From: Candidatus Manganitrophaceae bacterium
GTDB lineage: Bacteria; Nitrospirota; Nitrospiria; SBBL01; Manganitrophaceae
Assembly (NCBI GenBank): GCA_016200325.1
Contig: JACQEZ010000019.1
Location: 310,001-374,000, forward strand
DNA: 64,000 nucleotides
Direction of reading: 5' to 3'
The notes beneath the pieces were generated by a model. The model had not been told where the DNA came from. It did not search any database and saw only the letters and a list, made by a program, of their open reading frames with translations. The position numbers and the translations under genes were made by a program. Position 1 is the first letter of the stretch; the number at the start of each line of letters is the position of its first letter. This document shows positions 1-64,000 of the stretch, piece by piece.

Positions 1-91
1 CGCAAATATCAATCATGGACACGCGACCGCTTACATGACGAATAATTGTGCAATCTCCGGGGGCAACATTTAAAAAATGAACCGATGCCAT
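1..91 (-). CDS. MBL-fold (ComEC-like) metallohydrolase, N-terminal part only
   Basis: Thirty codons are visible before the gene runs off the window edge. The protein begins MASVHFLNVAPGDCTIIRH and continues into a GRVSMIDI stretch. This is the typical opening of ComEC/Rec2-like metallo-beta-lactamase-fold proteins (a VHFLNVGxGDCTII strand followed by a strand ending in IDI). A good Shine-Dalgarno (GGAG, about 9 nt upstream) supports the ATG at 91. The metal-binding HxHxDH motif would lie outside the window, so the enzyme class is inferred from the N-terminal strands only. The membrane-protein gene upstream on the same strand ends about 60 bp before it and may be its operon partner. Confidence 0.6.
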   Translation of the reverse strand, partial: MASVHFLNVAPGDCTIIRHVSGRVSMIDIC

Positions 92-154
92 TGGCGCTCC
101 TTTTATTATCATTTATTCTTTTCTCAAACGTGCTGCAGGCATAAATACAGTGGG

Positions 155-907
155 TTAAAGATGGTCACAGCTCTGTAGCAGACGCTCTGCGTATGAAAAA
201 CCCGTACGCTTGAGTGCGCCCTCGTTCAACAGGAAAAGCCATGCAATGAGCATCATCGCCGAAACGCCTAGTGTGATCATCTCAGCGGGCTCAAGAGTCA
301 GCATCGGATTGCTGAAGAAATAAGGTGGCGTCACCATTAAAACTTTCGCATGGAACAGAGCCCACGCGATACAAATGGCGGTCATAGCTATACCATAGCA
401 CCGGAGCCCTAGGCAATTCCGCTGAAATCCAAAAGCGACATTTTCCTTAAACACCAAAGGGAATTTTTTTGTGTCGCGCGTTTGGGCGATGAGCCACACG
501 GTCGCGGCTCGATATAATTCGTCGGCCGCCGCCGGATCGGCTCTTTCAGCTTCGGCAGCAGGCAGAGGCTTTTTGAGTCCCTGTGCAAGTACACCGTGGA
601 AACGCTCCTTGGTATACACGTCAATGCTTGTGTCACGATATCGAAGCAACTGTGTGGTGGGAGCGCCGCCCCATTTTCTGAATAACTTGTCTTGAATACG
701 CTTGCCTGCGTCTCTGGAAACACGTCCAAGGGCATATCCTGCACCGCAGAAACCTAAAATGGACAACACGCTGGAGACAATGATGTGTGCTGTCCCATAA
801 AGACATACCAGCAGTACCGCTATTGGTAAGAAGACCAAAAGTCCAGGATACAAGCGAGCTGGCCGATCATATGGATCCAGCAGAAATTTGGGAATAAACG
901 CACTCAT
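155..907 (-). CDS. Multi-pass membrane protein of unknown function
   Basis: A 250-residue protein. I chose the start at MSAFIPKFLL because it has AAGGA about 11 nt upstream; a longer reading frame to 970 has no such site and its N-terminus is arginine-rich and unlike a protein. Four hydrophobic segments are visible: two close together near residues 20-60 and two near residues 170-230, with a charged soluble stretch between them. I do not recognise the family. Its stop lies about 60 bp before an MBL-fold gene on the same strand, so the two may be cotranscribed. The location beside toxin-antitoxin and restriction genes suggests an accessory or defence role, which is a guess from context only. 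Confidence 0.6.
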   Translation of the reverse strand: MSAFIPKFLLDPYDRPARLYPGLLVFLPIAVLLVCLYGTAHIIVSSVLSILGFCGAGYALGRVSRDAGKRIQDKLFRKWGGAPTTQLLRYRDTSIDVYTKERFHGVLAQGLKKPLPAAEAERADPAAADELYRAATVWLIAQTRDTKKFPLVFKENVAFGFQRNCLGLRCYGIAMTAICIAWALFHAKVLMVTPPYFFSNPMLTLEPAEMITLGVSAMMLIAWLFLLNEGALKRTGFSYAERLLQSCDHL

Positions 908-924
908 TTTTGCACCATCCTTTG

Positions 925-985
925 CCCCGCGATCACGACACTCAGCGGGCCAGAATGCGCCGCCTCCCAAGTGAATTTACGATTT
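925..985. repeat. Left copy of an imperfect direct repeat flanking the restriction island
   Basis: Two blocks recur in the same order and orientation near 5135-5232. The first is about 28 bp, ccccgcgatcacgacactca followed by gcgggcca. The second is about 20 bp, gcgccgcctcccaagtgaa. By eye about 25 of 28 and 18 of 20 positions match. In the right copy extra sequence separates the blocks. The repeats bracket the truncated antitoxin and the whole XRE-ImmA-methyltransferase-endonuclease operon. Confidence 0.5.
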
Positions 986-1006
986 TACGATTAATCGTAA
1001 AATCGT
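979..1006. repeat. Perfect 28-bp AT-rich palindrome
   Basis: The left arm ACGATTTTACGATT (979-992) is the exact reverse complement of 993-1006, with no spacer. It begins inside the left direct repeat and ends two bases before the stop codon of the truncated HTH antitoxin. It is AT-rich and lacks a strong T run, so an intrinsic terminator is not the obvious reading; a protein-binding or recombination site is equally possible. Confidence 0.85.
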
Positions 1007-1007
1007 T

Positions 1008-1166
1008 TTACTTCAGGTTAATCTCCTTCGCCTTCAACGGCTCGACCGGCGGCATGCATAGACGATCGAATTCACGCAGCGTGACCTGATCCATAATGCC
1101 CGCTTCGTGCAATCCGCTCGCCGTCTCATGGACGGCCTCAAGAATCCCCGATTTTCTTTTCCTCAT
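1008..1166 (-). pseudogene. Truncated HTH antitoxin (HigA/XRE-type), N-terminal domain only
   Basis: A 52-residue frame with the sequence signature of the N-terminal half of HigA-like HTH antitoxins: ILEAVHETASGLHEAGIMD, then VTLREFDRLCMPPVEPL. Intact members continue for about 50 more residues with the helix-turn-helix that binds DNA. Here the frame stops right after that linker (KAKEINLK, stop), immediately beside a 28-bp palindrome, so the DNA-binding domain is missing. The start overlaps the 3' end of the upstream unknown gene by 29 nt, as expected for a coupled toxin-antitoxin operon. Family recognition is from remembered motifs. Confidence 0.6.
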
Positions 1167-1395
1167 CGCGGCACCTTTTACCTAGATAACGCACCATGCG
1201 GATATAGGCCTCTTGGCTATCTAACAACTCCGCCGTGGACATACCCAAAGCTTCTAAAGCAGCCTGGGCAGCTGTGCGAAGGCCAGTGACATCGCCTGGC
1301 GTCAAACCTAAACTTGCGCAAAATTCTTTAAAAATTTCCCTCCTTAAATCAATTTCAGAATGAGATAATGCCCGGATCGGTTCAGATTGGTTCAT
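1138..1395 (-). CDS. Small unknown protein upstream of the antitoxin remnant
   Basis: Eighty-five residues from the ATG at 1395, which has a strong GAGGAGG about 6-8 nt upstream; a longer frame to 1482 exists but its extra N-terminus lacks such a site. The sequence is helical, charged and soluble, with no cysteine pairs or membrane segment. It overlaps the start of the HTH antitoxin remnant downstream and is divergent from the restriction operon, with which it shares the region 1396-1574. I do not recognise a family. It does not resemble the RelE-fold HigB toxin usually paired with such antitoxins. Confidence 0.5.
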   Translation of the reverse strand: MNQSEPIRALSHSEIDLRREIFKEFCASLGLTPGDVTGLRTAAQAALEALGMSTAELLDSQEAYIRMVRYLGKRCRDEEKKIGDS

Positions 1396-1510
1396 ATCGG
1401 GTTCCTCCTCATCTATAGGGTACTGCGTTAGCCAAGCCATGGCCTCAAAGAAAAAGGTACCACAGCCTCTGCATTTTGTCAAAACGGCATACGATATAAA
1501 TATTAATGTT

Positions 1511-1545
1511 TGTCATATTGACTATATATGTCAACCCTGTTGACA
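1511..1545. promoter_or_regulatory. Putative controller-protein operator array
   Basis: Four alternating half-sites are visible: GTCA (1512-1515), TGAC (1519-1522), GTCA (1530-1533) and TGAC (1541-1544). The first pair forms a GTCA-TAT-TGAC inverted repeat with a 3-bp spacer. The middle pair forms TTGAC-N7-GTCAA. The last TGAC is part of the -35 element of the promoter for the XRE gene. Layout and composition resemble the C-boxes of restriction-modification controller proteins; binding by the XRE protein next door is an inference. Confidence 0.5.
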
Positions 1546-1568
1546 TCGTATTGTTAAGCGTGTAGTAT
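1540..1568 (+). promoter_or_regulatory. Promoter of the restriction operon, predicted leaderless
   Basis: TTGACA (1540-1545), a 17-bp spacer and TAGTAT (1563-1568). The ATG of the XRE gene is at 1575, only 6 nt after the -10 element. Transcription would therefore start at or next to the start codon, with no room for a Shine-Dalgarno. Leaderless mRNAs are known for several controller-protein genes of restriction systems. Confidence 0.65.
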
Positions 1569-1574
1569 CTTGAC

Positions 1575-1895
1575 ATGGATTATTTTTATCGTGAGTTCGG
1601 GCGCATCTTGCGCCAGCGGCGCAAAGCAGCTGGTTTTACTCAAGATGAGGTATCAGCCCGTGTTGGCCTTTCCCGTACTTCAATCACAAATATCGAACAA
1701 GGACGCCAGCATATCTCATTGCACATGTTATATGAACTTGCGGATGCAATTGGTTCTACGCCTGGTGAACTACTCCCCGACCGCTTGAGTTTGGTACAGC
1801 AGAGCTCTGAACTTGAAAAGAAACTTGGAAAGCTATCTGTACCAGAAGATGAAAAAGATTGGATTCGGCGGCTAGTATCTAAGACAAACGTTTGA
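1575..1895 (+). CDS. XRE-family HTH regulator, candidate controller (C) protein
   Basis: A 106-residue DNA-binding protein. The helix-turn-helix covers about residues 8-62: RILRQRRKAAGFTQDEVSAR, then GLSRTSITNIEQGRQHIS and the LYELADAIG helix. A charged helical tail of about 35 residues follows, so it is somewhat longer than classic C proteins (about 80 residues). It is the first gene of a four-gene operon (XRE, ImmA, methyltransferase, endonuclease) and sits behind an operator-like array and a leaderless promoter. This fits an autoregulatory role delaying restriction until methylation is established. The alternative is a plain XRE-ImmA stress or toxin-antitoxin pair that happens to precede the restriction genes. 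Confidence 0.8.
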   Translation: MDYFYREFGRILRQRRKAAGFTQDEVSARVGLSRTSITNIEQGRQHISLHMLYELADAIGSTPGELLPDRLSLVQQSSELEKKLGKLSVPEDEKDWIRRLVSKTNV

Positions 1896-1906
1896 GGAGA
1901 GAGTTT

Positions 1907-2431
1907 ATGGCAAATCTTATCCCAGTGCGGGAAGCTCAGAGGCTATTAAAAGAATCTAAAATTACTCAGGCTCCAGTTGATATTGAAGCAATCGCTAAAA
2001 AGTTAGGTGCGGTTGTGTCCTATGAGGTTTTTAAAGAAGACCTCTCTGGAGTGCTCGTTAAGGAGAGCTCCCGCACAGTGATTGGAGTCAATTCGGTTCA
2101 TTCTAAAACCCGCCAGCGTTTTACTATTGCCCATGAGATTGGTCATCTCATCCTAGAACATGAAGGAGAAGTATTTGTAGACCAAACGGTTATGAAGCGA
2201 GATGAGCGCTCATCACAGGCAATTGATATTCAGGAGATCGAAGCAAACAAATTTGCGGCCGAGCTGTTGATGCCAGAGAGCTTGATCATGGCTGCCGTTC
2301 AGAATCTTCCGTCTAAGAAGCCCGATATCTCTTCAGGTCAACTCATCGAAGAACTTGCGAAGGCGTTCCAGGTTAGTTCCCAGGCAATGGAATATCGATT
2401 AACAAACCTCGGAATGTTCATCCCACAATAA
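1907..2431 (+). CDS. ImmA/IrrE-family metallo-endopeptidase
   Basis: A 174-residue protein with the zinc-metalloprotease motif HEIGH in RFTIAHEIGHLILEH (about residues 81-95) and a conserved EANKFAAELLMP downstream, which supplies the third ligand region. In ImmA/ICEBs1 and IrrE such peptidases cleave a partner HTH repressor. The immediate upstream gene is an XRE regulator ending 11 nt before this start, so that regulator is the likely substrate or partner. I chose the start at 1907 because GAGGAGAGAG lies just upstream; an upstream start at 1892 would overlap the XRE gene and lacks a site. Its presence inside a restriction operon is unusual. Confidence 0.85.
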   Translation: MANLIPVREAQRLLKESKITQAPVDIEAIAKKLGAVVSYEVFKEDLSGVLVKESSRTVIGVNSVHSKTRQRFTIAHEIGHLILEHEGEVFVDQTVMKRDERSSQAIDIQEIEANKFAAELLMPESLIMAAVQNLPSKKPDISSGQLIEELAKAFQVSSQAMEYRLTNLGMFIPQ

Positions 2432-2446
2432 ACTACCCCGGATTAT

Positions 2447-4174
2447 ATGAGCCGTCCTGCATCTCCATTCATAACTGCCAGGAATACCCAGCATCTATTT
2501 GCCCTCGCGACTGCGATGGAAGAAATGGCGAATGCGAGTATTGAAAGCCGTGGTGCCATTTACACACAGGAAGGTGTAGTGGAGTTTATTCTCGATCTTG
2601 CCGGCTATACCTCAGACAAATCACTGCATAAACAATGCCTTCTCGAGCCGGCTTTCGGCGAGGGTGATTTTCTGCTGCCAGCGGTTGATCGACTCTTCAA
2701 GGCTTGGGTGCGCGACACCGGCAATAGTGGAAACATCATCAAGGATCTAAGTCCTTGCATCCGTGCGGTCGAGCTCCACAGCGCAACCTTCATACGCACT
2801 CAGCAGGCAGTTATTGATCGTCTAATACAGTACGGGATCTCGGCAAGCGTCGCGTCCAGGCTCGCGGCAGCTTGGCTTGTCCAGGGTGATTTTCTGCTGA
2901 CAGAACTCTCGTATAATTTTGATACTATCGTTGGAAACCCTCCTTATGTACGACAAGAGCGAATTGCTGATGCCCTGATGAAGATTTACAGGGAGCGTTT
3001 TAGTACACTCTACGATCGTGCTGATTTGTATATTCCTTTTATTGAACGATCCTTGCACCTGCTAAAGCCTGGCGGAAACCTGGCATTCATTTGTGCCGAT
3101 CGTTGGATGAAGAATCGCTATGGTAGTAAGTTACGGCAGATGATTGCTGACAGCTTTCATCTAAAAGTCTATGTGGACATGGTGGATACTCCAGCTTTCC
3201 ACAGTGACGTTCTGGCCTATCCCGCCATCACCGTGATTGCTCATCAGCCGGCCGGCATGACCCGAGTTGTGCATCGTCCAGAGCTTACTAAAAGAAACCT
3301 CGCCGCCTTGGCGGAAACTTTGGCTGCGCCGAATCTTCCAGCTCGTCGCGCCCCTATCCGAGAAATTCACAGTGTGCTAAATGGGGCAGAACCCTGGATC
3401 TTCGAGTCTGCTGATCATCTAGACGTGGTGCGGCGTCTAGAACATACCTTCCCCACCCTGGAGGAAGCAGGATGTAAAGTTGGCATCGGTGTGGCGACAG
3501 GTGCTGACAAGGTCTTTATTGCTCCAATGGATGAACTCAACGTCGAGCCAGATCGGAAGTTGCCACTTGTAATGACGCGAGATATTATGACCGGGAAAAT
3601 TTGCTGGCGTGGACTTGGGGTTATTAATCCCTTCGCTGCAGATGGCGGATTGGTCGACCTTGCCCATTACCCACGTCTGAAACGATTCCTGGAGAAACAT
3701 AAGAGTGAAATCATAAGACGCCATTGTGCCAAAAAAGCACCTGCTAACTGGTATCGGACGATCGACCGCATTTATCCAGAGTTAGCTACTCGCCCGAAGC
3801 TTCTTATCCCCGATATTAAAGGTGAAGCGCATATCGTGTATGAACCAGGCGAATTATACCCTCATCACAATCTTTATTACATAACCTCTGACAAGTGGGA
3901 TTTGCAGGCCCTTCAAGCCGTTCTGAGATCAGGCATCGCCCACCTGTTCGTCTCAACCTATTCCACCAAGATGCATGGCGGCTATCTGCGATTCCAAGCC
4001 CAATACTTGCGTCGCATCCGTATTCCATACTGGTCTCAGATATCCCCAGATGTCAAAAAAGAAATCATCAGATCTGCCAAACATGGTGATCAGAGAACTT
4101 GCAATGGCATTGTCTCTACTCTCTATGGTCTGACCCGGAAAGAAATTGAAGTCATCCAGGGGAAGGACAATTAA
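2447..4174 (+). CDS. N6-adenine DNA methyltransferase of a PaeR7I-type type II system
   Basis: A 575-residue class I SAM methyltransferase. The N-terminus carries a [19 protein letters not shown] region leading to motif I ([15 protein letters not shown], about residues 65-79). Catalytic motif IV is NPPY within [10 protein letters not shown] (about residue 164). A long target-recognition half follows. It transfers a methyl group to adenine and so protects host DNA from the endonuclease encoded 3 bp downstream. The NPPY class with a C-terminal recognition region matches the gamma-type enzymes that accompany PaeR7I/XhoI-family nucleases. The gene contains a CTCGAG at about 2644, the site expected for that family. 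Moderate GC relative to the core genes supports acquisition. Confidence 0.88.
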
Positions 4175-4177
4175 ATC

Positions 4178-4918
4178 ATGGGAATCGACCTGGTCGACTA
4201 TGAGCGCAAGGCCCGCGAAGCCACTATGGCCTTTTGGGGTAATCGCGAAAAGGCAAAACAGAAACAGATAGAGGCGGGCACTGTCGACCAAGGCGAACGC
4301 GCCGGTGTGACGGCTGGCAAGAATATGGACGGATTTATCGCCTTGGTCATTGATCTAGTCAAAGCAAACGGTCTTGCTCATGCTGATATTCATCAGCAAC
4401 GTACCTTATTGACCCTTCCTGGGTACTTCCGGCCGACCAAACTTTGGGATCTTCTTGTTTTACATCAAGGCCGGCTGGTCGCCTCCATTGAACTCAAAAG
4501 CCAGGTGGGGCCGTCATTCGGAAACAACTTTAATAATCGGACTGAAGAGGCTATTGGCACCGCACATGATTTCTGGACGGCTTACCGCGAGGGTGCTTTC
4601 GGTGAGCAGCTGAGGCCTTTCGTCGGCTGGATAATGATGGTTGAGGATGCGCCGGAGTCAAGAACACCGGTACGCGGCCGATCGCCACACTTTCCAGTAT
4701 TCCAGGAATTTCAGGGCGCTTCTTATTTAAAACGCTATGACATTTTGTGCCAGAGGCTGGTACAGGAACAGCTTTATACTACCGCTTCAATTATTGCCTC
4801 TCCCCGTTCAGCCATAACAACGGGCGATTACACAGATCTTTCAGAGATGACGAGTCTAAAAGCGTTCGTTACTTCGCTTGCCGGACATATAGCCGCAGAG
4901 TCTGCCAGAAGTCAGTAA
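4178..4918 (+). CDS. PaeR7I/XhoI-family type II restriction endonuclease
   Basis: A 246-residue protein, the usual length for this family. Family hallmarks are visible: [17 protein letters not shown] near residue 46, [19 protein letters not shown] near residue 86, then [20 protein letters not shown] with the catalytic ELK of a PD-(D/E)XK fold (the D being in KLWDLLV). Family members cut CTCGAG, so this is the predicted target. CTCGAG occurs several times in the window, for example near 2644, 15839, 17771, 29870 and 62224. The gene starts 3 bp after the methyltransferase stop, with AAGGA upstream, and is the last gene of the operon. Confidence 0.9.
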
Positions 4919-5225
4919 ATGAAAGTGTTGGCATATAAGCTTGTTTACAAATTTACTTGTTAACACGAATTATTGATCCAGAGAAAACAGGATCAGATCA
5001 ACACGGCTTGCCCGTAAGTGGTTGCTACGCGTGCCAGGCTTCCTCGCTTGTCCCACCGGCCCGCCCGCTCGCCGTCGCGTCCGGGAAGATGCGTCCCTAC
5101 CGCGACAGCGAAAAATCCCGCCGCCCCCATGGGACTCCCCGCCGCACGACACCCAGCGGGCCAAGGACGCCCCCGCAGCCTGTCGAAACGCGCCGCCTCC
5201 GAAGTGAAGAGCGGTAGGATGGAAT
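4919..5225. other. Gene-free region downstream of the endonuclease
   Basis: About 300 bp. The first 60 bp are AT-rich; the rest is GC-rich and contains the right copy of the direct repeat at 5135-5232. The reading frames here overlap each other on both strands and have no ribosome-binding sites or recognisable protein character. No clear terminator is visible. Confidence 0.6.
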
Positions 5226-5232
5226 TTACTTT
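5135..5232. repeat. Right copy of the direct repeat flanking the restriction island
   Basis: Contains ccccgccgcacgacacccag followed by cgggcca, then 20-odd extra bases, then acgcgccgcctccgaagtga. These match the two blocks at 925-985 in order and orientation. Such a bracket is what a duplicated insertion boundary would leave. The copies are imperfect, so the event, if real, is old. Confidence 0.5.
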
Positions 5233-5741
5233 TCCGCAATAATTTTTGGCAAAGCCTGAATAATATTCGTAGGCATATCAGCTTGACCGCTGCTGCCTTT
5301 CGTATAACCCGTTTCCTGGGGCGAGAAGATACAGGCAGCCGCATAGGTCAGCACTACATCCTGTGGAGCCTGTCCGCCTGCTGCGTTTACAAGAGCGTTG
5401 AAGGTTAGCAAGGCGTTCTGCCGGTGTTTGTTCACAATGGCATTGTGTTTGTGAGAAAGGAAATTCCGCGCTGATAGAAAGAGCAAATAAGCCAATACCG
5501 AGAAGACTAAAATCTTGCTAAGGCCAAGTTGATATCCTTCATAGGTATCCTTTGGCTCAATCCAGTCCCATTTATGCAAGGTTGCAGATATAGCCGCGTA
5601 AAGAATCAAAATGACAGCAACTCCTATTGTCGCCTTTTGCCAATTTTCTGCCTGTTTGTTATGCTCAATGCTCTCATTCTGAAAATAAATTGCCTGTTGT
5701 GATACCCCCCGTTCGGCGGCAGAACGGCGTACCTCTTCCAA
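5226..5741 (-). CDS. Small two-pass membrane protein, probably frameshifted at its 5' end
   Basis: A 171-residue frame opening with TTG at 5741. It has two hydrophobic segments (about residues 38-54 and 75-92) separated by a loop, an N-terminal amphipathic helix and a soluble C-terminus. No family recognised. The true start is doubtful: the frame is open further upstream without any start codon (ALEKHEQDAQRILEEVRRS), and a neighbouring frame supplies ATG at 5791 reading MNPSK. A single missing G near 5775-5780 would fuse them into MNPSKALEKHEQDAQ. So the gene is either a recent frameshift mutant (5226-5791) or uses the TTG. Confidence 0.5.
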   Translation of the reverse strand: MEEVRRSAAERGVSQQAIYFQNESIEHNKQAENWQKATIGVAVILILYAAISATLHKWDWIEPKDTYEGYQLGLSKILVFSVLAYLLFLSARNFLSHKHNAIVNKHRQNALLTFNALVNAAGGQAPQDVVLTYAAACIFSPQETGYTKGSSGQADMPTNIIQALPKIIAEK

Positions 5742-5988
5742 TATACGTTGCGCGTCCTGCTCGTGCTTCTCAAGGGCTTACTCGGATTCATAGCTTCTCT
5801 ATTACATGAAGAGCAGACATAGTGAATTCGCCTGATTATGACTTCATCATTGTCCAATTTAATTTCTCTTTTGTATTTTCATTCCGGATATGAGACGGTT
5901 CTTTGCTTGATTTCTTTTGGGGCCTGGAAGACCACTATCTTCCATGTCCTCTCTTTTTCAATCTGAATTTTAACCGCCCACCGATTTT

Positions 5989-6525
5989 CTATTTACCTCG
6001 ATAAATTTCAGAGTGCTTTTGGTGAAGATGCCAATTGTCCGAATATTGCGCGGCCAAGGCCTTATCCCGAATCACTAGCAGATTCTCCGCATTCTTCTCC
6101 TGAGCTGCTTTTGTAAAATTAAAGGAACCGGTAATGACGGTTTCGCCATCGATTACCATCACCTTGTTGTGGGCGATCGCGTGTTCAGTGTCGATATAGG
6201 TCAAAATGCCCGCATGAGCCACAAAATCAGCCGAGGTGTATTTCTCCTTCCGTTGACTCTTATCAAGAATGACTTCCACGTGAACGCCTCGCTTATGTGC
6301 TTCCGTTAATGCCTTTGCTATTGGAGCGGAGGTAAAGGAGTAGGCTTGCACCAGAATCGAAGAGCGAGCCTCTCTTAAGCCTTTCACAAGGGCCCCAGTA
6401 CAATTCTCCCCTGGGGTAAAGCAGACCTCTAAAATGGACGATTCTGCTAAAGGGGGAGCAGGGGAAAGCAGCAACCCTAGCAGAAAGACAAATAAGAAAA
6501 CTATTTTCTTTAATTGGATCCCCAT
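5989..6525 (-). CDS. Secreted PLD-family nuclease (Nuc-like, single HKD motif)
   Basis: A 178-residue protein with a clear signal peptide (KKIVFLFVFLLGLLLSPAPP, ending near ALAES-like LAES) and a single phospholipase-D motif HNKVMVIDGETVITGSFNF near residue 122 (HxK-x4-D). Bacterial proteins with one HKD motif and about 180 residues are typically homodimeric EDTA-resistant endonucleases of the Nuc type that degrade DNA or RNA in the periplasm. A longer frame to 6786 exists, but its first 87 residues overlap the neighbouring gene and look non-coding; the signal peptide fixes the start at 6525. Two cysteines near residues 35-45 could form a disulfide. Confidence 0.85.
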   Translation of the reverse strand: MGIQLKKIVFLFVFLLGLLLSPAPPLAESSILEVCFTPGENCTGALVKGLREARSSILVQAYSFTSAPIAKALTEAHKRGVHVEVILDKSQRKEKYTSADFVAHAGILTYIDTEHAIAHNKVMVIDGETVITGSFNFTKAAQEKNAENLLVIRDKALAAQYSDNWHLHQKHSEIYRGK

Positions 6526-6731
6526 AAAAGGGAAATCTATCAGACTGGCTGGAAAACTACAATTGGAATTGAAGAAAGGTAGTGCCCTAATTCGAAAGTA
6601 ATTCCTCCCAGCTCCAGATATGATTTGTGATTCCTGCCGCCATTGCTGGGGTCGTCTTTCAAGAAGAACTGATTTTGAAACCCTGGATGTCGGCTTCAGA
6701 GGGCAGGATGCCTTCATGTCAAACTTAGGAG

Positions 6732-7148
6732 TTACCGGCGGTAGTGCAATAAAATGGAGAGCAGGAGAGAAATAAGCAGAACCCAATAAAAGAGATTGAG
6801 GAGGCGGAACGTCCTTGCATCCTCAGTCCGCTCCTCCCGCGCTTCAGCCAGCGTTTCACGTCGCAGCGGCATCTCCCGCATCGGGGCATTTACCGCCAAG
6901 AGCAGGGCGAAGAGCAGCCCCGTGGCTAAAAACGGAAGCCAATTCACCCCCCAGGCGCGCGGCCCCACCGGGACAACCCAGATTCCTCCGAGCCAAGCGG
7001 CGACAAAGACCAACAGGAAGAACCAGAAGAACTCCGTCAATTCGGCGGCCCAGGCCAACCGCCGGTCGGGCGTCCGAAAGAGCGGCCAGAAGATGACGCT
7101 CAGAATCAGACCGATCCCAAGCGCAACAAAAAAATCGATCCACAACAT
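6732..7148 (-). CDS. Four-helix membrane protein of unknown function
   Basis: A 138-residue hydrophobic protein with segments near residues 5-24 (WIDFFVALGIGLILSVIFWP), 38-58, 68-86 and 119-136. A charged, arginine-rich loop (MREMPLRRETLAEAREERTE) lies before the last helix. The ATG at 7148 begins a natural signal-anchor-like segment. It is followed on the same strand by the PLD-type nuclease gene about 200 bp downstream. No family recognised; there are no catalytic motifs. Confidence 0.65.
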   Translation of the reverse strand: MLWIDFFVALGIGLILSVIFWPLFRTPDRRLAWAAELTEFFWFFLLVFVAAWLGGIWVVPVGPRAWGVNWLPFLATGLLFALLLAVNAPMREMPLRRETLAEAREERTEDARTFRLLNLFYWVLLISLLLSILLHYRR

Positions 7149-7377
7149 CGACCTTCACCTCTTTAAGGTGAAGATATCGCGTTCCGGTGGGCGCTGTCTA
7201 TCTGGCTCAAAGGGAGTATTCAGTCGGGAGCGCGAATCAGATCCGAAAGGGAGAGAACCGACCAGACCAAGGGAAATAAAGAGTCGGCCGGCTGCAGTTG
7301 AGTCCGCACCTTTGGGACAGTTTTTCACGAGGGATCTAGGGCAGATCCTGTCTCAAAAGATTATCATGATTTAGAAT

Positions 7378-9888
7378 TTATTTCGCTTTCAGCCCGATCT
7401 GGACGGAGCGCGTTGATCCGTCATTGAGCACTGCCTGAAGCCGCCAAGTTCCCACCGAGAGCGGCCCCGTATCCAGATTGAAGATATATTGGCTGCCATC
7501 ATATCGGAAGAGATTGCCGGAGTCGGCCGCACTGTTGGAACTGGCGTCGATCGGGTCCCCTGTCGGTTCGGCTCCTGAAAGCTTCTGCATAGACAAATGG
7601 GCAACGGCAGTAGAGACCGACGCTCCATTGACATCGGTGAGCTTGAACTTCGTCGGCAGGGTCCTCCCCAATTGATAGATGTCATTCTCGTCGACGGGCG
7701 GAAGGAAGCCTCCGAAGCCGTAGAGCACCGAGAAGGGGCGGCTTTGACTGGCACTGTTGCCTGCTTGATCGGTTGCAGAGAGTGTAAAGGTGTTGGCCCC
7801 CACTTGGGTCAGCAGCACGCTGGCGCCACTTGAGACCGAGGCGCCGTTGAAAGCGCCCGCGAGGGTGCTCACCTGCGAGAGAGAATCGGAGGCACTAAAG
7901 GAGAGCGGGAGACTGCTGTTGAGCAGGTAGCTCGCAGCAAATGAAGGGAGGGTCAAGACCGGCGCGGTCTTGTCGATCTTGTAAGAAGGAGAGCTGAGGG
8001 TTGCCTGGTTCCCCGCTTGATCGATGACGGTGACACTCAAGGTGACGGCGGTCCCTTCCGCCGAAAGAACAAGCGGGCTGGAGATACTGCTTCCGGCGAT
8101 ACCGGAACGCTCATCCTGAGTGGTGAATGGGACGGAGACGTTGGTATTATTCCATCCTGCCGCATTGGGAGCGGGAGTCCCAGTGCCAAAAGTGAGCGTT
8201 GGGGCAATCGTATCCCGGTTGACCACAGGGCTGGTAAAGGTGGCGCTGTTGCCGGCTTTATCAGTCACAGTGACACTCCGGGTCATCCCGGTTCCGTCAC
8301 TATTAAAGACAAGGGGGCTGGATGCAGGTTGGGTGGATAAGAGACCCGAGAGGGCATCGGCCGCCGAGAACCCAACCGTGACATCGCTGCGATTCCACCC
8401 GGCCGCATTCGGAAGGGGGCTGAGGGAACCGAAGGTGAGGGTCGGCGCCGTCTTATCCAAGCTGACGCTATAGGAAGCGCTACTACTGTTTCCTGCCTGA
8501 TCGCGACAGGTGGCGCTGATCGACTGATTGGCCCCTTCGCTGCTCACCACAAAAGAGGCAGGGGTGCAGGTGGTGTTTCCGGAGAGGGAGTCGGTAGCGA
8601 TAAACGTGACGGTCACATCTGCATTATTCCATCCTGCGGCATTGGCAGGTGGGTTTGCGGATGTGTTAATAATGGGCGGAGTTTTATCTATTTTAATTGT
8701 GAGGGTCTTTTCGGCTTCGCTGTTTCCCGCCTGATCAACCGCGTGGTAACGGAGCGGCGTTTCACCCTCGGTGGTCACAGGAACCGTCACTGAAGCCCCT
8801 ACGGTGATGACTTCGGCACCAGATCCGAGACTGTAGCGGATCTCTTTAACTCCCGATCCCCCCTCATTATCAGCAGCAGTGAGGGTAATAATCGTATCGG
8901 TCTTATTCCATCCGGCTTCATTCGCGACCGGAGAGGCCTCAGCAGTTGTAACAGGAGCAACGCTGTCTGCTGGCAGTTGCTGGAAAAGTTGATCTCTCAG
9001 ATAGATGGCATTGAACTTTAAGAGGGCATATCCCTCAGACGTGAGACCTATGTTTTTTTGGCTCTCCACCTCATTGATGAAATCAGTAATGCTAGAGTAT
9101 GCAATGGCATTGTCGCCGGCGATAAGACTGTTTTTAACCGTATTTAGTTTAGAGTCAAGCGCAGGAAGAATATCGGGCTGAAGAATCCAACGTTGCGCTT
9201 GGGATTCTCCCCGAAGACTGATAATATAATTGGTGAAATCAAGCGCGACAAAATTCTGGGGCGGTGCTGTGGGGCCGATCGTTTTTTGCTGGACGACGAT
9301 TGATCCCTCAATCTGTTTTATTCTCTCCAAATTTTCCGACGTTGCTTCATCTACTGGCGTCTGTTCAAATTTTGGTTTAATTAATATTGAGCGAATGCCG
9401 GGCAGACCATGGCTAGTAACCTTGAATCCGGAGAGAGACTGGCCCGGCTGGATTCGGAAAGGTGAATCAAAACTTCCCCATGAGATCGTCCCATCCATTG
9501 TTAACCCAGAAGTCCAGTTCTCCGGAGATGAGGAGCCAACCGGAATTAAGGTGCTCCCAATTGCGGAGAGGATCATCTCAGAGCTGTTCTCAGTATAGCG
9601 AGGACCGTTTACAAGCCCGCTGCGATTAAGCTCCTTGCTCCCTGCAGGCTTTTTGATATCAATACCGGCCAGCCAGATTCTGCCTGTGTTTAACTGAGGA
9701 TTTGTAATTTCATAGCTATAGCTGTAAACAAGATTATCCTCCAAGGTCACATCGGCTTTTACCTGAACATCTTTTAATATTGGCACCTGTTCACCCGGTA
9801 ACAGTGTCAAATTTTGTGACATCGCCTCGCGGGTAAGAGCCAGACTAAATGTCACAATCACAAAAGTCATCAATCGGCCAATTCTCAT
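7378..9888 (-). CDS. Large secreted protein with Ig-like NAAGWN repeats
   Basis: An 836-residue protein with an N-terminal signal peptide (LMTFVIVTFSLALTREAMSQ). A unique domain of about 290 residues is followed by four beta-sandwich-type repeats. Each repeat opens with (N/E)AGWN and ends in a DQAGN strand: PVANEAGWNKTD, PPANAAGWNNAD, PLPNAAGWNRSD and PAPNAAGWNNTN. This is the pattern of bacterial Ig-like/OmpL47-type repeats in cell-surface and adhesive proteins. A final domain contains TFTLSATDQAGN and a PxDEND stretch. The gene starts 10 bp after the stop of the upstream secreted protein gene, so the two are probably cotranscribed. The substrate or ligand is unknown. Confidence 0.75.
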   Translation of the reverse strand: MRIGRLMTFVIVTFSLALTREAMSQNLTLLPGEQVPILKDVQVKADVTLEDNLVYSYSYEITNPQLNTGRIWLAGIDIKKPAGSKELNRSGLVNGPRYTENSSEMILSAIGSTLIPVGSSSPENWTSGLTMDGTISWGSFDSPFRIQPGQSLSGFKVTSHGLPGIRSILIKPKFEQTPVDEATSENLERIKQIEGSIVVQQKTIGPTAPPQNFVALDFTNYIISLRGESQAQRWILQPDILPALDSKLNTVKNSLIAGDNAIAYSSITDFINEVESQKNIGLTSEGYALLKFNAIYLRDQLFQQLPADSVAPVTTAEASPVANEAGWNKTDTIITLTAADNEGGSGVKEIRYSLGSGAEVITVGASVTVPVTTEGETPLRYHAVDQAGNSEAEKTLTIKIDKTPPIINTSANPPANAAGWNNADVTVTFIATDSLSGNTTCTPASFVVSSEGANQSISATCRDQAGNSSSASYSVSLDKTAPTLTFGSLSPLPNAAGWNRSDVTVGFSAADALSGLLSTQPASSPLVFNSDGTGMTRSVTVTDKAGNSATFTSPVVNRDTIAPTLTFGTGTPAPNAAGWNNTNVSVPFTTQDERSGIAGSSISSPLVLSAEGTAVTLSVTVIDQAGNQATLSSPSYKIDKTAPVLTLPSFAASYLLNSSLPLSFSASDSLSQVSTLAGAFNGASVSSGASVLLTQVGANTFTLSATDQAGNSASQSRPFSVLYGFGGFLPPVDENDIYQLGRTLPTKFKLTDVNGASVSTAVAHLSMQKLSGAEPTGDPIDASSNSAADSGNLFRYDGSQYIFNLDTGPLSVGTWRLQAVLNDGSTRSVQIGLKAK

Positions 9889-9898
9889 TTAGCCCTCT

Positions 9899-11440
9899 TT
9901 ATGGAAAATCATAATGGATTCGAGCTGTATCAGGGGGACCGTCACAGGCGAGCGGTCCCTTGGGTTTCTCGACAGTTCGACTCCCCCCAAAGTCACTTGC
10001 CCCTCGATCAAGCAGATCCTGTTTGACCTTTGTTTGCGCGCATCGATCTATATCGACACTTTTCCCCTCTCGGTGAAGGACGTGTCCGGGGTCGGGACTC
10101 CAATTGGCGTTTACATCAAATAATCCACCCTTCGGGAGGCTCATATCATTAATACCAATACTCTCATGGTTGATATTATAGTAATCTTTAGCCATCGCTC
10201 GTATCATTGCATTGGTTCCTGCGGTTCCGAAGTGATTACTAGAATGTGAACCAGTCTTTCCCGTCAGCCGCCAAATTGGAGGCGCTACACTATCGGTCAG
10301 CTCTCCTAAGTCAGGTATCGCTATATTAACTAAGGTTTGGCCCGTGACCAGGGGATCTGATAAGGCTGTCGCGATGATGAGTTCCTCACCTGCGAGGATT
10401 GATCCAGTATATGTCCAGCAATTGGATTTGGGAGGCTTGCAACCGACTTTAAGAGTGCCGGGCGGGCGGCTTAAATCTGAATGATCATGCCCACCGGAAA
10501 ACGCAATAGGCTGGATGTTTAAGTTTGCGTCATATCCGGCAAGGGGTCCATAAGTTCCTTCCAGTCCATCAATTGCTTCAAGGCTGATGCTGCTTATACT
10601 CTCCGGATAACCTGCCGGCCACACATCCTTGGGATTGGCCGTCAAGGTCAAGCTCGCCTTAGGCACGTTTATTGTGTAAGTAAGATTGGCTGACTGTTGG
10701 TTGTTACAGAGAGAACAAATGATAAGAACGTTATAATTACCATCTTTATTGCCAACTGTAAAAGGGAGGTTTACTTCGGATGGACTCCCTCCAACAAGGG
10801 CTGCCGCGGAGCCGACGCGCTGACCAGTCGCTCCGGCCGGAAAAGCGCTGACAAGCCCAAAAGTACCAAGGTCTAAATTCCCGCCTTCCAACTCCTGCCC
10901 CAGGCGTGTAAATCTCACCCTAATAAGATAGGGAATTTTAAGCAGAGTATTAATCCGCCCGGACTTTGTACCGGCCACTTCCTGTAGACCAATTGGAGGA
11001 GTTGTTCTATTTTCACTAAAGCTTCCATGATATTGCTCAATCCAAGAAGCTCCCGGGCTGCCATCATAATAAGCCCCAATGTTAACAGTAACGCGAGTTC
11101 CGACCGGAGCAGCGCCCTGCAAAAGCGGGGCTGTAACATCCATGTTTTTGCTCGTCGTTCCGACACCGAAAGGGCATGGGCCAGCCCCCGCAATTGCCAA
11201 TCCGCATACGAAACGGCCTAGCCCATCCGCATTAATTTCAACCGTCCAGAATTGGAATTCTTTTCCATCGCGCGTTTGGGGAACCCCGCCCCAACTGACT
11301 TGAAGGCTGCCACCTGCAAATTCTACTTGGACTGGAAGTGAATCGGTTGCAAAGACAAAGGAAGAATCGATCAGAAGGTATGGGATCATCAGAAAGAGGC
11401 TTAATAGCGCAGTTCTATAATAGTTGCGGAGATGGGCCAT
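9899..11440 (-). CDS. Secreted protein with a murein-peptidase-like (M15/MepA-type) C-terminus
   Basis: A 513-residue protein with a signal peptide (residues about 10-31, ending SSFVFA). The first 360 residues are beta-rich with no recognised family. The last about 120 residues contain SNHFGTAG, then HREGKSVDIDRC, and finish with RIHYDFP. This H-x3-G-x3-D...H layout resembles the zinc site of D-Ala-D-Ala peptidases and penicillin-insensitive murein endopeptidases (HxxGxxxD, then HxH/HYD near the end). A role in cutting peptidoglycan or a surface peptide is therefore plausible but rests on these motifs. It precedes the Ig-like repeat protein by 10 bp. Confidence 0.65.
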   Translation of the reverse strand: MAHLRNYYRTALLSLFLMIPYLLIDSSFVFATDSLPVQVEFAGGSLQVSWGGVPQTRDGKEFQFWTVEINADGLGRFVCGLAIAGAGPCPFGVGTTSKNMDVTAPLLQGAAPVGTRVTVNIGAYYDGSPGASWIEQYHGSFSENRTTPPIGLQEVAGTKSGRINTLLKIPYLIRVRFTRLGQELEGGNLDLGTFGLVSAFPAGATGQRVGSAAALVGGSPSEVNLPFTVGNKDGNYNVLIICSLCNNQQSANLTYTINVPKASLTLTANPKDVWPAGYPESISSISLEAIDGLEGTYGPLAGYDANLNIQPIAFSGGHDHSDLSRPPGTLKVGCKPPKSNCWTYTGSILAGEELIIATALSDPLVTGQTLVNIAIPDLGELTDSVAPPIWRLTGKTGSHSSNHFGTAGTNAMIRAMAKDYYNINHESIGINDMSLPKGGLFDVNANWSPDPGHVLHREGKSVDIDRCAQTKVKQDLLDRGASDFGGSRTVEKPKGPLACDGPPDTARIHYDFP

Positions 11441-11646
11441 CTCTTCCTCCTAACTCTGCTTTAATAAAATGATGGGTGTGTAAGTAGTAAAGACGGACTA
11501 AAGCTTTTCAAATAAGATGCTCTAGAAATACAGGAGCGTATCGTAGCATTTAATACCAAACTTGCAACCGAAAAGAGGTGTCAAAAACAGACCTTTTGTT
11601 CCGGTGAAAGAAAGCAGGATCGATCGGTTATTTTGGACGTGAGAGG

Positions 11647-12081
11647 TCAGATATGGAGGAGTACTCTGATGCTGTTCTTGGACGGGGCTGAACGCGTCTC
11701 TCTATAAAGGGTAGGAGTGGACCCCATCCATTTCTTAAATACTTTGCAGAAAACCTGTGGATCGCTGAAACCGCACTCGTAGCAAACCTCTTTAATATTT
11801 TTCAGAGAATCTCTCAGGAGAACACACGCCGCCTCAAGTCGCTTACGAAGAAGATAATCATGAAAGCGGATTCCCGTCTCGGCCTTAAATCGCCGGCCTA
11901 AATAATCGGGATGAATCCCCATGAGCAAAGCGACTTCTTTGAGGGTGAGACCTTGAGCGTAGTGGTGATTAATGTAGGCAAGGGTTTCAGCAATTTTCGA
12001 ACCGAAAGATTTTTTCAGAATGTTCGATTGGATCGAAGCGACTACAAAGGTGATCGTTGGCCTTTGATGGCTGGGGGGCAT
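11647..12081 (-). CDS. AraC-family DNA-binding protein without a sensor domain
   Basis: A 144-residue protein consisting almost only of the double helix-turn-helix of AraC/XylS regulators. The first HTH is ALAYINHHYA-like followed by LTLKEVALLMGIHPDYLGRR; the second is IKEVCYECGFSDPQVFCKVF, then KWMGSTPTLYRE. Typical members have an extra 150-residue ligand-binding domain that is missing here. It may read an intracellular signal through a partner or act constitutively. It lies downstream of the EmrAB-like pump operon on the same strand with about 180 bp between, and could regulate it. Confidence 0.85.
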   Translation of the reverse strand: MPPSHQRPTITFVVASIQSNILKKSFGSKIAETLAYINHHYAQGLTLKEVALLMGIHPDYLGRRFKAETGIRFHDYLLRKRLEAACVLLRDSLKNIKEVCYECGFSDPQVFCKVFKKWMGSTPTLYRETRSAPSKNSIRVLLHI

Positions 12082-12258
12082 CAGAGACTTCCTATTCCCG
12101 CTTCTTAATAACTCAATGAATGCCTCACACGGTATAGAATTGAATGATGTTTGTCAAGGAATACTTAGTCATTCTTCACCTCTGATCCACTTAAAAATAT
12201 ACCCTCGTCAGGGATCTATATCCTTCATGCTCGTATTATGCTGACAGGCAAACTCCTC

Positions 12259-13836
12259 TCAATGCATCGCCGGCGCCTTGCCTCGCTCGATCCGCTTTAG
12301 AAAGAATACCAGCGGGACGATTGCCAAGAAGAGCAGACCGAGCAGCCAGAAGTTGTCGATGTAGGCGAGCATCGTCGCCTGCTGGTCGACCATCCGGTAG
12401 AGAATCGCTTCGGCGCGGCGGGCGGCGTCGACGGCGCCGACGCCGGCGGAGATGAGCCGCGCCACGAGCCGTCCGAGGGCCGATTGGTAGCCGGGGTCGT
12501 ATGGCGTGAGGTGGCTGACCAGCTGCGCCTGGTGGAACTGGGTCCGTTGCGCCAGGAAGGTGGTGACGATCGAGATCCCGAAGCTCGCCCCCATGTTGCG
12601 CGAGAGGTTGATCAGCGCCGACGCGTTGTTGTTCTTTCCCGGCGGAAGATAGGCGTAAGCGGCGGTGTTGATCGGCACGAAGAGAAAGGAGAGGCTAAAC
12701 GCCTGGAAGCAGCGGGCCCACATCACCGTCTGAAAATCCATCTGGAGGCTAAACCGGGTCATGTAGAAAAGCGAAGCGGACTGCAGGACCAGGCCGACGA
12801 GGACCATCCATTTCGGCTGCACCTTCGAGACGAGAAGGCCGATGACCGGCATCATCACCATCACCACCAACGCCCCGAGCGAGAGGACCATCCCCGCCTG
12901 CTGCGCCGTATATCCCATTTGGGTCTGAAGCATCTGCGGAAGAAGGACCGAGCTGCCGAAGAGGACGAAGCCGATCATGAACATCAAGAGATTGGCGATG
13001 CCGAAGTTCGGTGTCCGCAGCAGCCTCAGATCGACCACCGGCCGTTTCTGCCGCAGCTCCCAAATAATGGCGACGGCAATCGCGACGAAGGCGATCACCC
13101 CCAAGGTCCGGATGAGGGGAGACTGGAACCAATCCTCCCGTTCTCCTTTGTCGAGCATGATCTGGAGGGCGCCGAAGCCGAGCGCGATCAGCCCGAGCCC
13201 GATATAGTCGATTCGAAATCCTTCTTTAAAGCCGACCGCTTTGGCATGCGGCGGATCGTGGACCAGCCGGGAGGTGAGGAAGAGGGAGAGGAGGCCGATC
13301 GGAATGTTGATGTAGAAGCACCACCGCCAATTGTAGTTGTCGGTGATCCAGCCGCCGAGCGTCGGGCCGATCGAAGGGGCGGAGAGCATCGCGATCCCGG
13401 CGACGGCGAAGGCCATCCCCCGTTTCGCCGCCGGGAAGGTATCGACCAAGATCGACTGCTCGCTCGGCTGCAGCCCGCCGCCGCCGAGCCCCTGCAGCAC
13501 CCGGAAGAAGATCAGCCAGCCGAGGCTCGGAGCGAAGCCGCAAAGAAACGAGCTGGCGGTGAACAGCGCCACACAGCCCATGTAAAAGCGCTTCCGTCCG
13601 AAGACCGACGACATCCAGCCGCTGACCGGCAAGATGATCGCATTGGAGACGAGATAAGAGGTGAGGACCCAGGTGCTCTCATCGAGGCCGGCCGAGAGGC
13701 TGCCGGCGATGTGGGAGAGGGCGACATTGACGATCGTGGTGTCGAGGACCTCCATGAAGGTCGCCATCGTCACGACGATCGCGATGATCCAGGGGTTGCG
13801 CGCGGGCCGCGCCGCGGCGGCGCCGTCGCTGCTCAT
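12259..13836 (-). CDS. emrB: MFS drug exporter of the DHA2 (EmrB/QacA) family
   Basis: A 525-residue inner-membrane protein with about 14 transmembrane segments. Hallmarks include TFMEVLDTTIVNVALSHIAG in TM1 (motif D1), GRKRFYMGCVALF (motif A), RVLQGLGGGGLQPSEQSILV (motif B/C region) and GPTLGGWITDNYNWRWCFYI. It exports hydrophobic compounds by proton antiport. I chose the start MSSDGAAAAR at 13836; the longer frame to 13935 adds an arginine- and cysteine-rich stretch that overlaps the neighbouring gene. It follows the HlyD-family adaptor gene by 28 bp, as in emrAB. No TolC-like outer-membrane gene is in the window. Confidence 0.92.
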   Translation of the reverse strand: MSSDGAAAARPARNPWIIAIVVTMATFMEVLDTTIVNVALSHIAGSLSAGLDESTWVLTSYLVSNAIILPVSGWMSSVFGRKRFYMGCVALFTASSFLCGFAPSLGWLIFFRVLQGLGGGGLQPSEQSILVDTFPAAKRGMAFAVAGIAMLSAPSIGPTLGGWITDNYNWRWCFYINIPIGLLSLFLTSRLVHDPPHAKAVGFKEGFRIDYIGLGLIALGFGALQIMLDKGEREDWFQSPLIRTLGVIAFVAIAVAIIWELRQKRPVVDLRLLRTPNFGIANLLMFMIGFVLFGSSVLLPQMLQTQMGYTAQQAGMVLSLGALVVMVMMPVIGLLVSKVQPKWMVLVGLVLQSASLFYMTRFSLQMDFQTVMWARCFQAFSLSFLFVPINTAAYAYLPPGKNNNASALINLSRNMGASFGISIVTTFLAQRTQFHQAQLVSHLTPYDPGYQSALGRLVARLISAGVGAVDAARRAEAILYRMVDQQATMLAYIDNFWLLGLLFLAIVPLVFFLKRIERGKAPAMH

Positions 13837-13864
13837 GGTCGGAGGGCCGGAGGGCCGGGGGGGC

Positions 13865-15001
13865 TCACCGCAGCCGCACCTCCGGCCGCACCGACATCCC
13901 CGGCGCGAGGAAAGCGCCGGCGTCGTTCGGCCCATCGAAGACGATCTTCACCGGAAAGCGCTGAACCACCTTTACGAAGTTGCCGGTGGCATTTTCAGGG
14001 GGGAGGAGGCTGAACCGCGCGCCGGAGCCGGCCTGAATGCTGTCGATATGGCCGTTGAAAATTTTTCCGGGATAGGCGTCGACGCGGATCTCCACCGGCT
14101 GGCCCGGCCGCATCCGGTTGAGCTGCGTCTCCTTGAAATTCGCCACCACCCAGACCTGCTTGGGAACGAGCGCCAAGAGCGCCTGCCCCGGCTGAACGTA
14201 CATCCCCGGCTCCACGCTTCGGCGGGTGACCCGTCCTTCGTCGGGGGCGAAGATCCGGGTGTAGGTCAGCTCCAGGTCGGCTTGCTGAACCGCAACCACC
14301 GCCTGCTCAACCTCGGCTTGGGAGGTTTGAACTTGGGATTCCGCCGCGGCGACCTGCGCCTCCGCCCCCGCCGCCCGTCTGCGGGCGGCGACGAGCTGGG
14401 CGCGGCTCGTCTGAAAAGCGCTGTTCGCCTGATCGAGCTGCTGCTGGGAGACGAGCTCACCGAGCTGCTGAAGCCTTTTTAAATCGGTTTCCCGTAAATC
14501 GGCGGTCGTCTGGGCCACCTGGACCTCCGCCTGCGCCTGTCCGAGGTTCGCCCGCGCCACCGGCAGCTGCGTCTCCGCCTGCTTCAGCTTTCCCCGCGCG
14601 GCGACTTCTCCCGCGCGCGCCTGCGCCAGACGCACCTCGTAGTCGCGCGGGTCGATCGCGACGAGCCGATCTCCTTTTTTGACCTCCTGGTTGTCCCGCG
14701 CCGACACCTCGATCACATGTCCCGCGACCCTCGGGCTCACCTGGACAACATGCGCCTCGATGTAGGCATCATCGGTCGATTCGATCCCTCTGGAATGAAG
14801 ATAATAGCGGAGGCCGAAGATCAGCGCGATCAGCACCACCAAGAAGAGGAGGATGAAACGGGGCCGCTGATAGGGAGGCCGGCGGGGCGCGCCGGAGATC
14901 GCTTCGGGCCGGACCGCCGCTCGCACCGGCGGCGGGCCCTCCGCTTCCGAACCGGGCCGATCGGGCTGCAACTCCTCATCTGCGCGTCTATTCACTGCCA
15001 T
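13865..15001 (-). CDS. emrA: Membrane-fusion adaptor of the EmrA/HlyD family
   Basis: A 378-residue periplasmic adaptor anchored by one N-terminal helix (FILLFLVVLIALIFGLRYYL, about residues 48-67). It continues with STDDAYIEAHVVQVSPRVAG (first half of the lipoyl domain), a long alanine/glutamine-rich coiled coil (about residues 120-225), then LTYTRIFAPDEGRVTRRSVE and the beta-barrel domain with VANFKETQLNRMRPGQ. These are standard EmrA features. It links the MFS pump encoded directly downstream to an outer-membrane channel. Confidence 0.92.
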   Translation of the reverse strand: MAVNRRADEELQPDRPGSEAEGPPPVRAAVRPEAISGAPRRPPYQRPRFILLFLVVLIALIFGLRYYLHSRGIESTDDAYIEAHVVQVSPRVAGHVIEVSARDNQEVKKGDRLVAIDPRDYEVRLAQARAGEVAARGKLKQAETQLPVARANLGQAQAEVQVAQTTADLRETDLKRLQQLGELVSQQQLDQANSAFQTSRAQLVAARRRAAGAEAQVAAAESQVQTSQAEVEQAVVAVQQADLELTYTRIFAPDEGRVTRRSVEPGMYVQPGQALLALVPKQVWVVANFKETQLNRMRPGQPVEIRVDAYPGKIFNGHIDSIQAGSGARFSLLPPENATGNFVKVVQRFPVKIVFDGPNDAGAFLAPGMSVRPEVRLR

Positions 15002-15095
15002 CTCGTTACTGCCATTTCATTTATCTCATTTATCCCGCATCCGCCCTGAAACCCAACGTCGGCTCCGGACCGCCGGTCCGCGCCCGTTTTCGTGG

Positions 15096-15506
15096 CTATG
15101 AAAAGGTCCGAAGCGCATTGCGGAGGGTGGTGTGGCTGATCACGACGTCGGGGCTCGACTGAAGAAAGGCGAGGTACCGCTCGGAGGCGATCATCCCCTC
15201 GATCCGCTCCCGGAGACCGGCCATCCGGATCGGCTCCAGCGGCGCCTCCTCTTCGAGGAGCTCGTCCATCTCCACCATCACCTTCGACATCGGGCGGAGC
15301 CAAGAAAAAAAAGGATCTTCCATCAATAAACGGAGAAGCGCTCCGGGCCCGGCGATCGGTCCATGCTCCCGCTCATATTCGCTTTGAACGGTGCGGATCA
15401 GCAATTTATGAAGGGCGCGGAGCGCTTGATTCACCTCCAGCATCCGCTGCCGCGCCCGCGCGTCAAAGGCCGAACGCGCTCCATTCTCTTCCGGTATTCC
15501 TCCCAC
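15096..15506 (-). CDS. Conserved hypothetical protein in the pump operon
   Basis: A 136-residue, mostly helical cytoplasmic protein without membrane segments. Distinct stretches are LEVNQALRALHKLLIRTVQS, YEREHGPIAGPGALLRLLME, then DPFFSWLRPMSKVMVEMDEL. I recognise the sequence type as a conserved protein seen in many Gram-negatives, but know no function for it. Its start is 15 bp after the stop of the quinone-reductase gene and it precedes the emrA-like gene by 94 bp, so it is probably cotranscribed with them. Confidence 0.75.
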   Translation of the reverse strand: MGGIPEENGARSAFDARARQRMLEVNQALRALHKLLIRTVQSEYEREHGPIAGPGALLRLLMEDPFFSWLRPMSKVMVEMDELLEEEAPLEPIRMAGLRERIEGMIASERYLAFLQSSPDVVISHTTLRNALRTFS

Positions 15507-15521
15507 CCGACGCTCCCTCCT

Positions 15522-16481
15522 TCAAGGAATCAGAACAATTTTTCCGTAAGCCCCCGAGGCCATCACCGCCTGATGCGCCTGCGCCGCCTCGGACAGGGGA
15601 AGCCGCTGGCCGACCACCGGACGGAGCGTGCCGTTTTCCAGACCGGCCCCGAGCGCGGCATGGATGCTCGCCTGCTCCCGATCGGTCGCATTAAAGAGCA
15701 TCACGCCGAGAATGTCGGCCTCCCGGCTCATCGCATCGCGCGGGTTGATCTCCACCGTCCCCCGGTTTCCAATCACCACCACCCGTCCCCGCTCCGCCAA
15801 GACCTTCAGATCTTCTCCGAGATTCACATTGGCCAACATCTCGAGAATGACATCGATGCCGCGCCCCTCGGTCAGCGCGAGCGCCTGCTTCAGATATCCC
15901 GGCGCATGATGATCGAGCAGGTGATGCGCCCCCTGCGCCGCCACCCGCTCCCGCCCCTTCGGGCTGCCGCCGGTGGCGAGGATGACCATCCCCGCCGCCC
16001 GGGCCAGCTGCACGGCGGCCAGTCCCACCCCGCCGGTGGCGCCGTGGACCAGCACCACCTCTCCGGGAACGGCCCGGGCCCGCTGGAAGAGGGCGCGATA
16101 GGCGGTGGCATAAGGGACCCCGATCGCCGCCCCCTGCTCGAACGTCACCTGCGCCGGCAGCGGATGAACCTGCGCTTCGGTGCAGAGCGCCGCCTCGGCA
16201 TACGCGCCGGTCAACGTTCCTGAGGTATAGACCCGATCGCCGACCTTAAACCGATGGATTCCCTCCCCCGCCGCCTCGACGATCCCGGCGGCATCCGAGC
16301 CGGGGGTGTAGGGGACCTTCAGGTCGGGATTGGAGCCGGACCGGCGATAGGTATCGACCGGATTGACCCCGATTGCTTTGATCCGGACCCGCAGCTGTTG
16401 GGGACCGGGCCGAAGATCGGGCAGCATCTCCAGCTGGAGCACCTCCGGGCCGCCGAATTGATGAACTCGAATCGCCTTCAT
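15522..16481 (-). CDS. Zinc-independent NAD(P)H:quinone reductase (zeta-crystallin-like)
   Basis: A 319-residue medium-chain dehydrogenase/reductase. It begins MKAIRVHQFGGPEVLQLE, has VNPVDTYRRSG (the substrate-site position where zinc enzymes carry a cysteine) and the nucleotide-binding VLVHGATGGVGLAAVQLARA near residue 142. The lack of catalytic and structural zinc cysteines points to the quinone oxidoreductase branch. Members reduce quinones or enones with NADPH. Its position between a VOC protein and an exporter suggests a detoxification operon. Confidence 0.88.
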   Translation of the reverse strand: MKAIRVHQFGGPEVLQLEMLPDLRPGPQQLRVRIKAIGVNPVDTYRRSGSNPDLKVPYTPGSDAAGIVEAAGEGIHRFKVGDRVYTSGTLTGAYAEAALCTEAQVHPLPAQVTFEQGAAIGVPYATAYRALFQRARAVPGEVVLVHGATGGVGLAAVQLARAAGMVILATGGSPKGRERVAAQGAHHLLDHHAPGYLKQALALTEGRGIDVILEMLANVNLGEDLKVLAERGRVVVIGNRGTVEINPRDAMSREADILGVMLFNATDREQASIHAALGAGLENGTLRPVVGQRLPLSEAAQAHQAVMASGAYGKIVLIP

Positions 16482-16525
16482 CTCTCCCTTATTTTCCTCT
16501 TTAGGCTCTTTGCGGATCGTTCACG

Positions 16526-16972
16526 CTACAGACGAAGCGGACGGACCGGGGCGAGGAATGCGTCCGGGCGCTCCCGCCAGACCTCCGGCTGCACGTCGAT
16601 GTAGAGCTCGATCTCATTGCCGTCGGGATCGGCGATGTAGACGCTGTGGGTGACGCCATGGTCGGACATGCCGACGATCGGCACCCCGGAGCTCCGCAGC
16701 TGATCGATCGCTTTCCGGAGCTCATCATCGCTCTCCCCGACCTTCAGACCGAAGTGGTAGAGCCCCACGCGCGGGCCGTCGGGAATCGGCTCCGCCTCCG
16801 CGCCGACCTCGATCAGCAAGAGCTCATGATGGGTTCGACCCGAAGAAAATGCGACCGCCCAGCTCCCCATTGCGCCGATCTCCCGCCAGCCGAGGAGATC
16901 CCGGTAAAACTTTCGCGAGCGCTCCAGATCGCTCACATAGAGGACGACATGCCCCAGCTCTTTAATCTCCAT
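16526..16972 (-). CDS. VOC-superfamily (glyoxalase/extradiol dioxygenase-like) protein
   Basis: A 148-residue protein with two beta-alpha-beta-beta-beta modules: LGHVVLYVSDLERSRKFYRD at the start and GLYHFGLKVGESDDELRK in the middle. It ends each fold with DPDGNEIELYID. Likely metal ligands are the His in LGHVV, the His in LYHFGLKV and the Glu in EIELYI, as in catechol 2,3-dioxygenase-like enzymes. The start at 16972 has AAGGAGG 6 nt upstream. A longer frame to 17074 is out of register with the ribosome site. It leads the minus-strand operon running to the EmrB-like gene. Confidence 0.82.
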   Translation of the reverse strand: MEIKELGHVVLYVSDLERSRKFYRDLLGWREIGAMGSWAVAFSSGRTHHELLLIEVGAEAEPIPDGPRVGLYHFGLKVGESDDELRKAIDQLRSSGVPIVGMSDHGVTHSVYIADPDGNEIELYIDVQPEVWRERPDAFLAPVRPLRL

Positions 16973-17045
16973 GCAGAACCTCCTTCGCTTCTGATCGGGT
17001 TTTCCACCGACGCTCACCGGTCCGACAACCGATTCCGCTCGCCAT
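16962..17045 (-). CDS. 27-codon upstream ORF with a consensus Shine-Dalgarno
   Basis: Reads MASGIGCRTG...KEVLHGD and stops at 16962. Its ATG has GAAGGAGGT directly upstream, stronger than most sites in the window, and its end overlaps the first codons of the VOC gene by 11 nt in another frame. This arrangement permits translational coupling. The peptide has no recognisable motif, so it could be a leader peptide or an accident. Confidence 0.4.
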   Translation of the reverse strand: MASGIGCRTGERRWKTRSEAKEVLHGD

Positions 17046-17305
17046 ACCTCCTTCAACAATAACTCAGGGGGCAATCTTGTTCAAGCGCGAAAAGAGGGGG
17101 TGAAACGACCGAGAGAGGCTTCGGGAAGATTGTTAAAAATTGGCGAATTAGTTTGATTTTTCAGAAGAGAGAATGGTATGCAGAAGGAAGGGCGCCGGAT
17201 CGGATGGCGTCGGGTCCATTGCAGCGGGATCGAATCCGTCCCTTTGATTCTGAAGGAATCCGGTCAACGCAGGCAGACACCTTCTTAAAGGAATCCCGGA
17301 GAACA
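16973..17305. other. Divergent intergenic region between the VOC and folate cyclo-ligase genes
   Basis: About 330 bp. The left part holds the 27-codon upstream ORF. An AT-rich patch at 17130-17165 is the likely promoter zone, but I see no convincing pair of -35 and -10 elements. The open frame from 17153 into the cyclo-ligase lacks a ribosome site at its start and I treat the stretch before 17306 as leader. Confidence 0.5.
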
Positions 17306-18022
17306 ATGTCTCTACAGGAGAAGAAACAAGCGATCCGGGAGAAAGTGTGGAATCTCCTTGAAGCGAAGGAGGCGGCCCGCTTTCCAGGCGCGCAGGGGCG
17401 GATTCCGAACTTTGTCGGGGCGGAGCGCTGCGCCGCACATCTCGATCAGCTGAAGGTCTGGCAGGCGGCACGGGTCATCAAGATCAATCCCGATGCGCCC
17501 CAACGGGCGATCCGCTACAAGGCGCTCCGGGACGGAAAACGTCTCTACATGGCGGTGCCGCGGCTGCGCCGGCTGGAGTGCTTCATCGAGCTTGACTCCG
17601 ATCGGATCGGTGAGAAGAAATGGTGGGAAGCCTCCAGCATCGTCGGGGCCGGCCACTGGGGTCGGACAGTAACGGTCGAAGAGATGGAGCCGATCGACCT
17701 CATTTTTTGCGGATCGGTTGCGGTGAGCCGGGACGGCGGGCGGATCGGAAAGGGGGAGGGCTACTCCGACCTCGAGTATGCGTTGGCGACCGAGGCGGGG
17801 AAGGTCCGGCCCGACACGCCGATCGTCACCAGCGTCCATCCGCTCCAGATCTTGGATCGCACCTTCCCCTGGGCGGAGCACGACATCCCAGTCGATTTCA
17901 TCCTCACGCCGAGGAAGGTCATCGTCTGCCGCAGCCGCTACCCGCGGCCGAAGGGGGTCGAGTGGGATCTGTTGACCGAGGAGAAAATCGAGGCGATTCC
18001 GGCGCTGAAGGAGAAGCGATGA
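17306..18022 (+). CDS. 5-formyltetrahydrofolate cyclo-ligase family protein
   Basis: A 238-residue enzyme. It begins MSLQEKKQAIREKVWNLLEA, with GGAGAAC just before the ATG. It carries the family signature GRIGKGEGYSDLEYALATEA (about residues 143-162), corresponding to the GxGxGYYD loop that binds ATP and folate. A conserved HDIPVDFILTP follows. The enzyme converts 5-formyl-THF to 5,10-methenyl-THF with ATP. The signature is GKGEGYSDLEYA rather than GKGGGYYDRYL, as in the subfamily also found in archaea and plants; a related but different substrate cannot be excluded. The next gene overlaps its stop by 4 nt. Confidence 0.8.
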   Translation: MSLQEKKQAIREKVWNLLEAKEAARFPGAQGRIPNFVGAERCAAHLDQLKVWQAARVIKINPDAPQRAIRYKALRDGKRLYMAVPRLRRLECFIELDSDRIGEKKWWEASSIVGAGHWGRTVTVEEMEPIDLIFCGSVAVSRDGGRIGKGEGYSDLEYALATEAGKVRPDTPIVTSVHPLQILDRTFPWAEHDIPVDFILTPRKVIVCRSRYPRPKGVEWDLLTEEKIEAIPALKEKR

Positions 18023-19092
18023 GGCGCCCTCTATTTAGACCGACACCCGCCGGACCGACCCGCCGCGGCCTGATCGGACTGCTCTTTCTCTTTTTGCTTT
18101 TTTTGCTCTTTTTGCTTCTGTCCGTCGCGGTGAAACCCGATCCGATCGGGCGTGCCCTCGCGCAGGCCCCCTCGTTCCAGCCGCTCCTTCTGGCGTTCGA
18201 CCCGACCCAAGACCGGCTCTTTGCAACGACGGTCGGCGACGACCGGCGCGGCTCGCAGCTCCTCGTCTTCCCGCAGCCGGGCAAAAAGGGAACCCGCCCC
18301 GGCGCTTCGCTCGACCTCGCCAACGTCGTTTCCGGACTCTGGTATGATCCCGACGCGAAGAGCCTTTTTGTCTCCGACGCCACCGACCATGCGCTGCTGA
18401 TCTTTGATCGGTTCGATCCCCGCTCCACGACCCGCGCCAGCCGGGTCCTCCGGCGGTTTAACTTCCCGACCGGCATCTACGCCGACCGCGGCCGTCTCTT
18501 TGTCGCAGACGCCCACCCCGGCGCCCTGCTGGTCTTCGAGAAATCGAAGGAGATCGAGGGGGAGCGCCGTCCCGACCGGACGATCGGCCCGGAGAAGAGC
18601 GGCCTCAACGGCCCCTTCGCCATGGCGGCCGATCTCGACCGGCGGCGCCTCTATGTGTCGAACTTCGACGGGGTGCTGATCTTTCACCTCGACGACCTCA
18701 CCGCGCCGCCCGAGCGCGTTCCCCTCCCGAAGGGGACGCTTGCCCGCGGCCTTGCGTTCGATCCCCGCGCGAAGCGCCTCTATATCGCGGCGCCGATGCT
18801 CCGCTCCTATTTCGTCTATGACGGAGAGCGGTTGGAGCAACTCCGGATTCAGGGAGCGACCGGCGCCTTTCCCTTTTCCATCGCGGTCGATTCCGAAGGC
18901 AACCGGCTCTACCTGGCGGGGGTCGCCGCCGAAATCGGGGTGATTGAAGCGGCGAGCGGCGGCCCGGGGGGAAGAGAGCGGACGATCGATCGGTGGATTC
19001 GGTGGGGTGAGGAGTCGCCCCCGGCCGACGCGCCCGAACCGGCGCCGGGCGGTCCGGGTTTTGTGCGGCAAGATCGCCGGACCCCTTCTTGA
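18019..19092 (+). CDS. Membrane-anchored beta-propeller (YncE/NHL-like) protein
   Basis: A 357-residue protein with one N-terminal hydrophobic segment (LIGLLFLFLLFLLFLLLSVA, about residues 19-38), an anchor or signal peptide. About six repeats follow in which a strand ends in a (R/K)L(Y/F)V-type stretch: DRLFATTVG, KSLFVSDATDHA, GRLFVADAHPGA, RRLYVSNFDG, KRLYIAAP and NRLYLAGVA. This is the pattern of extracytoplasmic WD40/YncE-like propellers. The ATG overlaps the stop codon of the cyclo-ligase gene (ATGA), so the two are coupled, although no functional link is obvious. Confidence 0.75.
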   Translation: MRRPLFRPTPAGPTRRGLIGLLFLFLLFLLFLLLSVAVKPDPIGRALAQAPSFQPLLLAFDPTQDRLFATTVGDDRRGSQLLVFPQPGKKGTRPGASLDLANVVSGLWYDPDAKSLFVSDATDHALLIFDRFDPRSTTRASRVLRRFNFPTGIYADRGRLFVADAHPGALLVFEKSKEIEGERRPDRTIGPEKSGLNGPFAMAADLDRRRLYVSNFDGVLIFHLDDLTAPPERVPLPKGTLARGLAFDPRAKRLYIAAPMLRSYFVYDGERLEQLRIQGATGAFPFSIAVDSEGNRLYLAGVAAEIGVIEAASGGPGGRERTIDRWIRWGEESPPADAPEPAPGGPGFVRQDRRTPS

Positions 19093-19104
19093 GGATTTAA
19101 AAGA

Positions 19105-19641
19105 TCATTCGCCCGATATAATAGACAAGGCCTTTTCGTGGATGTCGAGGTCTGGGTCGGAAAAGAGAACGAACCGGATCTGCTGAACCGATTGAAGCGT
19201 GGGGATCTTCTCTTGGATCGTCCGAAAGGCGACCTCCGCCGCCGCCTTCATCGGATAGCCGAAAATGCCGGTGGAGATCGCGGGAAAGGCGATCGCGGCG
19301 ATCTGATGCGCCTCGGCGAGATCGAGCGCGCGCGAATAACACCGGGCCAACAGCGCCGCTTCCGGTTTGTCTCTTCCATAAACGGGACCGAGGCAATGAA
19401 TGACATACCGGTTCGGCAGTCGATGTCCGCCGGTGATCACAGCCTCCCCGGGGCGAATCGGCGCCAGCGGCCGGCCCTCTTCCGCCAGCCCCGGACCGGC
19501 CGCCCGATGGATCGCCCCCGCAACGCCGCCCCCCATCGTCAGCTCGGCATTTGCCGCATTCACGATCGCCGCAACATCGGGCTGGGCGGCGATGTTCCCT
19601 TTGATGCACTCGACCGTCACACCGGAAAGAACCCGCTTCAT
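19105..19641 (-). CDS. Macro-domain ADP-ribose hydrolase (O-acetyl-ADP-ribose deacetylase type)
   Basis: A 178-residue single macro domain. Signature stretches are IVNAANAELTMGGGVAGAIH (residues 26-45), the adenosine and distal-ribose loop, and FPAISTGIFGYPM (about residues 119-131), the phosphate loop. The Asn-Ala-Ala-Asn and GGGVAGAIH motifs match the MacroD/YmdB-like branch that hydrolyses O-acetyl-ADP-ribose or ADP-ribosyl esters and phosphates. Initiation at 19641 gives MKRVLSGVTVECIKGNI, the usual start. The divergent neighbour pair includes a 2H phosphoesterase, which together suggest ADP-ribose-phosphate processing. Confidence 0.9.
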   Translation of the reverse strand: MKRVLSGVTVECIKGNIAAQPDVAAIVNAANAELTMGGGVAGAIHRAAGPGLAEEGRPLAPIRPGEAVITGGHRLPNRYVIHCLGPVYGRDKPEAALLARCYSRALDLAEAHQIAAIAFPAISTGIFGYPMKAAAEVAFRTIQEKIPTLQSVQQIRFVLFSDPDLDIHEKALSIISGE

Positions 19642-19794
19642 CGCTCCGCCTCCTCCTTTGAATGCTTTTAAACGATCCCTTTTGGCAAGACCGTTCCATG
19701 AAAATGGAGCGCGCAGGCCATCACGGCCGGTCCCTTGCTTTGGACCCTCTTCCTCTTTATGATGATCGCTTCATCTACGTGGAGGAGAAGACGC

Positions 19795-20163
19795 ATGCCT
19801 TACATCGCACCCCATGCCAGAACCGAGTTTGATCCTTTAATCGACGCGCTCGCCCGGCGGATCGCCCTCCAGGCCGAAGCCGATGGACAGGACGGCGCCT
19901 TTGCCGGCTCGCTCAACTATTGCTGCACGCGGCTCGCGCTTCAGGTGGTCCGGCTCCGGTTCGGGAAGATGCGCTACTGGCTCATCGCCCTGATCACCGG
20001 GACCTTCCAGAATATCTCCGAGGAGTTCTATCGCCGCGTGGCGATTCCCTATGAGGAGAAGCAGATCGAGAAGAACGGCGATGTCGATCTCTACCGGCAC
20101 TTTGTCGACGAGATGGGAGATAACCTCCGTCCAGGAGCCGGCCGTGACCCGGATCGCGTGTGA
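19795..20163 (+). CDS. Conserved protein of unknown function (DUF6899-like)
   Basis: A 122-residue protein beginning MPYIAPHARTEFDPLIDALA, with GGAGGAGAAG upstream of the ATG at 19795. Conserved-looking stretches are FAGSLNYCCTRLALQVVRLR, YWLIALITGTFQNISEEFYR and VAIPYEEKQIEKNGDV. I associate this pattern with a family of small proteins in bacteria and phages (DUF6899, from memory). No catalytic role is known to me. The 2H phosphoesterase gene overlaps its last 20 nt, so they are translated together. Confidence 0.65.
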   Translation: MPYIAPHARTEFDPLIDALARRIALQAEADGQDGAFAGSLNYCCTRLALQVVRLRFGKMRYWLIALITGTFQNISEEFYRRVAIPYEEKQIEKNGDVDLYRHFVDEMGDNLRPGAGRDPDRV

Positions 20164-20779
20164 CATCGTTCTGCTTCCCCCCCGAGAGATCGCGGAGGCG
20201 GCCCTTCGGCTCAATCGGGCGCTGCTCGGACGCTTTGATCCGAAGATCGTGCTGAATCAAAACGACTGTCTGCCGCATCTCTCCCTCGCGATGGGGGCGC
20301 TCCGGGAAGAGGCGCTCCCCGCCGCGGCCGACCTCTTGGCGGAGGTGGCATCGCACTTTCCGCCGATCTCCCTCACCGTCACCGGGATCGAAGCCGGGGG
20401 GATCGCAACCGGCGAGCCGGTCTCCAGCTTGAAGATCGAGCGGACCCCTTCGCTCCAAGCGCTGCACGAGACGGTCCTCCGCCGGATGAAACCCCTTTTC
20501 CTAGAGGCGGCGGCGGACGATTTCATCGGCTTTCCCGAGGTCCAACAGACGAGCGTCGACTGGGTCAACCGCTACGCCGCGGCCGCCGCCTATGACCGCT
20601 TCTCCCCCCACATCACCCTCGGCGTCGGGACGCTCGAACCGGACATCCTGCCGCTGCCGCCGCCGGGAATCGCCACCCGGCTGGCCCTCTGCCACCTCGG
20701 CAATTACTGCACCTGCCGGAAAATCCTTTTCGAAATTGAACTCCCCGGAGAAACCGCGCAATCCCGCGCAATCCGATAG
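20144..20779 (+). CDS. 2H phosphoesterase (2'-5' RNA ligase / cyclic phosphodiesterase family)
   Basis: About 211 residues starting at GTG 20144 (VTRIACDIVLLPP), inside the end of the upstream gene. The two defining H-x-(S/T)-x motifs are present: LPHLSLAMG near residue 42 and SPHITLGVG near residue 155. A two-fold LigT-like fold is expected. Family members open 2',3'-cyclic phosphates, including the ADP-ribose 1'',2''-cyclic phosphate made during tRNA 2'-phosphate removal. A macro-domain hydrolase is encoded divergently next to it, consistent with sequential processing of such a product, but substrate is not proven. Confidence 0.78.
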   Translation: MTRIACDIVLLPPREIAEAALRLNRALLGRFDPKIVLNQNDCLPHLSLAMGALREEALPAAADLLAEVASHFPPISLTVTGIEAGGIATGEPVSSLKIERTPSLQALHETVLRRMKPLFLEAAADDFIGFPEVQQTSVDWVNRYAAAAAYDRFSPHITLGVGTLEPDILPLPPPGIATRLALCHLGNYCTCRKILFEIELPGETAQSRAIR

Positions 20780-20823
20780 AAGATCAGACGCGATCGGTCT
20801 CCCCGGAACGGTCACCCTAACGA

Positions 20824-21909
20824 TCACCCTATATCACCCGATAGATGATCGATCAATTTGGTTCCGGGGATCTGCAGGACGAAGCCGGAGCCAAAGGCGC
20901 CGGCGGGGGTACAGGCGCCGTGGCAGACGGCGGCCGGCGGCCGGTCGAGCAGCCGCTCCACCGAATGAACCGCCGACATCGCGGTGAAGTCGTACGCCTC
21001 CGCCGTCGTGAGCCACGCTTCGGCGGCATTCCCTTTTTCATCCGACGCCCGCGCCCAGAGGGCCGACCGTCCCAGTCGCCGCGCGTCGGCGTCCGGCCCT
21101 TTGATCACGGCGTGCGCCACGCGCGCCGCCATCCGCCGGATCGCATCGGTCGCCAGGAGCCGTTCGAGGAGCGGCCCGGTCCAACGCATCAGGCGGATCA
21201 CCGGCGCGGGAAGGGCCAGATAAGTTGTGATGTTCGGAATGCCGGTCGTCCAGTAGGCGGCGGCCAGCTCGCCGAGGCTCGCCGGCGCCACTGTCCGGAT
21301 CCCGCCGGGAAATCGAATCCGCCGCGTCCCCTCGCCCGTCGGCAGGGCCGTCAGTCCGCCGTCGCGGCGGACCCGTGTTCCGCGCGGGAGCTGCTGCAGC
21401 ATCGTCTTCGCCGTTCCGGGACTGACACCGGTCAGCGCCGCGACGGCAAGCTCCAACCGGGTCGCCCCCGGCACCTTTTCGAAGACATACCTTGCAAGAC
21501 AATCTCCCGGAACGACATCGAACCCCGCCCCCGGCAGCAGCGTGATGCCGCGCTGCTTCGCCTCCGGATCGCGGGCGAAGAGCGCCTCGAAGACCCCAAT
21601 CTCGCCCGTGATGTCGACATAGTGCGTCCCCCCGGCGAGACACGCCTCGGCCATCGGGCCGCTCGTCTCGACAAACGGCCCCGCCGCGTTGAGCACGAGG
21701 GAGCATTCGGCCACCGCTTTGGCCAATGTGGTTTGGTCTGTTAACTCAAGAACGAGCGGATCGAGTCCGAACCGCTTTGCAAGGGGGATCAGCCGTGTGG
21801 CCGACCGGCCCGCCACCACCGGCCGATGTCCGCGCCGGACCGCCTCCGCGGTCATCAGCGCTCCGGAATAGCCATAGGCCCCATAAATCATCCACCGTTT
21901 CTCCGGCAT
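20824..21909 (-). CDS. Saccharopine dehydrogenase-like NAD(P)-binding reductase
   Basis: A 361-residue protein with an N-terminal Rossmann fold: WMIYGAYGYSGALMTAEAVR (GxYGYxG nucleotide-binding loop), VVAGRS, then LVLNAAGPFVETSGPMAEAC and THYVDITGE. This is the trans-acting enoyl reductase/saccharopine reductase-like branch, whose members reduce polyketide- or lipid-linked substrates or have unknown roles. The C-terminal half carries a GAFGSGFVLQIPGT-like tail seen in this branch. It is monocistronic as far as the sequence shows; the real substrate is not evident from neighbours. Confidence 0.82.
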   Translation of the reverse strand: MPEKRWMIYGAYGYSGALMTAEAVRRGHRPVVAGRSATRLIPLAKRFGLDPLVLELTDQTTLAKAVAECSLVLNAAGPFVETSGPMAEACLAGGTHYVDITGEIGVFEALFARDPEAKQRGITLLPGAGFDVVPGDCLARYVFEKVPGATRLELAVAALTGVSPGTAKTMLQQLPRGTRVRRDGGLTALPTGEGTRRIRFPGGIRTVAPASLGELAAAYWTTGIPNITTYLALPAPVIRLMRWTGPLLERLLATDAIRRMAARVAHAVIKGPDADARRLGRSALWARASDEKGNAAEAWLTTAEAYDFTAMSAVHSVERLLDRPPAAVCHGACTPAGAFGSGFVLQIPGTKLIDHLSGDIG

Positions 21910-22108
21910 CGCCGCCTCCCTCTTTTATGACGCAAACCCTCAGGGCGCCACCTGATTCACTTTGATTATAGATCGGAGAGACTTGAAGAAGGAAGAGCGC
22001 TATGCTGTAATATTGGAAAGGGAAGCAGAGACTCCCGGCGGGCATTCCGGCCGCTTAGATCGCGCAAAAGGGCGATTTTCTGGGCTTCTCTTTAGATGAA
22101 TTTCGCGG

Positions 22109-22137
22109 TTGACAGCTTAACCTAAACCCTTCATTAT
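22109..22137 (+). promoter_or_regulatory. Promoter of the secreted carboxypeptidase-regulatory-like protein gene
   Basis: TTGACA (22109-22114), a 17-bp spacer and CATTAT (22132-22137). The gene starts at 22150 with GAGAGAG before the ATG. The -10 match is weak, the -35 perfect. Confidence 0.45.
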
Positions 22138-22149
22138 TATAGAGAGAGC

Positions 22150-23109
22150 ATGGCGCTGATGAAGAAGCAAATCGACATTTTCAAATGGACCCTCCTCATC
22201 CTTCTCTGCCTGGTGGTGAGCCCCGTCTTTGCTTATGACACCGCCCCGGTAGAACAAGGGGGAACGATCACCGGGAAGGCGGTCCTCAGCGGTCCGATTC
22301 CCGAACCCCGCACTTTTCCGATGGTGCTTTATCCGTTCGGCGACTTTTGCAAGAAGATCTCCGACGGACAGGGGCTCGTCCTCCTCAAAGAATTCAATGT
22401 CGACCCCGCCGGGGGACTCCAAGATGTGGTCGTCGCCGTCCAGAATGTGACGGGCGGAAAAGGATTTCGCTCCAACGAAAACAAGCTCGTCACGGTCAAT
22501 TGTATGTTTCACCCCTCCGAGGTCACGGAGGACGAGCAGTTCGATACAAAAGACGGAAATCTGATTCACATCCATCCCTTGGTCAGCGTCATGCGGAACC
22601 ACCATCTCCTCTCGGTGGTCAATCGCGACCCGGTGATCCACGATGCGCAGATCTATCAAAAAGAGACCGGTCATCGGGTGGTCCGCTTTCCGATTCCGGT
22701 CACCAACCGGCCCAACCGCGGCTGGGTCGATCTCGACGCCGGAAAAAAGATCGCCCAGATTATCTGCGGCATGCACGAATATATGCAGACCTGGGTCTGG
22801 GTCGTCGACAATCCCTATTTTGACAAGACAACCCGAACCGGAGAGTTTTCCATCGACCGGCTCCCCCCGGGGACCTATAAGGTAACCGCGTGGCACCCCC
22901 ACATGAAGCCGATCGAGAAGACGGTGACCGTGCCGCCCAACGGCCAGGTGGAGCTCAACTTCGAGTTTGACGCCCGCCAGGTGATCCGACCGATTTATGA
23001 GACGCAGGAGGCATTCCGTATCCCCCCGGAGATGGAACAGAATCTCGACATCTTCGGATGTGAGGGCCCTTACTGCGTCAAAGGCGAGCATCACCATCAC
23101 GAGGATTAA
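22150..23109 (+). CDS. Secreted protein with a carboxypeptidase regulatory-like domain
   Basis: A 319-residue protein with a signal peptide (WTLLILLCLVVSPVFA). It has a central histidine- and cysteine-containing region (IHIHPLVSVMRNHHLLSV; ICGMHEYMQTWVWVVDNPYF) and a beta-sandwich of the carboxypeptidase regulatory-like type (TGEFSIDRLPPGTYKVTAWH, about residues 240-259). CxMHxxM and the preceding histidines resemble a type I copper site of cupredoxins, so metal binding is possible. The C-terminus ends GEHHHHED, another potential metal ligand cluster. Function unknown; a periplasmic redox or metal role is an inference. Confidence 0.7.
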   Translation: MALMKKQIDIFKWTLLILLCLVVSPVFAYDTAPVEQGGTITGKAVLSGPIPEPRTFPMVLYPFGDFCKKISDGQGLVLLKEFNVDPAGGLQDVVVAVQNVTGGKGFRSNENKLVTVNCMFHPSEVTEDEQFDTKDGNLIHIHPLVSVMRNHHLLSVVNRDPVIHDAQIYQKETGHRVVRFPIPVTNRPNRGWVDLDAGKKIAQIICGMHEYMQTWVWVVDNPYFDKTTRTGEFSIDRLPPGTYKVTAWHPHMKPIEKTVTVPPNGQVELNFEFDARQVIRPIYETQEAFRIPPEMEQNLDIFGCEGPYCVKGEHHHHED

Positions 23110-23165
23110 AAAGCCCCGTAAATCGCCGCCCCTCTATTTTCCGTGCGTTTTTGAATAGACTGGAT

Positions 23166-25655
23166 TTAGGCGGGTGACTGCCCTTTCTTAAATCCCCACG
23201 GCGACCGGTTGAGCCAGAAAGAGAGCTCCTCCGGGGGAAGGGGCCGGCTGATATAATAGCCCTGGAGCTCATCACATCCGAGGCGGGATAACTGCTCCCA
23301 GAGGGTTTCATTTTCGACCCCTTCCGCGATGACCTTTAATCCCAAATTATGCGCCAGATCGATCGTCGAGCGGACGATGACCGCATCGTTCTCATCGGTC
23401 GCCATGCCGAGGACGAACGATTTATCGATCTTGATTTCGTCGACCGGCAGCCGCTTTAAATAGGCGAGCGAGGAGTAGCCGGTCCCGAAGTCATCGATCG
23501 AAAGCCCCACCCCCCTTTCGCTCAGCCGGGTCAGCACCTCCCTCGCCAAATTCGGATCGGCCATGATGGCGCTCTCGGTAATCTCCAGCATCAGACGGCC
23601 CGGCGCGACCTCGTTGCGTTGAAGCGCCTCCAAGACCCGCTCCACCAATCGCGACTCCTGGAGATTTCGGGTCGAGAGGTTGACGGAGATTCCGATCTCC
23701 ATCCCCGACCGGCTCCAGAGACGGCACTGCCGAAGCGCCGCTTCCAAGACCCACTGGGTGAGCGGCCGGATCAGTCCGGTCTTCTCGGCCGACCCGATGA
23801 ATTGATCGGGAGGAATAAACCCCTGTTCCGGATGTTGCCATCGGACCAATGCCTCGACCCCGATCACCCGCTGCGTCTTGAGATCGATCTTCGGCTGAAA
23901 ATGAAGCCGCAGCTGCTCCTGATCGATCGCGTTGCGCAGCTCTCCCATCAAGGCGAGACGACGATGGCTGTGTGGGTCATATTGGGCGTCATAGAGGAGA
24001 TGGCTGCGGCCGCGTTGCTTCGCCATATACATGGCGACATCGGCCCGCTGCAGCAGGCTCTCCGGATTCTCGCCATGATCGGGGTAGAGGGCGATGCCGA
24101 TGCTCGCCTCTACGGCAATCGGAAGTCCTTCGATGATGAGCGGAGCGGCCAGCGCGTCTTGGATCTGTTGGACGACCCTGTAAACCTCCTCCGCCGTCGC
24201 GATCTCCGGGAGAAGGATGGCAAATTCATCCCCGCCGAGCCGCGCAACCAGATTGGGCTCGAAAAGCACCCCCTTGAGGCGCGCCCCCACCTCATGAAGG
24301 AGAATATCCCCCCGATGGTGTCCCAGGGTGTCATTGATCTCTTTGAAGCGATCCAAGTCCATCAGGAGCAGAAAGAACGGCTTGCCTCGATGCGCATCGG
24401 TCCGGAGGGTATTCAGGATCCGATCATAGAGGTTGTTGCGATTCGGGAGGCCGGTCAGCGTATCGTAAAAGGCCATATGCTGAATCAGCTCTTCCGCCTG
24501 TCGCCGCTCGGTGATGTCTTGGGTCACCCCGATCATTCGGATCACCCGGCCGCCGCCGTCCCGATAGGCCTGGCCCTGCGTCTCCAGCCACCGGACCTCG
24601 CCGTCCGATCGAACAATCCGAAAATCATTCCGGTAGGGGACGTTTCCTTGAACCGAGCGGTCGAGGACCTCCTGAAATTTTTTTCGGTCCTCGGGATGAA
24701 CCCGCTCCAAGAACGATGCATAGCGGGTCTCCGAGACCGGCCACTCGGGACCATACATCTCCTGATGGTGCCCGCTTCGGATCAGCCGGCCGGTCCGAAC
24801 ATCCCAGTCCCAGGTGTACATCCGGGCCGCATTGATCGCCATCCGAAGCCGCTCTTCACTCTCCTTCAGCGCGAGCCCCGCCTCCCTCCGCTCGGTGATA
24901 TCCCGGGCATTGATGATGCCGATCGCGGCGCCGGAAGGGTCAAGATGGGCTCTCCCCATCGATTCGAGGACGCGCCAGGATCCGTCCCGGTGCCGAAAAC
25001 GGAATTCGATCAATACAGTTTTCTCCGGCGCCTGCGCCCCTTGCGTGATGCCGGCCATCAGCAAAGAGAGGTCGTCGGGAGGAACATACTGAAAGAGGTT
25101 TTTCCCCGCCAGCTCCCCCTGCCGATAGCCCAAGATCCGCTCGATCGACGGGCTGTCATAGAGGATCAGCCCCTTCATATCGATGACGGTGATCAGGTCC
25201 GATGAATTCTCGATCAACGACTGGAAATATTCCTCCTTCTGGTGCAGCGTCTTCTCCGCCTGCGCATGGTCCCGGCGCAGGGCGACCTCCCGCAGCTCCC
25301 GATCGATCGCCGGAAGCAGGCGCTTCATGTTTCCTTTCATGACGTAATCTTTTGCCCCGCTCTTCATCGCCTCGACCGCCCTCTTTTCGGCGATCGTGCC
25401 GGAGACAAAAATAAAGGGGAGGTCGATCCCCCGCTCCTTCAATAGCTTCAGCGCGGCCACGCCGTTGAAGTGGGGCATCGAGTAATCGCCGAACGCGATG
25501 TCCCACGCCTGGCGGTCGAGGGCCGCGTTGAGTCCGTCGGCCGTACAGACCCGCTCACAGGCCGGCTCATACCCGCCGCGACGCAGCTCCGCAATCAACA
25601 GCTCGGCATCTTCCGCCGAATCTTCAACGATCAACACCCGAAGTGGTTTTTTCAT
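23166..25655 (-). CDS. Response regulator with PAS, GGDEF and EAL domains (c-di-GMP enzyme)
   Basis: An 829-residue signalling protein. A REC domain (residues 1-120; LRVLIVEDSAEDAEL) is followed by two PAS/PAC modules (about 145-400), a GGDEF domain (about 410-565, ARLGGDEFAILLPE) and an EAL domain (about 575-820). The EAL domain has EALVRW, DDFGTGYSSLAYL and IAEGVEN, so its catalytic residues look intact. The GGDEF motif is intact but the RxxD inhibitory site before it is absent. I chose the start at 25655 (MKKPLRVLIVED), which has AAGGGGA upstream. It closes a three-gene signalling operon and probably receives phosphate from the upstream kinase. Confidence 0.9.
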   Translation of the reverse strand: MKKPLRVLIVEDSAEDAELLIAELRRGGYEPACERVCTADGLNAALDRQAWDIAFGDYSMPHFNGVAALKLLKERGIDLPFIFVSGTIAEKRAVEAMKSGAKDYVMKGNMKRLLPAIDRELREVALRRDHAQAEKTLHQKEEYFQSLIENSSDLITVIDMKGLILYDSPSIERILGYRQGELAGKNLFQYVPPDDLSLLMAGITQGAQAPEKTVLIEFRFRHRDGSWRVLESMGRAHLDPSGAAIGIINARDITERREAGLALKESEERLRMAINAARMYTWDWDVRTGRLIRSGHHQEMYGPEWPVSETRYASFLERVHPEDRKKFQEVLDRSVQGNVPYRNDFRIVRSDGEVRWLETQGQAYRDGGGRVIRMIGVTQDITERRQAEELIQHMAFYDTLTGLPNRNNLYDRILNTLRTDAHRGKPFFLLLMDLDRFKEINDTLGHHRGDILLHEVGARLKGVLFEPNLVARLGGDEFAILLPEIATAEEVYRVVQQIQDALAAPLIIEGLPIAVEASIGIALYPDHGENPESLLQRADVAMYMAKQRGRSHLLYDAQYDPHSHRRLALMGELRNAIDQEQLRLHFQPKIDLKTQRVIGVEALVRWQHPEQGFIPPDQFIGSAEKTGLIRPLTQWVLEAALRQCRLWSRSGMEIGISVNLSTRNLQESRLVERVLEALQRNEVAPGRLMLEITESAIMADPNLAREVLTRLSERGVGLSIDDFGTGYSSLAYLKRLPVDEIKIDKSFVLGMATDENDAVIVRSTIDLAHNLGLKVIAEGVENETLWEQLSRLGCDELQGYYISRPLPPEELSFWLNRSPWGFKKGQSPA

Positions 25656-25699
25656 TCCCCTTCTCTCGCCTTCAACAGATAAACGACTCACTACCAGGC

Positions 25700-26155
25700 T
25701 TACTTCGTCTTTTTGATGCTTCCCGGCGGCCGCTCGTTTAAAAGGGCCCAGAAGATGCCGAGCTGTTTCACCGCCTTGATGAATTCTTGAAAAGCGACCG
25801 GCTTGACGACATAGGCATTCACGCCGAGCTTATAGCTCTCGGCCAGATCGGGCTCCTCCCGCGAGGAGGTCAGCATCACAACCGGAATCGTTTTCAGCGC
25901 CTCGTCTCCCTTGATTGTCCTTAATACCTCCAATCCATTGACCTTCGGCATTTTGATATCGAGGAGAATCACGGCCGGATTTCCGGCCGCCCGCGCCTTA
26001 AATGCTTCGCGATAATACAGATAGTCCAATGCCTCGGCGCCGTCCCGGGCGACCACCACCTCGTTGGCCAAATTATACTCGGAAAGCGCTTCCAGCGTCA
26101 GCTCGACATCTTCGAGGTTGTCCTCGACCAGCAAGATGCTCTTGAAATCACCCAT
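25700..26155 (-). CDS. Single-domain response regulator (Rcp1-like)
   Basis: A 151-residue REC-only protein: ILLVEDNLEDVELTLEAL (acidic pocket), VILLDIKMPKVNGLEVLR (phosphoacceptor Asp), VVMLTSSREEPDL (Thr/Ser) and YVVKPVAFQEF (Lys). The expanded Rcp1-type loop around the PKVNGLEVL region is typical of partners of phytochrome-like hybrid kinases. The start overlaps the stop of the kinase gene by 8 nt, so it is almost certainly the cognate receiver. It may act as a phosphate shuttle to the GGDEF/EAL protein downstream. Confidence 0.9.
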   Translation of the reverse strand: MGDFKSILLVEDNLEDVELTLEALSEYNLANEVVVARDGAEALDYLYYREAFKARAAGNPAVILLDIKMPKVNGLEVLRTIKGDEALKTIPVVMLTSSREEPDLAESYKLGVNAYVVKPVAFQEFIKAVKQLGIFWALLNERPPGSIKKTK

Positions 26156-28676
26156 CCCTTTTCTCCTCCCCCCTTGGCCCCCTCGGCAATGAAAAGTAAA
26201 AGACGGCGCCGCGATCGAGTTGCCCCTCGGCCCAGGTCCGCCCGCCATGGCGGTGAATGATCCGACGGATGTTCGCCAGCCCGATCCCGGTTCCCTCAAA
26301 TTCTTCCGCACGATGCAACCGTTGAAAGACCCCGAAGAGCTTCCCGGCATACTGCGGGTCGAATCCGACCCCATTGTCTCGGACAAAAAAGAGGTGCTCT
26401 TTCGGATCGACGCGGCCGCCGATCTCAATTTCCGCGCGAGCGCGGGTCCGGCTGTATTTCACCGCATTGCTGATCAGATTGACCCAGACCTGCCGCAACA
26501 TCGCCGGATCTCCGGCCACCTTGGAGAGCGTCTCGATTTTCCAGACGATCTCCCGATCTCCGATCTCGGGCTGCAGCTCTTTGGCCACCTCCCGAATCAT
26601 CGCATTGAAATCGACCCTTCCGATCCGCATCTCGGTCTTCGCCATCCGTGAGAAGACGAGGAGATCGTCGATCAGGTTCCCCATTTTTTTGGAGGAGTGG
26701 ACGATGGTGTTCAGGTAATGCCGGCTTTTCTCATCGAGCGCAAGCCCTTGGTGTTCTTTCAGCAGCTCGACGAATCCATTGATATGGCGCAACGGCGCCC
26801 GCAGATCGTGCGAGACCGAATAGCTGAACGCCTCCAGCTCTTTGTTGGCCGCCTCCAGCTGTGCGGTCAGCTTACCCCGCTCCGCTTCCGTCCGCTTCCG
26901 GTCGGTGATGTCGCGGATCGCGCTGATGGTCCATCTCCCCTCTTCCGTCTCCAGCGGACTGAGACTGATCTCGACGGGAAACTCGATGCCGTCGCTTCGC
27001 CGCCCATAGAGCTCCAGCCCCGCCCCCATCGCACGCACCCCGGCCTCTCTGAAGTAGCCGGCCCGGTGATCCGGATGTTGCCGATGGAAACGCTCCGGCA
27101 CCAGGATCTCGACCGGCTGGCCCAGCAACGCCTTCCGGTTGTAGCCGAAGATCCGCTCGGTCTGGGCGTTGACGACCATAATGAGCCCGTTGCGGTTAAC
27201 GATGACGATGGCATCGGGCGCCGATTCCAGCAATCCGCGAAACTTCGACTCCGCCTGTTTGCGCTCGGTGATGTCTTCCGAGATGCCCAAAAGATAGAGC
27301 GGCTTCCCCTCCCGATCGTGGATCGGGATCTTTTTGGTATGGAGCGTCCGCGTCCCGAGGTGGCGGGTTTCAATCGGCTCTTCCGGAATATCGACCAGCC
27401 TCCCCTCCGTTAATACCTGCCGATCTTTGGCGATGAAAAAGTCGGCCTGCGCTTTGGGGAAAAAATCATAATCGTTCTTGCCGATCAGGTCGTCCCGGGA
27501 ATAGCCGAGGAGCGCCTCCCCCTCCCGATTAAATTGCACGAACCGGAGATCGCGCGCCTCTTTGACGAAAATCATCGCCGGAATGTTTTCGATAATTGAA
27601 TTTAAAAAGGCATCCTTCCGACGTAATTCCTCTTCCTCCCGTTTGCGCCCGGTGACATCCCGAAAAACGACGACCCCGCCGCGAAGCGCCCCGGCCGCAT
27701 CTCTCAACGGCCGGCCCGTCACGCTCAGCCAGACCCCCTCGGGGGCTTTCGCGTTACGCAAGAACTGCTCATCGGCATCGACCGATTCGCCGCGAATCGC
27801 GCGGGCCAGCGGGAGCCGGTCGGGAGGATAAGGGGTGACTTGATCGGGCAAAAAGACCCCGTACCGCTCCGACCACGCTTCCACGCCGACCTCCAATTTT
27901 CCAAGCTCGATGATCTTCTCCGCGGCGGGATTCCAACTGACGAAGCGGCCGTCCAAGCCGGCGACCACGACCCCTTCTCCAATGCTCGCCTGGATCGATT
28001 GGAGGAGATCGGTCTGTTTTGCCAGCCCCTCCTCCGCGCGCCGCCGCTCCGACATCTCTCGATTCAGGAGATAGAAAACAGTGCAGAAAATCGTGAGACC
28101 GATCACCCCGTCGAGCCACAAGAACTGCATTGTCTTTTGGGCCTGGACCGCGGACTCTTCCTCTCGGGTTTTCAACAGGAGATTCTCTTCCCCCTTCATC
28201 TCGGCGATGATCCGCCGGATGGCATCCATCTCCTCTTTCCCTTGCCGCATCTGCGCCGACTGATCGGGGGTCAAAAATCCCTGGCTCTTTCGCAATGCAA
28301 TCAGCGCTTTGAAGCGATTTTCCTTTTGGGCAATCAGCGGCGCAAGGAGGTCGAACCGCTTTTGCTGGTTCGGATTGTCTGCGGTGAGTCTTCTGACGCT
28401 CTGGAAGGCCCGATCAACTTGGGAGACCGCCGCGTGATAGGGCTCCAGGAAGATCTCATCTCCGGTAATGAGGTATCCCCGCTCCCCGGTCTCGGCATCC
28501 TTCAGGGTGGAGAAAAGCGCTTCGATCTGCTCCAGAACCTGTCGGGTATGCGAGACCCACTCGGCCGTTGCGCTCAACCGGACCGTGCTGCGATGGGAGA
28601 CGGCGGTGGTGACGATGAAGATCAGGACGGTCAGTCCCAATCCAATGTTGATTCGCCTTTGGTTCGAAGGCTTCAT
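26148..28676 (-). CDS. Membrane sensor histidine kinase with CHASE3 and three PAS domains
   Basis: An 842-residue kinase. Two transmembrane segments (about residues 10-27 and 183-204) bracket a periplasmic CHASE3-type four-helix domain (LFSTLKDAETGERGYLITGD). Three PAS modules follow (about 222-345, 352-475 and 478-605), then the dimerisation domain with SVSHDLRAPLRHINGF (phosphoacceptor His) and an ATPase domain with N, G1 (DNGVGFDPQYAGKLFG) and G2 (GTGIGLANI) boxes. The DHp/ATPase pair resembles cyanobacterial phytochrome kinases, but no chromophore domain is present. It is first in an operon with an Rcp1-like receiver and a c-di-GMP enzyme. Confidence 0.93.
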   Translation of the reverse strand: MKPSNQRRINIGLGLTVLIFIVTTAVSHRSTVRLSATAEWVSHTRQVLEQIEALFSTLKDAETGERGYLITGDEIFLEPYHAAVSQVDRAFQSVRRLTADNPNQQKRFDLLAPLIAQKENRFKALIALRKSQGFLTPDQSAQMRQGKEEMDAIRRIIAEMKGEENLLLKTREEESAVQAQKTMQFLWLDGVIGLTIFCTVFYLLNREMSERRRAEEGLAKQTDLLQSIQASIGEGVVVAGLDGRFVSWNPAAEKIIELGKLEVGVEAWSERYGVFLPDQVTPYPPDRLPLARAIRGESVDADEQFLRNAKAPEGVWLSVTGRPLRDAAGALRGGVVVFRDVTGRKREEEELRRKDAFLNSIIENIPAMIFVKEARDLRFVQFNREGEALLGYSRDDLIGKNDYDFFPKAQADFFIAKDRQVLTEGRLVDIPEEPIETRHLGTRTLHTKKIPIHDREGKPLYLLGISEDITERKQAESKFRGLLESAPDAIVIVNRNGLIMVVNAQTERIFGYNRKALLGQPVEILVPERFHRQHPDHRAGYFREAGVRAMGAGLELYGRRSDGIEFPVEISLSPLETEEGRWTISAIRDITDRKRTEAERGKLTAQLEAANKELEAFSYSVSHDLRAPLRHINGFVELLKEHQGLALDEKSRHYLNTIVHSSKKMGNLIDDLLVFSRMAKTEMRIGRVDFNAMIREVAKELQPEIGDREIVWKIETLSKVAGDPAMLRQVWVNLISNAVKYSRTRARAEIEIGGRVDPKEHLFFVRDNGVGFDPQYAGKLFGVFQRLHRAEEFEGTGIGLANIRRIIHRHGGRTWAEGQLDRGAVFYFSLPRGPRGEEKRDG

Positions 28677-29071
28677 CTATTGATACATTCTCGCGCGATA
28701 CGTTCTCACGACACGTTCTCGCTCGGGACGCGTTCTGATTGATCGGTTCGTCTATTGCGCTCGGCCTCTTCTTGAGATCGTTCCAGAAAGAGGAGATCGG
28801 AACCGAGGCTCATAAAGTCTTTCGGCAGAGACGTAGAGATATCGTAAAGGATTTTAAAAAAGGGCCAATACAGAGATTTAACGAGAAGCAAGCCGCGCGG
28901 CCTTTTGAGAGACGGCCTCACACTCGGCTGAAACGGAGAGCCTCTCCGGAGAAAGTATACCGGTGGATCGCTTCACCGGCAAGCGAGAATTGCACCGGGT
29001 CACCGCGCCAAAGAGGTCGAAAGGGGATTCTTCAAGGTCGGTTGATGGAAAGGGAATGGCCGCCGCTTCGT
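28677..29071. other. Intergenic region between the histidine kinase and DoxX genes
   Basis: About 395 bp. It is moderately GC-rich, without a convincing gene, terminator or repeat. A 71-codon minus-strand frame with a GTG start (28706-28921) has protein-like composition but no ribosome site or recognised motif, and I do not call it. Confidence 0.5.
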
Positions 29072-29455
29072 CTACTCCCGGCGCAGCGCCGCATCGACAC
29101 TCCAGAGGCCGCCGCCGGCGGCGGAGATGTATAAAAAGACGAAGCAGTAAAGGGCGGCGAGCTCTCCGTGGTTGATGATCGGAAAAAGCGCCTGCGTTCC
29201 ATGCATCATCCAATAGGCCGCCGCCATCAGCCCGCTGCAGAGGAATGCCGCCCCATGGGTGAAGAGGCCGATCATCACCAGCGTCCCGCCGATCAGCTCG
29301 ATCGGACCGGCAATCGCCACGATGAATCCGGGAAGCCCCGCCGGCGCCGCGACCGGAAAGCCGAGCAACTTCTGGCTGCCATGCCACAAAAAGAGAAGTC
29401 CGACGGCGATCCGCATCAAGGCATAGGTTTGGGGCGCAAACGATTTCATGAACAT
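29072..29455 (-). CDS. DoxX-family membrane protein
   Basis: A 127-residue four-helix membrane protein: YALMRIAVGLLFLWHGSQKL (TM1 with the conserved R and HGxxKL), IVAIAGPIELIGGTLVMIGL, a third helix around WMMHG and a final helix at LYCFVFLYISAAGGGLWSVD. The DoxX pattern is clear. I chose the start at 29455 (MFMKSFAPQ) because GGAGGG lies about 6 nt upstream. DoxX-like proteins are small integral membrane proteins linked to thiosulfate or redox homeostasis in some species; the role here is unknown. Confidence 0.88.
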   Translation of the reverse strand: MFMKSFAPQTYALMRIAVGLLFLWHGSQKLLGFPVAAPAGLPGFIVAIAGPIELIGGTLVMIGLFTHGAAFLCSGLMAAAYWMMHGTQALFPIINHGELAALYCFVFLYISAAGGGLWSVDAALRRE

Positions 29456-29615
29456 CGATCCCTCCATTGAAGGTTGCGGGGGCAGCCCCAAAGGGAGGAT
29501 AAGGGATCAACCGCTTTCTGTCAATCGGGCCGCCGCAGGCCGATCCATTTCTGACACCCTCCGAAGCGGCGCAACCCACCACAGCCGGCGCATTCGGCTC
29601 TCTCATTCAAATGCC

Positions 29616-30254
29616 TTAATGAAGGCGGGCTTCCAAAGCGTGGTAGAAGTCGACCCCATCCTCTTGAGAGAGGAGCGCTGGGGCCGCGTCTCGGAGCCGT
29701 TGGAGAAAAGCGTCATACCGCTCCGGCCGCCGGCGGATCTGATAATAGGCCGAGAGGTACGCTCCTCCTCCCCGGGCAATCTCCTCTTTAAACCGGTGGT
29801 GGTTCGAGATGACGAAAGCGGCCCGGCTTCTCCGGTGGTCCTCCAGAAGGTTTGACCGCTTCTCTTCCGGCTCGAGGTCAATGTAGTAGGAATTAGGATC
29901 GTACTTCGTCATCGCCCCCGTCATCGCGTCGATGCCCCAGCTGGTCGCTCCGCCGGTGGTGGTAAAAAACCCAAAATTAAAGAGCGCCACCGGCTCCACC
30001 GTCCGCATCAACGGAAGCTCCTTTGTTTTGTACCCTTCCTTCCGGATATTGAGATTTTTCTGCTCGAAGGTACTCCGCTTAAAGGTGCGGGTCAGCGGCG
30101 TCGTCCCAAGCGGCTCGACCCCAAGATAGACCTCGGCCCCCGGCGGCTCGGTTTTAATCGTGACGGTATCTTCCCTTTGGGAAAACATCGTCGCACAGCC
30201 AGCAAATAAGAAGAAAAACAATAAGACGAAAGCGATCAATCGATCCATCCCCAT
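29616..30254 (-). CDS. Lipoprotein with a PEGA-like domain
   Basis: A 212-residue protein with a lipoprotein signal (IAFVLLFFFLFAGCATMFSQ; lipobox FAGC, cysteine near residue 20). Next to it is a PEGA-like beta domain (TVTIKTEPPGAEVYLGVEPL followed by GTTPLTRTF, then IRKEGYKT). The C-terminal half is helical and basic and contains YYIDLEPEEKRSNLLEDHRR; no family recognised. PEGA domains occur in envelope proteins of many bacteria. It is probably attached to the outer membrane. Confidence 0.78.
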   Translation of the reverse strand: MGMDRLIAFVLLFFFLFAGCATMFSQREDTVTIKTEPPGAEVYLGVEPLGTTPLTRTFKRSTFEQKNLNIRKEGYKTKELPLMRTVEPVALFNFGFFTTTGGATSWGIDAMTGAMTKYDPNSYYIDLEPEEKRSNLLEDHRRSRAAFVISNHHRFKEEIARGGGAYLSAYYQIRRRPERYDAFLQRLRDAAPALLSQEDGVDFYHALEARLH

Positions 30255-30303
30255 CTCCTGTCAAAAAGGGATTAAAAATCGGCAACAAAACCCTCGACCT
30301 CTT

Positions 30304-31317
30304 TTAAACCGTATACCGGCTGCCGTCGAAGACCGTCTCTCCATCGATCTCAACCCGCTCCACCGCCGCAAAAACATCGACATGAAATTTCCCGCTTTTC
30401 GGAAAACCGGGCTTGGTATAAAGGGAGTGCTTCGCGCCAAGCGAGAGGTGGATTCCGAGCATCCGCTCATACGCGCCGATGTCGCTCAGCCGCCGGGTGC
30501 GGGTCAGCGCACGGTTCATCCCAAAGCCGAGCTCGCGCACCCAGACCGTCCGCTCCTCGGCGCGGATCCGATCCAACACGGCCTGAAACGCCGGGGGCGC
30601 CTCGGGCGCCTCGACCAGGATTCCTTCTTGAATCGTGACGGAGAAGGGTTCCTCCGGCGCGTGGACGGTAAAGTCGGTGTCTCCGAAGGCGAAGATCTTG
30701 AGCGCGCCGTTCACCCGCCGGACCTCCTTCGGCTCGGAGAAGACCTCTCCGATCGGGAACTGCCCCCCGGTATTTTTCATCTCCCGGTAATCGCCGATGT
30801 TCATCTTGGCGGTCTCAAAGGAGGAGTCGTAAACCAGCGCGGTCCCCGGGCAGATCACGTCGATCCGGGCCGCCCGATCGATCCGTCTTTTCAACGCCGG
30901 TCCGACCGACCGGTAATAGTCCGGATCATACGCCAGCGCGTCGATGTAGGTCGCAAGCTCCCCTTCCGGAATCCGCCCGAGATGCGGATGCTCGATCACC
31001 TTCAACCCCCGGCTGAAGAGCTCGACCCGAAACCGGAATTCATTCAGGCGAAAGCTGGTCGATTGAATCAGCGCCACCAGCGCCTTCGGCGGCAGCGCAT
31101 TCACCGCGGCCAAGATCTCGCTCGCCGTGACCTGGTCGAAATTCAGCACCGCGGCATTCGGCAGCGCCGCCCGATAGGCGTCCGCAAGGAGCTTCGACAA
31201 ATCCGACTGTGCATCGAAGACCAAGAGGGCGGCAGCCTCGGGCGGGTGCGCTAAGGCGAGGGTCAGGGTGTCCCGAACGTGGGCGTCGGCGCGCGCAAGC
31301 AGTGAAGCATCGGTCAT
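30304..31317 (-). CDS. M29-like (thermophilic metalloprotease) aminopeptidase family protein
   Basis: A 338-residue protein beginning MTDASLLARADAHVRDTL, with GGAGAGAGGGA before the ATG. The C-terminal half contains the layout of the M29/leucyl aminopeptidase-like family: FAFGDTDFTVHAPEE, then VRELGFGMNRALTRTRRLSD (a conserved E-x-G-x-G-x-N), IGAYERMLGIHLSLGAKHSL, and FHVDVFAAVERVEIDGETVF near the end, containing the typical H-x-D metal ligands. The substrate is unclear. Longer frames upstream to 31566 lack a ribosome site and cross the terminator region. Confidence 0.72.
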   Translation of the reverse strand: MTDASLLARADAHVRDTLTLALAHPPEAAALLVFDAQSDLSKLLADAYRAALPNAAVLNFDQVTASEILAAVNALPPKALVALIQSTSFRLNEFRFRVELFSRGLKVIEHPHLGRIPEGELATYIDALAYDPDYYRSVGPALKRRIDRAARIDVICPGTALVYDSSFETAKMNIGDYREMKNTGGQFPIGEVFSEPKEVRRVNGALKIFAFGDTDFTVHAPEEPFSVTIQEGILVEAPEAPPAFQAVLDRIRAEERTVWVRELGFGMNRALTRTRRLSDIGAYERMLGIHLSLGAKHSLYTKPGFPKSGKFHVDVFAAVERVEIDGETVFDGSRYTV

Positions 31318-31519
31318 CGGGTCCCTCTCTCCTGAATCCTTTTTACGCCGGCGGATGGCGCGAGTGCTTTGTCTGATTCCATCCTTCGGAACGTCGATCT
31401 TTCTTCTTTCAATCTTCCGCCGAGCGCTTGAGAGTATATCTCTTTTCGTGGCGCGCTTCCAGCCGGGGATCGGACGATTCGGGGGGCGATTCAGCGGAAA
31501 GAAAAGCCGATCAAAATAA

Positions 31520-31557
31520 AACTGCCCCGACCGGAGCAGGTCCGGGTCGGGGCAGTT
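31520..31557. terminator. Bidirectional intrinsic terminator
   Basis: Perfect 13-bp inverted repeat: AACTGCCCCGACC (31520-31532) and its complement at 31545-31557, 12-nt loop. On the minus strand it is followed by TTTATTTT and so ends the cold-shock transcript. On the plus strand it is followed by a shorter TTTT. Confidence 0.85.
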
Positions 31558-31578
31558 TTCGTGCAAAAGAAATTCCGC

Positions 31579-31785
31579 TTAGGAAATCAGTCTCACGTTG
31601 GTGGCTTGAGGGCCCTTCTGGCCTTGGGTCACCTCGAATTCGACTTCATTTCCCTCTTCGAGGGATTTGTAGCCTTCTCCCGCGATGGCGGAAAAGTGGA
31701 CGAACACATCCGCTTCGCCGTCGTTGCGCGTGATAAATCCGTAACCCTTGCTGCCATTGAACCACTTCACTTTGCCATTGATCAT
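31579..31785 (-). CDS. csp: Cold-shock domain protein
   Basis: A 68-residue OB-fold RNA-binding protein: [20 protein letters not shown] (RNP1, KGYGFI) and DVFVHFSAI (RNP2, VFVHF), ending PQATNVRLI. It acts as an RNA chaperone or antiterminator. GGAGAAACACAA precedes the ATG. A longer frame to 31878 is part of the leader and not coding. The gene has its own promoter at 31914-31942 and a leader of about 120 nt containing an intrinsic-terminator-like hairpin, followed 22 bp after the stop by a strong terminator. Confidence 0.95.
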
Positions 31786-31837
31786 TTGTGTTTCTCCATA
31801 TGGTTTGTTTGAGCCCACTGCCACAACGTGTGTGAAA

Positions 31838-31876
31838 TAAAAAAAGCCGCCGTCCTTTGAGAGGGCTGCGGCTTTC
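31838..31876 (-). terminator. Terminator-like hairpin inside the cold-shock leader (attenuator)
   Basis: On the minus strand, AAAGCCGC (31875-31868) pairs with GCGGCTTT (31850-31843), with an inner CCT...AGG, and is followed by a run of seven T and TATTT. It lies about 30-70 nt after the predicted transcription start and about 55 nt before the csp start codon. It has the complete form of an intrinsic terminator, so transcription should stop here unless readthrough is favoured. Confidence 0.75.
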
Positions 31877-31913
31877 ACTTACTTTGATGCACCATCTACA
31901 ATGAGCTGTCTGA

Positions 31914-31942
31914 ACTATACAGGGATCTAAAAATAAAGTCAA
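31914..31942 (-). promoter_or_regulatory. Promoter of the cold-shock gene
   Basis: On the minus strand, TTGACT (31942-31937), a 17-bp spacer and TATAGT (31919-31914). Predicted transcription start near 31907, giving a leader of about 120 nt before csp. A six-codon frame MVHQSK (31895-31875) ends at the first base pairs of the attenuator hairpin; it has no clear ribosome site. Confidence 0.7.
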
Positions 31943-31979
31943 CCTGGATTTATAAGAATTTTCAGCTCCCCCTTCTCAT

Positions 31980-32008
31980 TTGTATGAAGCGACAAAAAAA
32001 GGTATAGT
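31980..32008 (+). promoter_or_regulatory. Candidate promoter of the small zinc-ribbon-like gene
   Basis: TTGTAT (31980-31985), 17-bp spacer and TATAGT (32003-32008). It is divergent from the csp promoter, the two being about 40 bp apart. A start near 32015 gives a leader of about 30 nt. Confidence 0.45.
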
Positions 32009-32045
32009 GGAGCATACTTTCACAGGAGAAAGGTCAATCATCGAT

Positions 32046-32243
32046 ATGGATAGAGAAGAGCGGCTTAGAAAAAACTGGGGCAACAAACCTTGCAATCATT
32101 CCGAAATTCAAAGAGAAAAACACGATCTCGGCGGCGCAACCGGCGACTATGTCTGTGTTCAGTGCGGGAAGGTCTTCATGGAAGGGGAAGAGTGGGAGCG
32201 AAAAAAATCCAATGAGGGAAGGGCCGATCACCCAGGAAGTTAA
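32046..32243 (+). CDS. Small zinc-ribbon-like protein
   Basis: A 65-residue protein from MDREERLRKNWG. It contains PCNHSEI and, 20 residues on, YVCVQCGKVF, giving a C-x-H...C-x-x-C set that can bind one zinc. I do not know a function. The start is uncertain: AGGAG sits about 18 nt before this ATG, and an earlier in-frame ATG at 31980 overlaps the predicted promoter. The region is AT-rich compared with the flanking genes. Confidence 0.6.
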   Translation: MDREERLRKNWGNKPCNHSEIQREKHDLGGATGDYVCVQCGKVFMEGEEWERKKSNEGRADHPGS

Positions 32244-32299
32244 ACCTATTTTGTTTCAATCCCCGTTTCACATTCTCATTCTCATTGCGTTCCCTTGAG

Positions 32300-32647
32300 T
32301 TATCCGCCGGCGCGTTTAACCGTATAGCCTTTCTGCCGGAGGGCCGCTTCCACCGCGTCGCGGTGATCGCCTTGAATTTCGATGATCCCCTCCTTAACGG
32401 TCCCGCCGCTCCCGCACGCCTGCTTCAGCGCCTTCGCCAAGGTTTTGAGCCCCTCCGGGTGAAGCGGCACCCCCGTAATCAGGGTGACCCCTTTCCCCTT
32501 GCGACCTTGGGTCTCCCGCGAAACCCGGACAATGCCGTCCCCTTTCGGCGCCGTCTGCTTTTGGCGGCAGCGGCATTTCGCAATCGGCGCGCCGCAATCG
32601 GGACACATCTTTCCCTGCTCGGTGGAGTAGACGATTCCGGAGGTCAT
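32300..32647 (-). CDS. yciH: SUI1/eIF1-family translation factor (YciH-like)
   Basis: A 115-residue protein. A zinc-ribbon-like start (MCPDCGAPIAKCRC) precedes the SUI1 core GKGVTLITGVPLHPEGLKTL, then LKQACGSGGTVKEGIIEIQG and DHRDAVEAALRQKGY. YciH resembles eukaryotic eIF1 and in bacteria influences start-site fidelity or translation under stress. Family assignment is clear. Confidence 0.92.
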   Translation of the reverse strand: MTSGIVYSTEQGKMCPDCGAPIAKCRCRQKQTAPKGDGIVRVSRETQGRKGKGVTLITGVPLHPEGLKTLAKALKQACGSGGTVKEGIIEIQGDHRDAVEAALRQKGYTVKRAGG

Positions 32648-32670
32648 GCTTAGCCCCTATCGGACCTGCT

Positions 32671-32910
32671 TCATGAAAAGAATTTGGGATGGAGTTGCTC
32701 TTCTGGTATAAATCGGGACGCCTGCCGGATAATCGCACGAAGCGTTCCGACATCGAGTTCCCGGTGCTTCGGAATGGTGAGGGTCTGATGACCGGAGGAG
32801 ATCATCCGACGAAGTTTAACATGACTTCCACGTTGGGCTTGGACCATGAAACCAAATTGGACAAAAGTTGCAATCACCTCTTCGCCGGAGAGTCGCTTCA
32901 ACTTAGGCAT
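32671..32910 (-). CDS. hicA: HicA-type mRNA interferase toxin
   Basis: A 79-residue protein with the HicA double-stranded-RNA-binding-like fold: LKRLSGEEVIATFVQFGFMV, then QRGSHVKLRR, whose His is the catalytic residue, and LTIPKHRELDVGTLRAIIRQ. HicA cleaves mRNA and is neutralised by HicB. Here the antitoxin gene comes first and the toxin overlaps it by 8 nt; the reverse order (hicA first) is the classic arrangement. The pair looks intact and functional. Confidence 0.9.
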   Translation of the reverse strand: MPKLKRLSGEEVIATFVQFGFMVQAQRGSHVKLRRMISSGHQTLTIPKHRELDVGTLRAIIRQASRFIPEEQLHPKFFS

Positions 32911-33136
32911 GAAGCGATTCCAGCTCCATCGTCATAATCAGTGTCGGATGCGGCGCGAGCCCCAACTCGGTCAGATTCTCCCCTTCAAGGTGCAGTTCGA
33001 CGGCTTCTTGGAGATTCCGAACGGTTTCGTCCAGTGTCTTGCCCTGCGTCACGACTGGAATCTCAACACATTCGGCAACGTAGTGCGATTCGCTCTTTCG
33101 AACAATCGCTTTAATGGTATGTTGAAGATTCATCAT
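32903..33136 (-). CDS. hicB: HicB-type antitoxin
   Basis: A 77-residue protein with the HicB partial RNase H-like fold: HTIKAIVRKSESHYVAECVE, VVTQGKTLDETVRNLQEAVE. It is short and lacks an obvious C-terminal helix-turn-helix or ribbon-helix-helix, so autoregulation may be limited or use another site. It is the first gene of the pair and ends inside the hicA start. Confidence 0.88.
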   Translation of the reverse strand: MMNLQHTIKAIVRKSESHYVAECVEIPVVTQGKTLDETVRNLQEAVELHLEGENLTELGLAPHPTLIMTMELESLHA

Positions 33137-33399
33137 TCCCCCTTTTTATCAAAGAATAGGTGAAGGACAGAAGCAAGTCAAGCCTCAGCGGCCGCCTAAA
33201 GCGGTCCAGACCGGTGACAGTCTCTCTTCCCCTTTATTATTTTGCAAAAACAATTCAGGGGATTCGGCTCGACAAAAGCGATGTAACCCAAAAAGATCAG
33301 GTCGGCCGCCATTTCTACACCGAAGAGGGATCGATCTCTTCATGATCTCCACGCTCTACGGTTGCAATCCTAGAAACAATTCGACGGAAGGGGGGCCGC

Positions 33400-33762
33400 C
33401 TAGGACGAATGAAACGCGATCCGGTTTCCTTCGCTGTCGTCGACGACGGCGCGGAATCCGTGCGGCGCGATCGACTTCTTCGGCTCGACCACCTTTCCGC
33501 CGTTCGGCGCCACCGCCGCCACCGCCGCGTCGAGGCGGCCTTGGACATTGAGGTAGATCCGGGGGCCGGAGAGAGACGGTTTGTTCTCGTCGGCGACATA
33601 GAGACAGGCGCCGACCTCCCCCTCCCCGAACGGCAACAGCCCGAGCGATATCTCCCCCAAGGTTGCTTTTTTGACCGGCGCGCCGAGGACGGCGGCGTAA
33701 AACCGGATCGCCCGATCGAGATCTTTGACCGGAATATCACACCAGACAATTTGATGCGCCAT
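33400..33762 (-). CDS. VOC-superfamily protein (glyoxalase-like)
   Basis: A 120-residue protein with two beta-alpha-beta-beta-beta units: VWCDIPVKDLDRAIRFYAAV and GPRIYLNVQGRLDAAVAAV, ending DDSEGNRIAFHSS. Members of this short subgroup are usually annotated as glyoxalase/bleomycin-resistance-like; the metal ligands are not all conserved (the first His position is a Cys in VWCDI). No clear operon partner. Confidence 0.82.
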   Translation of the reverse strand: MAHQIVWCDIPVKDLDRAIRFYAAVLGAPVKKATLGEISLGLLPFGEGEVGACLYVADENKPSLSGPRIYLNVQGRLDAAVAAVAPNGGKVVEPKKSIAPHGFRAVVDDSEGNRIAFHSS

Positions 33763-33825
33763 CGCATCCTCCTTTTTTATTCGAACGACCGGGCCCCTTT
33801 TCCTTCAGGCGATCCGCCGGTTTTT

Positions 33826-34101
33826 CTACCGCGACGCCGGATCTTTTTCGGCCTGCTTCTTTTCAAATGCGGCGGCGCAGGCGGGGCCGCAGAAATAGTG
33901 GGTCACCCCGTCTCTTCGGACCGCCTGCGCGGCGGTCCTGGAAACGTACGTAAGACAATGGGGGTCTTGCACCAGCGTGTCGCTCGAGCCGGCCGGCTTG
34001 GACTTCCCCGCCGCGCGGCGGTGCCAAAAGTTTCCGGAGATCCGGCCCAACAGAAAGGTGATGGCGGTGAGCAGCAGAAAAATAAAAATCAAACGGGGCA
34101 T
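33826..34101 (-). CDS. Membrane-anchored YHS-like protein (PP0621-type)
   Basis: A 91-residue protein with an N-terminal helix (LIFIFLLLTAITFLLGRISG) and a small cysteine-containing domain: DPHCLTYV, then THYFCGPACAAAFEKK. This is the C...FCGxxC pattern of YHS-like or TRASH-like metal-binding modules found in PP0621-type proteins. Metal handling is possible, but not demonstrated. Confidence 0.7.
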   Translation of the reverse strand: MPRLIFIFLLLTAITFLLGRISGNFWHRRAAGKSKPAGSSDTLVQDPHCLTYVSRTAAQAVRRDGVTHYFCGPACAAAFEKKQAEKDPASR

Positions 34102-34149
34102 TCTCGGCGTCCTCGTCTATTTGAATTTAGGTTGAGGGATCGGAATGAA

Positions 34150-34698
34150 TCAGCGTTCGGCGCCCTTGAGCGCCGTTAACGCCAGCTGCACGGCGCCTTT
34201 CCCGTCCCCGATAAAAATCTCCCCTTCTTGAATCGTGCATTGCAGCTGCATCGTCCGTTGCGCCAGCTTCTCCAGGGCGCGGCTCCCCTCCAACGGGAGA
34301 TTCATCACCGCCAGGTTCTTCAGCCGTTCGAGGGTCGACCGGTTCTGCTCCCACCACCGCTCCGCGATCCGGCCGCCATAGGTGTAGAGAAATACCTGTT
34401 CGGCGCGGCCGCACGCCTGGCGGATTTTTTTCTCATCAGGTTGGCCGACCTCGATCCAACGCTCGATGACGCCGGTCAAATCCTTCCGCCAAAGATCGGG
34501 CTCCTCTTCGGCGCTCAGCCCCCGGCCGAACGACAACGCGTCGTCCGCATGCAGCACAAACGCCAGGAGACGAACCATCATCCGCTCGTCGGTCTCGGAC
34601 GGGTGGCGGGCGAGGGTGATCGCATGGTCGTGATAGTAGTGGCGATCGACATCGGCGATCTGGAGGGTCGCTTTAAAAATGGTGGCGTTCGAGGCCAT
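34150..34698 (-). CDS. yaeQ: YaeQ-family protein
   Basis: A 182-residue protein beginning MASNATIFKATLQIADVDRH, then YYHDHAITLARHPSETDERM and LAFVLHADDALSFGRGLS. These are signature segments of YaeQ, which has a PD-(D/E)XK nuclease-like fold, although it was first described as an RfaH-compensating protein. D and E residues of the core (EEPDLWRKD) are present. It is divergent from the DUF2267 gene across about 200 bp. Confidence 0.92.
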   Translation of the reverse strand: MASNATIFKATLQIADVDRHYYHDHAITLARHPSETDERMMVRLLAFVLHADDALSFGRGLSAEEEPDLWRKDLTGVIERWIEVGQPDEKKIRQACGRAEQVFLYTYGGRIAERWWEQNRSTLERLKNLAVMNLPLEGSRALEKLAQRTMQLQCTIQEGEIFIGDGKGAVQLALTALKGAER

Positions 34699-34902
34699 GC
34701 GCTCATCACTCCATTAATGGGAAAAGCGATTATACTCCTCCCGGTCGAAACAGGGAAGAGCGCTCCGGCAACCTCCTTGCTTTTGAGCTACTTAAATCGA
34801 AGGGGTCCAACGCGGTCTCTCACTCATCCCTCCCGGTTATTGACTCCGGAGCCCGAGTGCGCCTATACAGAACCAAGGGATCTTTTCGTGAGGAGGAGGG
34901 CG

Positions 34903-35352
34903 ATGAGCATAACAGGTCTGGATGTTTTCGACAGGACGGTGCAGAAAACCAACCACTGGCTCCACCGTCTCGGCGCGCTGCTCGGCTGGGAAGACCGGCA
35001 CCAGAGCTATCTTGCTTTGAGAGCCACGCTGCAGGCGCTGCGCGACCGGCTGACGGTGGAGGAGGGGGCGCAGCTCAGCGCACAGCTTCCGATGCTGATC
35101 CGCGGCTTTTACTACGAAGGGTGGGACCCTGCCCATACGCCGCAGAAGGTGAGGAATCGAGCGGAATTCCTCGCCCGGATCGATCAGCAATTCAAAGCGG
35201 ACGACGCGGTCGACCCCGAGCAGGTGGTCCGCGCCGTCTTCACCCTCCTTGAAAACTGCATCACCGCGGGCGAGATCAAAGATGTGAAGAGCGTCTTGCC
35301 GGCCGAAATCCGCGACCTTTGGCCGGACGCGCCGCGCGCACGCGCCGCGTAA
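34903..35352 (+). CDS. DUF2267 protein
   Basis: A 149-residue protein beginning MSITGLDVFDRTVQKTNHWL, with AGGAGGAGGG just before the ATG; longer frames upstream are not coding. The DUF2267 segments LRATLQALRDRLTVEEGAQL, SAQLPMLIRGFYYEGWDP and AVFTLLENCITAGEIKDVKS are clear. It is a helical protein of unknown function, often found with stress-related genes. It converges with the rsmE gene. Confidence 0.9.
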   Translation: MSITGLDVFDRTVQKTNHWLHRLGALLGWEDRHQSYLALRATLQALRDRLTVEEGAQLSAQLPMLIRGFYYEGWDPAHTPQKVRNRAEFLARIDQQFKADDAVDPEQVVRAVFTLLENCITAGEIKDVKSVLPAEIRDLWPDAPRARAA

Positions 35353-35388
35353 AGGTTCGGCGTCGTTCCTCGCTGCCTCCCCCGCCCT

Positions 35389-36153
35389 TCATTCTCCCTG
35401 CATCGCATCCATTGCACCCATTGCATCCATCGCATTATGGATCAGTGCCAGGAGCGCGACGCAGGCGGTGTCGGTGCGCAGCGTCCGGGGCCCCATGCCG
35501 ACCGGCTGGAACCGATGCTTCTTCAGCAGCTCTCTCTCGAAATCGTTCCACCCCCCCTCCGGCCCGACCGCCAGCAAAATCGGTCCTTCCCTCGCCGCCC
35601 GCACCGCCGCGCTCGCCGGCTGCGCCGCCGCAGGATCGGCCATCAGACGGAGTCCATTTTTAAAGAGGCGGTCGAGGCTATCTTCAACCAGCACCCGGAA
35701 CTGCCGATGGATCGACACGGCCGGCAGCCGGGTGTCGCGCGCCTGCTGCAGCCCTTCAATCAAGAGCGGCCGGTAGACGTCCGGCGCGAGCCAGTGGGTG
35801 TCGAAGTAGTTGCGCTCCACCCGCCCCGCGTTCGTCAGGAGGATCTGCCCGACGCCGAGGGCGGCGACCTGGGCCCAGATCCGCCGCATCACCTTCGGCC
35901 GGGGAAGCGCCAGGAGCAGGTCGACCCGCGGCCGGGGCGGAACGGCTCCGTCGAAGGCGCAACGCAGTCGAACGGTCCCCTCGCCGACCGACTGCACGGT
36001 GCCGACGCCGCACGGACCGTCGAGGAGCCCGACCCGCACCCCCTCTCCCGACACGACCTTCAGGACATTGAGCAGATGCGCGGCGCGGGGCCCCGACAGG
36101 GTCACCTCGCCGGAATCGCCGACTTCACTCCGCTCCAGAATAATGAGATTCAT
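35389..36153 (-). CDS. rsmE: 16S rRNA m3U1498 methyltransferase RsmE
   Basis: A 254-residue SPOUT methyltransferase. N-terminal PUA-like part (AAHLLNVLKVVSGEGVRVGL), then the knot: RVERNYFDTHWLAPDVYRPL, LIEGLQQARDT, ILLAVGPEGGWNDFERELLK (SAM loop GPEGG) and LGPRTLRTDTA-like MGPRTLRTDTACVALLAL. I chose the start at 36153 (MNLIILERSEV). It methylates N3 of U1498 of 16S rRNA. It is oriented convergently with DUF2267. The C-terminus carries a short DAMGAMDAM repeat. Confidence 0.93.
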   Translation of the reverse strand: MNLIILERSEVGDSGEVTLSGPRAAHLLNVLKVVSGEGVRVGLLDGPCGVGTVQSVGEGTVRLRCAFDGAVPPRPRVDLLLALPRPKVMRRIWAQVAALGVGQILLTNAGRVERNYFDTHWLAPDVYRPLLIEGLQQARDTRLPAVSIHRQFRVLVEDSLDRLFKNGLRLMADPAAAQPASAAVRAAREGPILLAVGPEGGWNDFERELLKKHRFQPVGMGPRTLRTDTACVALLALIHNAMDAMGAMDAMQGE

Positions 36154-36708
36154 CAAAACCCTTCCGTAGGATATCTGCTTGCAAGGCGAGCGCTTCGCCC
36201 CTTGCCGCATCTGAGCAGCCATCCCGATCTTGCCGCTCTCCATTCGGACACGGAGAGCGATTATACCCCTCCTGCCGGAAGGAGGAAAGAAGGAAGATCC
36301 GCTCGCCCCCTCCGGTCAAGAACCGTCCTAATCTAGTGTTCTTTGTGTTTGAATTAAAAAGGGGCGTAAGCGCCTGCGCGTCAAGGGCGCACCACGCCCC
36401 CCCCACCCTGCCGCGTTTTATATCAGACGTCCCATCGACCGAATCAGGTCACCTGTCGAAGCACCATCCGCGGTGCCCTCCCGCGCGTGGTGCAAGTTGT
36501 GACCGTAAGGGGGGAGCCGGGGGGGATCTCTCCCCCCGGCTGCACGGGGAGGCCGGAGGGGGCCGGGCAGTCGGCCCCCACGGTGGGGGGTGGGGTAAAA
36601 CCCCACGAACTTAGGCAGCCATTGATTTCGATCGCATTTGGGGGTATCCTCTTGCTCCGTCCGCTGTGCAATTTCTTTTTTTGCGAGGCTCCGCTCCCGA
36701 GATCAACC
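36154..36708. other. Intergenic region with no gene and a GC-rich hairpin cluster
   Basis: About 555 bp between divergent rsmE and the dioxygenase gene. The frames here have no ribosome sites and overlap on both strands. It holds three strong hairpins at 36515-36606 (listed separately) and direct-like C and G runs around 36395-36420. Confidence 0.65.
36515..36606. ncRNA. Cluster of three strong hairpins, candidate structured RNA or element
   Basis: Hairpin 1: AGCCGGGGGG-type arm (36515-36526) with its complement 36531-36541, loop about 4 nt. Hairpin 2: GGGGGCCG (36558-36565), loop GGCAGT, CGGCCCCC (36572-36579). Hairpin 3: GTGGGGT (36590-36596), loop AAA, ACCCCAC (36600-36606). Their density is far above what surrounds them. 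No T run follows, so these are not simple terminators. The strand is unknown; whether it is an RNA, a mobile-element end or an extragenic palindrome is open. Confidence 0.45.
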
Positions 36709-37452
36709 ATGCCGACCACGATTCTCTCTCCCCCCTTTTCACCCCCCGACCAGCTGCCGAAGGCGCTGCGCGCCCACGGCTATGCCGTCCTCCCCCCCGC
36801 CGGCGTCTGCGCGCTCGCACGCTGTCAGCCCGCGGACTTGGAAGCGCTCCAGCCGAGCTGGAACGACCTGCCGTTCGATGCCTACCTGAAAGACAGCGGC
36901 CGCTATCGGCGCCGGCGGCACGCCTCTTTTGTCGTCGACGGCATCGACGTCAAGCAGGTGCCCCACCGGGCGCATTGGCAGCCGCTCGACTACAATGCCC
37001 TGCATGGCGGGATGAAGCGGCTCTTCGAGCCGATCGCGCCGGCGACCGTCGCGGCGCCGGTCTGGGCGCCGCTGCTTCAGGCGATCGGTCAGATCTGCTC
37101 AGAGATGAAAAATCCGCAGCCCTGGTATGTCGAGGCGCACCAGTTCCGGATCGACACGGCGCACGGCATCGGCCGGCCGACGCCGGAAGGGGCGCACCGC
37201 GATGGGGTCGATTTTGTAGCGATCTTTTTGGTGGGGCGGGTGAATATCAAAGGGGGGGAGAGCCGGATCTTCGAAGCGGCCGGCTCGAACGGCAAGCGGT
37301 TTACGCTCACGGAGCCCTGGACGCTGCTGCTCCTAGACGACACGCGGGTAATACACGAATCGACGCCGATTCTCCCGACGGCGGAGGGGGGCTATCGGGA
37401 TACGTTGGTCCTGACCTATCGGGCCGGCGGGTTCCAGGAAGAGGGGTCGTGA
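36709..37452 (+). CDS. 2OG-Fe(II) dioxygenase family protein (BsmA-like)
   Basis: A 247-residue protein beginning MPTTILSPPFSPPD. It carries VDGIDVKQVPHRAHWQPLDY, EAHQFRIDTAHGIGRPTPEG, then GAHRDGVDFVAIFLVGRVNI (H-x-D iron ligands). Further on are LLLLDDTRVIHESTPI, with the distal His, and YRDTLVLTYRAGG. This pattern matches 2OG-Fe dioxygenases of the BsmA type, some of which hydroxylate free amino acids. The substrate is not known. The start is taken at 36709 because upstream frames run through the hairpin cluster. Confidence 0.82.
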   Translation: MPTTILSPPFSPPDQLPKALRAHGYAVLPPAGVCALARCQPADLEALQPSWNDLPFDAYLKDSGRYRRRRHASFVVDGIDVKQVPHRAHWQPLDYNALHGGMKRLFEPIAPATVAAPVWAPLLQAIGQICSEMKNPQPWYVEAHQFRIDTAHGIGRPTPEGAHRDGVDFVAIFLVGRVNIKGGESRIFEAAGSNGKRFTLTEPWTLLLLDDTRVIHESTPILPTAEGGYRDTLVLTYRAGGFQEEGS

Positions 37453-37555
37453 TCGACCTCCTTGGGAGCCAGTTGGGAGCCGGTCGGAACGACCGCTTTT
37501 CATCCGGCTTGGTCTTCATGGGATGTTCGAAACGCTCGGGACCGGCCGATCCTCC

Positions 37556-37834
37556 TCAGCCGAGGTAGCCTTTCTTCGAGGGATCATAGACGAGCGCGCC
37601 GTCGCGGACCAGCTCAATCAAATATTCATCGACCAGCTTGTTGAAATTTTTCTGCTTGGCCGCGCGCTCGAACGGCAGGAGGTCCGGCGCCTCGCTCCGG
37701 TAGCAGAGGGGAATCAACGGATGTTCCTGCAGCGCCGCGCGAATCGCGTCGCGGGAAAGGGCCTCGCCCCCGCGCCGAACCAGCTCGACAATAAAACTTT
37801 TTACTTCGTCTAAACGTTCCGCTTCTGGATGCAT
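37556..37834 (-). CDS. Small unknown protein
   Basis: A 92-residue helical, charged, soluble protein: MHPEAERLDEVKSFIVELVR, FERAAKQKNFNKLVDEYLIE, and a winged-like GALVYDPSKKGYLG end. The alternation of helices and a C-terminal beta hairpin would suit a small winged-helix, but I recognise no family. It converges with the dioxygenase gene. AT content is average. Confidence 0.6.
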   Translation of the reverse strand: MHPEAERLDEVKSFIVELVRRGGEALSRDAIRAALQEHPLIPLCYRSEAPDLLPFERAAKQKNFNKLVDEYLIELVRDGALVYDPSKKGYLG

Positions 37835-38086
37835 CAGCCGACCCCTTTTTATTTCCGCGAGTATACCATGAAGCCGTCAGCGGTGTCAGCGCCGAACGGT
37901 TCATCCCGTCGCCTCGCCTTTCTTATTTGATCTAGCGTATAGGATGTGTTAGAAAGGGAGGTGCCTTCGATCCCGCGGCGGAAACGCGGGGGTCTTAAGA
38001 CGGCGCGTCTTCCTCATTGATTCTTCCAGATCGACCTGCTTGTTCCAATCGATTCGTAAGCCCACCCTATATAAGGAGCGGCCCCG

Positions 38087-38644
38087 ATGCGTTCTCTGAT
38101 GATTGTCTTTAGGCGATCTTCCCTTCCCCTTCGATGGGGTTTTCTGGCGGTCGGATTGATCCTTTGCCTCGCCTCTTGGGCGGCGGCGGAGGATATCACT
38201 ATTTCCGAGAAAGACTTTGGCTGCGTCATCGGCTTGCCGAAGGTCCGAAACACGTTTGTCCGACATGCCGATCCGGCGAAGCAGAAAGAGGCGATGCGGA
38301 TTCTTCAAGACCGTGTGCCCGACGCGGAGTATCCGGTCGGCACGATTCTGCAGCTGGTTCCGGCCGAAGCGATGGTGAAGCATCCGCACGACAAATTTCC
38401 CAACACGAACGGCTGGGAGTTCTTTGCGCTCGATCTCTCCGAGCAGGGGACAAAGATCAGAGACCGGGGCGATCAGGTGAAAAATCTTTCGGTCAACCTT
38501 CCCTGCTTGAGCTGTCACGTGCCGGCGAAGAAGTTCGATTTCGTCTGCGAGAAAGGGCATGGGTGCGCCCCGCTTCCCTTCGACGATCAGAAAATCGCGG
38601 AGATTCAGAATGCGGATCCGCGCTGCGTCAAGAAAAAAGGGTAG
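38087..38644 (+). CDS. Periplasmic monoheme cytochrome c (P460-like type)
   Basis: A 185-residue protein with an N-terminal signal (LRWGFLAVGLILCLASWAAA). A beta-rich core (YPVGTILQLVPAEAMVKHPH, then NGWEFFALDLSEQG) precedes the heme-attachment motif CLSCH in VNLPCLSCHVPAKK (about residue 142). A further C...GHGC pair lies after it. The arrangement of a beta domain followed by a late CxxCH resembles the cytochrome P460/c'-beta fold family, involved in hydroxylamine or NO chemistry in some organisms; which applies here is not decided by the sequence alone. Confidence 0.75.
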   Translation: MRSLMIVFRRSSLPLRWGFLAVGLILCLASWAAAEDITISEKDFGCVIGLPKVRNTFVRHADPAKQKEAMRILQDRVPDAEYPVGTILQLVPAEAMVKHPHDKFPNTNGWEFFALDLSEQGTKIRDRGDQVKNLSVNLPCLSCHVPAKKFDFVCEKGHGCAPLPFDDQKIAEIQNADPRCVKKKG

Positions 38645-38699
38645 TCTGCGCGGGCCTTCTTAATCAAGGGCCAACACCGGTGATCCAGGTGGGGTTCAT

Positions 38700-38891
38700 T
38701 TAAAAGGAACCTGTTTCCTTCTCAGGTGTTTGAGGAAGTGTCTTCCTTTCAAGCGAGGGCATATTCAAGCGAGCGAGGGTTCTCCATCCGTTTCGATGCG
38801 TTGAGGATTTCGATGCCGACTGCGTGAACTCCTGCGTTTCCAGAAAACAGGTGAGGATATCGGCCACGTGGTCACGATAATTTCGGGTCAC
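38700..38891 (-). pseudogene. Truncated and frameshifted HepT toxin
   Basis: Begins with GTG at 38891 overlapping the stop of the mntA-like gene (GTGA). The first 24 residues, MTRNYRDHVADILTCFLETQ then EFT, match the opening of HepT (DUF86/HEPN) toxins. After EFTQ the frame departs and ends at residue 63. In the next frame the DNA still reads AVGIEILNASKRM, similar to a downstream HepT segment, which suggests an internal deletion plus frameshift. The HEPN Rx4-6H active site is not present, so the toxin should be inactive. Confidence 0.65.
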
Positions 38892-39181
38892 GCCAGCACC
38901 GCCTCGGCCAGAACCGTGCGCCCGATTTCCGGCTTCAGCGCCTTCTTTGATACCAGATCCACTTTGCCTCCCAGCCGTTCGCTGAGAAGTTCTTCGAGTT
39001 CCAGAAACTTGAACAGTCCGATCGGCGGCTCGAATTCGACCAGCACATCAATATCGCTTTCTCGGTGGGCTTCGTTGCGTACCACGGAACCGAAGATGCC
39101 GATGGTCTTCACGTTGTATTCGGCCGCCAGCTTCGGCTTCATCATCCGGAGAATCTGAAGAATCTCGGTTTTTGTCTTCAT
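38888..39181 (-). CDS. mntA: MntA-type nucleotidyltransferase antitoxin
   Basis: A 97-residue minimal nucleotidyltransferase: VKTIGIFGSVVRNEAHRESD then IDVLVEFEPPIGLFKFLEL, with the GSx10DxD catalytic signature complete. In HepT-MntA systems this protein AMPylates and so silences the HEPN toxin HepT. Its partner gene begins directly at its stop but is truncated, leaving an orphan antitoxin. Confidence 0.85.
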   Translation of the reverse strand: MKTKTEILQILRMMKPKLAAEYNVKTIGIFGSVVRNEAHRESDIDVLVEFEPPIGLFKFLELEELLSERLGGKVDLVSKKALKPEIGRTVLAEAVLA

Positions 39182-39258
39182 GATTTTTACCTCTTCTCAA
39201 ATCTCCCAAAACGATAAGTCAATAAAGATTCTCACAAGTGGTCCTTGCAACGTGAGCG

Positions 39259-39366
39259 CTACCGGTTAGAGCGCCCGAGATGTCCAGAATCTCTTATGGG
39301 GTTCGGCTGATTCGAATTGGCACGAACAATCGTAAAGTCGCAACTTTCATCCGCTAAAAACCGCAT
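39259..39366 (-). pseudogene. Truncated DUF5615 PIN-like toxin
   Basis: A 35-codon frame whose first 16 residues, MRFLADESCDFTIVRA, match the N-terminus of DUF5615 PIN-like toxins (with the first catalytic Asp in ADES). The frame then turns into unrelated sequence (NSNQPNPIRDSGHLGRSNR) and stops. Full-length members are about 110-120 residues. It starts 3 nt after the DUF433 stop, exactly where the toxin is expected. Inactive by truncation. Confidence 0.65.
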
Positions 39367-39369
39367 ACT

Positions 39370-39624
39370 TTATTTTCGGATCGGTCGTTTCGGTTTTTCT
39401 AAGAGGATCGTCTCTTCGTGGGCCACCGTATCGGCCGCATAGCCGACTGCAGCCTGAATATCTTCGCGCGTCAATTTGGGGTAAGCATCTAAAAGGTCCG
39501 TCTCGGTGGCGCCCTCGCTCAACTTCCTGAGGATCAGTTCTACAGTAATTCGGGTTCCGCGAATCACCGGTTTCCCCAGCATCACCTTCGGGCTCATCTC
39601 GATTCGATTCGTGCTGGCCATCAT
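39370..39624 (-). CDS. DUF433-family antitoxin
   Basis: An 84-residue protein with the winged-helix DUF433 pattern: RIEMSPKVMLGKPVIRGTRI, TVELILRKLSEGATETDLLD, then YPKLTREDIQAAVGYAADT. Such proteins are usually the antitoxin partners of DUF5615 PIN-like toxins. The downstream toxin gene is present only as a 16-residue remnant, so this is an orphan antitoxin. Two ATGs in tandem (39624 and 39621) are equivalent starts. Confidence 0.87.
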   Translation of the reverse strand: MMASTNRIEMSPKVMLGKPVIRGTRITVELILRKLSEGATETDLLDAYPKLTREDIQAAVGYAADTVAHEETILLEKPKRPIRK

Positions 39625-39794
39625 CGGGCCTCCAAATAATTCGAGTTTCTCGGAATCTTATGTTCTATTTGTAAATCTATCTTTGATATCTGTTTGCAAG
39701 TATGCGCTGAATTATAATATGAAGCAATCTCTTAAGTAAGCTGGAAACCGGGTCATTTAGGAACTAGGAATCAAGGAAGAGGTCAATCGTAAAA

Positions 39795-39830
39795 TGGGGC
39801 AAGTCTTGTATTTTGAGAATCTATCAAGAG
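39795..39830 (+). repeat. Left copy of a 30-bp motif bracketing the Mrr/hsd region
   Basis: Reads tggggcaagtcttgtatttt followed by gagaatctatcaagag. A close copy in the same orientation lies at 49645-49680. The two copies enclose the Mrr nuclease, the tRNA-like remnant and the whole type I operon. Confidence 0.5.
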
Positions 39831-39852
39831 CACTAACCTCCTTCAATTAAGG

Positions 39853-40734
39853 TTAATCAGAAGGAGAAAAGAAATAAACAGCCCTGAGAGGGAGTAAGCG
39901 CCTTTGAACTTTTGGGATCTTCTCATAATGTTCAACCCAAAGGTCGAATAATCGTTTAAGGTCCACAAGCATAATACGTCTCTTCTCCTGCCCTCGCGCA
40001 GTTGACTCTGCGTCGCTTGTGAAACCGCCCATCGAGACAAAGATACCTGCATCACCATCTCCAAGCGTAGCTAAGAAGGCCCGAACCCCATCACCCGTCA
40101 CTTTATCTGACCGCCGCTTCACTTGAACTTTGATACGAGCACCTTGAATGCCCAACGGATCGTTATAAGCGATAATGTCGATTCCTTTATCTGGGCCCGG
40201 TGGGGCAACCCAAGAAACGTGATAGCCCATGCCTCGAAGGAGAGCTGCCACAAGATTCTGAAAATCTTGTGGGCTTATTCTAGAAAGATGCTCTTGAATT
40301 TCGACCCAAGCACTCTCCTCCGCCTCTTCTAAGGTTGTCGTCGCACCGGCAGATTCGCTCTCGACTTCCGGCTCTTCTTCTGGTTGGCTCCTCCTCCATT
40401 GGCGATATAACCGCTCTGCCTCCCCAGCAAGGGTTTCAGGATCTCTAAACTTTTCGTATGCTTTTTTTCCTTCTTCTGTAATAGTCCATTGACCTTTATC
40501 CTTTACGAGCCAGCCCGCCTTTACGGAAGAAATCGTTGTAAATCGAACCCCTTTTTCGAAGCGGCGGACGTTCGGCTGCTTGGGAAACGTACTCTTTTCA
40601 AACGTAGTCAGATTAATTTTTCGGCTGAGCATGTCCAGGACGATCATTGCAGGAAGCCCATCAGGATTCACCATCAAAATTTCGAAAATGTTTTGGATGT
40701 ACTCTCCTCGCCGACGCCGAGTTAATTCAGCCAT
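39853..40734 (-). CDS. mrr: Mrr-family restriction endonuclease
   Basis: A 293-residue protein. The N-terminal winged-helix Mrr_N domain (LTRRRRGEYIQNIFEILMVN, FTTISSVKAGWLVKDKGQW then TITEEGKKAYEKF) is joined by a Glu-rich linker to the Mrr catalytic domain (about residues 145-270): FQNLVAALLRGMGYHVSWVA, GPDKGIDIIAY and IKVQVKRRSDK (D and QxK residues). Mrr-type enzymes cut DNA carrying foreign methylation. The gene is intact and AT-richer than the core. It is separated from the type I operon by a tRNA-like remnant. Confidence 0.9.
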   Translation of the reverse strand: MAELTRRRRGEYIQNIFEILMVNPDGLPAMIVLDMLSRKINLTTFEKSTFPKQPNVRRFEKGVRFTTISSVKAGWLVKDKGQWTITEEGKKAYEKFRDPETLAGEAERLYRQWRRSQPEEEPEVESESAGATTTLEEAEESAWVEIQEHLSRISPQDFQNLVAALLRGMGYHVSWVAPPGPDKGIDIIAYNDPLGIQGARIKVQVKRRSDKVTGDGVRAFLATLGDGDAGIFVSMGGFTSDAESTARGQEKRRIMLVDLKRLFDLWVEHYEKIPKVQRRLLPLRAVYFFSPSD

Positions 40735-40749
40735 TGAAAACTCCTTTGT

Positions 40750-40822
40750 ACAAGAGATCGAACTCCTCCCAATGCGGCCTAAAGCTTGGGAAGCTCCTAC
40801 GCTACCACTGCGCTACTCCCGC
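40750..40822 (-). pseudogene. Degenerate tRNA-Gly (anticodon CCC)
   Basis: The minus strand from 40822 reads GCGGGAGTAGCGCAGTGGTA, the usual 5' half of tRNA-Gly. The D stem pairs (GCGC with GCGT). An anticodon arm GGAGC-TTCCCAA-GCTTT gives anticodon CCC. The T arm contains TTCGAT with only a 6-nt loop (AGGAG/CTCTT stem). The 3' acceptor strand that should pair with GCGGGAG is absent (TGTACAA instead). It is therefore a remnant, probably 3'-truncated by an insertion or deletion. Confidence 0.55.
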
Positions 40823-40943
40823 GTTGGACCTAAGATTACAACCGGCTGACTATCTCATCGGTGCTAGGTCTCGCGAGTGGGTTTGATCTGCTCTGGTTTT
40901 TCTTACGAACAAAAGCAGACTTGTATCCGTTTTCTATTCTGAA

Positions 40944-43900
40944 TTAAATTCCAGTGGGCGTATCCGAATCTACCCGTTTACCTCCACGAACCGCTTCAAA
41001 AATTTCCTTCGCAAGAATTTGAAATGCAGAACCTTGGAACTCGTGGTCCGCCATATAGCGCGTGACGATCTTATCGTTCTCGACCATGCGCTCGATCATG
41101 AAGTCTTCAATCAACTTCCGAATACCGAGCTCGAACTTGTCGAGTGGATTAGCAAGGGCGGTCTGGATCACGTGCTCGTCTTTACAGGCTTTCTCCTTAA
41201 TCTGCTGAAAGAAAAGTCGATCCTCCTCGGTGAACTGCGTGCCGAAGCGTTCGTTCAAAACCTGAATGATCTCGGATAGCGGCGCTTTCTCGTCCTTTGC
41301 CTTGCCGGTTCCCACTTCCGTTGGACTTTTCACATACTGCGCGTCCCCTTCCTTCAATTCGATCGCTCCGGAGAAAACACGTTCAAGCCGATAATATTGC
41401 AGACCTACTTCCTCACCCACTCTCACGATTTGCTCGTCACGATTCAACGGCAGATGTGGAAGTAGGAACTTTCCATAGCTGTATAGCATCTCCAGTTCGG
41501 GATCGGTATACGGAATGATCTGGCTCAAGAAAGCGTATACCTTTACATACCCGCCCAGCTTCTCTCGGAATTCTCTCCGCTTCTCTTCGTCAGTAATCGC
41601 TTTGAAGCGGTCCACTGCAGGTTGAAGGTGGCGCTGCATCCGGGCATGATCGGAGGGCGTCTGGCGCTCGGCGGGCTTATAGAAGATTTGCGCAAAGGCT
41701 TCGACCTCGCTCCAGTGATAGACCTGAGCCTGATCGAGTTCGTGCTTCAGCGTCTCCAGCTTGGATGGATCGGATGGCTCCTGAAGACCGGTCTTATCAT
41801 AATACGGTTTAAACGCTCGATAAATATTCTCCGCATCATTGACGAAATCGAGAACGAACGGAACGTCCTTTCCCGGAATCATCCGGTTCAAGCGAGAGAG
41901 CGTCTGCACCGCCTGAACACCGTCGAGCCGCTTATCAACATACATCGTGTGGAGCAGTGGCTGGTCAAAGCCGGTTTGATATTTATTTGCGACCAATAAG
42001 ATCTGATAGTCAGGAGAATCGAAGCGTTCGGGAAGTTGTGATTCACTGATCGGTTTACCCGTCACCAGGTCTATATTCATCCCAGGCTCGGTGTATTCTT
42101 GCTCCGTGTCCGGATCTTTGACGGTTCCGCTGAAGGCGACAAGTGGACGGATATCAGTGTACCCATGCTCCGCAATGTATTGATCGAAAGCGAGTTTGTA
42201 CCGCACAGCGTGCAGCCGCGAAGAGGTGACCACCATTGCCTTGGCACGCCCACCGAGCCGGTGCTTTACGCTCCAGCGAAAATGCTCCACCATCACTTCG
42301 GTCTTCTGCTCAATACTGTAAGGATGAATGCTCATGAATTTAGCAAGCGCCCGCACTGTTTTTTTCTTCGGGAGCTTTGGGTCCTCTTCGGCTGCTTTCA
42401 GCAATCGATAATACGTTTTGTACGTTGTATAGTTTGTCAGGACATCGAGGATGAAGCCTTCTTCAATCGCTTGCCGCATACTGTAGATATGAAACGCTTC
42501 CGGTTTGCCGCTCGCGCCGACGCGGCCGAACAGCTCGATCGTTTTCCCCTTCGGCGTTGCAGTGAAGGCAAAGAAACTAAGATTCTGTTGAGGTCCGCGG
42601 GACTGCATCACCTGGTTTAGCCGGTCTCCCCAATCCGCTTCCTCCTCATCGCTTTCTGTCGCAGCGCCGAGAATTGCCTTCAGCTCCCGCGCTGTCTCGC
42701 CGGTCTGGCTCGAATGGGCTTCATCTACAATCACCGCGTATTTTCTTGCTGCGATCGCCGCTTCCCACGCCTTGGCTTGCTGCTTCTCTTCTTCCGTCGC
42801 CTTCTCTCGACTCTCCGCGCCCGCGACATGGAGCAGGCCACGCAGGACGAAGGGGAACTTTTGCAATGTGGTGATCACAATCTTGGTTCCATCGACCAGG
42901 GCCGCCGCTAGCTGTTTCGAATCTTCATCAATCGCCTTCACGACCCCTTGGGCATGCTCGATCTGATAAATCGCGTCTTGAAGCTGCTGGTCCAGTATGC
43001 GGCGATCGGTGATCACGATGACGCAGTCGAATACTTTCTGGTCTTGCTGATTGTGAAGGCTCGCCAGCCGGTGCGACAGCCACGAAATGCTGTTCGTCTT
43101 CCCGCTCCCCGCGGAGTGTTGGATCAGATAGTATTGGCCGGGTCCCTCTTGCCGCGTCTCCGACACAACTTTCCGAACGGCGTCAAGCTGGTGATAACGG
43201 GGAAAGATCAGTGTCTCGCGGGTGATCCGCCGCTTGCCTCCTTGACCGTCATCCACTTTCTCTTCTTTCTTTTCGAGAAACATGAAGTGGCCGAGGATAT
43301 CGAGGAAGCTGTCGAACGGCAAGACTTCCTCCCAGAAGTAACCTGTTCGATAGCCGGAAGGGTGCTGCGGGTTGCCGGCACCGCACTGGACTTCACCGGG
43401 ATGGCTGCCTCTGTTAAAGGGCAAGAAGTGAGTCGCTTCCCCTCGCAGGCAGGTCGTCATATGAACTTCGTCGGGGTCGGCGGCGAAATGAACCAACGCC
43501 CTCGACTTGAACTGGAACAGCGGCGCGCGGGGGTCGCGATCTTCTCGATACTGCTTGACCGCATGGCGCCAGTTCTGGCCGGTGCCGGGATTCTTCAACT
43601 CGCAGGTGGCCGCAGGCAGACCGTTCACCGCAAAGAGCAGATCGATTGTGTCATTTTTCCCGGGATGGCAGGGCACCTGCCGGGTCACCGTCAGGCGGTT
43701 CTTTTCGAAGAGCGCCAACGTTTCATAGTTCAATCCGTGGGCGGGTTTGAAGTAGGCGAGGCGGAAGGTCTTTCCGTAGAACTTGAACCCGTGGCGTAGA
43801 ATATGGAGCGTTCCTTTAAGGTCGAGTTCTTTGACGAGGGTTGAGATAAGAATCGGCTCCAGCCCTTCGCCGTGCAGGCCTTTCATTTCGGCCCAGAGCT

Positions 43901-44054
43901 TCGGCTGGGTCTCTTGAAGGAAGGCGAACACCTGCGCCGGGAAGAGCGCCCGCTCCCCGTCCCATTCTATTTTCGCTCCGGCTGTCCAACCGGCGCGGAC
44001 CAGGAGGGTTTCTCCCACATAGGCTTCAAAGGCCCGTTCGGTGGTTTGCGACAT
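40944..44054 (-). CDS. hsdR: Type I restriction enzyme R subunit HsdR
   Basis: About 1036 residues from MSQTTERAFEAYVGETLLVR. The N-terminal nuclease domain contains DLLFAVNGLPAATCELKNPG (D...ELK). Helicase motifs follow: HSAGSGKTNSISWLSHRLA (Walker A), IVDEAHSSQTG (DEAH), FFAFTATPKGKT (motif III) and a second RecA domain with VANKYQTGFDQPLLHTMYVD and LSRLNRM. It translocates and cuts DNA when assembled with M and S subunits. Its start lies 4 nt after the stop of the PIN-domain gene. Alternative start 44114 is less likely. Confidence 0.93.
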   Translation of the reverse strand: MSQTTERAFEAYVGETLLVRAGWTAGAKIEWDGERALFPAQVFAFLQETQPKLWAEMKGLHGEGLEPILISTLVKELDLKGTLHILRHGFKFYGKTFRLAYFKPAHGLNYETLALFEKNRLTVTRQVPCHPGKNDTIDLLFAVNGLPAATCELKNPGTGQNWRHAVKQYREDRDPRAPLFQFKSRALVHFAADPDEVHMTTCLRGEATHFLPFNRGSHPGEVQCGAGNPQHPSGYRTGYFWEEVLPFDSFLDILGHFMFLEKKEEKVDDGQGGKRRITRETLIFPRYHQLDAVRKVVSETRQEGPGQYYLIQHSAGSGKTNSISWLSHRLASLHNQQDQKVFDCVIVITDRRILDQQLQDAIYQIEHAQGVVKAIDEDSKQLAAALVDGTKIVITTLQKFPFVLRGLLHVAGAESREKATEEEKQQAKAWEAAIAARKYAVIVDEAHSSQTGETARELKAILGAATESDEEEADWGDRLNQVMQSRGPQQNLSFFAFTATPKGKTIELFGRVGASGKPEAFHIYSMRQAIEEGFILDVLTNYTTYKTYYRLLKAAEEDPKLPKKKTVRALAKFMSIHPYSIEQKTEVMVEHFRWSVKHRLGGRAKAMVVTSSRLHAVRYKLAFDQYIAEHGYTDIRPLVAFSGTVKDPDTEQEYTEPGMNIDLVTGKPISESQLPERFDSPDYQILLVANKYQTGFDQPLLHTMYVDKRLDGVQAVQTLSRLNRMIPGKDVPFVLDFVNDAENIYRAFKPYYDKTGLQEPSDPSKLETLKHELDQAQVYHWSEVEAFAQIFYKPAERQTPSDHARMQRHLQPAVDRFKAITDEEKRREFREKLGGYVKVYAFLSQIIPYTDPELEMLYSYGKFLLPHLPLNRDEQIVRVGEEVGLQYYRLERVFSGAIELKEGDAQYVKSPTEVGTGKAKDEKAPLSEIIQVLNERFGTQFTEEDRLFFQQIKEKACKDEHVIQTALANPLDKFELGIRKLIEDFMIERMVENDKIVTRYMADHEFQGSAFQILAKEIFEAVRGGKRVDSDTPTGI

Positions 44055-44058
44055 GCCG

Positions 44059-44556
44059 TCACGCCCCTTTTGCGCCGAGGACAAATCGCGCCCGTTCTCT
44101 ACGCAGCATTTCATAAGGTGTCATGCACTTGATACTCAAGCCGATACAGACGTTCGGGATTTTGACCTTACGCACGGTTTCCGCGGCGACTTCATGCGTG
44201 ACCACGGTATGTTCGTGCGCGAGCGCTTGGGCGACAAGATAGTAGTCGGCGAGCTGTAAGAATGCATTGACCGCGGCGGCGCTGTATCCTTGGCCGGTGA
44301 CCCAGGTGCTCACCCTGTTCAGAGCGGGCAACATCTCCGCGTCGGGCGGCCTGAAAAAACCGGCCCCGCGCGCGGTCGTCCATTTCGCAAGGCCATCGTT
44401 CCCGGCGAGGAGCTCGTCGCCCACGCGCTCGATGCTGAAGACATTTCCCGCCGCATTTTCGGCGGCCAGCCAATCCCAAAACGCAGGGCAGAAGTCGAAT
44501 CCGTAGTGCAGATTTTTTGCTTGGATAAAGATGTTGGCGTCAAGGAGGTATCCCAT
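44059..44556 (-). CDS. DUF4411 PIN-domain toxin
   Basis: A 165-residue PIN-like protein: MGYLLDANIFIQAKNLHYGF (first catalytic Asp in LLDAN), FDFCPAFWDWLAAENAAG, VFSIERVGDELL and a late THEVAAE stretch. PIN ribonucleases typically cut tRNA or mRNA. The start codon overlaps the upstream immA stop (TGATG), which makes these a coupled pair. Such DUF4411-ImmA/HTH pairs are known as toxin-antitoxin-like modules. Here the pair sits between hsdS and hsdR. Confidence 0.85.
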   Translation of the reverse strand: MGYLLDANIFIQAKNLHYGFDFCPAFWDWLAAENAAGNVFSIERVGDELLAGNDGLAKWTTARGAGFFRPPDAEMLPALNRVSTWVTGQGYSAAAVNAFLQLADYYLVAQALAHEHTVVTHEVAAETVRKVKIPNVCIGLSIKCMTPYEMLRRERARFVLGAKGA

Positions 44557-45728
44557 CAGATGCGGAACCTCAGGCTTCGGCCCAACTCGTGGAAGGTTTC
44601 GATCTTCGAGATTCCGAGCAGGCGGAACGCGTCACGATAGAGGGTTTGGCCTTCCAGCGTGCTCTCGACCAGGGCACGCGCGAAACGTTTGCTGACACGC
44701 GCCGCCTGCGTGAGGTAGAAGTCTCCGCCGCTTCCCGCCGGCCGCGCAAGCAGCCGCTCCAACTCTGCGGCATATGCCTGATGAAATTCCGCTCGCGAGA
44801 ACCCTCCCGCGTCGAAGATCCGGCGGATGATGACGAGCGTGCTGACCTTGAAACGCCGCGCGAGCCGGCTGATTTCCAGCGCCGGATCTTCGTCCGCTCG
44901 AAACTCATCCCGCATCATTTGCAACGGCACCAGCAATTCCGCAGCGACCTGATTGCTCCATCTTTCCACAGCGTACCCGGCGGCTGGCACGTTTCGCGGA
45001 CTATCTATCACCTCCGCGGGATCGGAATTCGAGAGGGCGGACTCCCCAAGCCATAGGTGGGCCAGCTCATGGGCGAGGGTGAACATCTGCCCCGCCTTGG
45101 TGTCCCCGCCATTGATAAACACCAACGGCGCCAGAGCATCGGCCATTGCAAATCCGCGAAACTCGTTCGGATCGAGCCGTCGGGTGTTGTTATTCAGCAC
45201 AACGCCGCTGCACATGACCAGCGCGCCCAATGCGTCCGCCTGCGCGATGAAGTGACGCAGCGCTTCGGTCCACGTTGGGCAATCGCGGCGCGCGTCGAGA
45301 TCGAACCGGAGCGCCTGCCGCATCTGCTCGGCCGTCTCTTCCACCGGGCTGTCGAGACGAACGGAGCCGACGAACCGGCGTGGCTCGATGCCGGCGAATC
45401 CTGCATACTCGCGATACCACGCCTGCCGCTGCTGGCAGAGATAGATCATCTCCAGGAGGTTGGGGCTGGGCCGCGCAATTGATTCATTATTGATGGTGCG
45501 GAAATCGGGGATCGGGATTTCCTCAACGGGAGGTTCGGGGAGAAACAAGAACCCAATCGGCGTGTAAGTCGCCTTGGCAAACTTCTCCAACTGTTTGAGG
45601 GTCGGCTTAGCCTCTTCGACTTCCCAGAGATCAAGCTTGGGGAACCGGCCCATCAGCTCATCGAGGCTGAACCCCGCGCGCTCGCGCGCCCAGCGGAGCA
45701 ATTCCGGTTTGACATCCACTCGCATCAT
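44556..45728 (-). CDS. HTH-ImmA/IrrE protein, putative antitoxin of the PIN toxin
   Basis: A 390-residue protein. The N-terminal HTH-like part (LLRWARERAGFSLDELMGRF, PKLDLWEVEEAKPTLKQLEK) is followed by a middle domain and the zinc metallopeptidase motif HELAH in FTLAHELAHLWLGESALS (about residue 220). ERWSNQVAAELLVP supplies the third ligand region. Family members combine DNA binding and proteolysis and partner PIN toxins of the DUF4411 type. It follows the hsdS remnant by 26 bp and is cotranscribed with hsdM-hsdS-PIN-hsdR. Confidence 0.87.
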   Translation of the reverse strand: MMRVDVKPELLRWARERAGFSLDELMGRFPKLDLWEVEEAKPTLKQLEKFAKATYTPIGFLFLPEPPVEEIPIPDFRTINNESIARPSPNLLEMIYLCQQRQAWYREYAGFAGIEPRRFVGSVRLDSPVEETAEQMRQALRFDLDARRDCPTWTEALRHFIAQADALGALVMCSGVVLNNNTRRLDPNEFRGFAMADALAPLVFINGGDTKAGQMFTLAHELAHLWLGESALSNSDPAEVIDSPRNVPAAGYAVERWSNQVAAELLVPLQMMRDEFRADEDPALEISRLARRFKVSTLVIIRRIFDAGGFSRAEFHQAYAAELERLLARPAGSGGDFYLTQAARVSKRFARALVESTLEGQTLYRDAFRLLGISKIETFHELGRSLRFRI

Positions 45729-45754
45729 GTCTGTACTCTAGCGATCGCGCCGAC

Positions 45755-46504
45755 TTACGTCAAGGCGCTGCTTGCCGAAGCGGCCTTTCGGACATCGATC
45801 TTTCCCGTCACGGCGGCCGTGATCAGGGCGGTACGGTATTCCTGTAGGAGTTTGAGCAGAGAAGCAAATAGCCCATCTGTCTCGTCATTCATTACCTTGC
45901 GTTTCATCCCGGCAAGTCCATCTAGTTTGGCCATCTGTCTATCCAGAAACTCCGAGATCGCTTGCTGTTCCTTAATAGGAGGAATTGGTATCCACGCATC
46001 ACCAATTGCGCTCTTCGGCAGACCATAGCGCGTCACACCACTTGCTGAGATCTGGAACTGTTGGTTGATAGCGCAAGACTGGAAAGCACGCAGTAAATAA
46101 CGACCCAAGAGTATTGTCGCATGTGGTCGCACAATGGCAAGATGATAGCCACATACCAGGTCGGGGGCAGACTCCTCTACAAGTGCGGGGACTGCGATAT
46201 CGTTCCACTCCTCTGAATCCTTCGTGATGACGACATCCCCAACACGAAGCCCAAACCGGCGAATTTCCTCCGGGGTCGCAGTCGTCTCCATAAGACCCAT
46301 GTTAGGGCGAATGAATTCGTTATAGTAGACATCAGTGTAATTACAGAGTTGAACAGGTAGTTCATCCTCCGACGGCACTTTGTCCACACTACTAACCCAG
46401 TAGTTGGCAGATGTCTTGAGCCTCTTCACCTCCCAATGCTAAGGCACGTTGCCTAGCCATTCAATTCCACTCGATTTGTATTTTGGGTAGGTCGCGTGTC
46501 TCAT
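45755..46504 (-). pseudogene. hsdS: Half-size HsdS specificity subunit with an in-frame stop
   Basis: The frame starts with ATG 46504 overlapping the hsdM stop (ATGA) and reads MRHATYPKYKSSGIEWLGNV then P, the standard HsdS opening. TAG occupies codon 22 (46439-46441). HWEVKRLKT follows in the same frame and continues to the end. The rest has one target-recognition domain (about residues 30-165), the central IPIPPIKEQQAISEFLDRQM helix and the typical end EYRTALITAAVTGKIDV. Normal HsdS has two recognition domains and over 400 residues; here there are 249 codons. A GTG at 46429 might restart translation without the conserved N-terminus. Confidence 0.75.
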
Positions 46505-48600
46505 TTCGTCACATCCTTGAGTAAGTCCAGGATCTCATCTTCCAATGTCTTAATCTCCGACTCGATCTGTCCCAATGGCCGCGGCGGTTCATATCGGTAG
46601 AAGTGACGGTTGAGCGGAATCTCATAGCCAACTTTGGTCTTGCTGTGATCGATCCAGGCATCCGGGACATGCGGCAGCACCTCGCGCTTGAAGTACGCCT
46701 CGATGTTCTCCTTCAGGGGCACGCTTTCGGTATCTCGCAGTTCGGGATCTGGCTCCGGTTTGCCGTCACGGCCGCGGCAGATCTCGGCGGTTTCGTCCCG
46801 CTCACTAAGAGCGCTCAGCACCGCCTTCAGTTCCGGGGAGGCGAGGCGCACATTCTGTTCTCGTTCCATCTCATGGAGTTCGGTCAGGAAGGCGTTGCGA
46901 TCTTTGTAAAGCTTCTGGCCATTGGCCTTACCAAACGCGCGGAGTAGCGCGAGGATTGTTTCTTGCCGGTCCTTCCCGGCCGCGATCTCCTGGAGCCTGA
47001 TCTTTTCATTCTTCTTATTGCTGGCGGCGAGATTCTTGAACCCGCCCTCCTCCGCGATCCGCGCGATCCGTTCCTCCGTGGTCTGGAAGTTGAGCCGCAA
47101 TGGACGCTCGACGGTGATTTTGTGGAACCCGAAATCAGCATTGTCGAAGATTTTGCTCACGACAAGCGTCTTCTGGAGCCCGTCAATGATGAACGCGCGG
47201 GTCTCGCCGTCGCGGAAATTTCCGAAGACCCGGGTAATCTCGCCGATCTGGTCGGGTTCGCCCTCCTCTTTGTCGCCGATCTTGTTGCGCTTGTTGCCGA
47301 GGCTTTTCCGCATCTTCACATAGAATTGGCGCGCGTCGATAAGCTGAATTTTCCCCTTGCGTTCTTTTTCTTTCCGATTCGTGAGCACCCAGATATAAGT
47401 GGAGATGCCGGTATTGTAGAAAAGCTGGTCGGGCAGCGCGACCACGGCCTCCAGCCAGTTATTCTCAATGATCCATTGGCGAATGTTGCTCTCGCCGCTT
47501 CCCGCATCGCCGGTAAAGAGCGGAGAGCCGTTAAAGACAATCCCGATTCGGCTGCCGCCTTCTTTGAGCGTCCGCATCTTGGAAAGCATATGCTGAAGGA
47601 ACAGAAGCGAGCCGTCATTGATCCGGGGCAGCCCCGCGCCGAAACGGCCTTCGTAGCCGAGGGTGCGGTGCTCGTTTTCGATAAATTGCGCCTGCTGTTT
47701 CCACTCAACGCCGAAGGGAGGATTCGCCAGCATGTAGTCAAAGGTGCGCTTCTTCCCCTCCTTGTCTCGATCAAAACCATCTTTGGCAAAGCTGTCACCA
47801 AGGACGATGTTGTCGGCGTCTTCCCCTTTGATCAGCATGTCCGACTTGCAGACAGCCCAGGCTTCGTCGTTCCAATCCTGGCCGAAAAGGTGCGGGTTGG
47901 CCTCCGAGTTGAGATCTCGGATATATTTCTCGGCCACGGAGAGCATACCGCCCGTTCCACAGGCAGGATCGAAGATGGTCTTCACCACGTGACTGCGGCG
48001 AAGATCTTTCTCCGGTGAGAGAAGCAGGTTGACCATCAGCTTGATCACCTCGCGCGGGGTGAAGTGCTCCCCCGCTTCCTCGTTCGCCTGTTCCGCGCCG
48101 ATCCGGATGAGTTCTTCAAAGACATAGCCCATCTGAACGTTGTCCACTCGCTCAGGGGAAAGATCGACTCTCGCGAACGCCTTGATCACTTCATAGAGCA
48201 GATTCTTTTCAGCCATGCGGGCAATCTGCTGATCGAACGCAAAGCGATCCATGATATCGCGAACGTTTTTGGAAAACTTATTGATATAGCTATTGAGATT
48301 AGGGGCAAGCTGATTGAAGTCGTCAAGAAGTGTGGAGAAATCGAGCTTGGATAAATTATAGAACGGGCGGCCTGTCGTCTTCTGAAGCAGGCTTCGGACG
48401 ACGTTCTCCGGTTTTGTTTTGATCGCGGCGTGCTTCTTCAGCACCTCTGCCTTCGTCGGAGCAAGCAGACAATCGAAGCGGCGGAGGACAGTGAGCGGCA
48501 GAATAACCTTGCGGTACTCGTTCCGTTTGTAAGGACCACGGAGCAGGTTGCAAATGCTCCAAATAAAATTGGCAAGCTGGGAATGGGTCTCAGGGCTCAT
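46501..48600 (-). CDS. hsdM: Type I DNA methyltransferase subunit HsdM
   Basis: A 699-residue N6-adenine methyltransferase. The helical N-terminal domain (FIWSICNLLRGPYKRNEYRK) precedes motif I (FDPACGTGGMLSVAEKYI, about residue 215) and motif IV (LANPPFGVEWKQQAQF, about residue 300). EAGEHFTPREVIKLMVNLLL before motif I is typical. The long C-terminus ends with LKDVTK. It lies behind a copy of the promoter-bearing repeat at 48640-48709 and leads the operon. Confidence 0.93.
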   Translation of the reverse strand: MSPETHSQLANFIWSICNLLRGPYKRNEYRKVILPLTVLRRFDCLLAPTKAEVLKKHAAIKTKPENVVRSLLQKTTGRPFYNLSKLDFSTLLDDFNQLAPNLNSYINKFSKNVRDIMDRFAFDQQIARMAEKNLLYEVIKAFARVDLSPERVDNVQMGYVFEELIRIGAEQANEEAGEHFTPREVIKLMVNLLLSPEKDLRRSHVVKTIFDPACGTGGMLSVAEKYIRDLNSEANPHLFGQDWNDEAWAVCKSDMLIKGEDADNIVLGDSFAKDGFDRDKEGKKRTFDYMLANPPFGVEWKQQAQFIENEHRTLGYEGRFGAGLPRINDGSLLFLQHMLSKMRTLKEGGSRIGIVFNGSPLFTGDAGSGESNIRQWIIENNWLEAVVALPDQLFYNTGISTYIWVLTNRKEKERKGKIQLIDARQFYVKMRKSLGNKRNKIGDKEEGEPDQIGEITRVFGNFRDGETRAFIIDGLQKTLVVSKIFDNADFGFHKITVERPLRLNFQTTEERIARIAEEGGFKNLAASNKKNEKIRLQEIAAGKDRQETILALLRAFGKANGQKLYKDRNAFLTELHEMEREQNVRLASPELKAVLSALSERDETAEICRGRDGKPEPDPELRDTESVPLKENIEAYFKREVLPHVPDAWIDHSKTKVGYEIPLNRHFYRYEPPRPLGQIESEIKTLEDEILDLLKDVTK

Positions 48601-48639
48601 TGATGACTCCTAACAATACGACTGAATAAAAATGATGGA

Positions 48640-48709
48640 GCCCGCTCCTGGTATTTCTCTGGGGGATGAAACGAATGGCTTACTATATCAAATCGGAGAA
48701 AAAGATCAA
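48640..48709 (-). promoter_or_regulatory. Promoter-bearing repeat, copy 1 (upstream of hsdM)
   Basis: On the minus strand it contains TTGATC (48709-48704), a 16-bp spacer and TATAGT (48687-48682), followed by CATTCGTTTCATCCCCCAGA then GAAATACCAGGAGCG. About 85 percent identical by eye to copy 2 at 49684-49755. It lies about 40 bp before the hsdM start codon. Confidence 0.65.
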
Positions 48710-48764
48710 CCGGAAATGTACGGAGGCAATCGGTCAATTAGGAATGACGAATGAGCAATCGGAG

Positions 48765-49538
48765 TCAGGATCCATCCGTCAACTCACTCCGTAACGCATT
48801 GGAAAGTTGTTTCGGGCTCGGCAGCTTTCCTTTGAACTCGGCGGGGAGCCGCGGCTGAAGTTGATACTCCGCAACACCGATCGGGTTGGTCTTGGTTTTC
48901 AGGGCAAACTCCACTTCCAAATTGTCCTTCTCCGCGCAAAGGATGATCCCGATGGAGGGACGGTCGTCGGAGGCGCGCTCTTTTTCGTTGAGCAGGTTCA
49001 GATAAAAATCCATTTTGCCGGCATACTCCGGCTCAAACGGGCCCACCTTCAACTCCACCGCCACCAGCGCCTTGAGAAAGCGGTGATAAAAAAGAAGGTC
49101 GAGGAAATACTCCTTCTTCCCAAGCGTCAGGCGATGCTGGCGGCCGACAAAGCAGAATCCATAACCCAACTCCAGGATGAAATCCCGCAGTCGGTCGATC
49201 AATCGATCTTCCAGTTCCCGCTCTTTCACCACCCGGCCGAGGCCGAGGAATTCGAGATTATAGCTGCTCTTCAGCGCCTCCTCCGCCTGCTCGGCCAACT
49301 GCTCCGGCAGGGCGGCGGGGAAGTTGTGCGCCTTCCCCTCTTTGAGAGACCGCTCATACGCCCCGGCCTTGATTTGATTCAGCAAGACGTTGCGGCTCCA
49401 GCCGAACCGCGCCGTGGCGCGGAGGTAGTAAAAGCGGACAGCGGGTTTTTGGATCTTGTTGAGAATCAAAAGGTGGTGCCCCCATGGAATTTCTTCAACA
49501 GCCTTCCGTATCAATTCTACCCCTTGCCGCTCATCCAT
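48765..49538 (-). CDS. DUF1016 (YhcG-type) PD-(D/E)XK nuclease, N-terminally truncated
   Basis: A 257-residue protein containing the C-terminal nuclease half of YhcG-type proteins: EEIPWGHHLLILNKI, RFGWSRNVLLNQIKAGAYER, then YNLEFLGLG, FCFVGRQHRLTLGKKEYFLD and FLDLLFYHRFLKALVAVELK (catalytic D...ELK). The usual N-terminal DUF1016 domain of about 100-150 residues is missing. The frame remains open upstream (LYEAYSSPSIWQQAVAG...) but has no start codon and meets TGA near 49650. Copies of the promoter repeat flank it on both sides. It is probably a remnant; expression from ATG 49538 is possible. Confidence 0.75.
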   Translation of the reverse strand: MDERQGVELIRKAVEEIPWGHHLLILNKIQKPAVRFYYLRATARFGWSRNVLLNQIKAGAYERSLKEGKAHNFPAALPEQLAEQAEEALKSSYNLEFLGLGRVVKERELEDRLIDRLRDFILELGYGFCFVGRQHRLTLGKKEYFLDLLFYHRFLKALVAVELKVGPFEPEYAGKMDFYLNLLNEKERASDDRPSIGIILCAEKDNLEVEFALKTKTNPIGVAEYQLQPRLPAEFKGKLPSPKQLSNALRSELTDGS

Positions 49539-49541
49539 TTT

Positions 49542-49558
49542 GGCAACAAGTTGTTGCC
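49542..49558. repeat. 17-bp palindrome, first of a pair
   Basis: GGCAACAA-G-TTGTTGCC, perfect arms of 8 bp around a single central base. It lies 4 bp before the ATG of the DUF1016 fragment. A second, nearly identical palindrome is at 49593-49609. Confidence 0.85.
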
Positions 49559-49592
49559 GAGACTCCGATCCCGGCGAAGGGGTGGATAATCC

Positions 49593-49609
49593 GGCAACAG
49601 CCTGTTGCC
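49593..49609. repeat. 17-bp palindrome, second of a pair
   Basis: GGCAACAG-C-CTGTTGCC. It differs from the first palindrome only in the innermost positions. Centre-to-centre distance is 51 bp, about five helical turns, so both could face the same side of the DNA. Confidence 0.85.
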
Positions 49610-49644
49610 AAATTGAAGGAGAGGAATAGGCTTCGTAAAGATCT

Positions 49645-49680
49645 TGGGGTCAAGTCTTGAATTTTGAGATTCAAGAATAT
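49645..49680 (+). repeat. Right copy of the 30-bp motif bracketing the Mrr/hsd region
   Basis: Reads tggggtcaagtcttgaattt followed by tgagattcaagaatat. It resembles 39795-39830 in sequence and orientation. It also contains an 8-bp inverted repeat TCTTGAAT-TTTGAG-ATTCAAGA. Confidence 0.5.
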
Positions 49681-49683
49681 AGT

Positions 49684-49755
49684 GCCCGGCTCCTGGTATT
49701 TCTCTGGGGGATGAAACGAATGGCCTAATATAGATAATCGGAAGGAAAAGTTCAA
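49684..49755 (-). promoter_or_regulatory. Promoter-bearing repeat, copy 2 (upstream of the DUF1016 fragment)
   Basis: On the minus strand: TTGAAC (49755-49750), 17-bp spacer, TATATT (49732-49727), then CATTCGTTTCATCCCCCAGA and GAAATACCAGGAGCC. The 3' part is base-for-base that of copy 1 over more than 35 positions. Confidence 0.65.
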
Positions 49756-49844
49756 GAAAACAGATCGGCTTCAGGGTAATCCTAGACAAACAGAGTCAAA
49801 GTCTGCTGTCCCACTGACTCCCATTTCTGGCACAGCCTGTGCCG

Positions 49845-50081
49845 TCATTTCTTGGCCCGTTTGCTCGCGTGCAAAACGGTAAAACCGATGACCTCATCGC
49901 CTTCATACCGGACGATCACATCGTCGTCCGTCATTTCGCTGTCAGTGGCGTAGCTCGGCTTCTTGTAATTCACATACAGTGTGTCCGCCTCGGCGTCGTA
50001 CGTCAGCCAGACCGCGTGCTGTGGCGCCCGGTTGACGGCCGGAATCAGTTTCAAATATTCCTGAAAATCGGTTATGGCCAT
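49845..50081 (-). CDS. DUF2283 protein
   Basis: A 78-residue protein with the DUF2283 core: AVWLTYDAEADTLYVNYKKP, then VIVRYEGDEVIGFTVLHASK. The function is unknown; DUF2283 proteins are often next to small toxin-like genes. It overlaps the end of the upstream gene (50072) by 10 nt, which suggests a toxin-antitoxin-like pair. Confidence 0.8.
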   Translation of the reverse strand: MAITDFQEYLKLIPAVNRAPQHAVWLTYDAEADTLYVNYKKPSYATDSEMTDDDVIVRYEGDEVIGFTVLHASKRAKK

Positions 50082-50353
50082 ACCTGTCTCCTCTTTGCAA
50101 GCGACCGGACTCTTCGAGTCAGGAACGCGGTAATGATAAAACCGTCATTCGACCCTTCCCGATAGACAACGACAAGATGCTTGCTCTCTTCTAGTTCTCG
50201 GACGGCGATCAGGATACGCTCCGGCTGCAACACGGTCGCCACTACCTCCGAGCGTGATCCGGCCAGCTCACAATGCTCTTCCGTGATATGAGCCCATCGT
50301 TCATCAGTGAGTCGAATGGCGACACCGTTCTTGGAAGTCACCCGATCAATCAT
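50072..50353 (-). CDS. Small BECR-fold-like protein, putative toxin partner of DUF2283
   Basis: A 93-residue protein: VAIRLTDERWAHITEEHCEL, VVATVLQPERILIA and HLVVVYREGSNDGFIITAFL. The DERWxHI...H and the late beta strands VVYR...GFIITAF resemble small RelE-like or barnase/EndoU-like nuclease families. The identification is tentative. It is first of the pair and overlaps the DUF2283 gene by 10 nt. Confidence 0.6.
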   Translation of the reverse strand: MIDRVTSKNGVAIRLTDERWAHITEEHCELAGSRSEVVATVLQPERILIAVRELEESKHLVVVYREGSNDGFIITAFLTRRVRSLAKRRQVWP

Positions 50354-51041
50354 CGCACCCTGCCGGCTCTTTTCCTTATTTTTGGATTAATCTCAATTCG
50401 ATCTATGACCTAGACATAGGTCTACTTTAACTTATTACATGGACTTGAGTACTAAGCTAAAAATATTGTCCAAATTTGTTTTAGGTTAATATTGTCAGCA
50501 CCTTCAGTCTTATACTAAAGCACAGTTTGACACTATATACAGTTAGTACTTGCTAACACTTGCTAACACCACTTAGCACTCACTAACACTATGGACACTC
50601 TCTAGCAGGTGTTAGACTCACTAAGCACAGTTTGACTCACTATATGCAGTTAGTACTGCTAACACTTGCTAACACTGCTTAGCACGTCTTAATTAAATGC
50701 AAATTGCGGCTTACACCGAAGGTAAACCTTGAGCCACTATAATAGACTCTACAAAAATTTTCAATGAACTAACTTCTGATTGGGATGGACAACTTTTTTG
50801 GACTGGGTAGTTTTTCAGAGGTAATCGTTTAATTAAGAATTGAAGTATGGGTAGGGAGAATCAGATCGTCAACCAGTGGGGAGCTTCACCCCATCACGCC
50901 GTCGCGCTTTCGTCTTCATCAGAAATGCAGAATGCGCTATTTCCTCACCTTCGCACACGAGGATCAGAAGTAGAGCGTTTAAGAAAAGAACCTTTTCAAG
51001 AAAGAAGAAGAAACGAAGGTAGAGATAATCGGTGCAGTGGG
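50354..51041. other. 688-bp AT-rich gene-free region
   Basis: Much lower in GC than the window. It contains a GACCTA-GACA-TAGGTC hairpin (50407-50422), the duplicated heptamer array (50521-50688) and a short AT stretch before the next gene. The reading frames are short and lack ribosome sites. Confidence 0.7.
50521..50688. repeat. Duplicated array of 10-bp-phased heptamers
   Basis: First unit: a 30-bp lead (cacagtttgacactatatac then agttagtact), with heptamers TTAGTAC 50543, CTAACAC 50553, CTAACAC 50563, TTAGCAC 50573 and CTAACAC 50583, each exactly 10 bp apart. Second unit: the same lead at 50626-50657, with TTAGTAC 50650, CTAACAC 50659, CTAACAC 50669 and TTAGCAC 50679. An inverted GTGTTAG is at 50609. 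The units are about 106 bp apart. The phasing equals one helical turn, as in iterons or regulator-binding arrays. Confidence 0.75.
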
Positions 51042-51611
51042 TTAAGCCGTCGCGCGCTGTTTATTGAGCAGATGGGTGACCAGCTGGTCGACCCGCTCCA
51101 CCAGACCGTCCATGCCGGACGACGTTCCTTTGTTGACGTAGCTGGCGGGGGCAAAGACGCCGAGCTGTTTTTTTAAAGTGTCGTCGCACTTTCGCGCGGA
51201 GAAGAAGAGAATCGGCGACCGGGGGACCTGGTACTTCCCTTCGAGCGCCCGCATCATCCGGGCGGCGGCGATCCCATCCATCACCGGCATCTCCAGATCG
51301 AGGATCACCAGGTCGACCGGCTGATGGTCGGCGAGCCGCGCATTGAAGAGGCCGATAAACTCCTGTCCATTGCCGGCGGTGATCACGGTGTCGGCGAGCC
51401 CCTTGTTCACCAACATCCCCTTCAGCAGGTCGTTGACGAACGCCACATCGTCGACGGTGAGGATGCACTTGGCCGCCGAGGCGGGAAGCGGCTTCGCCCC
51501 CAAAATAAATCCGCAGTAGATGCAGGTGAGCTCCTCGTTGCCGTCGCGGGTGATCCGATTCCACGGAACATTCTCACCGCAGCAGATACAGAACTTCGTC
51601 TCCTCCGCCAT
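51042..51611 (-). CDS. Response regulator with an N-terminal zinc ribbon
   Basis: A 189-residue protein. The N-terminus has FCICCGENVPWNR and ELTCIYCGFILG, a four-cysteine zinc ribbon, and is followed by a REC domain: ILTVDDVAFVNDLLKGML (acidic pair), VDLVILDLEMPVMDGIAAAR (phosphoacceptor Asp) and PILFFSARKCDDTLKKQL. No output domain is present; zinc ribbon and REC may bind a partner. A copy of the promoter repeat lies directly upstream. The Shine-Dalgarno GGAGG is about 6 nt before ATG 51611. Confidence 0.85.
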   Translation of the reverse strand: MAEETKFCICCGENVPWNRITRDGNEELTCIYCGFILGAKPLPASAAKCILTVDDVAFVNDLLKGMLVNKGLADTVITAGNGQEFIGLFNARLADHQPVDLVILDLEMPVMDGIAAARMMRALEGKYQVPRSPILFFSARKCDDTLKKQLGVFAPASYVNKGTSSGMDGLVERVDQLVTHLLNKQRATA

Positions 51612-51616
51612 ACAAC

Positions 51617-51680
51617 CTCCGGCTCCTGATATTTCTTTGGGGGATGAAGGTAACTATAACAAATCGGAAGAAAAGAGCAA
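51617..51680 (-). promoter_or_regulatory. Promoter-bearing repeat, copy 3 (upstream of the zinc-ribbon regulator)
   Basis: On the minus strand: TTGCTC (51680-51675), 16-bp spacer, TATAGT (51658-51653), then TTCATCCCCCAAAGAAATAT and CAGGAGCCGGAG. It is shorter and more diverged than copies 1 and 2, with a 5-bp deletion, but keeps both hexamers. Confidence 0.6.
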
Positions 51681-51772
51681 GGTCGGTCAATCCTACAATG
51701 CGGAAGGCGGAAGGAGGAAAAATCAATCGGCGTCCTTCTGATTTGAACGGGGAGGAGGGTGGGATGAGAACC

Positions 51773-52915
51773 TTAGCGCCCTCTCAACGACCGGCGAGAG
51801 GCACCCGCGGGGGCCAGCGAAGAAGGTGTGTGCGGAGTGGCCTGCGACAGCGGCGGCGCCATCGGCGAGATCGCGGGGCCGGAAGGGGGGGCGAGCGGCG
51901 TGACGCCGAAGGACGACCGGGGCTGCACGGTCGGCCGGCCGGCGGAGAAAGGCCGAGCAGAGGGGGCGCCATGAAGGCGGCGGCCAGGGTGATCGAGAAC
52001 GAACGGCTGCGGCGGAAGCGGCACCGGGCGGCGTTCATAGAACGGGGGGAGGCCGAACCGACGGTCGTTCATAAAACGGTCTTGGATAAAGCGGTCTTGG
52101 CGGAGGTGGTCGGTGAAGCGGTGCTCAATAAAATGATCGTGGAATCCAAACCGGCGGCCGTGGAAGTGGACAGGCTGGTTGAAGACGAAAAATCCGTTCC
52201 ATGACACCCCGTTCCAGAAGAACCCCTGATCGACCGGCACCCAGAGATAAGAGGAGAAGTACGGCTCCGGCGGCGGGGCGATCAAGATCAACGGCGGCGC
52301 ATCGAGCACCGGCGAGGTCGAAGGGACGTTGGTAAGCGCCGGATCGGATCGGATCGGGATTGCGACGCCCAGGAGCGCGGCGGTGGTATCGAAGGCGAGC
52401 AGCGCCTCCTCCGGCTGAACGGAGAGGGCGCCGCGCTGCGCCGCCGAAACGGCCAAGAGCCGAAGCCGCGAGACGAGCTCCGGGGTGATCGGCGCCTCCA
52501 GGCTCCATCGTCCCAACGCCGGCGTGATCCGGCGCTGCGTGAGCAGGTCGGCCGCCTCCTCCGGCGAGAGGGAATCGCCCAACCCGAGCTCCGCCGCAAG
52601 CTGAACGGCAAAGGTCCCCTGCATCACGCGCGTCTCCTCCGGCGCCGCCGCCGGGGTGGGCGATTCGGGAAGCGGCGCGGTCGGCGCGGGCGGGGGGGCC
52701 GGGGTTTTCGGCGCGGCGGGCGAGGGGGGCTCTTTCAACACATCGGGGCGGACGCCGGGGGGAACGTTGCCGCGGTCATTGGTGGCGTTGAGGACCCCCT
52801 CTCCATCCTTCCAGGAGTAGAGCTCCGCCGGCGCCGGGCTGATAAGCGCGGCGAGGAGGAGCAGGGAGAGGAACGGCTTAAAAAGCGTTTTCGGCGTAAG
52901 TCCAGTCTTCTTCAT
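51773..52915 (-). CDS. Secreted proline-rich protein with a DUF4124-like start
   Basis: A 380-residue protein from MKKTGLTPKTLFKPFLSLLL, with signal peptide ending SPAPA. A DUF4124-like segment (ELYSWKDGEGVLNATNDRGN) is followed by a proline/alanine-rich linker and a helical domain. A central hydrophobic segment (YFSSYLWVPVDQGFFWNGVS) leads to a His/Phe/Arg-rich stretch (FGFHDHFIEHRFTDHLRQDR) and a proline-rich end. Function unknown; location is periplasmic or surface. A longer frame to 53038 lacks a ribosome site. Confidence 0.7.
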   Translation of the reverse strand: MKKTGLTPKTLFKPFLSLLLLAALISPAPAELYSWKDGEGVLNATNDRGNVPPGVRPDVLKEPPSPAAPKTPAPPPAPTAPLPESPTPAAAPEETRVMQGTFAVQLAAELGLGDSLSPEEAADLLTQRRITPALGRWSLEAPITPELVSRLRLLAVSAAQRGALSVQPEEALLAFDTTAALLGVAIPIRSDPALTNVPSTSPVLDAPPLILIAPPPEPYFSSYLWVPVDQGFFWNGVSWNGFFVFNQPVHFHGRRFGFHDHFIEHRFTDHLRQDRFIQDRFMNDRRFGLPPFYERRPVPLPPQPFVLDHPGRRLHGAPSARPFSAGRPTVQPRSSFGVTPLAPPSGPAISPMAPPLSQATPHTPSSLAPAGASRRSLRGR

Positions 52916-53065
52916 ATCTTCATTATAGGACGTTGGAGGGTGAGATTCAACGTGGCGGGACCGGTTCCGGGACGAGTTCAAAGTAGGATGGTCGCAATAA
53001 AGATAAGAACATTTGGAACGGGGAATCGGAGCGTTCACCGATCCAACGACAGGGCTCGGCGCCGC

Positions 53066-54430
53066 TTATCGGCCCGCGCCGGCCGCTTCGTCTGAATCGG
53101 TTCTATCCGTCTCAGCCGGCGGGGCCGGATTTTGAACCCGCTCCACGTTTAATTTTTCTTCCGACGGGGCCGCCTCCTTCTCAGCCTTCGCCAGAACTTG
53201 GGCCACCTCGGCATGACCCCGCTCTTTGGCGTAAACGGCCGCCGTTTTTCCCATCTCGTCTTGGGCATCGACCTCGGCGCCCCCCCGAATCAAGAGGTTC
53301 ACCGCCTCCCCGTTTCCGGAGAGGGCCGCCTGCATCAGCGCCGTCCGCCCCTCCTTCCCCCGCGCCTGAACGTCGGCGCCGTTCTTGAGGAGAAGGGCGA
53401 TGAGCGCCGGCTCCCCGTACCCGGCGGCCAGCAGAAGCGGGGTGTCGTCGGTGAGGGTCTTCGCATTGAGGTTGGCTCCCCGCGCGATCAGCAGCGCCAC
53501 GACGGGGATCTTTTTCGCGGCGGTCGCTTGCAGCAGGGAGGTCTCGCCGTCGAAGGTGCCGGCATTCGGATCGACCCCGGCGTCGAGCAGCGTTGAGACG
53601 ATGTCGGCATACCCGGCCCGCGCCGCCCCCCGCAGCGCCGCCCCGTCGGCCCGGGCGCCCCGCGCCAACAAGGTTTTGACGATGTCGAGGTGTCCCCCTT
53701 CGGCGGCGGCCCCCAGGACCGTCTGATGGAGATCGGCCGTGGCGTTGGGATTCGCCCCTCGGTCGAGGAGGAGCTGAACGGCCTCCGCCCGGCCCCGGAG
53801 GGCGGCGCCGCCGAGGGGGGTGGCCCCTCTTGCCGTCTTCGCATCGACATCGACCCCCGCCTCGAGCAAGAGGCGGATCACCTCGAGATGGCCCCGTTCC
53901 GCCGCCGCGGCGAGCGCGCCGGCCTTCTCGTCATAGGTGACATCGTCGAGCTTTTCGAGGAGCAGCTTCAGCGTCTCGGCATAGCCGTTCGCCGCCGCGC
54001 CGACCACCGAGGTCATCCGCGTTTTATCTTTTTCACACGTCCGCCCCCCCGCCTTCAGGAGCGCGTGGGCCGCCTCGGTCCGGCCGTTGGAAGCGGCCCA
54101 GAGCAACGCCGACTGCGCCCGGCCCCCGGCCCCGCAGAGATCGGCGCCGCGCTGAAGCAGCTGTTCGATCACGGCGACCTGGCCATTTCCGGCGGCCCAA
54201 ATCAACGCCGGCCGGCCGCTCTTGTCTTGCACGTTCGGGCTCATCCCCGCCTCTAAAAATAAACTCACCCGATCGGCATCCCCCCGCCGGATCTGCTCGA
54301 TGAACCCCTCCGGGGAAAAGGAGACATGAAGCGCTTCGAGACGCTCGCGAATCGACGCCGGCTCCTGAGCGCGGGCGGCCCAAGGAAAAGAGAGGAGAAA
54401 GATCGATACCCAGAGCCACTTCATCGTCAT
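53066..54430 (-). CDS. Periplasmic ankyrin-repeat protein
   Basis: A 454-residue protein with a signal peptide (WLWVSIFLLSFPWAARA) and about eleven ankyrin repeats. Typical units are GADRVSLFLEAGMSPNVQD-like starts followed by G(R/H)xxLxxAAxxG, such as RPALIWAAGNGQVAVIEQLL, ALAAAAERGHLEVIRLLLEA and TVLGAAAEGGHLDIVKTLL. The end is acidic and low-complexity (NPAPPAETDRTDSDEAAGAG). Ankyrin proteins mediate protein contacts; secreted ones often act in the envelope. I set the start at 54430 (MTMKW), which has GGAGGT upstream. Confidence 0.88.
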   Translation of the reverse strand: MTMKWLWVSIFLLSFPWAARAQEPASIRERLEALHVSFSPEGFIEQIRRGDADRVSLFLEAGMSPNVQDKSGRPALIWAAGNGQVAVIEQLLQRGADLCGAGGRAQSALLWAASNGRTEAAHALLKAGGRTCEKDKTRMTSVVGAAANGYAETLKLLLEKLDDVTYDEKAGALAAAAERGHLEVIRLLLEAGVDVDAKTARGATPLGGAALRGRAEAVQLLLDRGANPNATADLHQTVLGAAAEGGHLDIVKTLLARGARADGAALRGAARAGYADIVSTLLDAGVDPNAGTFDGETSLLQATAAKKIPVVALLIARGANLNAKTLTDDTPLLLAAGYGEPALIALLLKNGADVQARGKEGRTALMQAALSGNGEAVNLLIRGGAEVDAQDEMGKTAAVYAKERGHAEVAQVLAKAEKEAAPSEEKLNVERVQNPAPPAETDRTDSDEAAGAGR

Positions 54431-54712
54431 CGGACCTCCAAATAGAAATTCCGAAACCGCTCCCGGCAGTATACTTTTTACCGCTGAAGGAAGCAATCCT
54501 CTCCGCGGTCGTCCTCAACAGAAACCCGATCGAAAAACGCCGGCGCACAGCGGGCGTCCGGTCGGTCAGCGGACGATCTCCCCGGACGATCTCCCCCCCT
54601 CGCGGACGGCCTTCAATCCCGTCCGAGGGGCAAATGAAAAATCAGGACCCTCCTTTCCTTGACCGATCGGCATCGGCATGGTATCCATGCAGGGAATGAC
54701 CGGAGGAGGACG

Positions 54713-55945
54713 ATGGAGATTTACCTGGTGCGGCATCCGATTTTCAACCGGATGGAAGAGGTCGTCGGATATGAGGTGCTGTTTCGGGATGGGCTCGACG
54801 GGATGGTCGGCGCGCTCAGCCCCGATCAGGCGGCGTCGAAGGTGGCCGATGCCCTCTACCAGCTGGGGATCGACGCGGTCAGCGGCGGGAAAAAAGCGTT
54901 CGTCCCGCTGACCCGCAATCTCCTGCTGCAGGAGGCGGCGACCGTTTTGCCGAGCAGCCAGGTCGGCGTGGAGCTGTTGGAAGAGATGGACGCCGACCCG
55001 ACGGTCCTGACCGCCTGCCGGAATCTGAAAGAGGCCGGAATCCCCCTCGTCCTCGGCGAATATGCCCTGGCGCCGCAGCGCGCGGCATTGCTGGAGCTCG
55101 CCGACATCGTGAAGATCGACGGCGCCGCCGTGTCGAAAGCAGACGGCGACTTCCGAGGGCGTCTGCCGGGGGCGACCCAGCTCCTCGCCTCGAAGCTGGA
55201 GAGCCGGACCGATTTCGAATCGGCGATGACCGCCGGCGGACACCTTTTCCAAGGGAGCTTTTTCAGCAAGCCGGTTTTGATGAAGGGGAAAGAGATCCCC
55301 GGCTTCAAGCTCAACTACCTCCGGATCTTGGAAGAGATCCAACGCCCCGAGCTCGACTTTGACCGGCTGGAGAAAATTCTCAAGGTCGAGATGTCCCTCT
55401 CCTACAAGCTCCTCTGCTACATCAATTCGGCCTTCTTCGGCTGGCAGGTGGAGATCCAGTCGATTAAACATGCCCTGGTGATGCTCGGGGAGGAATCCTT
55501 TCGACGGTGGGCGTCGTTCATCGCGCTCGCCGGGCTGGCGGGCGACCGGCCGCCGGAGCTGGTCTTTCAGGCGACCCTGCGCGGCCGATTCCTGGAGCTG
55601 CTGGCCGAGCCGTGCAAGCTGGGCCACCGCGCCGACGATCTTTTTTTGATGGGGATGCTCTCCCTCATAGACGGATTGGTCGGCAAGCCGATGGCGGAAA
55701 TTTTGGACGGCATGCCGATCACCCAGGACATCAAGAACGCCCTTCTCGGAAAAGGGGGCCGGATGGACGACCTCTACCGCCTGAGCCTCGCCTACCTGGA
55801 GGCGAATTGGAACGCATTCGACACCCTCGCCCAGCAGATGGGAATCGATCCGAAAGCGATTCCGGAATGTTACACCGCCGCGCTCGCCTGGGCCAATGAG
55901 CACTTCCAAAACATCCCGGCCGAAGGAGCTGCGCAGAAGAAATAG
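54713..55945 (+). CDS. EAL-HDOD signalling protein (YuxH-like)
   Basis: A 410-residue protein. The N-terminal EAL-like domain (IYLVRHPIFNRMEEVVGYEV, LFRDG) is degenerate: the catalytic EAL and metal residues are replaced (YEVLFR, VGVELLEEM). The C-terminal HDOD domain has LRILEEIQRPELDFDRLEKI and SLSYKLLCYINSAFFGWQVE, then IKHALVMLGEESFRRWASFI. YuxH-type proteins act as c-di-GMP-related or protein-interaction modules rather than enzymes. GGAGGAGG lies 6 nt before ATG 54713. Confidence 0.87.
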   Translation: MEIYLVRHPIFNRMEEVVGYEVLFRDGLDGMVGALSPDQAASKVADALYQLGIDAVSGGKKAFVPLTRNLLLQEAATVLPSSQVGVELLEEMDADPTVLTACRNLKEAGIPLVLGEYALAPQRAALLELADIVKIDGAAVSKADGDFRGRLPGATQLLASKLESRTDFESAMTAGGHLFQGSFFSKPVLMKGKEIPGFKLNYLRILEEIQRPELDFDRLEKILKVEMSLSYKLLCYINSAFFGWQVEIQSIKHALVMLGEESFRRWASFIALAGLAGDRPPELVFQATLRGRFLELLAEPCKLGHRADDLFLMGMLSLIDGLVGKPMAEILDGMPITQDIKNALLGKGGRMDDLYRLSLAYLEANWNAFDTLAQQMGIDPKAIPECYTAALAWANEHFQNIPAEGAAQKK

Positions 55946-56115
55946 ACCCGGGCAAATCTGAACGAGGGTTCTCCTCATCCGTTTTCTTCTGAGCGTAAAA
56001 ATCCGAACGCGCTCCCCATTAGAAAATCAGCCGAAAAGAAGATCACTCCGACCTTGACGCCGGCCCAGCCGCTTTGCTATCGTGGCCCTCAATCGAGGAG
56101 CGAGGAGGGAAAGCG

Positions 56116-56733
56116 ATGTCCGATATCTATCGTGAGGGGCACCGGAAGCTGCAGGATCAGTTCGACACCCGCCGGCTGGCCGACCGGCTCGATGAGACGA
56201 TCGTCCGGGATGGCTTCGATGAAGAAGATGTCGAATTTATTCGAAGCCTCGACATGTTCTTCCTGGCAACGGTCGACGATCGCGGAAATCCGACCTGCTC
56301 TTACAAAGCGGGAGCACCGGGATTTGTCCGGGTGGTCGATTCCCGCACCCTGGCCTTTCCGAACTATGACGGCAATGGGATGTATTTATCGATGGGGAAT
56401 ATTCAGGCGACCGGCCGGGTCGGGATGCTCTTCATCGACTTCGAAAACCAATCCCGGATGCGGGTCCAGGGGGAGGCGACGATCGATCCGAACGATCCGC
56501 TCCTGTCCGACTATCCCGAAGCGCAGTTCATCGTCCGGGTCCACGCCCGCGAGGTTTTTCCGAACTGCCCCCGCTACATCCATCAGATGACCCGCGTGAA
56601 GCGCTCCGACTTCGTCCCGAAAACCGGCTGCGAAACGCCGGTCCCTGCCTGGAAAACAAGAGAATGGGTCGGCGACGCCCTCCCCGCAGAAGATCCGGCG
56701 CGGGACCCTTCGCGCAAAACGCTGGAACGCTGA
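56116..56733 (+). CDS. Pyridoxamine 5'-phosphate oxidase-like flavoprotein
   Basis: A 205-residue protein beginning MSDIYREGHRKLQDQFDTRR. The split-barrel flavin-binding fold is indicated by SLDMFFLATVDDRGNPTCSY, KAGAPGFVRVVDSRTLAFPN and YDGNGMYLSMGNIQATGRVG, then LFIDFENQSRMRVQGEA. This pattern belongs to the PNPOx-like/FMN-binding group often described as general-stress or heme-degrading-like proteins; the true substrate is unknown. GGAGGAGGGAAAG precedes the start. A GC-rich hairpin at 56734-56753 (CGCCCGC-N6-GCGGGCG) follows the stop without a T run. Confidence 0.83.
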   Translation: MSDIYREGHRKLQDQFDTRRLADRLDETIVRDGFDEEDVEFIRSLDMFFLATVDDRGNPTCSYKAGAPGFVRVVDSRTLAFPNYDGNGMYLSMGNIQATGRVGMLFIDFENQSRMRVQGEATIDPNDPLLSDYPEAQFIVRVHAREVFPNCPRYIHQMTRVKRSDFVPKTGCETPVPAWKTREWVGDALPAEDPARDPSRKTLER

Positions 56734-56959
56734 CGCCCGCTTACCTGCGGGCGGAGGCAAAGGATCGCAACGCTATTTAAAGGAGCCGTCCACTCCCCCT
56801 GGCTTCTTTGACCGGGACCATTCCACATGCAAATACGACCTGTTCCGAATAAAAAGAACCTCCGAGACCTCATCCGCATTGACTCTTTTCGGAGAGTTCA
56901 CGTAAACTGAATACGAAATGATCTGCGGTATTCTCCGGTCGGACATCAGGAAAAATAAC

Positions 56960-59545
56960 ATGCAACGGAAGGTATCCCTCCAGGGGAGTCGGGTTTCTCT
57001 TTCTTGGTTCATCCCCCTCTTCATCGGATCCCTGCTCCTCACCGCCTGCGGCGGCGGAGGGGGGGGCGGGAAGAGCAGCGGAGCACCGGCGGCGGCGATG
57101 GGAACCGCTTCGGGCAAGTTGAGCATCCCGCCGAACAATACGGTCGAGGTCGAGCCGAACGACAGCATCGCGCAGCCCCAGCCGATTTCCAGCCCGATCG
57201 CCGTTGCGGGAAGCGCCTCCATCAGCGATCCGGGCGCCACCCTCCCGACCAGCGACGGGGAGGTCCGCCTCCCCGACATCTTCAAGCTCACTGCGGCCGG
57301 TCCGGTCCGGATCACTCTCAGCATCGCGGCGAACGATCTCGACAAAAATGATTTGGACCTCGTTTTGATGGACACCACCGGCAAAGTGGTCGATTCGTCG
57401 GCCGGATTGACCGAAACCGAGTTGATTGAAACGACCGCCGGCGGCGATTTTCTCGTCGGGGTCGTCGCCTTCGCCGGAACCAGCGCCTATGTCCTCAACG
57501 TCGCGCCGATCGGCAGCTTGTCGACCGCCGGAGAGGCGGTTCCGCCCGGGGCCGACTTTGTTCCGGGAGAGGTGCTGGTGAAGCTGAAGCAGACGGGACC
57601 CGGGGCGAAGGAGAAAAGCGCATCGCTCGCCGCCCGGCACCGGCTGGTGCAAAAGCAATCACTCCCGCAGGGGGTCGAACGGATGCAGGCGACCCTCCCC
57701 TCCCTTTTGCTAAAGAACGGAACCGCGGTCCGATTGAAAATAAAAACGGCGAAGAGCGCGGCGAATGAATTAAAAGCGCTCACCCTGGCGACGATTCAGC
57801 ACCTTCAAGCGGACCCGGAGGTCGCCTATGCCGAGGCAAACTTCCTCCGAAGGCCCTCCGCCGTGCCGGTCCCGAACGACACCCACTATCCGCTCCAATG
57901 GGATTTCGCCCTGATGAACCTTTCACAGGCATGGGAGGTGACGACCGGAAGCGACGACATCATCGTGGCGGTCATCGATACCGGGGTGCTGCACCATCCC
58001 GATCTGGAGTCGCGGCTGATCGCCGGATATGATTTCATCAGCGACCCGGCGACGGCGGGCGACGGGAACGGCCTCGATGCCGACCCGACCGATGTCGGCG
58101 ACGATCCGAAGCACCAGAGCAGCAGCTTTCACGGCACCCACGTCGCCGGCACCATCGGCGCGGTGACCAACAATGGGATCGGCGTGGCGGGGATCACCTG
58201 GCAGACGAAGATCATGCCGCTGCGTGTCTTGGGCGACGGCGGCGGAAGCGACGCCGATATCGCCCAGGCGATCTATTATGCCGCCGGCCTCTCGAACAGC
58301 TCCGGGACCCTTCCCCCGGCGCCGGCCCGGATCATCAACATGAGCCTCGGCGGTTCCGGCTTCAGCCAGACGATGCAAGATGCAATCACCGCGGCGCGAA
58401 ACGCGAATGTGATCGTCGTCGCCGCGGCGGGAAATGAGAACAGCAGCGCCCCCAGTTCCCCCGCCAGTCTCGAAGGGGTGATTTCGGTCTCGGCGGTCGA
58501 TATTAATTCGAAAAAAGCCCCCTATTCCAACTACGGCCGGACGGTCGACGTCGCCGCCCCCGGCGGAAACACCGCCGTCGACCTCAACGGAGATGGATTC
58601 CCCGACGGGATCTTAAGCACGCTCGGCGACGACAGCGGCCAGTTCTTCTATCGCTTCTACCAGGGGACCTCGATGGCGGCCCCCCATGTGGCGGGGGTGC
58701 TGGCGTTGATGCTGGCGGTGAATCCGAAACTCACCCCGGTCGATATCGATCAGCTCCTCGCCGGCACCCACCCGTCGACGACGCAGCGGATCACGCGGGA
58801 CCTGGGGCTTCCCGGCCGGGATGATTTTTACGGACATGGACTGATCGATGCCGCCCTGGCGGTGCAGGCGGCCAAGGCGGTTCCCGGCGGGGGAACGCAA
58901 ACCATCCCGACCGGCTCGATTCTGACCGTCTCGACCCCGGTGCTCGATTTCAGCAATTACATCAGCACCCTCCAGATCGACATTAAAAATGCCGGCATCG
59001 GGACGCTCCAGGTGACCGGGGTCTCGGCCGACGCCCCCTGGCTGACCGTCACGCCGGCCTCCGGGACCACGCCGCTGACGATCAGCGCCACCGTCGATCG
59101 GACCTCACTGCCGTCGGGAAGTCAGACGGCGACGATCACGATCACCTCGGACGCCTCGCAAGGGAGCCGGACGGCGACGGTCGAGGTCCGGATGTCGGTC
59201 GGCGGGGCGACCGAGGGGAACGTCGGGACGGTTTTTGTCCTCGTCATCAACAAGGAGACGCTGGAGACGGTCGACGAAGCGCAGACGACCGCCGACCAGC
59301 ATTATGCTTATACCACCCCTCAGACACCGGCCGGCACCTATCTGATCGCCGCCGGGACCGATCGAGACGGCGACGGCGTGATTTGCGACAACGAAGATGC
59401 CTGCGGCTTCTTCCCGGACGATGTCACCGTGAAACCGGGGGAAGATCTTCCGAATATCAACTTTTCGGTCGGAGAGCTCGCCTCTCCCCAATCGGTCCGA
59501 TCGGCGGCCGGCCTTCAAGGCAAGAAACTGAGGCGGCTCCATTGA
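56960..59545 (+). CDS. Subtilisin-like (S8) protease lipoprotein
   Basis: An 861-residue secreted protease. A lipoprotein signal (FIGSLLLTACGGGGGGG, Cys about residue 30) is followed by a pre-peptidase-like region (about 50-190), a propeptide-like segment (LVKLKQTGPGAKEKSASLAA), then the peptidase domain: IIVAVIDTGVLHHPDL (Asp), SFHGTHVAGTIGAVTN (His) and YQGTSMAAPHVAGVLAL (Ser). A BACON-like beta domain (about 660-780) and a C-terminal beta domain follow. I chose the start at 56960, where the signal peptide begins properly. The next gene codes for a PrcB-like lipoprotein. Confidence 0.9.
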   Translation: MQRKVSLQGSRVSLSWFIPLFIGSLLLTACGGGGGGGKSSGAPAAAMGTASGKLSIPPNNTVEVEPNDSIAQPQPISSPIAVAGSASISDPGATLPTSDGEVRLPDIFKLTAAGPVRITLSIAANDLDKNDLDLVLMDTTGKVVDSSAGLTETELIETTAGGDFLVGVVAFAGTSAYVLNVAPIGSLSTAGEAVPPGADFVPGEVLVKLKQTGPGAKEKSASLAARHRLVQKQSLPQGVERMQATLPSLLLKNGTAVRLKIKTAKSAANELKALTLATIQHLQADPEVAYAEANFLRRPSAVPVPNDTHYPLQWDFALMNLSQAWEVTTGSDDIIVAVIDTGVLHHPDLESRLIAGYDFISDPATAGDGNGLDADPTDVGDDPKHQSSSFHGTHVAGTIGAVTNNGIGVAGITWQTKIMPLRVLGDGGGSDADIAQAIYYAAGLSNSSGTLPPAPARIINMSLGGSGFSQTMQDAITAARNANVIVVAAAGNENSSAPSSPASLEGVISVSAVDINSKKAPYSNYGRTVDVAAPGGNTAVDLNGDGFPDGILSTLGDDSGQFFYRFYQGTSMAAPHVAGVLALMLAVNPKLTPVDIDQLLAGTHPSTTQRITRDLGLPGRDDFYGHGLIDAALAVQAAKAVPGGGTQTIPTGSILTVSTPVLDFSNYISTLQIDIKNAGIGTLQVTGVSADAPWLTVTPASGTTPLTISATVDRTSLPSGSQTATITITSDASQGSRTATVEVRMSVGGATEGNVGTVFVLVINKETLETVDEAQTTADQHYAYTTPQTPAGTYLIAAGTDRDGDGVICDNEDACGFFPDDVTVKPGEDLPNINFSVGELASPQSVRSAAGLQGKKLRRLH

Positions 59546-59556
59546 GTTTTTTTTCT

Positions 59557-60093
59557 GTGAAGAAGACGACCGCGAGCGCCTTCCGGAGCACCGCCCGGCC
59601 GCTTTGGATTGTTTGGACGATCTTACTCGCTCTGGCCGCCTGTGCGGCCTCTAAAATGGACTATGCCACGATCGATCAAGGGATCACTTCGGGAAAGCGC
59701 GCTTCGTCCCCCTCCGTCGAGGTGATCGGCGACCGGGCCGCTTTTGAGCGGCTCGTCACGGAGATCCACTCCGATCGGCTCCCCCCGGCGCCCCTCCCCG
59801 ACATCGATTTTCAACAATGGTGGGCCGTTTTTATCTCTCTTGGGGAGAAACCTTCAGCGGGATATCGGTTAAAGATCGCGGAGGTGACCCGCGCCAAAGA
59901 GACGGTGCGGGTGAAAATAGAGACGGCGGCCCCCTCCCCGGGCGACCTTCAGGCGGCGGTGATGACCGCGCCGTTTGCCCTGATCAAAATAAAAAAGGAG
60001 CCGGCGGTCAAAAAAGTGGCGTTGATCGATGCCGACAACAACGTCATCGGGGAATACGCCGTCCCCGTCGAGACGCCGGGACCGAACGACTGA
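59557..60093 (+). CDS. PrcB_C-like lipoprotein
   Basis: A 178-residue protein beginning with GTG at 59557 (VKKTTASAFRSTARP). A lipoprotein signal ends LLALAACAAS. The core has FQQWWAVFISLGEKPSAGYR then LKIAEVTR, the pattern of the PrcB C-terminal domain (W-A-V-F...GEKPSGGY). PrcB in spirochaetes helps the PrcA/PrcP protease complex (dentilisin), also a subtilisin-type enzyme. This gene starts 12 bp after the S8 protease gene ends, so a protease-helper role is a reasonable inference. GTG start without strong ribosome site; coupled translation is likely. Confidence 0.75.
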   Translation: MKKTTASAFRSTARPLWIVWTILLALAACAASKMDYATIDQGITSGKRASSPSVEVIGDRAAFERLVTEIHSDRLPPAPLPDIDFQQWWAVFISLGEKPSAGYRLKIAEVTRAKETVRVKIETAAPSPGDLQAAVMTAPFALIKIKKEPAVKKVALIDADNNVIGEYAVPVETPGPND

Positions 60094-60427
60094 CCCACCG
60101 CATCCATTGCAATGTAATCTCCCTCACCCTTCTGTTTTTTCTTGCTTATCCGGCCTTGTCTGTGATACCTTTACGTCAGTTTCATGAACCACGAGGCGGA
60201 ATCCGCTTAGTTTGATCCCTCCTCAGAAGCGGGTTCATCCACTCCCATCGATGGACTCTTACACTTCACACGGTTCTTAAAACCCGAGCAGAAATGGGCC
60301 ACCGCGGCGCCATGCTTCTACCCTTCTATCTAATAGCTAAATTTAGATAGCTGCGGAGAGCGCCCCGTTGGGATTTTGCTTGCCACGCGGGGACCGCGGT
60401 CCCTCACTTGTTAAATTAGGAGATTGA
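60094..60427. other. Intergenic region and leader of the DEAD-box helicase gene
   Basis: About 335 bp. It contains an inverted repeat CTATCTAA (60325-60332) / TTAGATAG (60342-60349) and a perfect 14-bp palindrome GGGACCGCGGTCCC (60390-60403). AGGAG sits 5 nt before the ATG at 60428. These lie in the probable 5' leader of the helicase mRNA, a place where RNA-helicase and cold-shock genes are often controlled. No clear -35/-10 pair is visible. Confidence 0.6.
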
Positions 60428-61666
60428 ATGTCATTCGAAAGTCTGGGGCTTGCCCCCGAAATTATTCGCGCCGTTAAATCACGCGGCTATGAAACCCCTA
60501 CACCGATTCAGGCTCAAGCGATTCCGGCGATCATGACCGGGAGAGACCTCACCGGTTGCGCCCAGACCGGCACCGGCAAGACCGCCGGATTCACCCTGCC
60601 GATTTTGCATCGCCTTCGCGAAGGAAAATCGCCGTCGCTTCGGGCGCTGGTGTTGGTGCCGACCCGAGAGCTGGCGGCCCAGGTCGACGACAGCATCCGC
60701 ACCTACGGCCGGTTCCTTCGGTTGAAAACCGAGGTGGTCTTCGGCGGCGTCGGCATCCGTCCGCAGAAAGATTCGCTTCGCCGCGGGGTCGATATCCTTG
60801 TCGCCACACCGGGACGGCTCCAAGACCATATGCGCCAAGGAACGGTCAACTTTAAAAATCTGGAAGTGCTCGTTCTCGACGAGGCCGACCGGATGCTCGA
60901 CATGGGATTTCTCCCTGCGATTCAGGCGATCCTCAAGCACCTTCCGAAAGACCGGCAGACCCTCTTCTTCTCGGCCACCCTTTCGGGAGAGGTGAAGAAG
61001 CTCGCCGATCAAATCCTAACCGATCCCCACGAGATTGAAGTGGCGCGACAGGGAACGCCGGCGGAAGGGGTTCGCCAGGTGGTCTATCCGGTCGATTCCT
61101 CCAGAAAGCGCGACCTGCTGGTCCACCTGATGGATCAGGAGAAGATGAGCCAGGTGCTCGTCTTCACCCGGACGAAACACCGTGCGAACGACCTTGCCAC
61201 CCATCTGATGAAAAAGGGAAAGAGCGTCGCCGCCCTTCACAGCGATAAGAGCCAGGGAGCGCGGACCCAGGCGCTGGAGCAGTTCCGGCGGGGGAAGATC
61301 CAGGTGCTCGTGGCGACCAACATCGCCGCGCGCGGGCTGGATGTCAAAGGGATCACGCACGTGGTGAACTATGAAATGCCGGAGGCGCCGGAGGATTATG
61401 TCCACCGGATCGGGCGAACCGCCCGCGCCAAGGGAACGGGGGACGCGATCTCGCTGATGGCCCCCACAGAGCGGGGAAGCCTTCGCGACATCGAGCGGCT
61501 GATCGGCTCCCGCATTCCGCAGGTGCTCGTCGCCGGGTTCGAAGTGAAAGAGCCGGCGGCCGGTGCCGCCAAACCGAAGTCGGATAAAAAGCCGTTCCAG
61601 GCACGTCGCAAAAAAGAGGGCGGCTGGAAAGAGACCGATTTCAAAAAGCGCCCGAAACGGTGGTAG
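60428..61666 (+). CDS. rhlE: DEAD-box RNA helicase (RhlE type)
   Basis: A 412-residue helicase beginning MSFESLGLAPEIIRAVKSRG. Motifs in order: Q motif (TPIQAQAIP), AQTGTGKTAGF (I), PTRELAAQVD (Ia), TPGRLQDH (Ib), VLDEADRMLD (II), FFSATLSGE (III), HSDKSQGARTQALEQF (IV), ATNIAARGLDVKGITHVVNY (V) and HRIGRTARAKG (VI). The C-terminal tail is short and basic (KKPFQARRKKEGGWKETDF). It unwinds RNA in ribosome assembly and decay. The leader contains palindromes. Confidence 0.95.
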   Translation: MSFESLGLAPEIIRAVKSRGYETPTPIQAQAIPAIMTGRDLTGCAQTGTGKTAGFTLPILHRLREGKSPSLRALVLVPTRELAAQVDDSIRTYGRFLRLKTEVVFGGVGIRPQKDSLRRGVDILVATPGRLQDHMRQGTVNFKNLEVLVLDEADRMLDMGFLPAIQAILKHLPKDRQTLFFSATLSGEVKKLADQILTDPHEIEVARQGTPAEGVRQVVYPVDSSRKRDLLVHLMDQEKMSQVLVFTRTKHRANDLATHLMKKGKSVAALHSDKSQGARTQALEQFRRGKIQVLVATNIAARGLDVKGITHVVNYEMPEAPEDYVHRIGRTARAKGTGDAISLMAPTERGSLRDIERLIGSRIPQVLVAGFEVKEPAAGAAKPKSDKKPFQARRKKEGGWKETDFKKRPKRW

Positions 61667-61671
61667 GATCC

Positions 61672-61725
61672 TCCGGATCGGGGGATGAAAATCGTATTGA
61701 CTTCATCCCCCGATCCGGATAAAAT
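61672..61725 (+). promoter_or_regulatory. Promoter embedded in an 18-bp inverted repeat
   Basis: TCCGGATCG (61672-61680) plus GGGGATGAA (61681-61689) forms an 18-bp left arm. The right arm TTCATCCCCCGATCCGGA (61702-61719) is its exact complement, loop 12 nt. TTGACT (61697-61702) and TAAAAT (61720-61725) with a 17-bp spacer form a good promoter, whose spacer is the right arm. It faces the 58-residue gene and directly follows the helicase stop, so the hairpin could also act as a weak terminator. There is no T run after it. Confidence 0.7.
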
Positions 61726-61782
61726 CTGGGCTTTTTGAACGCCTAGATCGACGATGCACAATAACGAAACCAGGAGAAAGAA

Positions 61783-61959
61783 ATGGCAGTTTTGATCAGA
61801 AAGTATAAATTACCCTCGGGCCAGCTGAAGGAAGATCGGATCACCGAACAGGATCGGATCGACCGGTACCTCGGGATGTTCGACCGGAATGACCTCAAGC
61901 AGATTCAGGCCGGACAGAAAGTCATGATCGAAAAAGACGAGTGGCAGCTTCTCCCCTAA
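61783..61959 (+). CDS. 58-residue protein of unknown function
   Basis: Reads MAVLIRKYKLPSGQLKEDRI, then TEQDRIDRYLGMFDRNDLKQ and IQAGQKVMIEKDEWQLLP. AGGAGAAAG precedes the ATG and its own promoter lies upstream, so it is a real gene despite its size. Sequence is charged and soluble, with one helix pair (DRIDRYLGMF, NDLKQIQAGQ). I do not recognise a family. A role near RNA metabolism is suggested only by the helicase next door. Confidence 0.75.
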   Translation: MAVLIRKYKLPSGQLKEDRITEQDRIDRYLGMFDRNDLKQIQAGQKVMIEKDEWQLLP

Positions 61960-62134
61960 CGCCCTCCCCTCTCACTCATCCTCATTCTCACATGACGCTC
62001 CGGCATCGACGAAGAAAATGCGCTCTGAGACAGACACGGCAACCGGAAGCGGGCGAAGGGTTTAAGAGAAAGCGCAACGGCCGAGGCAGACGCCCCGGCC
62101 GTTTTTATTTAAAACCAGAGACGCTCGCATCCCT

Positions 62135-62668
62135 TTATCGATGCCTGAGCCTGGCCTGCCTGAGCGTTGCTTGATGGACCATGCAGAAATCGGCGCTCTT
62201 TCGGTCGATTTCATCCAGAGAACTCGAGAGATGCATAACACACTTCGGATTCTCGCAAGGGTCGAATGGATAGGTCCGTCCCAGCGCATGCACCCCCTCT
62301 TTGAGCAGCCGCGTCCGAAAAAGTGAATCGTCTTCCGGGGCGCGCTCCACCCCGGGATGAAGCGGCGCGAGGGAGACGATGGCGACGCGATCGACCCGAT
62401 CGACCTCCGCCAGCACCGGATCCGACTCAGGATTGTAGAGGGGCGCGTCGACGATCCCCAACCGCCGCTCCTCTTCCCCCCGTCCCGCTTCCAACACCCG
62501 AAGAAAAATCGAAGAGCGAAACTCATTCCGATTCCGATCATACGCCCCCTCCGGAATCGTCAAAGAATCGCCAATCCAGACCTCCCCGCCAAACCGAAGG
62601 GCAATCTCTTCCCTTAGAAAATCGAGCAGCCCTTTCGGAACCGCATCAAATGGGAGAAGGGAGATCAC
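62135..62668 (-). CDS. Archaemetzincin homologue with a destroyed zinc site
   Basis: A 177-residue protein with the archaemetzincin pattern around the expected active site: KEGVHALGRTYPFDPCENPK then CVMHLSSSLDEIDRKSADFC. Active members read HExxHxxGxxHC at this point. Here the first His stays, but Glu is Ala, the second His is Arg and the third His is Asp (HALGRTYPFDPC). The cysteines of the second zinc site (C-x4-C ... C) are kept. The fold may persist without peptidase activity. No other copy is in the window. Confidence 0.8.
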   Translation of the reverse strand: MISLLPFDAVPKGLLDFLREEIALRFGGEVWIGDSLTIPEGAYDRNRNEFRSSIFLRVLEAGRGEEERRLGIVDAPLYNPESDPVLAEVDRVDRVAIVSLAPLHPGVERAPEDDSLFRTRLLKEGVHALGRTYPFDPCENPKCVMHLSSSLDEIDRKSADFCMVHQATLRQARLRHR

Positions 62669-62765
62669 AATACACCTCCTAAAGAGATGGAATTGAGGGT
62701 CTAATCAAAGAGACGACGTGTCGCTGACGCACTCTGTTACCTACTCTGAAACCTCGCCATCCGCC

Positions 62766-63617
62766 TCACGCCGCCTTATAAGTAACCACCCGCCCCCAAA
62801 GACTCTTCGTCCCCCAAATCCCCGACCGGAGCGACTCCAGCTGAACGATTTGACTGTGATCGACGAAAAGGTTCACCTCCGGCCCATAATTTTTGATATA
62901 CCAGGCAAACACCTCCGGATCAGCCGCTTCAAACATCGGCTTCTCCAGCCCCAGGCCGCGAACAATCTTGGCGACGACATCGATCCGCCAGGTCGGCACA
63001 TTCTCGGTGATCCCCTCCGACTCGATCATAATCATGTAAGCCCCCGCATCGATGAACCGCTTCGCCTGCAGGATCGCCCACTCCGGATCGCGCGTCCCCT
63101 CCGCCTGCAGCTCCGCGGAAGCGGTTGCCCCGCCGGCGCCGAACTGAATCCCGACCTCCGGCTTCGCCTTCATCCCCGCTTTTTGGACTTTCTCGACCAA
63201 CCGGAGAAGATCATCGGTCGGGAGGGTGATGAAGCCGGCCGAGATCTCGATGATGTCGAATCCGAGCGCTTTGCACTCGCGGATGTAGTTCTCCACCGCC
63301 TGCGGGCCTTGGGTCAATATATGCTCGATAAACCCGCCGGTGGAGACGAGCACATCATAGGAGTGGCAGAGGTCGAGCAGCTCTTTGACGGCGCGCCGCG
63401 GCATCAGAGAGAAGGAGCCACCGGCAAACTTGAGGGCATCGACGTAGGCGCTCATCGTTTCCAGAACGTCTTGGAGATACCGCTTTCCCATCGGCGTGTA
63501 ATACGGCCCCCGGATCTCGGTGACGCCGCGCGGGCGGGGCTTGCTCGGGCGGTCGTTCAACCGCAAAAACGAAAAGGCCCGTTCATCTTCTTTTTTTTGT
63601 TGTTGTGGTTCAGCCAT
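62766..63617 (-). CDS. comA: Phosphosulfolactate synthase (ComA) family protein
   Basis: A 283-residue TIM-barrel protein: RPRGVTEIRGPYYTPMGKRY, YVDALKFAGGSFSLMPRRAV, VLVSTGGFIEHILTQGPQAV, then ISAGFITLPTDDLLRLVEKV and EVGIQFGAGGATASAEL. Members make phosphosulfolactate from PEP and sulfite for coenzyme M or sulfolactate synthesis; a plant branch (HSA32) has a heat-tolerance role. In a bacterium without methanogenesis the role is uncertain. The N-terminal 20 residues are charged and probably disordered. Confidence 0.88.
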   Translation of the reverse strand: MAEPQQQKKEDERAFSFLRLNDRPSKPRPRGVTEIRGPYYTPMGKRYLQDVLETMSAYVDALKFAGGSFSLMPRRAVKELLDLCHSYDVLVSTGGFIEHILTQGPQAVENYIRECKALGFDIIEISAGFITLPTDDLLRLVEKVQKAGMKAKPEVGIQFGAGGATASAELQAEGTRDPEWAILQAKRFIDAGAYMIMIESEGITENVPTWRIDVVAKIVRGLGLEKPMFEAADPEVFAWYIKNYGPEVNLFVDHSQIVQLESLRSGIWGTKSLWGRVVTYKAA

Positions 63618-63766
63618 ACTGCCTCCTTCAGATCATTCCCAATGAAATTCCCTTTTTTTATTCTGCCACAGACGAAGCGGGCGCCACAATCGCCCGGAAG
63701 AAGGGGGCGCCGGGCCGATTTATTTTGTGATGGAGAAATTCAGCCGAGATGCGTAGAATAGGCGGG

Positions 63767-64000
63767 ATGAAAAAGCGCCCCGACCAAAAAGCCGAGCGGC
63801 GGCAGCGGGCCGAGGAGATCATCGCCGAGCTCAAGACGCTCTTTCCGCAAGCGAAGATCGTTTTGAACTTTTCCAACCATTGGGAGCTGTTCGTCTCGGT
63901 GGTCCTCTCGGCGCAATGCACCGACAAGATGGTGAACCAGGTCACCGCGACCCTCTTTAAGAAATATAAGACGCTCGACGACTATGTGAATGCCGATCCG
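63767..64000 (+). CDS. nth: Endonuclease III, N-terminal part
   Basis: Seventy-eight codons up to the window edge: MKKRPDQKAERRQRAEEIIA, ELKTLFPQAKIVLNFSNHWE, LFVSVVLSAQCTDKMVNQVT. The start of the helix-hairpin-helix DNA glycosylase fold is evident (SAQCTD). It removes oxidised pyrimidines from DNA. An in-frame ATG at 63749 is an alternative start. The HhH motif, catalytic Lys/Asp and Fe-S cluster lie outside the window. Confidence 0.9.
   Translation, partial: MKKRPDQKAERRQRAEEIIAELKTLFPQAKIVLNFSNHWELFVSVVLSAQCTDKMVNQVTATLFKKYKTLDDYVNADP

Follow-up and report, generated by a model that had tools for sequence, protein, structure and literature searches.

In a 64,000-nucleotide stretch of a contig from a Candidatus Manganitrophaceae bacterium (the window), we found a real array of phased heptamers that has been duplicated, falls within the variable region of a defense gene hotspot, and is bounded by junctions on both sides. 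It is a modest finding, limited to one genome. Rather than a replication origin, the array is most likely either a leftover, putative site of protein binding or plain spacer DNA that has been duplicated. We tentatively favor the interpretation that it represents a putative orphan array of cooperative operator-type binding sites acquired as part of a cassette; neutral slippage plus duplication ranks just behind as nearly as likely.

The array consists of nine YTARYAC heptamers in two series, which together with their leads span positions 50514 to 50691, and is organized as follows:

50543 to 50589, plus strand: series 1, five heptamers (TTAGTAC, CTAACAC, CTAACAC, TTAGCAC, and CTAACAC) starting at 50543, 50553, 50563, 50573, and 50583, all steps 10 bp
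50650 to 50685, plus strand: series 2, four heptamers (TTAGTAC, CTAACAC, CTAACAC, and TTAGCAC) starting at 50650, 50659, 50669, and 50679, with steps of 9, 10, and 10 bp
50609 to 50615, minus strand: lone reverse heptamer (GTGTTAG on the plus strand)
50514 to 50579, plus strand: copy A, an ~30-bp lead (CTAAAGCACAGTTTGACACTATATACAG) and four heptamers
50620 to 50685, plus strand: copy B, the lead and four heptamers, 106 bp from copy A, start to start

An earlier, sequence-only reading had described the heptamers as phased at exactly one helical turn. This holds for the steps of series 1 but not for the 9-bp step of series 2, and it is slightly overstated, as 10.0 bp falls 0.5 bp short of the 10.5-bp turn. 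That reading correctly recognized the same ~30-bp lead 5' of each series (50514 to 50579 aligns with 50620 to 50685 with three substitutions and three indels) and missed both the reverse heptamer at 50609 and the reverse complementarity of TTAG and CTAA, such that the array can also be read as GTTAG/CTAAC half-sites in mixed orientation.

Copies A and B (66 bp each) agree at 61 of the 64 positions that can be paired, the alignment (68 columns) also containing three small indels; its score of 96 compares with a maximum of 28 among 300 dinucleotide shuffles. None of the six copy-to-copy events (three substitutions and three indels) touches the 28 heptamer positions; all occur in the remaining 40 columns (p about 0.04). 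The heptamers persist while the spacers change, and the variation inside the heptamers comprises transitions only. The copy-to-copy pattern weakly favors constraint on the heptamers; it is the only sign of such constraint and a marginal signal, though the test is not wholly circular because the heptamer register was defined within series and not between copies. Of local shuffles, 0.15% showed a periodicity as high as that at lag 10 when all lags from 5 to 15 were allowed, but because other loci across the window score equally high at other lags, periodicity alone is not exceptional. Runs of at least three heptamers were seen in 0 of 20,000 trials of a Markov simulation, for a motif defined post hoc. 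When 460 kb of the contig was scanned with a stricter four-unit test, this was the sole 10- or 11-bp array besides pyrimidine-rich runs; 9-bp tandem arrays are present elsewhere on the same contig.

The array occupies a gap (50354 to 51041) that, as originally described, is 688 bp long, lacks a credible open reading frame (ORF), and is AT rich, with 40% GC versus mostly 50 to 65% GC in the window. The features in and around this gap are as follows:

51042 to 51611, minus strand: conserved gene for a response regulator, marking the right-hand edge of the hotspot
50893 to 50908, plus strand: remnant with similarity to the response-regulator gene 3' end, an att-like or duplication scar
50695 to 50786, minus strand: 92-bp piece matched at 79% in the relative G002, there upstream of an unrelated 139- to 147-aa ORF
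50736 to 50764, minus strand: promoter-like site facing left into the array (consensus match only)
50354 to 50408, minus strand: leader of the 93-aa gene, homologous to G005
50072 to 50353, minus strand: 93-aa gene without a Pfam or NCBIfam match, product likely RNase toxin-like
49845 to 50081, minus strand: DUF2283 partner gene, product likely antitoxin-like

In a comparison with the relatives G002 to G005, positions 35428 to 37844 and 51046 to 51648 are conserved, whereas most of the interval between them differs in each genome; on this evidence, we regard the interval as a defense hotspot with the array in its variable part. Five genomes of the genus carry different restriction/defense cassettes beyond the conserved response-regulator gene, and the hotspot starts at the stop codon of this gene in five genomes. 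To the left of the gap, every assigned gene is on the minus strand; these genes encode the toxin-like protein and its DUF2283 partner, a YhcG-type nuclease, HsdM, a short HsdS, an M78 peptidase-type protein, a DUF4411 protein, HsdR, and an Mrr-type nuclease. The G005 homolog of the toxin-like protein (100 aa; 96% identity) has 7 more residues in mid-protein, and the version encoded at 50072 to 50353, being short of these, may possibly be inactive. The type I restriction cluster (40944 to 48600; hsdM, an hsdS of 224 aa, and hsdR) has the M78 peptidase-DUF4411 pair embedded in it, an arrangement resembling RmrTA-type insertions by PADLOC model names. An Rfam tRNA match (33.5 bits; window 40749 to 40822, minus strand), for which ARAGORN makes no call, lies between the Mrr and hsdR genes and may mark a degenerate tRNA.

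Window positions 49848 to 50408 match G005 at 93%, and since this homology stops at 50408, the array side is a junction. On the other side, the 92-bp piece at 50695 to 50786 contains a sigma-70-like TTGAAA-17-TATAGT; G002 has this promoter-like piece before a different ORF, and here the array lies downstream of the site on the minus strand. The array, itself without a relative, thus sits between the G005 junction and the G002-matching piece, and these flanking pieces (the toxin gene leader in G005 and the promoter-like piece in G002) recur in relatives, never with the array. TATAGT elements on the minus strand (consensus match only) adjoin the first heptamer of each series. A CIRCE half-site (TTAGCACTC) was rejected, no partner half-site being evident in the sequence.

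Fragments of the regulator 3' end are found beside cassettes (L036, 1311 to 1423; G005, C1:2784132 to 2784169; and window 50893 to 50908), a pattern suggestive of insertion at duplicated copies of the regulator or of their replacement; a check of the hotspot for a core site found these fragments recurring and no clean empty site. Also recurrent is a promoter-plus-leader module (TTGATC-16-TATAGT with the conserved leader CATCCCCCAGAGAAATACCAGGAG), which resembles a portable promoter: it precedes the regulator gene in each of the four genomes included in its alignment and precedes cassette genes in all five hotspot genomes. In G003, the module is on one side of a cassette and a regulator 3'-end fragment is on the other, as though the interior of duplicated regulator genes had been exchanged for cassettes. 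The sites of the module are as follows:

Window: 48641 to 48760, 49634 to 49755, and 51619 to 51690
Relatives: L033, 18523 to 18640; L035, 3722 to 3890; L036, 2538 to 2652; L034, 16746 to 16812

A search of related genomes and plasmids, as the sequence-only reading had proposed, found the array, and not merely its phase, to be missing from relatives. A degenerate three-unit pattern scanned over 270 genomes of the class recovered it in none of the other 269, a 21-base pattern had no match in GTDB contigs or IMG/VR, and BLAST searches against phages and plasmids returned nothing credible. The unit has no second copy in the genome at ≤3 mismatches in 18; hence, of the satellite-like element suggested earlier, the dispersed form is excluded, and a single-locus minisatellite is possible. 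Upstream of 22 other homologs of the toxin-like gene inspected, we found no heptamer array, with an isolated heptamer in G005 only; because homologs in the class lack it, the array is not the operator of that family, and a toxin-antitoxin operator was rejected. Viral matches to GTTAGTACnGCTAACAC were set aside as mostly a 17-base form in repetitive DNA that, in our judgment, resembles VSTANT-type coding repeats, as were relaxed decamer matches in GTDB and IMG/VR, mainly simple CTAACAC decamer repeats, which with a looser pattern appear in many unrelated genomes.

The looser pattern also returned arrays in other genomes that place the heptamer, in phase, in different settings; none of these has the TTAG/CTAA arrangement. 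In Spirochaete and Proteobacteria metagenome-assembled genomes (L070, 57 to 103; L072, 2006 to 2052; and L092, 4386 to 4412), decamer arrays of GTGTTAGNNN directly precede SLFN_AlbA_2 genes and are possible autoregulatory operators; thus, such a layout can occur at promoters. They share with the present array the CTAACAC heptamer, 10-bp phase, and intergenic position but are uniform and abut the start codon, and the AlbA_2 gene is absent from the genome studied here. An AlbA_2 operator was rejected on the absence of the family, and two loci inspected in relatives had no such array. In L074 (4084 to 4110) and L101 (5641 to 5669), a phased CTAACAC array immediately follows the 3' end of a tyrosine integrase gene; these arrays are candidate attP arm sites.

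Under the operator interpretation, the heptamers would be cis-acting noncoding sites for one sequence-specific DNA-binding protein loading cooperatively along one face of the helix, and the array would work like a repressor or activator operator. It would have entered the defense hotspot within the control region of a cassette, been doubled via an ~105-bp tandem duplication, and come to lie upstream of the leftward-transcribed toxin-like and type I restriction genes. We infer that a protein binds the array and controls leftward transcription and that the cognate regulator was lost or is encoded elsewhere. No fitting regulator gene lies nearby, the sole candidate being an M78/HTH-type protein (44556 to 45728). 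We counted in favor of this interpretation the unchanged heptamers amid changing spacers and lead, the rarity of the array in 460 kb, the promoter-like site upstream on the minus strand, the TATAGT elements, and the SLFN_AlbA_2 layouts; counted against it were the lack of a fitting regulator gene nearby, the marginal constraint signal, the single genomic copy, the absence in relatives, the toxin-like gene homologs without the array, and the one 9-bp step. The cooperative regulator array suggested by the sequence-only reading thus fits the anatomy and the copy-to-copy change, though weakly. A more specific version, in which the array is the platform of an undescribed regulator of the leftward toxin/type I restriction cluster and its doubling gives a switch-like response, strikes us as a long shot. 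The neutral alternative, to which we give almost comparable weight, posits that slippage created a 10-bp minisatellite, that a segment of ~105 bp was then duplicated, and that the product is decaying in a gene-free seam of a hotspot with continual cassette gain and loss. It accords with the confinement to one genome, the decamer repeats of unrelated genomes, the 9-bp array elsewhere on the contig, and the mosaic of fragments forming the seam; the constancy of heptamers between copies while spacers and lead altered, and the restriction of within-heptamer variation to transitions, speak against it.

The other explanations are less likely. One, which we consider unlikely, is that the heptamers are arm-type integrase/excisionase sites of an integrative element inserted at the response-regulator gene 3' end. 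Like the arm-type sites of tyrosine recombinases in attP, they are short, tandem, and close to what appears to be an integration hotspot at the 3' end of a gene; also in favor are the start of the hotspot at the regulator stop codon in five genomes, the regulator fragments in G003, G005, and at 50893, and the integrase-linked arrays of L074 and L101. However, no integrase was found in the island, all integrase matches of the genome being outside the window (the nearest is partial, 1.4 kb left of its start), and the array is 200 to 375 bp from the remnant core, with no demonstrated core or second arm set. Less probable still is an integrated plasmid or satellite as the source of the repeats, which would then be iterons of a replication origin or a partition site (ParR/RHH-type), although several ~10- to 11-bp phased repeats of about a helical turn in two clusters with AT-rich DNA resemble RHH operator arrays and split parC layouts, and ParR contacts 10-bp repeats (PMC5016525). 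Unlike those systems, the array has 3-bp spacers and mixed TTAG/CTAA forms, no plasmid context, and no adjacent motor gene, with no RHH centromere-binding or repressor gene in the island or gap. The replication origin proposed by the sequence-only reading is likewise unsupported: repeats beside AT-rich DNA recall iteron-type origins, but the units of such origins are usually ~17 to 22 bp rather than 10 bp, no Rep or initiator gene was found among the genes tested in 37 to 51 kb, no parA/M, parR, helicase-primase, or relaxase gene was found in the island, and there is no similarity to plasmids or phages. Least credible is a decayed gene or a structured RNA, such as a type III antitoxin RNA preceding the toxin-like gene: tandem repeats do lie upstream of that gene, and 42 bp weakly match coding DNA in G025, but folding is no better than that of shuffles on both strands, and there is no Rfam match. 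A pseudogene was rejected, as a tblastn search with the G025 protein gave only a 14-residue match with stops.

These observations caution that phased repeats without a partner gene should not be called origins, and the portable promoter module of the hotspot may merit more follow-up than the array itself. If functional, the array would offer a regulatory handle on a defense cluster in a lineage with little genetics; mainly, it shows orphan control DNA building up in defense hotspots.
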